From IMG/VR virus record IMGVR_UViG_3300047353_000504, positions 1 through 23,779 of that record: a stretch of DNA of 23,779 nt, one strand, 5' to 3'. The notes beneath the pieces were generated by a model. The model made no database searches. It was not told the DNA's origin and worked only from the letters and a program-made list of their open reading frames with translations. The DNA is from a virus. How positions within the stretch are numbered: the stretch's first letter is position 1; every line of letters begins with the position of its first letter. Made by a program: the position numbers and the translations under genes. This document shows positions 1-23,779 of the stretch, piece after piece.

Positions 1-59
1 AACCTTGGGTAAAAGATAATTATCTTCGTATCCCAGATCGTAAACCTGAGTGGGTGTAA
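1..59 (+). CDS. C-terminal fragment of an unidentified protein (5' truncated)
   Basis: An open frame enters from the left edge (frame starting at base 3) and ends at TAA 57-59. Only about 18 residues are visible, ending in IPDRKPEWV. Its stop overlaps the next ATG (TAATG), the same coupling used along this operon, which is the main reason to believe it is a real gene end. In T4 the gene before 44 is the sliding clamp 45, but nothing in these residues lets me confirm that, so the identity is left open. Confidence 0.45.
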   Translation, partial: PWVKDNYLRIPDRKPEWV

Positions 60-214
60 TGAAAGCAATTAGGGTTGATGTGAAAACCCAAGTCACTGTC
101 CTCATCAACGATGATGATGATTACTGGGCAATCAAACACAATGCAATGCAACAAGTGCATGATGATATTCACTGGCACTTAAAAGATAAATTTGTTATTA
201 ATTATTCTCAATGA
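59..214 (+). CDS. Small hypothetical protein, 51 aa
   Basis: The ATG at 59 overlaps the upstream stop (TAATG), and the TGA at 212-214 overlaps the next ATG at 211 (ATGA). The 51-residue product carries a run of four aspartates (residues 18-21) followed by a His/Trp-rich C-terminal half (HDDIHWH). I recognise no domain, signal peptide or membrane segment. Support for coding comes from its exact end-to-end fit between neighbours in an operon where overlapping starts and stops are the rule. Function unknown. Confidence 0.55.
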   Translation: MKAIRVDVKTQVTVLINDDDDYWAIKHNAMQQVHDDIHWHLKDKFVINYSQ

Positions 215-360
215 AAACTACTTTGACCGTTGATGAAAACGGAATTCTAACATTCCCCGAAAAGTTTCTTGAAGAGATTGGATGGAAAGAAGGGGATTTG
301 TTAGAATGGATTCCTAATGATGACAACTCATTTACTTTGGTGAAAAAAGAACATGCGTAA
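211..360 (+). CDS. AbrB/SpoVT-like swapped-hairpin small protein, 49 aa
   Basis: This 49-residue ORF has the layout of an AbrB/SpoVT/MazE-type DNA-binding half-barrel: a beta hairpin (TLTVDENGILTFPEKF), then LEEIGWKEGDLLEWI and a final strand (SFTLVKK). Family members dimerise to form an intertwined barrel and act as transition-state regulators or antitoxins. No toxin-like gene sits beside it, so an antitoxin role has no support here; a small phage transcription regulator is the simpler guess. The ATG overlaps the upstream stop, and the end (TAA 358-360) overlaps the gp44 start at 353, so it is probably translated together with the clamp loader. The fold assignment is from pattern only. Confidence 0.65.
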   Translation: MKTTLTVDENGILTFPEKFLEEIGWKEGDLLEWIPNDDNSFTLVKKEHA

Positions 361-1297
361 TGAATTTCTTTGGGTCGAAAAATATCGTCCTAAAACTATT
401 GATGAGTGTATCCTTCCTGAGTCTACTAAAAAAACTTTCAGTGAGTTTCTTAAGCAGGGGGAGATTCCCAATCTTCTTCTTGCCGGTCCTGCTGGTTGTG
501 GTAAAACTACTATAGCTCGTGCTCTGTGTGAGCAACTTAATTGTGACTACATAATTATAAATGGATCCGATGAAGGAAGATTTCTTGACACGGTGCGGAA
601 TCAAGCAAAGAACTTTGCTTCGACCGTATCACTTTCGTCAGATGCTAACCACAAAGTCATCATCATTGACGAAGCTGATAACACAACCCATGATGTACAG
701 CTCCTCCTTAGGGCAAACATTGAGGCATTTTATAACAATTGCAGATTCATCTTTACCTGTAACTACAAAAACAAACTCATCGAACCACTCCACTCCAGAT
801 GTGCAGTCATTGAGTTTGGAATCACCGGAAATAAAAAACCAGCAATTGCAGCAGAATTCTTCAACCGTCTCAGGACTATACTTGAGACAGAAAATGTTGA
901 CTATGATCAAAAGGTTCTTCTAGAACTTATTAACAAGCACTTCCCTGATTGGCGTCGTGTATTAAATGAGTGTCAAAGATACTCTGTTGGTGGTAAAATT
1001 GACTCAGCTATCCTTGCTGAATTTGGAGATGTAAAAGTAAATGACCTTATTCAAAAACTTAAGAACAAAGATTTTCAGGCGGTTAGGAAGTGGGTCGTTT
1101 CTAATCTGGACAACGATTCTAGTGTACTTCTTCGTCGTGTGTATGACGCTCTTGTTCCATCCTTGGACGGTCCTAGCATTGCTGCTGCTGTGCTCATTAT
1201 TGCTAAGTATCAATATCAAATTGCGTTCGTAGCTGATCAGGAGATTAATCTTCTCGCAGCATTAACTGAAATTATGGTAGAGTGTAACTTTAAATGA
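353..1297 (+). CDS. gp44: Clamp loader large (ATPase) subunit gp44
   Basis: This is the AAA+ ATPase of the phage clamp loader, which with gp62 opens the gp45 ring and loads it at primer-template junctions. The sequence shows the N-terminal WVEKYRPKTIDE typical of RFC/gp44, Walker A GPAGCGKT (residues 45-52), Walker B IIIDEADN with DEAD at 106-109, sensor-1 FTCNYKN near 134-140, and the SRC arginine-finger motif at 148-150. The C-terminal third would form the collar domain. At 314 aa it matches T4 gp44 (319 aa). It starts at ATG 353 inside the preceding ORF and its TGA overlaps the following ATG (ATGA at 1294). In T4 that following gene is 62; here it is a DNA methylase, and gp62 lies about 2.5 kb downstream. 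Confidence 0.95.
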   Translation: MRNEFLWVEKYRPKTIDECILPESTKKTFSEFLKQGEIPNLLLAGPAGCGKTTIARALCEQLNCDYIIINGSDEGRFLDTVRNQAKNFASTVSLSSDANHKVIIIDEADNTTHDVQLLLRANIEAFYNNCRFIFTCNYKNKLIEPLHSRCAVIEFGITGNKKPAIAAEFFNRLRTILETENVDYDQKVLLELINKHFPDWRRVLNECQRYSVGGKIDSAILAEFGDVKVNDLIQKLKNKDFQAVRKWVVSNLDNDSSVLLRRVYDALVPSLDGPSIAAAVLIIAKYQYQIAFVADQEINLLAALTEIMVECNFK

Positions 1298-2124
1298 AAT
1301 CCTATAAAACTCCATTAAGATACCCTGGCGGCAAATCTAGAGCAGTGCAAAAATTGTTTGCTTATCTGCCAGATAAATCATACGATGAGTTTCGCGAACC
1401 CTTCTTGGGAGGTGGATCTGTTGCTATTGAATGGACTAAGAGATACCCTAACACTGCAGTATGGGTTAGTGATCTTTATGAGCCTCTGGTAAACTTTTGG
1501 CAACATCTACAGTCATCTGGTATTGAGATGCGTAATGAGTTGAATCAACTCAAGCATCGTCATGTTGACCATGCTAGTGCAAAGTCTTTGTTTCTTGAAT
1601 CAAAAGATTATCTTAATGATGGGAAAGATAACTTTCATCGAGCTGTTAGTTTTTATGTCATAAATAAATGTTCCTTCAGTGGTCTTACTGAATCATCTTC
1701 TTTCTCTAAACAAGCTTCGGATAGTAATTTTAGTTTCAGAGGTATTGATAAACTTCCAGTATTTTCTGAACTAATTAAGGACTGGTCTATCACAAATCAT
1801 CCCTATGATTATCTTATGGATGAGAGTTCTGAGAGGGATATATTCATGTATCTAGATCCACCATACGAAATTAAGGATAATTTATATGGCAAAAAAGGAT
1901 CAATGCATAAAGGATTTGACCATGACAAATTCGCTTCGGATTGCAATTTTAATTCATTTGACTCTCTTGTCAGTTACAATTCTAGTCAGCTTATTAAGCA
2001 TCGCTTCAAAGACTGGAATGCTGCAGAGTTTGATCTGACTTATACGATGCGTTCTGTTGGTGAGTACATGAAAGAGCAGCAAGAGCGTAAAGAATTAGTA
2101 CTTATGAATTATGAGGTGGGTTGA
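1294..2124 (+). CDS. dam: DNA adenine-N6 methyltransferase, D12 class (Dam-like)
   Basis: The enzyme transfers a methyl group from S-adenosylmethionine to adenine N6 in DNA. Motifs occur in D12-class order: TPLRYPGGKSRA at the N-terminus (SAM-binding motif X), FREPFLGGGSV (motif I, FxGxG), then the catalytic DPPY (in YLDPPYEIKDN) roughly two-thirds along. The C-terminal LVLMNY is also typical of the family. The 276-aa length is normal for Dam. The start overlaps the gp44 stop (ATGA), and the TGA at 2122-2124 overlaps the next ATG. Placing a methylase between the two clamp-loader genes is unusual. Its specificity could be GATC, but the sequence alone does not show this. Likely roles are self-protection from restriction or marking progeny DNA. 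Confidence 0.9.
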   Translation: MKSYKTPLRYPGGKSRAVQKLFAYLPDKSYDEFREPFLGGGSVAIEWTKRYPNTAVWVSDLYEPLVNFWQHLQSSGIEMRNELNQLKHRHVDHASAKSLFLESKDYLNDGKDNFHRAVSFYVINKCSFSGLTESSSFSKQASDSNFSFRGIDKLPVFSELIKDWSITNHPYDYLMDESSERDIFMYLDPPYEIKDNLYGKKGSMHKGFDHDKFASDCNFNSFDSLVSYNSSQLIKHRFKDWNAAEFDLTYTMRSVGEYMKEQQERKELVLMNYEVG

Positions 2125-3824
2125 TGAAAATTATTGGAATCTATGGTGCCTTAGATTGGGATGCAAATCTTTTTGACAAAAGTGATACTTATATTCATGA
2201 TGCAGGAGCAACTCTGTTTATCAATGGAATTCATATTAGAAGCATTAATGAAGAAAGATTGACTCGTATTAAAGATGACGGTAATTTTCCATATAAGTCT
2301 ATTGAATATGTTCTTGGTGGATATACAAAAGAAGAAATTGATGTTGTTTGTTACCCTATAGCTTATCCTGATATATTTCAGAAACAGCTTGTAGATGGTA
2401 CTTGCAGTAGGATGATTAAGGAACAGTTTCCTAATGCTGAGATTTGGTTATTGTCACATCATCTTTGCCATGCAGCGTCTACAGTCTTTTCTTCACCTTT
2501 CAATAGTGGTAGTTTCTTAACTCTTGATGGACTTGGTAGTGGGATTTGGGATTTTGCTAGTGGTCACCCTCGTGGTGGTGAGAATAATAGTATTGGATAT
2601 TTTGATAAGAGCAAACGCATCTTTAGATTTTTTAGGGGAACTGGTGATCTAGGTATGAACTCATTTGGTGAGTTCTATTGTAATATGTCTCAGATGATTT
2701 ATGATGATAAGCATAAAGAATTGATGCAGCAAGAGTCTAAATTGAAACCTGAGGTAGTAGAAAATATTCAGTTTGCTCAAAACTTTGATGTAACTCCAAA
2801 AGAAGGTAAGATCATGGGATTGTCAGCTTATGGTAAATTGTTAGAAGGGCAAGGACCTCCCACATGCATATCTACCTTGTTTCCTACATCTAATTTTGAT
2901 ATTGATCGTTGGGAAACTGGAATGCCAGAAGTGCATTTCTATGATTATGAAATGTTGTATAATAATCTGAAGGGAACTGTAGAGGATAAAGCATACTATG
3001 TTCAGTTTTGGTTTGAAAAAAGTCTTGAGTATCTTATTCATGAATTAAAAAAAGACTATCTAGAAGAAGATAATTGTTTTGCTGGAGGAACTTTCCTTAA
3101 TGTATGTGCAAATACTATACTGAAACCATTGTTCCGTAATATTCATATTCCTCCGTTTACTAATGACTCTGGAATTCATTTTGGTGCAGCAGCTTGGGGT
3201 GTTTATAGATCTAAAGAAACTATTGAGTTGCCACATAACATTGCACTACTAGGTAACTCTTATGATGACTTTGTTCCAGAAGAAAAAAATTGTAAGCATT
3301 ATGATAATTTTGATGATCTCTGTGAATTCCTAGCAAAAGAATTGGATGATGATAAGATCGTTGGTTGGTTCCAAGGCAGGTCAGAATATGGTCCTAGGTC
3401 TTTGGGATCTAGATCATTGTTGATGAGTCCTAAGAGATCTGAAAACAAAGATATTCTGAATGATAGGGTTAAAAAGAGAGAGACCTGGCGTCCTTTTGCT
3501 GGTATAATGCTAGAAGAAAAAGTTGGTGAGTACTTTGATCCTGGTTTTGTGAGTCCGTATATGTTGTACTCGCAAACTTCCATCACTAAAAAACTTCCTG
3601 CAATTACTCATAAGGATAAGTCATGTAGAATTCAAACTGTAAATGAGCAACAGAATGCTAAAATCTATCAACTTCTTTCTAAACTTGAACCACCAGTATT
3701 GTTGAATACCTCGTTCAATCAAAGTGGAGAACCAATCATTGAGACTCCAGAGGATGCCATTTCCTCTTTTAAAAAAATGGATATTGATTATCTCGTTATT
3801 GGAAATTATTTGTTATGGAATTAA
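2124..3824 (+). CDS. NodU/TobZ-family carbamoyltransferase
   Basis: Members transfer a carbamoyl group from carbamoyl phosphate, through an adenylated intermediate, to a hydroxyl on sugars, antibiotics or, in some phages, modified nucleobases. Visible family features are the N-terminal strand MKIIGIYGAL, the histidine cluster SHHLCHAAS (residues 111-119), LTLDGLGSG (about 132-140), the Kae1-like FAGGTFLNVCAN, and the C-terminal block GWFQGRSEYGPRSLGSRSLL followed by WRPFAGIM and LLNTSFNQSGEPI. The length, 566 aa, is full-size. I chose ATG 2124, which overlaps the dam stop, over the TTG one codon earlier. The last bases overlap the gp62 start. The acceptor substrate is unknown; the neighbouring DNA methylase makes DNA modification one hypothesis and capsular or lipopolysaccharide sugars another. 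Confidence 0.9.
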   Translation: MKIIGIYGALDWDANLFDKSDTYIHDAGATLFINGIHIRSINEERLTRIKDDGNFPYKSIEYVLGGYTKEEIDVVCYPIAYPDIFQKQLVDGTCSRMIKEQFPNAEIWLLSHHLCHAASTVFSSPFNSGSFLTLDGLGSGIWDFASGHPRGGENNSIGYFDKSKRIFRFFRGTGDLGMNSFGEFYCNMSQMIYDDKHKELMQQESKLKPEVVENIQFAQNFDVTPKEGKIMGLSAYGKLLEGQGPPTCISTLFPTSNFDIDRWETGMPEVHFYDYEMLYNNLKGTVEDKAYYVQFWFEKSLEYLIHELKKDYLEEDNCFAGGTFLNVCANTILKPLFRNIHIPPFTNDSGIHFGAAAWGVYRSKETIELPHNIALLGNSYDDFVPEEKNCKHYDNFDDLCEFLAKELDDDKIVGWFQGRSEYGPRSLGSRSLLMSPKRSENKDILNDRVKKRETWRPFAGIMLEEKVGEYFDPGFVSPYMLYSQTSITKKLPAITHKDKSCRIQTVNEQQNAKIYQLLSKLEPPVLLNTSFNQSGEPIIETPEDAISSFKKMDIDYLVIGNYLLWN

Positions 3825-4192
3825 AAGACTGGCTTAATTCCATTAACCTCACCAAAGAAGATCTGAGTGAGGACCCTGAAGATATTAAAAAGTATCCTCC
3901 TTACATCATAAACCGTTGTCTCTCTGGACATTTGGATGCAATCTTATTTGCAAATGAGATGAATAAGAACGCTCATTTATCTAAAGATATGCAGTACCAA
4001 TTCCTACTACATAGCATCAGGAAGAAGAAAAGATTCTCTCCTTGGTTGCGGCAAGACAAGATTGTTGATCTTGAGTTAGTAAAAAAATATTACGGTTATA
4101 GTAATGAAAAAGCACAACAAGCTTTAAAGATTCTGACTTCAGAACAAATAAACTTTATTCGTAAAAAATTGGATACGGGTGGTATCAAATGA
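3815..4192 (+). CDS. gp62: Clamp loader small subunit gp62
   Basis: This is the small, non-ATPase subunit completing the gp44/gp62 clamp loader. At 125 aa it is much shorter than T4 gp62 (187 aa) but carries what I recall as the cyanophage form: WLNSINLTKEDL at the N-terminus, YPPYIINRCLSGHLD near residues 28-42, then LLHSIRKKKRFSPWLR. The call rests on this resemblance and on synteny just before regA. It overlaps the carbamoyltransferase end by ten bases and the next gene by four. In T4, gp44 and gp62 are adjacent and translationally coupled; here gp62 is coupled to the carbamoyltransferase instead, which should affect how the 4:1 ratio is reached. Confidence 0.82.
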   Translation: MELKDWLNSINLTKEDLSEDPEDIKKYPPYIINRCLSGHLDAILFANEMNKNAHLSKDMQYQFLLHSIRKKKRFSPWLRQDKIVDLELVKKYYGYSNEKAQQALKILTSEQINFIRKKLDTGGIK

Positions 4193-5052
4193 AAGTTCTT
4201 AGCATTGATGTTGATTATTGTTTTCCTGCTATTGAGAAATGGCCTAATGAAAATGGTGAACTTTGGGATGAGTGGCATGCTTTTACAAAGTGGGAAAATT
4301 ATTTTAAGACCTATCCTGATCTAAATTGTAGAGAAGAGATCGTAGATGAAAAGTGTTTTGATTATATGGTTGAGACTTTTACTAAGGCTCTGTATGCAAA
4401 TCCAAATGCAACAGTTGCATTTGGACTAGATCATGATTATATTCTCGAAGAACTTCTTGACAAAGAAGATCTGGAAATTGTTAATATTGATCACCATGAT
4501 GATTTTCTGGCAGGTGCATACTTAGATCAACTCACTAATCATGATAAATCAGGAAAAAATGATGATGATGATGAGGACACTTGGTTGCAGTTCTTGTCAT
4601 GTCACCTCATTGAATATCATTATGCTAAAACTTATGGGAAAGTTGATGAGGGTAGTTGGGGAGGATACTTACATGCTTTAGGAAAATTGAAGGCTATGAC
4701 ATGGATTCATAATAATGATAAAGATGAGTATGATACTAGAAGTATTGTGAACAGATTTATTTGTAATAATGTTGGTAAGTATGCTGACTGGGGATTTGCT
4801 ACGGCAGAAGAATATGATCATGGTAATTATGAGTATGATCATATCTTTGTTTGCCTATCTCCACAATATTTTCCACACAGTCAATGGGATATCTTTAGTG
4901 TCTTTCTAGGAATCTATGAAGATTTTACAGGTAAAGACTGTAAGTTAGATGAGTTTTGGTATAAGAGAACTATTAATACGATGGCATATAGAAATGTATA
5001 CGATACTTTAAAACCTGCATTAGAGGACATCAAAAGAAGTTTAGCTAAATAA
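4189..5052 (+). CDS. UPF0489 / peptide-arginase-like metalloprotein
   Basis: The 287-aa product looks like the UPF0489 family, which has an arginase-type metal-dependent hydrolase fold; some members convert peptide-bound arginine to ornithine. Metal-ligand-like stretches are visible: SIDVDYCFP at the N-terminus, FGLDHDYIL near residue 85, and IVNIDHHDDF near 100-108, the counterpart of the arginase D-x-H-x-D motif. There is a run of Asp around 125-131 and, later, CLSPQYFPHSQW, which matches the family's conserved CxSPxxxP-type segment. The start overlaps the gp62 stop by four bases, placing it in the replication operon just ahead of regA. The substrate in a phage is unknown; arginine or a peptide/protein arginine are guesses. 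The family call is from motifs only. Confidence 0.68.
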   Translation: MKVLSIDVDYCFPAIEKWPNENGELWDEWHAFTKWENYFKTYPDLNCREEIVDEKCFDYMVETFTKALYANPNATVAFGLDHDYILEELLDKEDLEIVNIDHHDDFLAGAYLDQLTNHDKSGKNDDDDEDTWLQFLSCHLIEYHYAKTYGKVDEGSWGGYLHALGKLKAMTWIHNNDKDEYDTRSIVNRFICNNVGKYADWGFATAEEYDHGNYEYDHIFVCLSPQYFPHSQWDIFSVFLGIYEDFTGKDCKLDEFWYKRTINTMAYRNVYDTLKPALEDIKRSLAK

Positions 5053-5093
5053 TAAAAAGTTTTTGTTTTGTGACATGAGCGTCGTTATTGAGC

Positions 5094-5110
5094 CGACCGT
5101 TGAGTGGTCG
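5094..5110 (+). promoter_or_regulatory. Small hairpin just upstream of regA start
   Basis: CGACC (5094-5098) and GGTCG (5106-5110) can form a five-base-pair stem with loop GTTGAGT, ending nine bases before the ATG at 5120. RegA of T4 represses its own translation by binding near its start, so structure here is of interest. A stem of this size can also occur by chance. Confidence 0.3.
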
Positions 5111-5119
5111 CCTGAGAAC

Positions 5120-5515
5120 ATGATTGAGGTTGTCCTAGGAGAACCTGACGATTTTTTAAAAGTGCGAGAAACTCTGACTAGAATCGGTGTTGCATCTCGT
5201 AAAGAAAAAAAATTATATCAGTCTTGTCATATCTTACATAAGCAAGGTAGATATTTCATTGTTCACTTTAAAGAATTGTTTGCTCTTGATGGCAAGAAAG
5301 CAAATCTTACTGTTAATGATGTTCAACGCCGTAATAGAATTACACAACTCCTTGCTGATTGGGGATTAATTTCTGTAGTTGTGGCTGAAATGATTGAGGA
5401 TATTGCTCCTTTGAATCAGATTAAAGTTTTATCCTACAAAGATAAAGGGAATTGGGCTTTAGAGACTAAGTATAACATTGGTCGTAAGGTTAAAGTTGAA
5501 GGCGAAGAAGGTTAA
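5120..5515 (+). CDS. regA: RegA translational repressor
   Basis: RegA binds early phage mRNAs near their start codons and blocks ribosome access, tuning replication proteins including itself. The match to T4 RegA is strong along the whole length: MIEVVLGEPDDFLKVRETL, YQSCHILHKQGRYFIVHFKE, LFALDGKK, RRNRITQLLADWGL and KYNIGRKVKV. I place the start at ATG 5120 because T4 RegA begins exactly there (MIEITL) and the 131-aa product fits the 122 aa of T4. The frame also stays open to ATG 5075 and TTG 5063; that extension uses CCG and TCG codons that are uncommon nearby and has no Shine-Dalgarno. No good ribosome site precedes 5120 either, so the start is not settled. In T4 the gene also sits between 62 and 43; here a five-gene stretch separates it from gp43. 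Confidence 0.93.
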   Translation: MIEVVLGEPDDFLKVRETLTRIGVASRKEKKLYQSCHILHKQGRYFIVHFKELFALDGKKANLTVNDVQRRNRITQLLADWGLISVVVAEMIEDIAPLNQIKVLSYKDKGNWALETKYNIGRKVKVEGEEG

Positions 5516-5521
5516 TAAATA
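5514..5521 (+). promoter_or_regulatory. Possible T4-type late promoter box AATAAATA
   Basis: AATAAATA fits the cyanophage late consensus NATAAATA and lies at the regA stop. It is followed by a terminator at 5577-5599, so any transcript from here would be short. It is AT-rich and could be chance. Confidence 0.22.
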
Positions 5522-5576
5522 GATCGTCGCTCTTTCGTGCGCGACTCTCTACGACGGATTCGCTACCAAAGTAGAT

Positions 5577-5599
5577 AGGGGGCTTGACGCCCCTTTTTT
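5577..5599 (+). terminator. Rho-independent terminator after regA
   Basis: AGGGGGC (5577-5583) pairs with GCCCCTT (5589-5595; one G-U) around the loop TTGAC, and the stem runs into a T tract ending at 5599. It closes the gp44-to-regA operon. Its loop doubles as the start of a -35 element (see promoter 5584-5612). Confidence 0.85.
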
Positions 5600-5612
5600 A
5601 ATGGTGTATAAT
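5584..5612 (+). promoter_or_regulatory. Strong sigma-70-type promoter overlapping the terminator
   Basis: TTGACG (5584-5589) matches the -35 consensus at five of six positions and TATAAT (5607-5612) matches the -10 fully, with exactly 17 bases between. The -35 lies in the loop and first base of the descending arm of the terminator hairpin. Transcription should start near 5619, giving a leader of about 148 bases before the ATG at 5767. It is probably an early promoter read by unmodified host RNA polymerase. Confidence 0.8.
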
Positions 5613-5766
5613 ATGGAGGTCAGGGAGGGAGACCACCTTGACTGCGGTACTCCCCTTAGTAGGTTCAGGAGTAGCGGCGATAGGAACCTACTAAATATAA
5701 TGTCTCAACAGTTTTCGCTATCGAGACACCTAACGGTACAACCGTAGATTTTTATCTAAAGAATTA
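5613..5766 (+). ncRNA. Structured 5' leader or small RNA with possible pseudoknot
   Basis: Several helices can be drawn between the promoter and the gene at 5767. The strongest is a perfect 11-bp inverted repeat, TTAGTAGGTTC (5656-5666) with GAACCTACTAA (5684-5694), around a 17-base loop. The loop carries GGAGTA (5668-5673), complementary to TACTCC (5648-5653) just 5' of the stem. The order of the arms is that of an H-type pseudoknot, or else of two alternative folds. Two smaller hairpins follow: TGTCTC/GAGACA (5701-5706 with 5723-5728) and ACGGT/ACCGT (5733-5737 with 5741-5745). No ORF longer than a few codons fits. It does not match an RNA family I can name. It may be a regulatory leader of the ParB-like gene or an independent RNA. 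Confidence 0.5.
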
Positions 5767-6801
5767 ATGCCTAACACAGAACGCACCAGAAAAGGTTTTG
5801 GCGATATCCTGGATCTCGAAAATCCACAGTTAAAGAACCTACCCAAGCCTAAGCAAAAAAACGCAACATTCATCAAGTTTTCTTTCCTTGATCTCGATAC
5901 CGTCGATGAAGAGGATGAGTATTATTGGAACCTTGCTGTCCGGGATGATCAGAACAATACCTCTCGGATTGAAGCAATGCAAGTTTCATATATTAACTAT
6001 GGATGGCTTTATAACGATTTCCCCCCTTGTATTGGTACTGACAATCGTCCTAGAGACGGTAGGACTCGTATCCTTGCAGCAAAGCGTGCTGGAGAGAGGT
6101 GGATTATTGTTGCTATCTTCTCATACGATGACAACGGTAGTCCAATCACTAGCTACATTTCCAATTCTCTTGCCTGTCAGCAGCGTCCTGCATCCACTGG
6201 GGTATGCATTAACGATTTTATTATGGCAGGGATTGCTTGTGTTAATGCTGGAGAATGCTTGCCAGAGAGATCTGCAGTAGAAGACCTCGTTTACAATGAA
6301 CTGCAAGCTGAGAGCTTCTTCTCTCCTCGTGGAGGTGCCATAACCAAGATTGTCAACAAAATCCTTGATGATGTCTTGGAAGAAGGTACATCTGGTGGAA
6401 TCACTGTTGTTAGGAGTCGTGAAGATTGGCAAACTTGGTTGGCAAAAGCCGGTTATGTAAAGGGAGATTATATTCTCCTATCGGTTGACAATCCAACTTA
6501 TGCTATGAGGGCATGGTGTCAGCACTTGCTTCCACACTTTTCTAAGAACAAGTCCACAGCAACCATCATCCTTTACACCAACGCTAAGACTGGTACTAAA
6601 GCTCGGAGGTATATTTCTGAATTTGCAGTAAACCTCCAGTATTACTACACATCTTCATTTGCTATGGTAAATAGGGCACAGTCTGCTGTAGAGATCAAAG
6701 TAGCTGATCCTGCACCATACACTATTGCTGGAGCGATCCCTCAGATCCATGACAATCACAACATTAATTCTTTTAAATTGGTAGATATCTCGGACTACTG
6801 A
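5767..6801 (+). CDS. ParB-like nuclease-domain protein
   Basis: The product (344 aa) contains a segment like the ParB/sulfiredoxin core near residues 95-120: IGTDNRPRDGRTRILAAKRA, then GERWIIVAIFSYDD, comparable to the G-x-R-R-hydrophobic-A-A plus aromatic/valine strand seen in ParB and related phage proteins. The N-terminal part (about 33-82) would set up the domain; the C-terminal half (GGITVVRSREDWQTWL onward) is unfamiliar. ParB-fold proteins include CTP-dependent DNA clamps and DNases, so a role in DNA transactions is plausible but not shown. It stands alone between two terminators behind its own strong promoter and a structured leader, unlike its operonic neighbours. AAAGAA before ATG 5767 is only a weak ribosome site. 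Confidence 0.6.
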   Translation: MPNTERTRKGFGDILDLENPQLKNLPKPKQKNATFIKFSFLDLDTVDEEDEYYWNLAVRDDQNNTSRIEAMQVSYINYGWLYNDFPPCIGTDNRPRDGRTRILAAKRAGERWIIVAIFSYDDNGSPITSYISNSLACQQRPASTGVCINDFIMAGIACVNAGECLPERSAVEDLVYNELQAESFFSPRGGAITKIVNKILDDVLEEGTSGGITVVRSREDWQTWLAKAGYVKGDYILLSVDNPTYAMRAWCQHLLPHFSKNKSTATIILYTNAKTGTKARRYISEFAVNLQYYYTSSFAMVNRAQSAVEIKVADPAPYTIAGAIPQIHDNHNINSFKLVDISDY

Positions 6802-6818
6802 TAACCGAATAAAAAATT

Positions 6819-6842
6819 ACGGGGTTCGCTACCCCGTTTTTT
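6819..6842 (+). terminator. Rho-independent terminator after the ParB-like gene
   Basis: ACGGGGT (6819-6825) and ACCCCGT (6831-6837) form a perfect 7-bp stem with loop TCGCT, followed by a run of six T (6837-6842). It lies 18 bases after the stop at 6801. Confidence 0.92.
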
Positions 6843-6852
6843 AATGTCGTCT

Positions 6853-6860
6853 AATAAATA
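6853..6860 (+). promoter_or_regulatory. Possible late promoter box AATAAATA before hsp20
   Basis: AATAAATA at 6853-6860 matches NATAAATA and sits just after a terminator, where hsp20 needs a promoter. The overlapping TCTAAT (6850-6855) could instead be a sigma-70 -10, but no good -35 is seen at the right distance. Confidence 0.42.
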
Positions 6861-6905
6861 TTGATGGATGCCTTCGGGGTCCACACAACATAAACTCGCT
6901 TTTAA

Positions 6906-6910
6906 AGGAG
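6906..6910 (+). promoter_or_regulatory. Strong Shine-Dalgarno of hsp20
   Basis: AGGAG (within AAAGGAG) lies six bases before ATG 6917. It is one of the few textbook ribosome sites in the window and suggests high translation of hsp20. Confidence 0.75.
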
Positions 6911-6916
6911 CTAAAA

Positions 6917-7351
6917 ATGACCGACCTTACTAAGTATGGTGCGTCTAACATTGACCAATTTTTGGATCGTGTTCATCGCAACAGCATTGGTATGAACGAA
7001 TACTTTGATCGTTTATACTCACTACATGAGACCACTACTAACTATCCTCCCTACAACCTAGTATCCATAAATTCTGTAGAGTCCAGGCTAGAGATCGCCC
7101 TGGCAGGGTTTAAAAAGGCAGAGTTGTTTGTCTACACACAGGATGGCAAACTCTTTGTAGAGGGTCAGAAAGAGGACAAGGAGACCGAGACTACCTATCA
7201 GCATAAGGGACTAGCACAGAGGTCCTTTACGAGGGTATGGACGCTCTCTGAGGATGTAGAAGTGAAGAGTGTAGAATTTGAGGATGGACTCCTTTCAATA
7301 TGTCTAGCTAGGATAGTTCCAGAGCATCATCAACGCAAGGATTGGTTCTAA
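6917..7351 (+). CDS. hsp20: Small heat shock protein Hsp20 (alpha-crystallin family)
   Basis: Small heat shock proteins are ATP-independent holdases that keep unfolding proteins soluble; they are near-universal in T4-like cyanophages, where virion-assembly or host-protein protection roles are suspected. The 144-aa product has the alpha-crystallin core: YPPYNLVSINSVESRLEIAL (about 46-66), LFVEGQKEDKETETTYQHK, then RSFTRVWTLSEDVEVKSVEF and EDGLLSICLARIVPE. In the last strand the usual G-x-L appears as DGLLSICL. The short C-terminal tail (HHQRKDWF) lacks a clear I-x-I anchor. It stands as a single-gene unit between terminators at 6819 and 7357. Confidence 0.93.
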   Translation: MTDLTKYGASNIDQFLDRVHRNSIGMNEYFDRLYSLHETTTNYPPYNLVSINSVESRLEIALAGFKKAELFVYTQDGKLFVEGQKEDKETETTYQHKGLAQRSFTRVWTLSEDVEVKSVEFEDGLLSICLARIVPEHHQRKDWF

Positions 7352-7356
7352 ATATC

Positions 7357-7381
7357 GGGGGGTTGTTCACCCCCCATTTTT
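7357..7381 (+). terminator. Rho-independent terminator after hsp20
   Basis: Six G plus T (7357-7363) pair with A plus six C (7369-7375) around loop TGTTC, followed by ATTTTT (7376-7381). It begins five bases after the hsp20 stop. Confidence 0.88.
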
Positions 7382-7391
7382 GTGGTATAAT
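7363..7391 (+). promoter_or_regulatory. Promoter for the small-protein/gp43 operon, overlapping the terminator
   Basis: A perfect -10, TATAAT (7386-7391), lies 17 bases after TTGTTC (7363-7368), a weak -35 matching only at TTG. As at 5584, the -35 position falls in the terminator loop. The start would be near 7398, giving a leader of about 16 bases to ATG 7414. Confidence 0.6.
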
Positions 7392-7413
7392 ACCAAGAGG
7401 TAAAAAGCATACT

Positions 7414-7728
7414 ATGTCTGTTAGAGTAGCCATTATCGGTAATGATCAAATCATTGCTGACATCAAAGAGTTGATTGATCCTGAAGACAAGGCTCGTCAA
7501 TATATGTTCAACAATCCATATCGTGTTATCATGCAACCCACCATGTTGCTGAGTGAAGATGCAGGAGAGACCGCAGAAAATACATCCCAAGTATCTCTTG
7601 CTACTTGGCAACCACTCACGCAAGAGACAACCTTTATTGTCAACCCAAACTCGGTTCAAACTATCTTTGAACCAGTTGCTGATCTCAAGTCAATGTACCT
7701 GGAGCTAATCGATAATGTCACAAATTAA
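7414..7728 (+). CDS. Hypothetical cyanophage protein (paralogue of the next gene), 104 aa
   Basis: No known domain is recognised. I use ATG 7414 (MSVRVAIIG) rather than an upstream in-frame start at 7342, because the latter lies inside hsp20 and would read through the terminator and promoter. AGAGG (7396-7400) is a possible ribosome site, though at 13 bases it is rather far. The product appears to share its design with the downstream protein: an N-terminal strand (VRVAIIG), NPYRVIMQ near the middle, a T-W pair, then FIVNPNSVQ and a final helix ending YLELI. It is probably the first gene of the unit leading into gp43. Function unknown. Confidence 0.75.
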   Translation: MSVRVAIIGNDQIIADIKELIDPEDKARQYMFNNPYRVIMQPTMLLSEDAGETAENTSQVSLATWQPLTQETTFIVNPNSVQTIFEPVADLKSMYLELIDNVTN

Positions 7729-8005
7729 AGTCATTGTATTTAAAGAAGACTACAAGTGTATTATCGCTGGAATTGAGGAAGTTGGTGCTGACATTGGTGA
7801 GCCTGACTGTGAATTAGAAAACCCTTATGAGTTTGTAATTCAAGATGACGATTTTGATGGAGACTACAAGGATCGTTTGACACCTTGGAAAGTGCTGAAT
7901 ATTTCCTCCGATAAGAAGTGTAGAATTCAAAGCGATACTATTCTAACTCTAGTTAACCCAGAGACATTTATTCTCGAAGCATACACCGAACTTACCAGTG
8001 AATGA
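7715..8005 (+). CDS. Hypothetical cyanophage protein (paralogue of the previous gene), 96 aa
   Basis: This acidic 96-aa protein is unrecognised as to function. Its ATG at 7715 overlaps the upstream gene by 14 bases, with GGAG (7701-7704) as ribosome site. Its end overlaps the gp43 start by four bases (ATGA at 8002), so it should be co-translated with the polymerase. Corresponding blocks with the preceding protein are IKVIVF/VRVAII, NPYEFVIQ/NPYRVIMQ, TPWKVL/ATWQPL, LTLVNPETFI/TFIVNPNSVQ and a terminal helix ending TEL/LEL. Tandem duplication followed by divergence is the likely explanation. Confidence 0.78.
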   Translation: MSQIKVIVFKEDYKCIIAGIEEVGADIGEPDCELENPYEFVIQDDDFDGDYKDRLTPWKVLNISSDKKCRIQSDTILTLVNPETFILEAYTELTSE

Positions 8006-9423
8006 AATTTTACACTAATGTACAAATGATCGGGGACCAGTTCCTCGTTCGTGCTTATGATAATGGTGAGTACATTCAGTTTCGTGAAAAATACAAACCC
8101 ACATTATTTGTTCCTGCCAAAAAGAAAACATACCATAAAACTCTCGATGGTGATTATGTCGAACCAATTAAACCTGGTTTCGTCTCTGACTGTAGGGAGT
8201 TTTTAAAAAGCTATGGTGAGATAGACAACTTTAAGGTCTATGGTAATGAAAGGTATATCTATCAGTATATTTCTGATAAGTATCCTCAAGATGAAATTAA
8301 ATTTGACGCTAGTAAGATTCGTCTTATTACTGTTGACATTGAAACTCGTGCTGAAAATGGATTTCCTGATGTTGAAGCAGCAGACCAAGAGATTCTGCTG
8401 ATTACAATCCAGGATTATAATACAAAGGAGATCACAACTTGGGGGCAAGGTCCATTTAAGATCAAGCAAGATAATGTTCGCTATATTCAATTCAATAACG
8501 AGCGAGATCTTCTAAGTTCTTTCATCAACTGGTGGATGGAAAATACACCTGATGTTGTTACCGGTTGGAATATTCAGCTTTTCGATATTCCATTTATTGC
8601 AAAGCGTATTGATCGTGTTCTTGGAGAGAAGATTGCTAAAAGGTTATCTCCTTGGGGATTAGTATCGCAAAAAGAAGTTTATATTAAGGGTCGTAGACAA
8701 GTCTTCTATGATATTGGTGGTATTACTCAGTTAGATTATCTTGATCTGTATAAGAAATTTACTTATACTAATCAGGAATCATATCGTCTTGATCATATTG
8801 CTAATGTAGAACTCGGTCAGAAAAAACTTGACCACTCTGAGTATGATACCTTTAAAGATTTCTATACACATGGTTGGCAGAAATTTGTAGAATACAACAT
8901 TATCGATGTCGAGCTCGTAGACCGTCTTGAGGACAAGATGAAGTTGATCGAGCTAGCATTAACTATGGCATATGATGCCAAGGTAAATTATAATGATGTC
9001 TTCTATCAGGTAAGGATGTGGGATACTATAATCTACAACTACCTGAAGAAAAAAGGTATTGTTATTCCTCCCAAAGAAAAAACTGATAAGGATGAAAAGT
9101 ATGCAGGTGCATATGTTAAGGAACCGATTCCGGGAGTTTATGATTGGGTTGTGTCTTTTGACCTTAACTCTCTTTACCCTCACCTTATTATGCAGTACAA
9201 CATCTCTCCAGAGACCCTCCTCGACGAGAAACATCCAACAGCAACTGTTGATAAAATTCTTAATGAGGAAATAAACTTTGAGTTGTATAAGGACAATGCC
9301 GTCTGTGCAAACGGTGCTATGTTCCGTAAAAATAAGAAGGGATTTTTGCCAGAGTTGATGGAGAAGATGTATGGTGAGCGGGTCATCTTTAAAAAGCGTA
9401 TGCTCAAAGCCAAGCAGGAGTAA
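8002..9423 (+). CDS. gp43: DNA polymerase gp43, N-terminal part (exonuclease and start of palm), ends at an in-frame TAA
   Basis: This is the B-family replicative polymerase of the phage. The part holds the 3'-5' exonuclease: exo I VDIET with D112 and E114 (the same numbers as T4), exo II GWNIQLFDIPF (D195), exo III YNIIDVELVD (Y298, D302). Polymerase motif A, FDLNSLYPHL, has its catalytic Asp near 387. The frame stops at TAA 9421-9423 after KKRMLKAKQE, inside the fingers region. Polymerase sequence resumes at once in the same frame at 9424, so this is a nonsense codon in an otherwise intact gene. Adding the stop codon and the tail gives about 831 codons, a normal size for a cyanophage gp43. 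Alone, this fragment has proofreading motifs but no motif B or C and could not polymerise. Confidence 0.93.
   Translation: MKFYTNVQMIGDQFLVRAYDNGEYIQFREKYKPTLFVPAKKKTYHKTLDGDYVEPIKPGFVSDCREFLKSYGEIDNFKVYGNERYIYQYISDKYPQDEIKFDASKIRLITVDIETRAENGFPDVEAADQEILLITIQDYNTKEITTWGQGPFKIKQDNVRYIQFNNERDLLSSFINWWMENTPDVVTGWNIQLFDIPFIAKRIDRVLGEKIAKRLSPWGLVSQKEVYIKGRRQVFYDIGGITQLDYLDLYKKFTYTNQESYRLDHIANVELGQKKLDHSEYDTFKDFYTHGWQKFVEYNIIDVELVDRLEDKMKLIELALTMAYDAKVNYNDVFYQVRMWDTIIYNYLKKKGIVIPPKEKTDKDEKYAGAYVKEPIPGVYDWVVSFDLNSLYPHLIMQYNISPETLLDEKHPTATVDKILNEEINFELYKDNAVCANGAMFRKNKKGFLPELMEKMYGERVIFKKRMLKAKQE
9421..9423 (+). other. In-frame ochre codon interrupting gp43
   Basis: TAA occupies what should be a sense codon between AAGCAGGAG and GAGAAGACGCCT. 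A single base change from TAT or TAC (Tyr) would restore the frame and give KQEYEKTPTEAL, which suits this position. No inserted DNA, intron boundary or homing endonuclease lies here. Confidence 0.9.
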
Positions 9424-9480
9424 GAGAAGACGCCTACTGAAGCACTTAAAAAGGAAATCGCTAGATGTAACAACATTCAA

Positions 9481-10497
9481 ATGGCGAAGAAGATTTCTCT
9501 TAACTCTGCTTATGGTGCTATTGGTAATCAATATTTCAGGTACTTCAAATTAGCGAACGCAGAAGCTATTACTCTGTCTGGTCAGGTCTCTATTCGCTGG
9601 ATTGAGACCAAGATGAATCAGTATCTAAATAAACTTTTGTCTACAGATGGTGAAGACTATGTTATCGCATCTGACACCGACTCAATTTATCTTAATCTCG
9701 GACCTCTTGTTACTAAATTTCTTGGTAATAAGTCTGGCGATAAAGCAGCAGTTGTGGCGTTACTTGACAAGATCTGTCAAGACAAGCTGGAGCCATACAT
9801 CGATAAGTCGTATGAAAATCTGGCGAATTATGTCTCAGCATACGAACAAAAAATGCAAATGAAGCGGGAGAATATCGCTGATCGCGGTATCTGGACTGCT
9901 AAGAAGAGATATATTCTAAATGTATGGAACAGTGAGGGCGTTCAGTACTCTGAACCAAAATTAAAAGTGATGGGTATCGAGGCTGTCAAGTCATCGACAC
10001 CTGCACCCTGCCGTCAAATGCTTAAAGATTCTTTTAAGATTATGATGTCAGGATCAGAAGATAATATGATAGACTACATAGATGACTGCCGTAAGAAATT
10101 CAAGCAACTAACTCCAGAGGACATTTCTTTTCCAAGATCTGTCAGTGATGTTGCAAAATATAAATCCTCTTCGGACATTTATTCTAAGGGAACACCAATC
10201 CACTGTCGTGGAGCTCTTCTATACAATCATTATATTAAGAAAGCGAATCTCACTAACAAGTATTCGCTCATTCAAAATGGTGAAAAGATTAAATTCTGCT
10301 ATTTGAAGAAACCGAATATCATTCATGAGAATGTTATTTCATTCATTCAAGATTTTCCCAAGGAATTAAATATTACTAGATATGTTGACTACGATCTTCA
10401 ATTTAGCAAGGCATTCTTAGAACCTTTGAGGACAATTCTAGATGCTATTGGGTGGTCTGTAGAAAAAACTGCAACTTTAGAGGACTTCTTCTCATGA
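9481..10497 (+). CDS. gp43: DNA polymerase gp43, C-terminal part (fingers, palm, thumb)
   Basis: The fragment holds motif B, KKISLNSAYGAIGN (residues 3-16), motif C, SDTDSIYL with the catalytic pair D65 and D67, and then the thumb. The frame is open back to 9424; 9481 is simply the first ATG after the stop. The 19 codons lost by starting there (EKTPTEALKKEIARCNN and on) belong to the fingers. No Shine-Dalgarno precedes 9481 (the upstream bases are GTAACAACATTCAA), so independent initiation looks poor. Either readthrough, complementing fragments or a sequence error must explain the split. The end overlaps the next ATG (ATGA at 10494). Confidence 0.92.
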   Translation: MAKKISLNSAYGAIGNQYFRYFKLANAEAITLSGQVSIRWIETKMNQYLNKLLSTDGEDYVIASDTDSIYLNLGPLVTKFLGNKSGDKAAVVALLDKICQDKLEPYIDKSYENLANYVSAYEQKMQMKRENIADRGIWTAKKRYILNVWNSEGVQYSEPKLKVMGIEAVKSSTPAPCRQMLKDSFKIMMSGSEDNMIDYIDDCRKKFKQLTPEDISFPRSVSDVAKYKSSSDIYSKGTPIHCRGALLYNHYIKKANLTNKYSLIQNGEKIKFCYLKKPNIIHENVISFIQDFPKELNITRYVDYDLQFSKAFLEPLRTILDAIGWSVEKTATLEDFFS

Positions 10498-10661
10498 ACG
10501 ATCAAGAAAAGTGGAATAGAGGACTTGATCTTTTTATTGAGTCCGTTCATAAGCCAGATCAAGAACTTAGATCCTGTGCTCATAACCAAAAATGCTTTAA
10601 TGAATTGCTGTCAGTGCGTGAAAATGTGCTAGAATACTTGAAAACATTGAGATGGAGTTGA
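10494..10661 (+). CDS. Small hypothetical protein between gp43 and uvsX, 55 aa
   Basis: The ATG at 10494 overlaps the gp43 stop (ATGA), and the TGA at 10659-10661 abuts the uvsX ATG at 10662. An in-frame start upstream at 10452 lies inside gp43 and was not used. The 55-aa product is polar and mostly helical in appearance (EKWNRGLDLFIESVH, LLSVRENVLEYLKTL) with two cysteines. No domain recognised. Its snug fit between core replication genes argues that it is translated. Confidence 0.65.
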   Translation: MNDQEKWNRGLDLFIESVHKPDQELRSCAHNQKCFNELLSVRENVLEYLKTLRWS

Positions 10662-11666
10662 ATGGATTTTCTTAAAGAGATTGTAAAAGAGATTGGAGAT
10701 GACTATACTCAACTGGCAAAAGATATTGACGACACTGAAACTTATGTGGACACAGGTTCGTACATTTTTAACGGACTCGTTTCAGGTAGTATATTTGGTG
10801 GTTGTTCTGGGAATAAGATTACTGCCATTGCTGGGGAGTCTAGCACTGGCAAAACTTTCTTTAGCCTCGCCGTCGTTCAAAATTTCCTTAACGCTAATCC
10901 TGACGGTTATTGTCTCTACTTTGACACTGAGGCAGCAATTAATAAGTCTCTTCTGGAGAGCCGTGGACTACCTCTTGATCGCTTGGTAGTTGTCAATGTT
11001 GTAACTATCGAAGAGTTTCGTAGTAAAGCATTGAAAGCAGTTGATTTGTATCTAAAGAAACCCGAAGGAGAGCGCAAACCATGTATGTTTGTATTAGATT
11101 CTCTTGGCATGCTCTCAACTGAGAAAGAGATCCGTGATGCTCTTGACGAGAAGCAGGTTCGTGATATGACAAAATCACAACTGGTCAAAGGTGCCTTCAG
11201 GATGTTGACATTGAAGTTGGGACAGGCTAAAATACCTATGATCGTTACCAATCACACTTACGATGTCATCGGCGCATATGTACCTACAAAAGAAATGGGA
11301 GGAGGTAGTGGGCTCAAGTACGCTGCATCCACCATCATTTATTTGTCCAAGAAAAAAGAAAAAGATGGCACCGATGTCGTTGGAAACCTTATCAAGGCAA
11401 AGACTGCTAAGTCTCGTCTGAGTAAGGAGAACAAGGATGTCACTATTCGTTTATACTATGATGAGCGTGGACTTGATCGTCATTATGGATTGCTTGAATT
11501 AGGAGAACTTGGGGGTCTCTGGAAGAATGTTGCGGGTCGTTATGAGATTGATGGTAAGAAAGTCTATGCCAAGCAAGTCTACAAGGAACCTGAAAAGTAT
11601 TTTACTGAAGAAGTAATGCAACAACTTGACGAGATTGCTCGCAAAGAATTTAGCTATGGCGAATGA
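10662..11666 (+). CDS. uvsX: UvsX RecA-like recombinase
   Basis: UvsX forms filaments on single-stranded DNA and drives strand exchange for recombination-dependent replication and repair. The 334-aa protein has Walker A GESSTGKT (residues 58-65), Walker B-like CMFVLDSLGML, the DNA-binding loop region near KSQLVKGAFR, and PMIVTNHTYDVIG, followed by GGGSGLKYAASTI, all in the order seen in T4 UvsX. It directly abuts the 55-aa ORF, and its stop overlaps the gp41 ATG (ATGA at 11663). Clustering with gp43 and gp41 matches T4-like cyanophage synteny. Confidence 0.95.
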   Translation: MDFLKEIVKEIGDDYTQLAKDIDDTETYVDTGSYIFNGLVSGSIFGGCSGNKITAIAGESSTGKTFFSLAVVQNFLNANPDGYCLYFDTEAAINKSLLESRGLPLDRLVVVNVVTIEEFRSKALKAVDLYLKKPEGERKPCMFVLDSLGMLSTEKEIRDALDEKQVRDMTKSQLVKGAFRMLTLKLGQAKIPMIVTNHTYDVIGAYVPTKEMGGGSGLKYAASTIIYLSKKKEKDGTDVVGNLIKAKTAKSRLSKENKDVTIRLYYDERGLDRHYGLLELGELGGLWKNVAGRYEIDGKKVYAKQVYKEPEKYFTEEVMQQLDEIARKEFSYGE

Positions 11667-13045
11667 TGAGTGACCGCATTGAATTGACTATTCTGAGGAA
11701 CCTCATCCATGATGAAGAGTTTCTCAGAAAGGTTCTTCCTTTTATAGAACCTGATTATTATGATGATCGTGCTGAAAAAATTATTTTTGAGGAGATAAGT
11801 TCTTTTGTAAATGAGTATGATAAGATTCTCACTCCAGAGATTCTTAGTATTGAGGTTCAGAATCGTGATGATCTTTCTGAACAGGAATGCAGAGATACCT
11901 TAAATTTGGTTGAGGTTCTAACTCAAAGCGATACTCATACTCAGTGGTTACTTGATGCTACTGAGAAGTGGTGTCGCGACCGTGCAATCTATTTGGCTCT
12001 GATGGAGTCCATTCAAATTGCTGACGGGCAAGATTCTAAAAAGACTAGAGATGCTATTCCCAGTATCTTGTCGGATGCTCTTGCAGTCTCTTTTGATAAT
12101 CATATCGGACATGATTATCTTGCGGACTATGAGGAACGCTACGAATCATACCATCGTAAAGAAAATAAGATTCCATTTGATCTCGAATACTTTAATAAAA
12201 TCACAAAAGGTGGTCTACCTAATAAAACACTTACTATTGGTTTAGCTGGTACTGGTGTTGGTAAGTCTCTCTTTATGTGTCATGTTGCAAGTTCTGTACT
12301 TCTTCAGGGAAAGAATGTCCTTTACATAACTATGGAGATGTCCGAGGAAAAGATTGCTGAGAGAATCGACGCCAATCTTCTTGATGTTAACATTAGAGAT
12401 TTGAGTGAGTTGCCTCGTCATCTTTTCGAGACAAAAGTATCTAAGGTTGCTGCAAAAACTCAGGGAACTCTTATAATTAAAGAATATCCAACAGCAAGTG
12501 CCCATAGTGGCCATTTTAAATCTCTTCTCAACGATCTGGCACTTAAGAAATCTTTTCGCCCTGATATTATTTTCATTGACTACCTTAATATTTGTGCTTC
12601 CGCTAGGTATCGCGGAGCAGTCGGTGTCAATTCTTATAGCTATATCAAGGCTATTGCTGAAGAACTTAGAGGATTGGCTGTCGAAGCCCAGGTCCCTATC
12701 GTTTCTGCCACCCAGACCACTCGTTCTGGTTATAGTAGCAGTGATGTTGACATTACTGACACTAGTGAGTCCTTTGGTCTCCCTGCTACTGCTGATCTTA
12801 TGTTTGCCCTTATTTCATCTGAAGATCTTGAAGGACTCGGGCAGATCATGGTGAAGCAATTGAAGAATAGATACGGTGATCCAACAATGAATAAGAGGTT
12901 TGTGGTAGGAATAGATCGCGCTAAGATGAGGTTATACGATTGTGAACAATCGGATGGTGGATCTCTACTTGGTTCTGGAGATGAAAACAATGTAGCTGAT
13001 TCTTTTACAAAAGAGAATAAGTTTGAGGGATTTAAATTTGATTAA
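11663..13045 (+). CDS. gp41: Replicative DNA helicase gp41 (DnaB family)
   Basis: This hexameric 5'-3' helicase unwinds the fork and works with primase gp61. The N-terminal domain (about 1-150) is helical. The RecA-like motor follows, with Walker A GLAGTGVGKS (193-202), then NVLYITMEMSEEKIAERIDA (the DnaB H1a-like segment), Walker B DIIFIDYLNIC, and PIVSATQTTRSG (motif H3). At 460 aa it is close to T4 gp41 (475 aa). Two ATGs in a row (11663 and 11666) make the exact start uncertain by one codon. The acidic tail (GSGDENNVADSF) is a possible interaction region. The 3' end overlaps the next gene. Confidence 0.95.
   Translation: MMSDRIELTILRNLIHDEEFLRKVLPFIEPDYYDDRAEKIIFEEISSFVNEYDKILTPEILSIEVQNRDDLSEQECRDTLNLVEVLTQSDTHTQWLLDATEKWCRDRAIYLALMESIQIADGQDSKKTRDAIPSILSDALAVSFDNHIGHDYLADYEERYESYHRKENKIPFDLEYFNKITKGGLPNKTLTIGLAGTGVGKSLFMCHVASSVLLQGKNVLYITMEMSEEKIAERIDANLLDVNIRDLSELPRHLFETKVSKVAAKTQGTLIIKEYPTASAHSGHFKSLLNDLALKKSFRPDIIFIDYLNICASARYRGAVGVNSYSYIKAIAEELRGLAVEAQVPIVSATQTTRSGYSSSDVDITDTSESFGLPATADLMFALISSEDLEGLGQIMVKQLKNRYGDPTMNKRFVVGIDRAKMRLYDCEQSDGGSLLGSGDENNVADSFTKENKFEGFKFD
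13025..13030 (+). promoter_or_regulatory. Shine-Dalgarno that sets the TTG start at 13038
   Basis: GAGGGA inside the end of gp41 lies seven bases before TTG 13038. It supports that TTG over the earlier TTG at 13023, which this site partly overlaps. Confidence 0.6.
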
Positions 13046-13898
13046 CTCATCAACAAAAATTTGGAAAGAAATCTCAGAGGTAAATAACCTTGAGTTTGAA
13101 TATCATTTACTGCCTGGTAATGTTCCAATCCTTATTGCAAATAATGTTTTTCTTTATCCAGACAAAGTTCAAGAGTTTTTAGAAAGTCTTGACTACTGGG
13201 AGACTAAAGACTTTGATGATAGTGATATTGTTCGTCCTGGAATGACACACCAATTCACTCCAAATCTTTTCTCTATGCTTGGACATCAACTTACTCAAAA
13301 ATTTAAGAAAATTTTTGGTGTTAATGACATGTCAATAATTGATATGTACACTCAAGCTACGAGCGGTACAATGGGATTAGATGTTACTGGGGGACTTTGT
13401 TGTTATCCTCATATGGATTCAGATCCATTTGATAGTATTGAGAGTGAGAGACCATGCATTGTTGCAAACATCAATCTCTCAAAAAGTTCTGACCCTGTAA
13501 CTACTGGATTTTGGTCTTGGAGGGGTAAGAACAATGTCTTAGACTTTAATAGGGAGGATAAAAATACCTTAATCAACTTCTATGATCGTCATGAGGAACA
13601 GTCAATAGATAAATGGTTTCAAGTTCATGACTATGAGGATTTTAAATTTGAAAGTTCTGCTACTATGATGTATAATAGCCTTGTGGTCTATCCCACAGGG
13701 TGTATTCATAATCCTTACATCAAACCTAACTGGTTTTCTGATAAGGAAAGAATAGTATTATCTGCTTTTTATTCTATTCAACCAGAAAATTTAGACTTTG
13801 AAGAAAAAAATGCTGATATTGTTTCTTATACCTGGGAGCATTTCCGACTAGATACATTATTCAATTATCACCCACAATTCACTTCTCCACAATCATAA
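13038..13898 (+). CDS. 2OG-Fe(II) oxygenase-like protein (DUF6445-like)
   Basis: The protein shows a possible iron-binding triad of the cupin-fold 2-oxoglutarate oxygenases: H-x-D in YPHMDSD (H125, D127), a distal histidine in YPTGCIHNPY (H224) and an arginine in KERIVLSAFY (R238) that could hold 2-oxoglutarate. This layout resembles the DUF6445 group. The family hydroxylates or otherwise oxidises small molecules, proteins or nucleic acids; nothing here shows the substrate. There is no ATG for the first 72 codons of the open frame. TTG 13038, preceded by GAGGGA at seven bases, is the best start and gives 286 aa; TTG 13023 is the alternative. It overlaps gp41 by eight bases, so it follows gp41 in one transcript. 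Confidence 0.6.
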   Translation: MINSSTKIWKEISEVNNLEFEYHLLPGNVPILIANNVFLYPDKVQEFLESLDYWETKDFDDSDIVRPGMTHQFTPNLFSMLGHQLTQKFKKIFGVNDMSIIDMYTQATSGTMGLDVTGGLCCYPHMDSDPFDSIESERPCIVANINLSKSSDPVTTGFWSWRGKNNVLDFNREDKNTLINFYDRHEEQSIDKWFQVHDYEDFKFESSATMMYNSLVVYPTGCIHNPYIKPNWFSDKERIVLSAFYSIQPENLDFEEKNADIVSYTWEHFRLDTLFNYHPQFTSPQS

Positions 13899-13900
13899 TT

Positions 13901-14578
13901 ATGCCTACTTATTCTAATGCAATCGCTGATGGGACACCCGATCCACAGCGTCCTACTGCTACTCCTCCTCGCCGTCCTCGTGCCAAGGAGTTTTGGGAGG
14001 TAGAACCTGGTGATCCTGGTACTGAGGGTTGGTCTGATAATCCAGAAGATCCTAAGGGTGCTCAACTTGGTAACCCAGCTATTGAAAATCCACCCACTCC
14101 TGTTCCTCCTACTCCTCCTGCTCCCCCTGAAGCTTCCCCTGAACCTACCATTCCGGTAGTCTTGACTTCTTCTCAAACCCCTCCCAAGGATGGTTACCTT
14201 GAGTTTGTCGATCAAGTAACCAGTGCTCCCTCTAAAGATCCCTCACAATTTATTGCTAGAATTGCTGCTCTTCAAGCAGGTGGTTGTGAGATTCAGCGTC
14301 TTCTAACTGCTGCTGTAGGTATCTCTGCTGAAGGTGGTGAGTTCATGGAGATTGTTAAGAAGATCATTTTCCAAGGAAAGCCTTGGGAAGAAGATAACAT
14401 TGAGCATCTAAAGATTGAATTGGGCGATGTTATGTGGTATGTTGCTCAGGCATGCATGGCACTTGATATTTCTCTTGAAGAAGTTCTTGATCGTAATATT
14501 GATAAATTGTCAAAGCGTTATCCCACGGGAACCTTTGATGCTTACTATTCAGAAAATCGTAAATCTGGCGACAGATAA
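13901..14578 (+). CDS. mazG: MazG-like nucleotide pyrophosphohydrolase with proline-rich N-terminal extension
   Basis: MazG-type enzymes hydrolyse nucleoside triphosphates to monophosphates; in cyanophages they have been linked to (p)ppGpp or dNTP handling. The C-terminal half (about 97-225) carries the all-alpha NTP-PPase core: GISAEGGEFMEIVKKIIFQG, IELGDVMWYVAQACMAL, NIDKLSKRYP and YYSENRKSGD, with the acidic ExxE and ExxD metal sites visible. The first 95 or so residues are unusual: a low-complexity region rich in Pro, Thr and Glu (PPTPVPPTPPAPPEASPEP). The usual family start corresponds to about GYLEFVDQV, so this is an added tail or fusion. It sits two bases after the previous stop and overlaps the next ATG. 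Confidence 0.88.
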   Translation: MPTYSNAIADGTPDPQRPTATPPRRPRAKEFWEVEPGDPGTEGWSDNPEDPKGAQLGNPAIENPPTPVPPTPPAPPEASPEPTIPVVLTSSQTPPKDGYLEFVDQVTSAPSKDPSQFIARIAALQAGGCEIQRLLTAAVGISAEGGEFMEIVKKIIFQGKPWEEDNIEHLKIELGDVMWYVAQACMALDISLEEVLDRNIDKLSKRYPTGTFDAYYSENRKSGDR

Positions 14579-14772
14579 TGTTTAGTCTCTGGATCCACCT
14601 ACGAGCATTCTTTTCTGTTGTAGTGGTGAGTTGTGCTCACCCTGTTAACTGGGAGCAGTGTGTTCGTGTGGACCAGTGGCTTTTGCCAGAAGTTAAGGAA
14701 GGGTATAGACTGTGGACAGGTGAGATAACACCGTATCAGTCTGAAAAGGACTATCTAAATAACAGGGAGTAG
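14578..14772 (+). CDS. Small membrane-targeted or lipoprotein-like ORF, 64 aa
   Basis: The ATG at 14578 overlaps the mazG stop (TAATG). The first 19 residues have a hydrophobic stretch (AFFSVVVVSC) ending in VVSC, which fits a bacterial lipobox with Cys 19 as the lipidated residue; the n-region is weakly basic (H7, R9). The remainder is polar with several tryptophans. A spanin-like or envelope role is conceivable but nothing identifies it, and no partner spanin is next to it. The stop (TAG 14770-14772) lies inside the loop of the terminator that follows. Confidence 0.5.
   Translation: MFSLWIHLRAFFSVVVVSCAHPVNWEQCVRVDQWLLPEVKEGYRLWTGEITPYQSEKDYLNNRE
14754..14761 (+). promoter_or_regulatory. 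Near-consensus late promoter box TCTAAATA
   Basis: One mismatch to TATAAATA, 26 bases before ATG 14788. Transcription from it would begin around 14767, inside the ascending arm of the terminator, so that hairpin could not form in the new transcript. Confidence 0.28.
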
Positions 14773-14786
14773 TACTCCCTTTTTTT
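14764..14786 (+). terminator. Rho-independent terminator at the end of the mazG unit
   Basis: AGGGAG (14764-14769) and CTCCCT (14775-14780) form a 6-bp stem with loop TAGTA, followed by T tract 14780-14786. The loop contains the stop codon of the preceding ORF, and the T tract ends one base before the next ATG. Confidence 0.82.
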
Positions 14787-14787
14787 A

Positions 14788-16122
14788 ATGGCCGAACCGT
14801 CTGAAGGATTTTTTGCTGGTTGTGCATTATGCAGCAATCTAGAAATGGATGCTGCTGTCAAAGATGAGACAAGCCTTCAAAACTTTTACAACACCATGTA
14901 TCAGAGGTATACGGGTCCCTCTGTTATTGGTGCTGGTAGTGTAAAAAAAGATTTTGAGAAAGCAGTAACCTTAACTCCATCAACAAAAAAAGATAAGTTT
15001 TATTCTGATCTTGTTGTAGGTATCTCTGCAGTAAAAGCAGTCAGATCTTTTCTTGCTACAAATTCTGCAATGAAGGGTATATCTGGGAATGCAACTCCTA
15101 ATGCGGTATACTTAACAGGTACACAATGGCCTAAAGAAGTTCAGCAATTTAAGTTTGCTGCTTTTGGTATGGCAGACTTTAACTCTTCTGATTTGATTCT
15201 TCAGTATGGATCTAATTATGTTGGGGTATCTTTAAAGAAAAAACCAAAAGGAACTGCACCGGACCCGACTCTAATCAATAAAGCATTTGATACTGTATTG
15301 AATGGACCTCAATTTGCTCCCATAAAAGCACAGTTGCAGCAAGCTAGACAGAATTTTTTTGCTGGAGTAATTAGGGACGCATTAACTAGTGGTCCTTTAG
15401 TTGGACTTGCTCAACTTCCTGATGGATCTAATCCTAGAAATGCTCCACCGGAAAAACTTTGGAGCACTAGGATTGGCATCTATAAAAATGGTAAGATTCA
15501 AACAGTTCCTTTAATTAATCTAAAAGATGTATCTGCTATTGGTGATCCAGCTCTTTTAAATACTAAAGAGGTTGATCGCAAAACAACTAATGCGATGCGT
15601 GATTATGTAAACATGAGGCTTGGTAAAGTCGGCAACCAACCCAATACTTTATATAAACAGTTTCTATCTATCATCAAAACGAATCAGCAATTGTTTGCTG
15701 ATACCTTAATCAATCTTATCCTTAAGAAACAATTAATGGATGAGATGAGTGAGTATACTAGAAATAACTTTGAATTTATCTTGACCACTGGGGTAGGACA
15801 GGTTACAATATCTAAGTCTACCGGCATGAATATTCAGGAAGGTAGTGGTAATTGTATTGGTATTGATAGCGTTGCACTTGCTCTTGCTTATCTTAAAAGA
15901 CAACCTAAGACCATTGATATAGATACTGCAAAAACAGAGTCATCAAATGCGGCTAAGTTATTTTTCAAAGTTAGAGCAGGTACACTAGATCTCTTAGAAC
16001 TTGAGTTAAGATATAAGGGTGACTTTAAATCTCAACCTCAGTTCCAAGCATTTCTTTCCCCCCAGTTTAAATCATTACTTAAAGGTGATTTTGGAAACGC
16101 ACGAAACATTATTTTTGGTTAA
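14788..16122 (+). CDS. Large hypothetical protein, possibly with a PD-(D/E)XK-like fold
   Basis: I cannot name this 444-aa protein. A segment near 134-151 (SDLILQYGSNYVGVSLKKK) has the strand-turn-strand with Asp and a final S-x-K seen in some degenerate restriction-endonuclease-like folds, but the usual acidic residue before x-K is missing, so nuclease activity is uncertain. The C-terminal part (LLELELRYKGDFKSQPQF) also looks conserved-domain-like. There is no signal peptide; the N-terminus has CALC. The ATG follows a run of six T (TTTTTTAATG), leaving no ribosome site; Met20 (14845) is an alternative start. The stop abuts the next ATG. It opens the probable late block, so a virion or DNA-processing role is possible. 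Confidence 0.72.
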   Translation: MAEPSEGFFAGCALCSNLEMDAAVKDETSLQNFYNTMYQRYTGPSVIGAGSVKKDFEKAVTLTPSTKKDKFYSDLVVGISAVKAVRSFLATNSAMKGISGNATPNAVYLTGTQWPKEVQQFKFAAFGMADFNSSDLILQYGSNYVGVSLKKKPKGTAPDPTLINKAFDTVLNGPQFAPIKAQLQQARQNFFAGVIRDALTSGPLVGLAQLPDGSNPRNAPPEKLWSTRIGIYKNGKIQTVPLINLKDVSAIGDPALLNTKEVDRKTTNAMRDYVNMRLGKVGNQPNTLYKQFLSIIKTNQQLFADTLINLILKKQLMDEMSEYTRNNFEFILTTGVGQVTISKSTGMNIQEGSGNCIGIDSVALALAYLKRQPKTIDIDTAKTESSNAAKLFFKVRAGTLDLLELELRYKGDFKSQPQFQAFLSPQFKSLLKGDFGNARNIIFG

Positions 16123-16728
16123 ATGTACACTGATTTATTTCCAACTCGATTATACAAATACAATTTACAGGCACCTGATCTAAGACAAAGTATGCTGGAT
16201 AGGTATGCATCTTGGAAAGATCATTCAATGAATGGAACTCCCGAAGGATGGAGTTGTGATGTTAGAACAGAATTTCAAGGAGCTTTCCCTCAAGAGATTA
16301 AGAAGCGTTATGATGATGTTCTAAGAGAATGGAGAGATGAATTTGGACTATTTGATCGTCCATATATTGATGAGATTTGGATGAACGCCTATGAGCAATC
16401 TCAATTTCAAGAATCTCATTCTCATCTACCTGGATTTTTTTCTGGAATTCATTATCTAGTATATGATCCTGAAGAGCATGAAGCTACTACATTTCAAAAC
16501 CCACAGGACTCTATACATTCTTTTATGTTTGATGACGAGTTCCTGGATGGAGATATTAATAAGCATCTATGTGAGAATCATACCCCTAAGGTTGAGGAGG
16601 GTGATATTATTTTATTCCCATCTCATTTGAAACATTTTGTTAAAAAGAATGACAGCAAAAATCTTCGTATAACTATATCCTTTAACATAAATAGAATTGC
16701 GGAGTCTACTCGACGGGTTTTTTCGTAG
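16123..16728 (+). CDS. 2OG-Fe(II) oxygenase family protein (PF13759-like)
   Basis: The 201-aa protein has the layout of the small phage 2OG-Fe(II) oxygenases: AYEQSQFQESHSHLPGFFSG (H99 and H101 as the proximal metal ligands), GIHYLVYDPEEHEATTFQNP, then EEGDIILFPSHLKHFV (distal H168 or H171) and RITISFNIN (R182 for 2-oxoglutarate). These genes are common in T4-like cyanophages; proposed roles include protein or nucleobase hydroxylation and scavenging 2-oxoglutarate, none established. The start directly follows the preceding stop (TAAATG). It is the second oxygenase-like gene in the window and seems unrelated in detail to the one at 13038. Confidence 0.82.
   Translation: MYTDLFPTRLYKYNLQAPDLRQSMLDRYASWKDHSMNGTPEGWSCDVRTEFQGAFPQEIKKRYDDVLREWRDEFGLFDRPYIDEIWMNAYEQSQFQESHSHLPGFFSGIHYLVYDPEEHEATTFQNPQDSIHSFMFDDEFLDGDINKHLCENHTPKVEEGDIILFPSHLKHFVKKNDSKNLRITISFNINRIAESTRRVFS
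16686..16693 (+). promoter_or_regulatory. Candidate late promoter box CATAAATA
   Basis: Matches NATAAATA and lies 37 bases before ATG 16731, similar to the spacing of the boxes at 17912 and 18873. It is within the end of the oxygenase gene. Confidence 0.4.
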
Positions 16729-16730
16729 TA

Positions 16731-17927
16731 ATGAAGAATTTTTTCCAATTCTTAAATGAGGCGCAGACAAACGCTGCAAAGCAAGCGAAGAAGCTTGGTT
16801 TAAAGGGTGATGGTCATGGGTCATGGGTTGATCCAACTGGAAAAATTGTTGGTAGAACCATAGAAGGTGAGTTAGTTTTTTCTAGTGGTAGAAAACCATC
16901 AGAAGAAACTGATCCAACAAAACCTGGACGGGCAGCAAGAGCTTTACCCCCAGAAAATCCTCCTCCTTCAGCACAACAAAGTGGTGGAGTTGGTGAACCA
17001 GAAGAGCAGGAAGAGGTAGAAAAGACTCGCGGCGCTGTTACTATTGGGTTTGGTAGATTTAATCCTCCTACAGCAGGTCACGAAAAATTACTTGATACTA
17101 TTAAAGATACTGCGGAGGGTGGGTCTTATATGATATATCCATCCCACTCAGTAGATCCACAGAAAAATCCTCTTGATTCTGAGACTAAAGTTCTCTTTAT
17201 GAAGAAGATGTTTCCTACACATGCGAATGCGATCATATATGATCCTGGCATTCGTACCATACTAGACGCACTGAAGCAAGCCGATGTCGAAGGATATAGT
17301 AGCGTCAACATCGTGGTTGGTGCTGACAGACAAAAAGAGTTTGAGGGGCTCGCGAACAAATACAACGGGCAACTCTATAATTTTGATGCGATTAATGTCA
17401 TCTCTGCAGGAGAACGGGATCCCGATGCTGAAGGGGTTGAGGGTATGTCTGCTTCCAAATTACGAGCCTTAGCTGCTGATGGTGACTTTGAGTCTTTCAA
17501 GAAAGGACTACCCAAGTCTGCTAAAGGAATGGTTGCAAGAGAACTATTCAATACAGTACAGAGATCTATGGGTGCTGCAGCTGTAACAGAGGGCGTAGAG
17601 TTGTGGCAAATTGCTCCTAAGTTTGATGAAAAAACTTTGAGAGAGCATTATATTATTGGCAATATGTTTGATCTGGGATCTCTTGTAGAATCTTTAAATA
17701 CCGGACTTGTTGGTAGGATTATTAGACGCGGTGCAAATCATGTTATCGCAGTTACATCTGAGGGTATTATGTTCAAATCTTGGATTAGAGATTTGACTGA
17801 ATATGTTTCTAGAATTCCTTCTGGAGTTCCTGCAAATAAGAGAGAAGTTGGAACAGATACTTATAGAGAATATGTTCAGAAACTTACTCCATTAGAAAAG
17901 GTTAAGTCCTTTATAAATAAAAGATAG
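16731..17927 (+). CDS. Nucleotidyltransferase (cytidylyltransferase-like) with capsid-targeting-like N-terminus
   Basis: The central domain (about 100-275) is a HIGH-superfamily nucleotidyltransferase: GFGRFNPPTAGH (106-117, with the TAGH form of HxGH), SVNIVVGADRQ (about 191-201) and GMSASKLRALAADGD (from 238, equivalent of the ISSTxxR motif). Relatives make activated nucleotides such as NAD, CoA precursors or CDP-alcohols; the substrate is unknown. The first 11 residues, MKNFFQFLNEA, resemble the capsid-targeting peptides of T4 internal proteins (MKTYQEFIAEA) and include an L-x-E site of the gp21 protease type. A GDGHGSWVDPTGK module follows, then a Pro/Glu linker (60-98). The C-terminal part (290-398) has GLVGRIIRRGANHVIAV, a small barrel-like motif. 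Capsid packaging is an inference. Confidence 0.78.
   Translation: MKNFFQFLNEAQTNAAKQAKKLGLKGDGHGSWVDPTGKIVGRTIEGELVFSSGRKPSEETDPTKPGRAARALPPENPPPSAQQSGGVGEPEEQEEVEKTRGAVTIGFGRFNPPTAGHEKLLDTIKDTAEGGSYMIYPSHSVDPQKNPLDSETKVLFMKKMFPTHANAIIYDPGIRTILDALKQADVEGYSSVNIVVGADRQKEFEGLANKYNGQLYNFDAINVISAGERDPDAEGVEGMSASKLRALAADGDFESFKKGLPKSAKGMVARELFNTVQRSMGAAAVTEGVELWQIAPKFDEKTLREHYIIGNMFDLGSLVESLNTGLVGRIIRRGANHVIAVTSEGIMFKSWIRDLTEYVSRIPSGVPANKREVGTDTYREYVQKLTPLEKVKSFINKR
17912..17919 (+). promoter_or_regulatory. Late promoter TATAAATA
   Basis: Exact T4 late consensus, 32 bases before ATG 17952. It overlaps the last codons of the nucleotidyltransferase. The expected start is near 17925. Confidence 0.7.
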
Positions 17928-17951
17928 GAGACTGCTGAGCTTTCAGGATCG

Positions 17952-18635
17952 ATGAAAAATTTTATTGAAGATACAGCCGATCAGATCATGCTTAATAGCA
18001 TGGCAAATGTTTTTATGGAAAAACTTGATCCCGTAGGTCAGGAAGATGATGATATTGATAATGATGGCAAGAAAAATACTAAGTCAGATTCTTATCTAAG
18101 AAACCGTCGTAAGTCTGTCGGTGCTGCTATTGCTGCTGATAAGGCAAAGATGGTAAAGAAAGAGCAGGTTGAATTATCTCTCCGTGAGAGAGTAGCGGAA
18201 TTGACCGAAAAAAAGCTTTATAAGTCTGAGAAAGCTACGACCTCAGATGAAAAAGAAGTAGAAATTTCAGAGAAGTCTGTAAAAAATAAAGTAACTATTA
18301 ATCCTGATATTCAAGAAGGTAAGAAAGGTCTCTGGGATAATATCCATGCCAAGCGCAAGCGTGGCGAAAAACCTGCTAAGAAGGGTGATAAGGATTATCC
18401 TAAAACATTAAATATTGAGCAGACTGAAGATTCTCTGAGAGACCGTCGCATGGAGCGCGGTGGGGTTGATGGCAACAACCGTTACAATAAGGCATCAGGT
18501 AAACCTAATACCTTTGGTAAGAAGAAGAGTTCTTCTGATGGACCTTCTGCCTTGGATGTTGTGAAAGCAAAGATCCGTGCTAAGTATGGTGATAAAGCAA
18601 TCGTGGATACTAAGAAGAAAAAAGAAAAAGATTAA
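17952..18635 (+). CDS. Lysine-rich, highly charged protein, probable capsid-internal or scaffold protein
   Basis: This 227-aa product is dominated by Lys, Glu, Asp and Arg with almost no hydrophobic core beyond the N-terminal helix (MKNFIEDTADQIMLNSMANV). A segment GLWDNIHAKRKRGEKPAKKG, followed by DKDYPKTLNIE, is one I associate with phage head-associated proteins, though I cannot confirm this here. L-x-E or I-x-E sequences that a gp21-type prohead protease could cut occur at SLRE, ELTE and DIQE. The C-terminus is very basic (DTKKKKEKD), as in DNA-condensing internal proteins. A consensus late promoter precedes it, and AGGA (17945-17948) lies close before the ATG. Prohead core or internal protein is the best guess. 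Confidence 0.7.
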   Translation: MKNFIEDTADQIMLNSMANVFMEKLDPVGQEDDDIDNDGKKNTKSDSYLRNRRKSVGAAIAADKAKMVKKEQVELSLRERVAELTEKKLYKSEKATTSDEKEVEISEKSVKNKVTINPDIQEGKKGLWDNIHAKRKRGEKPAKKGDKDYPKTLNIEQTEDSLRDRRMERGGVDGNNRYNKASGKPNTFGKKKSSSDGPSALDVVKAKIRAKYGDKAIVDTKKKKEKD

Positions 18636-18645
18636 GCCTATATAA

Positions 18646-18661
18646 GAGAAGTTCACTTCTC
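18646..18661 (+). promoter_or_regulatory. Hairpin over the ribosome site of the next gene
   Basis: GAGAAG (18646-18651) and CTTCTC (18656-18661) form a 6-bp stem with loop TTCA, ending five bases before ATG 18667. The only purine-rich ribosome-site candidate lies in the left arm, so it could restrict translation. No T tract follows, so it is not a terminator. Confidence 0.45.
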
Positions 18662-18666
18662 AAATA

Positions 18667-18870
18667 ATGCTTTCTTTTTTACTTCCACTAGCATCAAAAA
18701 TTATTTCTGATGCCGTTTCTAAAATTCCAGAGAATGAAGAGCTCGGTGAGAAGATGGTTGAGATCTGTCTTGTTATTCTTGCTAAAGCAGTTAAGCTGAC
18801 CAAGACCGATATGGATGATCAACTTCTTGAAGTTGTCACCAAGGCTATCAAAACCCGCGAGGATGCGTAG
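18667..18870 (+). CDS. Small conserved-looking protein, 67 aa
   Basis: The product is short and mainly helical: a hydrophobic start (MLSFLLPLASKIISDAV), an acidic turn (PENEELGEK), a second hydrophobic helix (MVEICLVILAKAVKL) and a polar end. The two hydrophobic stretches are short and amphipathic rather than clear membrane spans, so a holin call is not justified. It lies between the lysine-rich protein and the MALWG virion protein, suggesting late expression. A hairpin (18646-18661) covers its upstream region. Function unknown. Confidence 0.68.
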   Translation: MLSFLLPLASKIISDAVSKIPENEELGEKMVEICLVILAKAVKLTKTDMDDQLLEVVTKAIKTREDA

Positions 18871-18872
18871 GT

Positions 18873-18880
18873 TATAAATA
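18873..18880 (+). promoter_or_regulatory. Late promoter TATAAATA
   Basis: Exact T4 late consensus in the short gap between two genes, 33 bases before ATG 18914, with the expected start near 18886. It is the clearest late promoter in the window. Confidence 0.78.
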
Positions 18881-18913
18881 ATTGTATGAAAACTGTAGTT
18901 CGGGTGTAAGAAC

Positions 18914-19417
18914 ATGGCTCTCTGGGGTCTTAACGACAATATTCAAACCTTTGGTACTGTTGCAGTTAGTGGTAATACTGTAACTGGCACGGGGACCACT
19001 TTTACAACCGATGTTGAAGTTGGTCAAGTAATTCGGGTTGGAACCCGTGGTGGTGTGGGCACATATTATGGTGACGCTGTTATCAGTGGTATCACCAGTG
19101 ACCGAATTCTTACCATCGATTCTACCGCTGGACTTAGTGCAGTTAGCATTGCCGCTACTGCTTATGGTATCAGTGAATTACCAATGTATACTGTTAAGGA
19201 CAGTGTATATCAAGAAGAAAGATCTGAAGCAGATTCTTTAGTCTATGGTATTTCTACAGATACTTCTGGTTCATATGCTGTTGCTCATCATGGATGGGTT
19301 GGTGTTACCACTTACATTGATATGCACGGTAATCTGAGAGTCAAGAGCGAAGTTCTTGTTGCTCAGTCCGGTATTCAAACTGGTGCTAACGGAATTGCTT
19401 ATCCTACAGATGAATAA
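18914..19417 (+). CDS. Virion structural protein (MALWG family)
   Basis: The N-terminus MALWGLNDNIQTFGTVAVSG, followed by a TGTGTTFTTDVEVGQVIRVG beta segment, is a recurring type in T4-like cyanophage structural proteins. The 167-aa sequence is Gly/Thr/Val-rich with little helix and ends in GLKYPTDE-like form (NGIAYPTDE), typical of a small beta-sandwich head or neck component. Its exact place in the virion is unknown. A perfect late promoter precedes it. GTAAG before the ATG is only a weak ribosome site. Confidence 0.8.
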   Translation: MALWGLNDNIQTFGTVAVSGNTVTGTGTTFTTDVEVGQVIRVGTRGGVGTYYGDAVISGITSDRILTIDSTAGLSAVSIAATAYGISELPMYTVKDSVYQEERSEADSLVYGISTDTSGSYAVAHHGWVGVTTYIDMHGNLRVKSEVLVAQSGIQTGANGIAYPTDE

Positions 19418-19425
19418 TTGAGTGA

Positions 19426-19797
19426 ATGAAATTCCATGAATTGAACGATAGCAACTATCTCCTTTTTGCAATTAAGAATTATGATAATCCTCAAGCAGTC
19501 ACTGAGGATGATTTCTATGATGATCTTAAAAGAATTAAGTACATAAAAAGACTATTGAAAAGGTATAAGAATAGTGGTGAGCTCAGAACTCACCTCATTC
19601 TAAACCACTTCATAGTCCTTTTTAATGTTTTTGGTGATGCTGGAGTTCCCCTCTTATATTTTAAATTAGATAAAGAACTTTGGTCGTGTACCAAAAGTTT
19701 TTTGACATACCTTGGTAGAGTTCCTGAGTTTCCTCGCACGGAACTAAATAGTATTATTGATGATGATTACTGTCTAGAACAGCTAAGAGCAGTCTAA
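19426..19797 (+). CDS. Conserved phage protein of unknown function, 123 aa
   Basis: The 123-aa protein (MKFHELNDSNYLLFAIKNYD, then FYDDLKRIKYIKRLLKRYKN, LRTHLILNHFIVLFNVFG) resembles a small helical protein I recall from T4-like cyanophages and other large myoviruses, with no assigned function. It appears soluble and helical; the stretch around FIVLFNVFGDAGVPLLYF is hydrophobic but interrupted by Asp and Pro, so a membrane span is unlikely. It starts eight bases after the MALWG gene and its stop overlaps the next ATG (TAATG), so it belongs to the same late transcript. Confidence 0.8.
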   Translation: MKFHELNDSNYLLFAIKNYDNPQAVTEDDFYDDLKRIKYIKRLLKRYKNSGELRTHLILNHFIVLFNVFGDAGVPLLYFKLDKELWSCTKSFLTYLGRVPEFPRTELNSIIDDDYCLEQLRAV

Positions 19798-19988
19798 TGG
19801 ATCGCCGCTTAAAAAAAATCATTAATATAGTAGAAGAAATGATGGCTGCAAATGCAGTCGGAAAATCTGGTGGATTTTCTGATACTTCCGATCCTAAAGG
19901 TCCGGTTGCTGGAAAGCATGTTTATTTGGGCAGAGGCTCAAGAAAAAGGTGGATGAAAGATCGCACTAAGAAAAATGGAAATGGATAA
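19797..19988 (+). CDS. Small basic hypothetical protein, 63 aa
   Basis: The ATG at 19797 overlaps the previous stop (TAATG) and the end overlaps the next start. The first 20 residues form a likely helix (RRLKKIINIVEEMMAAN); the rest is Gly/Ser/Lys-rich and probably flexible (GKSGGFSDTSDPKGPVAGK), ending in a basic patch (RGSRKRWMKDRTKK). This design is common among small accessory proteins in cyanophage late blocks. Function unknown. Confidence 0.7.
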   Translation: MDRRLKKIINIVEEMMAANAVGKSGGFSDTSDPKGPVAGKHVYLGRGSRKRWMKDRTKKNGNG

Positions 19989-20364
19989 CCAAATTAACTC
20001 CGCTATCCTAGAAAGATTAGAAAAAGTAGTTGACTCACTTCAGGATAATTCTATCCAGATGGGTAAACTTCTTGCTGTCCATAATGAGAAATTAGATACA
20101 CAAGATAGAGTTGATGAAATTTTATTTGAAAAATTAGATAGGTTATCTGCAGATCTTAACAGAGAAACTGATGCAATTAAGAAGGGATGTGAAAGAGACA
20201 TCCGCCTTATTGATGATAGACTTAGAGTCTTAGAAAAGAAGATGTGGAGTGTTGCAGGAGCTCTTGCTGTCATCAGTGTCTTGATATCGCCAGTTGGAAG
20301 TAGAGTTGTTGGAAATATCTTGACGAATGGAGAACCACCTGCTAGAATGGCACCAGGCAACTAG
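19975..20364 (+). CDS. Coiled-coil protein with C-terminal membrane segment (XhlA-like layout)
   Basis: The first 85 or so residues are heptad-like and charged (ILERLEKVVDSLQDN, ILFEKLDRLSADLNRE, IRLIDDRLRVLEKKM), predicting a long coiled coil. One hydrophobic span follows at about 91-107 (SVAGALAVISVLISPVG), then a short polar tail with PPARMAPGN. This resembles XhlA-type lysis accessory proteins and some phage membrane adaptors, but there is no sequence signature to settle it. ATG 19975 overlaps the previous ORF by 14 bases; ATG 19981 is two codons downstream. It ends the late block, eight bases before gp61. Confidence 0.7.
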   Translation: MEMDNQINSAILERLEKVVDSLQDNSIQMGKLLAVHNEKLDTQDRVDEILFEKLDRLSADLNRETDAIKKGCERDIRLIDDRLRVLEKKMWSVAGALAVISVLISPVGSRVVGNILTNGEPPARMAPGN

Positions 20365-20372
20365 TCTGATGA

Positions 20373-21341
20373 ATGGACCTAATTGATTCTAAGTATATTG
20401 GTCTAGTATCAGCGAGACTTGGTAAGTTCAAGAGGGTAAAGTCAGACCTCTATAACTTTCGTTGCCCTATCTGTGGAGATTCTCAACGCTATAAGAATAA
20501 AGCGCGTGGGTATATCTATTCAGTAAAGAACAACACTAATTTTAAGTGCCACAATTGTGGTGCTTCGATGTCGTTTAATAACTTTTTGAAGAAGATCGAT
20601 ACGACTCTTCAAAAGAAGTATGCCATAGAAAAATTCAAAGAAGGATTTACTGGAAAAACTTTTACCACTGAGGAACCTACATTCGTTTTTGAAAAACCTA
20701 CATTCCAATCCAGCATCACTCTTCCTCTTTGTAGTGAGGTGGAAGTTGGTAGAACCTATTTACAAAAGCGTGGAATTGACCCCACCAAATTTTACTTTGC
20801 GGAAAAGTTTAAGTCCTTTGCTAATTCATATAAGCAAGTTTTTACAAGCACTGCTAGTGAAGAGTCTCGCATTATAATTCCTTTGTTTTATAATCGTAAC
20901 TTAATTGGGTTTCAGGGCAGAGCTCTAGGTTCTAGTAAGGTTAAATATATCACTGTAATGCTCGATGACAATGCACCCAAAATTTATGGAATTGACACAA
21001 TCGATAAAGACCTACCAGTCTATGTGGTCGAAGGACCCTTTGACAGCACTTTCCTCAACAATAGTGTGGCTTTATGTGGCGCTGACGGTAACCTTAGTTG
21101 TCTTGAGGGAAGCGATTGCGTTTATACTTTTGATAACGAGCCCCGTAATGGCGAGATTGTTGGACGCATCGGAAGAGCTATATCTAGAGGCGAGAAAGTC
21201 GTCATCTGGCCAAGCAGAATTAAAGAGAAAGACTTGAATGATATGTCATTGAGTGGCATTAATGTAAAGGATGTGGTAGAATCACATACATACTCAGGTC
21301 TAGAAGCACAAGTTAAATTTACAGAGTGGAAGAAGGTATGA
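20373..21341 (+). CDS. gp61: DNA primase gp61
   Basis: Gp61 synthesises the short RNA primers for lagging-strand replication, acting with helicase gp41. The 322-aa protein has the N-terminal zinc-binding module with CPIC (C31, C34) and CHNC (C59, C62), then a TOPRIM catalytic domain with RIIIPLFYNRNLIGFQGRA and VYVVEGPFDS (the conserved Glu of TOPRIM) and VYTFDNEPRN with the D-x-E pair. The C-terminal part (KVVIWPSRIKEKDLNDM) is also typical. The length is close to T4 gp61 (342 aa). It follows the coiled-coil gene by eight bases and overlaps the nrdA start by four bases (ATGA at 21338). It is separated from gp41 by about 7 kb. Confidence 0.93.
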   Translation: MDLIDSKYIGLVSARLGKFKRVKSDLYNFRCPICGDSQRYKNKARGYIYSVKNNTNFKCHNCGASMSFNNFLKKIDTTLQKKYAIEKFKEGFTGKTFTTEEPTFVFEKPTFQSSITLPLCSEVEVGRTYLQKRGIDPTKFYFAEKFKSFANSYKQVFTSTASEESRIIIPLFYNRNLIGFQGRALGSSKVKYITVMLDDNAPKIYGIDTIDKDLPVYVVEGPFDSTFLNNSVALCGADGNLSCLEGSDCVYTFDNEPRNGEIVGRIGRAISRGEKVVIWPSRIKEKDLNDMSLSGINVKDVVESHTYSGLEAQVKFTEWKKV

Positions 21342-23629
21342 CCAACGGAACTAAGGTTCGTAAGAGATCAGGAGCATTAGAGGTTCTTGATCTAAACAAG
21401 ATGCATAAGATGGTAGAAGAGGCATGTAAGGATCTTGCCAGTGTTTCTGCGTCTCAGATTGAAATCAATTCTGGTATTCAATTCTATGACGGCATAACAA
21501 CAGCAGAGATTCAGGAGATCCTAATTCGCTCTGCTTCCGATCTTATTGATCTAGACAACCCCAACTATCAATTCGTCGCAGCTAGACTGCTTCTGTTCGC
21601 TCTGAGGAAGCAATTGTGGGGTCGTATGCATGAGCATCCTTCCCTGGGTGATCATGCCCAGCAATGTGTCCTTAGAGGAATCTACGACAAATATTTCTTC
21701 ATTCACTATAGTGATGAGGAGATTGAAAAGATGGACTCCTTCATCGACCATGAACGGGACATGTTATTTACATATGCTGGACTTAGGCAGGTTGTGGATA
21801 AATACCTAGTGCAAGATCGTAGTGCTGGGGAAGTTTATGAAACTCCTCAATTCATGTACATGATGATTGCTGCAACTGTGTTTGCTGAATACCCCAAGGA
21901 TGTACGGTTAGATTATGTCAGAAGATACTACGAAGCAATCAGCAAGCACAAGATCAACATCCCAACACCAATCATGGGAGGAGTGCGGACACCCCTGCGT
22001 CAATTTGCATCTTGTGTTCTCGTTGATGTTGATGACACCCTCGATAGCATCTTTAGCAGCGATATGGCTATTGGTAAATATGTCGCACAAAGGGCTGGTA
22101 TCGGTATTAACGCAGGCAGAATTCGTGGCATCAATTCTAAGATTAGAGACGGCGAGGTACAACACACAGGTGTTGTCCCCTTCCTTAAAAAGTTTGAATC
22201 AACTGTCAGATGCTGTACACAAAACGGTATCAGAGGTGGTTCTGCTACAGTTCACTTTCCTATCTGGCATAAAGAAATCCAAGACATAATTGTCTTGAAA
22301 AATAATAAAGGCACTGAAGATAATCGTGTTCGTAAACTGGATTATAGTATTCAGATTAGTAAACTTTTCTACGAGAGATTCATCTCTAATGGACAAATCA
22401 CACTCTTCAGCCCTCATGATGTTCCGGGTCTGTATGATGCTTTTGGTACTGATTCATTTGACGCTCGCTATGTGGACTATGAATCAGATAGAACTATTCC
22501 GAGACAAACTATATCGGCTCAAGAGCTATTCTTAAGTCTTCTCAAGGAGAGAGCAGAGACGGGTCGTATTTACATTATGAATATCGATCACTGCAACTCT
22601 CACTCATCCTTCAAAGACAAGGTAGAGATGAGTAATTTATGTCAGGAAATTACTCTCCCAACCAAACCTCTTCAGCACATTGATGATCCTAATGGAGAGA
22701 TTGCTCTTTGTATTCTTTCTGCTATTAACATTGGCAAGCTTCGTAACTTAGATGAATTGGAAGAACTGTGTGATCTTTCTGTTCGTGGATTGGATGCACT
22801 GATTGATTTCCAAGGTTATCCTGTTAAGGCTGCTGAAATTGGTACTAAGAATCGTCGTTCTTTGGGTGTTGGATTTATTGGTCTCGCACATTATCTTGCA
22901 CGGAATAAGGTAGGGTATGATAGTCCTGAAGCATGGAGTCTTGTCCACGACCTTACAGAAGCTTTCCAATACTATCTACTGAAATCATCTAACCAGTTGG
23001 CTAAAGAACTAGAACCTTGTGGATATTTTGATAGGACTAAGTATTCTTCTGGTATTCTTCCAATTGATACATATAAGACAGAAGTAGATGGTATTGTACC
23101 TCATAACCTGAAGTATGATTGGGAAAGTCTTAGAGAATCTATCGTATCCTACGGACTTAGGAACTCAACACTGTCCGCACAGATGCCTTCGGAGAGTAGT
23201 TCCGTTGTGTCAAACGCAACCAATGGAATCGAGCCTCCTCGTGGATACCTGTCCGTTAAGAAGTCCAAGAAAGGACCTCTTAAGCAGATTGTCCCCCAGT
23301 ACAATACTCACAAATCCCATTATACCCTTCTCTGGGATATGGAATCTAATGAGGGGTATATTAAGATTGTCGCCGTGATGCAGAAATTCTTTGATCAGGC
23401 AATTTCTGGTAACTGGAGCTACAATCCAGAGAACTATAAGGACAACGAGGTCCCCGTTTCTGTGATGGCAAATGATCTCTTGACTACATATAAGTACGGT
23501 TGGAAGACTAGCTATTATCAGAACACCTACGACAACAAGAATGATGATTTAGAAGAAGAAAAACCAGATCTCAATACGCTATTAAACAGTCTAACTAAAG
23601 AAGAGGAGTGTGACGCCTGTGCAATTTAG
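21338..23629 (+). CDS. nrdA: Ribonucleoside-diphosphate reductase alpha subunit NrdA (class Ia)
   Basis: With NrdB it reduces ribonucleotides to deoxyribonucleotides, supplying dNTPs when the host has stopped growing. Active-site features are intact: FASCVLVDVDDTLDS (the first redox Cys), SNLCQEITLP (Asn, the thiyl-radical Cys and Glu of N-x-C-x-E), EIALCILSAINIGKL (the partner Cys), MPSESSSVVSNATNGIEPPR, and a C-terminal CDAC pair that receives electrons from glutaredoxin or thioredoxin. The N-terminus (about 5-90) is an ATP-cone. I chose ATG 21338 (763 aa), overlapping the gp61 stop, over GTG 21326; T4 NrdA has 754 aa. The 3' end leads straight to nrdB. Confidence 0.96.
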   Translation: MTNGTKVRKRSGALEVLDLNKMHKMVEEACKDLASVSASQIEINSGIQFYDGITTAEIQEILIRSASDLIDLDNPNYQFVAARLLLFALRKQLWGRMHEHPSLGDHAQQCVLRGIYDKYFFIHYSDEEIEKMDSFIDHERDMLFTYAGLRQVVDKYLVQDRSAGEVYETPQFMYMMIAATVFAEYPKDVRLDYVRRYYEAISKHKINIPTPIMGGVRTPLRQFASCVLVDVDDTLDSIFSSDMAIGKYVAQRAGIGINAGRIRGINSKIRDGEVQHTGVVPFLKKFESTVRCCTQNGIRGGSATVHFPIWHKEIQDIIVLKNNKGTEDNRVRKLDYSIQISKLFYERFISNGQITLFSPHDVPGLYDAFGTDSFDARYVDYESDRTIPRQTISAQELFLSLLKERAETGRIYIMNIDHCNSHSSFKDKVEMSNLCQEITLPTKPLQHIDDPNGEIALCILSAINIGKLRNLDELEELCDLSVRGLDALIDFQGYPVKAAEIGTKNRRSLGVGFIGLAHYLARNKVGYDSPEAWSLVHDLTEAFQYYLLKSSNQLAKELEPCGYFDRTKYSSGILPIDTYKTEVDGIVPHNLKYDWESLRESIVSYGLRNSTLSAQMPSESSSVVSNATNGIEPPRGYLSVKKSKKGPLKQIVPQYNTHKSHYTLLWDMESNEGYIKIVAVMQKFFDQAISGNWSYNPENYKDNEVPVSVMANDLLTTYKYGWKTSYYQNTYDNKNDDLEEEKPDLNTLLNSLTKEEECDACAI

Positions 23630-23645
23630 AACTAACGCTGACACC

Positions 23646-23779
23646 ATGCCCAAAACAAATGTGCAAGGGATGACAGTTTTTAATACGAACGATCATGCAA
23701 CCAAAAAACAACCAATGTTTTTTGGTGCTCCTCTTGGAGTTCAAAGATATGATTCGTATAAGTATCCTGTATTTGATCG
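23646..23779 (+). CDS. nrdB: Ribonucleoside-diphosphate reductase beta subunit NrdB, N-terminal fragment
   Basis: The frame runs off the right edge after about 44 codons. MTVFNTNDHATKKQPMFFG, followed by APLGVQRYD and YPVFD, matches the N-terminus of T4 NrdB (which begins MSTVFNTN). Three starts are possible in one frame: ATG 23670, which fits T4 best but has AGGG touching it; ATG 23646, used here; and GTG 23619 inside the nrdA end, which has GAGGAG ten bases upstream. The tyrosine and metal ligands lie beyond the window. Confidence 0.88.
   Translation, partial: MPKTNVQGMTVFNTNDHATKKQPMFFGAPLGVQRYDSYKYPVFD

Follow-up and report, generated by a model that had tools for sequence, protein, structure and literature searches.

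Is a replicative DNA polymerase gene that carries an in-frame stop codon, with no DNA inserted at the break, a natural split gene, a recoded gene, a dead gene, or an error in the record? The question is raised by a 23,779-nucleotide stretch of marine viral DNA from an environmental sample (IMG/VR record IMGVR_UViG_3300047353_000504, positions 1 to 23,779; referred to here as the window), in which a TAA interrupts an 830-residue cyanophage-type gp43 reading frame. Read in one frame on the plus strand, 8002-10497 comprises 832 positions; codon 474 is the only stop before the terminal TGA. The relevant features are:

8002-9423, plus strand: gp43 N-terminal piece of 473 aa, with the exonuclease domain, the first part of the palm including motif A, and the first fingers helix (Pfam; match to 1clq).
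9416-9420, plus strand: AGGAG, a Shine-Dalgarno-like sequence within the Gln-Glu codons preceding the stop (also in relatives L002 and L003).
9418-9426, plus strand: GAG TAA GAG, matched codons around the stop, a possible stop-hop geometry (in 23 of the 78 distinct relatives the sense codon likewise lies between identical codons).
9421-9423, plus strand: the in-frame TAA, codon 474, an aromatic residue in relatives (78 distinct relatives; stop-allowing motif scan).
9424-9480, plus strand: 19 polymerase-like sense codons, 475-493, containing no in-frame ATG, GTG or TTG (ungapped alignment to relatives).
9481-10497, plus strand: gp43 C-terminal ORF of 338 aa from the next ATG (residue 494), with motifs B and C and the remaining polymerase (ORF list; conservation of M494; solved T4-type polymerases).

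The two adjacent ORFs jointly cover one PolB polymerase. The exonuclease domain and FDLNSLYP, which we take to be motif A, lie upstream of the TAA, and KKISLNSAYG and ASDTDS, presumably motifs B and C, lie downstream in the same frame, as originally predicted. Pfam divides the protein at the same place, with DNA_pol_B_exo1 (4.4e-25) and DNA_pol_B (3e-19, profile positions 19-143) in the first piece, and DNA_pol_B profile positions 146-237 in the second. The match of the first piece to the solved T4-type polymerase 1clq, which we take to be that of RB69, stops at chain residue 493, and the match of 9424-10494 to solved T4-type polymerases runs from chain residue 548 or 549 onwards, so that residues 493 and 548-549 flank the break. 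Codons 475-493 (EKTPTEALKKEIARCNNIQ) align gaplessly to relatives L002-L010, which bears out the earlier statement that they still read as polymerase and rules out inserted DNA or an intron at this point. Given that the uninterrupted gp43 of L002 has 831 residues, the overall length is normal, again as predicted, and nothing has been inserted. Over 357 residues, the piece following the stop shares 94% identity with the unbroken gp43 of L002 and L003, and the continued frame is therefore not a matter of chance. Longer stretches of these two relatives (L090 and L091) have the same neighboring gene order as the window. Among the matches listed, the C-terminal piece is 80% identical to that of Synechococcus phage S-T4 and 81% to that of S-SM2; these matches cover 60 of the 2,503 phage records that have a related second piece, and are not a survey of split genes in isolates.

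Relatives have a sense codon at this position. In 78 distinct IMG/VR sequences, drawn from 80 loci with search patterns that do not touch codon 474, the codon is TAT in 70 (including L002 and L003), TAC in seven and TTT in one (Tyr in 77, Phe in one), and a stop in none. This alignment, a check proposed with the original prediction, agrees with its suggestion that a single substitution in a Tyr codon would account for the break. The exact 37-base string across the stop has no match in IMG/VR, and a motif scan of IMG/VR permitting TAA, TAG, TGA or TGG at codon 474 returned five matches, all TGG and none a stop; with TAT, TAC, TTT or TTC allowed the same motif gave at least 120. A wider count of 176 distinct sequences (TAT 155, TAC 17, TGG 3, TTT 1) was set aside as an unfair sample, since most of the added loci came from scans that fix the codon (TWY, TRR). 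The same split is thus found in no independent IMG/VR record among the 78 relatives, although records very near the window may lie outside these searches.

The downstream half of the gene is under ordinary purifying selection as judged from the sequences. Its dN/dS against six relatives is 0.028-0.085, compared with 0.040-0.074 among those relatives, and all of these values are rough because dS is near saturation. There is no change private to the window at otherwise invariant columns among the first 350 columns of this half, and residues never seen in relatives number one in each half of gp43, none in UvsX, one in gp41, five in gp62 and four in RegA, the gp62 and RegA counts equalling or exceeding those of 36 of 44 and 46 of 50 relatives respectively. 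Pseudogene decay is excluded by the ordinary dN/dS and the ordinary private changes in gp43.

The other genes of the window were compared with seven stretches from six related contigs, and most are matched full-length. ORF 5767-6801 has no match in these stretches, ORFs 17952-18635 and 19975-20364 have partial or weak matches, and for several genes past ~15 kb no more than one or two relatives provide a match. In three of the seven stretches a stop interrupts the region matched by ORF 7342-7728, and the true start of this ORF is probably further in. The gp43, UvsX and gp41 genes of this contig do not have a generally error-prone appearance, a point against a consensus error.

How often does a lone stop occur in contigs of this kind? 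The related genes aligned from such contigs, 237,239 codons in all, contain one other, a TAG at codon 268 of uvsX in contig L033. The two differ in gene and in position, and in both a single in-frame stop interrupts a conserved gene whose frame is intact on either side. This count excludes identical matches, matches below 55% identity, and L001, L082-L096, L102 and L221-L225, and may retain overlapping copies of one contig; divided by source it is one in 87,417 letters for the loci that supplied the 78 relatives and none in 150,141 for pattern-scan loci. The rate is rough, since ranking the loci by match score may have disfavored broken genes. By our own arithmetic (~7,500 coding codons) ~0.03 lone stops are expected in a window of this size, and with one other in 237,239 codons a single lone stop is expected background. 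In Acinetobacter phage ZZ1, many genes that seemed split were judged to be misassembled and were corrected by PCR and sequencing (PMC4177764).

The original list of options (error, readthrough, assembling fragments or a defective genome) proves to be the right one. The TAA is a single substitution away from a conserved codon, is private to this record, and is accompanied by no decay elsewhere, the pattern that both an error and a recent null mutation would leave. The stray stop most likely reflects a one-base sequencing error or a mutant that is dead, and less likely a novel means of producing the polymerase. Between these we favor, on balance, a single-base consensus error in an otherwise intact cyanophage gp43, although the wrong base itself is something that we infer. 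One incorrect consensus base in this metagenome-derived contig would have converted an aromatic codon, normally Tyr, to TAA at the tip of the fingers, and the real phage would make a single, ordinary family B DNA polymerase of ~831 residues.

The second reading, that the TAA is a real and recent null mutation, lethal or near-lethal, in the sequenced virion or clone, is a serious but clearly less probable alternative. The genome would then simply be defective and no mechanism for making the enzyme would be needed. The single substitution in a gp43 that is otherwise undecayed, the absence of the stop from all 78 distinct relatives, and the comparable lone TAG in uvsX of L033 all accord with it. 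Against this, a defective genome would presumably need to dominate the local reads to reach the consensus, and PMC2993671 counts gp43 among the core genes of T4-like viruses.

Readings in which a polymerase is still made from a gene that a point nonsense mutation alone has broken at the fingers tip, whether in two pieces that assemble or as a single chain that hops the stop (GAG-UAA-GAG), are together unlikely. At least three other phage lineages (44RR, Ac42 and ACG-2014f) have a gp43 split at the fingers tip, and it is alignment with these that places the stop of the window there. An AlphaFold model of the intact L002 protein is poor overall (mean pLDDT 44.4, pTM 0.32); two of its predicted helices meet at residues 477-479 within a block of pLDDT 59-79 over 461-490, which agrees weakly with a fingers-tip position. 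A random stop would hit the roughly 10-20 of 831 codons where these three lineages are split with a chance of ~1-2.5%, an after-the-fact estimate. That the stop sits where gp43 is naturally split in a few phages is an observation that weighs against simple dismissal.

The natural splits share with the window the two adjacent ORFs and the fingers-tip break, but differ in having additional DNA between the pieces. Aeromonas phages 44RR2.8t and 25 and Acinetobacter phage Ac42 all have 43A and 43B genes with the break in the fingers and with a separate start codon for 43B. In 44RR the pieces are 49 bp apart; in phage 25 an endonuclease gene lies between 43A and 43B; in Ac42 there are seven small ORFs, none annotated with an endonuclease name; the window has nothing at this point. 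A cyanophage example is Synechococcus phage ACG-2014f (KJ019111), whose gp43 is likewise broken at the fingers tip, with ~370 bp between the pieces containing two small ORFs assigned to PHROG families without a known function, and with a 43A that extends beyond the homology. All 45 matching records (four of them RefSeq copies) carry its junction DNA, with the reading frames taken from KJ019111 only. We found no description of this split in the consulted literature on cyanophage polymerase stops, split gp43 in cyanophages and ACG-2014f, a selection poor in subscription papers.

Two marine contigs, L114 and L188, also have a cyanophage-like gp43 in two ORFs, but with the break ahead of the fingers, near window residue 407-415; because of these, a fingers-tip break is not common to all splits. 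The insert of L114 contains an HNH gene (Pfam 4.3e-9) and that of L188 an HNH-like remnant, and the second piece of L188 begins with ATG. Rfam at gathering thresholds identified no family in L114, L188 or L219. The original statement that known splits are associated with inserted DNA and homing endonucleases therefore stands in its first part but not as a rule in its second, since phage 25 and L114 have such a gene whereas 44RR has 49 bp and Ac42 and ACG-2014f have small ORFs.

Could the window nonetheless encode a functional two-piece polymerase, in which the 473-aa piece assembles with a C-terminal piece initiated downstream, the break having arisen by point mutation and not by insertion? 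The fingers-tip stop, as in 44RR, Ac42 and ACG-2014f, and the presence of the ACG-2014f junction in every matching record argue for this, and 43A and 43B of phage 25 are reported to co-purify with polymerase activity (PMC2988022). There is also an AGGAG just upstream of the stop, but the in-frame codons that follow it at the usual spacing, AAG and ACG, are poor starts, and its presence in L002 and L003 identifies it as ancestral coding sequence. The first usable start is the ATG at 9481, which is an invariant Met codon (M494) in 20 aligned relatives and so has not evolved as a start. Initiation there would drop residues 475-493, whereas the 43B start codons of 44RR, Ac42 and ACG-2014f lie before the second fingers helix. 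No start in the window would retain this helix, and clean reinitiation is less likely for this reason. The original prediction had reached the same view from the lack of a ribosome site before 9481. The observation holds, in that the simple anti-Shine-Dalgarno score at 9481 is below those of 23 of the 27 usable gene starts in the window, but the argument is weak, as the gp43 start at 8002 also scores zero. With no such break in any of the 78 distinct relatives, a working two-piece enzyme seems quite improbable. Were it to exist, it may represent a first step toward splits of the ACG-2014f and 44RR type, before any insertion.

Less probable still is recoding of the stop, either by readthrough of the UAA or by a peptidyl-tRNA hop from GAG (9418-9420) to GAG (9424-9426), which would respectively keep or omit residue 474. 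The frame and the selection on it are intact past the stop, the stop lies between matched codons as in synthetic stop-hops, and bacterial in-frame stops under purifying selection have been reported (PMC7918605). However, the stop is absent from the relatives, the window has no tRNA gene, and the matched GAG codons are ancestral and no evidence of design, since 23 of the 78 distinct relatives have matched codons flanking a sense codon. Natural hopping over an in-frame stop is described as not known in one review (PMC5009743).

Reassignment of UAA to a sense codon is supported by nothing other than the frame continuing after the TAA and is largely refuted, as TAA terminates 13 of the other 28 gene ORFs listed, no other gene of the window was seen to be broken by TAA, and a tRNA gene search covering the window was empty, such that it is barely conceivable.

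If the TAA is an error, as we favor, the lesson is one of caution, with about one lone stop per 240,000 codons in related contigs (one event). Given this background, an essential gene found interrupted in a single metagenomic record says little about biology. If instead the stop is real and the gene functional, the window would illustrate the origin of split replicative polymerases, and would provide a natural case of recoding or reinitiation in an essential enzyme. In either event, the fingers-tip split of ACG-2014f and the two split genes in marine contigs make the question of a two-piece gp43 testable in cyanophages.

The window, a 23,779-base IMG/VR virus record whose best isolate matches are Synechococcus phages, contains a gp43-type (T4) family B DNA polymerase gene, located between a small ORF (7715-8005) and a 55-codon ORF that is followed by uvsX. 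The segment 8002-10497 reads in a single frame to a terminal TGA, with TAA 9421-9423 (codon 474) as its sole internal stop, confirming the original prediction that gp43 is broken by an in-frame TAA; its statement that there is no insertion at this point is likewise borne out, as relatives align without gaps, the L002 protein having 831 residues. Pfam matches place the exonuclease domain and the start of the polymerase domain in the first piece, and the next part of the polymerase domain in the second. Matched by sequence to solved T4-type polymerases (RB69 gp43), the first piece runs to chain residue 493 and the second resumes at 548-549; the break therefore lies in the fingers domain, which is shorter in the window gp43.

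Search patterns that exclude codon 474 matched the second piece to at least 600 IMG/VR loci, and the codon at this position was compared among the 80 best of them. These 80 loci have TAT (71), TAC (8) or TTT (1), and no stop. The 78 distinct sequences among them also lack a stop, and answer the question raised originally of which residue close relatives carry there: TAT in 70, TAC in seven and TTT in one. Scanning IMG/VR for the surrounding motif with TRR at codon 474 yielded five matches, all TGG and none a stop, against at least 120 when the codon was set to TWY. The exact local string around the TAA has no match in IMG/VR, in searches that may omit records very close to the window. Subject to the same limit, contigs L002 and L003 are the closest relatives and share 89% DNA identity with the second piece and 86% with the first.

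Both pieces appear to be under purifying constraint. Rough dN/dS values (many dS >1) between the window and six relatives are 0.028-0.085 for the second piece (0.040-0.074 among those relatives) and 0.025-0.042 for the first (0.021-0.047 among relatives), and within columns 1-350 of the second piece no window-private change occurs at positions invariant in the other sequences. Decay of gp43 is rejected on these grounds. Each gp43 piece of the window has one residue absent from relatives, as does gp41; gp44 has four such residues, and UvsX and Hsp20 have none, all within the relatives' range; RegA (4; more in 4 of 50 relatives) and gp62 (5; more in 8 of 44) are on the high side. Seven syntenic stretches, from six contigs, contain full-length matches to most other window genes, several of the genes beyond about 15 kb being compared with one or two relatives only; besides ORF 5767-6801, the exceptions are a start-region overlap at 7342-7728 and ORFs 17952-18635 and 19975-20364, whose matches are partial or weak. 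The stop is thus one isolated change, either recent or artificial. ORF 5767-6801 (344 aa, between regA and hsp20) is unmatched in the seven stretches, and neither Pfam nor PHROGs gives a match to it at E 0.001. In the window, the clamp-loader genes gp44 and gp62 are separated by an ORF that is methylase-like and by a carbamoyltransferase (Pfam Carbam_trans_C, 4.3e-57), both within 1294-3824, a gene order shared with L090, L091 and L093.

The likeliest meaning of the TAA, and on balance a probable one, is a one-base consensus error. A true TAA in a dead mutant is the next candidate, though a doubtful one. We favor the error because a wrong base would need only thin coverage at one spot, whereas a dead mutant would have to dominate the reads.

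The position of the break is suggestive of a functional two-piece polymerase, and split gp43 genes were found in a Synechococcus phage and two marine contigs:

L227 (Synechococcus phage ACG-2014f, KJ019111.1 118690-123733), 31-1506: upstream gp43 piece, 491 aa; 1878-3047: gp43 piece, 389 aa.
L114 (marine contig), 663-3900, minus strand: first gp43 piece of 426 aa, HNH endonuclease ORF of 188 aa, then the second piece.
L188 (marine contig), 1468-4269, minus strand: gp43 pieces of 427 and 452 aa separated by no more than an HNH-like remnant, the second piece having an ATG.

ACG-2014f is the case closest to the window, with a break at the fingers tip, whereas those in L114 and L188 are nearer the middle of gp43, at about the same place as each other. 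The ACG-2014f pieces are separated by two small ORFs assigned to PHROG families of unknown function, and the junction DNA is present in all 45 matching phage records (four being RefSeq copies), all from one phage group; a literature search found no description of this split. In the annotation of Vibrio phage vB_VmeM-32 (L222, KU160494.1, 1-4507) gp43 is likewise in several pieces, which are separated by two ORFs, one of them homing-endonuclease-like. At L219:4878-6672 (plus strand) uvsX is broken directly after its Walker A motif (GETSTGK, with CARGSEKIV following) and resumes after a 322-aa ORF, an arrangement that resembles an intein or homing insert.

Aligned as separate fragments, the gp43 genes of Aeromonas phage 44RR, Acinetobacter phage Ac42 and Synechococcus phage ACG-2014f break within the segment of the fingers tip that holds codon 474, and the phage 25 pieces are reported to co-purify and to be active (PMC2988022). 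In 44RR, Ac42 and ACG-2014f, however, DNA is inserted between the pieces and 43B starts before the second fingers helix. The next start in the window lies at residue 494, which in 20 aligned relatives is an invariant Met within the continuous protein, and a piece begun there would lack residues 475-493. A Shine-Dalgarno-like AGGAG (9416-9420) is ancestral coding sequence, with only AAG and ACG as in-frame codons at the usual distance. The original prediction was correct that no ribosome site precedes 9481, but this is not telling alone as an argument against reinitiation, because gp43's own start also lacks one.

Readthrough of, or a hop across, the UAA may also be considered. GAG-TAA-GAG has matched codons like the synthetic stop-hops of a review that knows of no natural in-frame example (PMC5009743). 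Matched codons nevertheless flank the sense codon 474 in 23 of the 78 distinct relatives, and the geometry thus needs no special explanation. Taken together, a functional two-piece or recoded polymerase seems rather improbable, and it keeps what weight it has mainly through the fingers-tip position. Reassignment of UAA is very unlikely, since it terminates 13 of the 28 other listed gene ORFs and a search of the window for tRNA genes found none.

Eight window-homologous gene segments from contigs of the same kind, with 237,239 aligned codons in all, show a single internal stop: the uvsX of L033, intact in other respects, has TAG at codon 268 (5239-5241). At that rate about 0.03 would be expected per window of ~7,500 coding codons (roughly 0.001 to 0.2, from a count of one), a figure silent on error versus true mutation. 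A gp41 helicase (L155:1-1354, minus strand) carries the same 24-residue stretch in two different frames, which is probably due to faulty assembly. A published parallel is Acinetobacter phage ZZ1, many of whose split genes were held to be assembly errors and amended; the same paper reports ZZ1 gp43 as split (PMC4177764). Given the background rate, lone-stop cases are to be expected in any survey of many windows.
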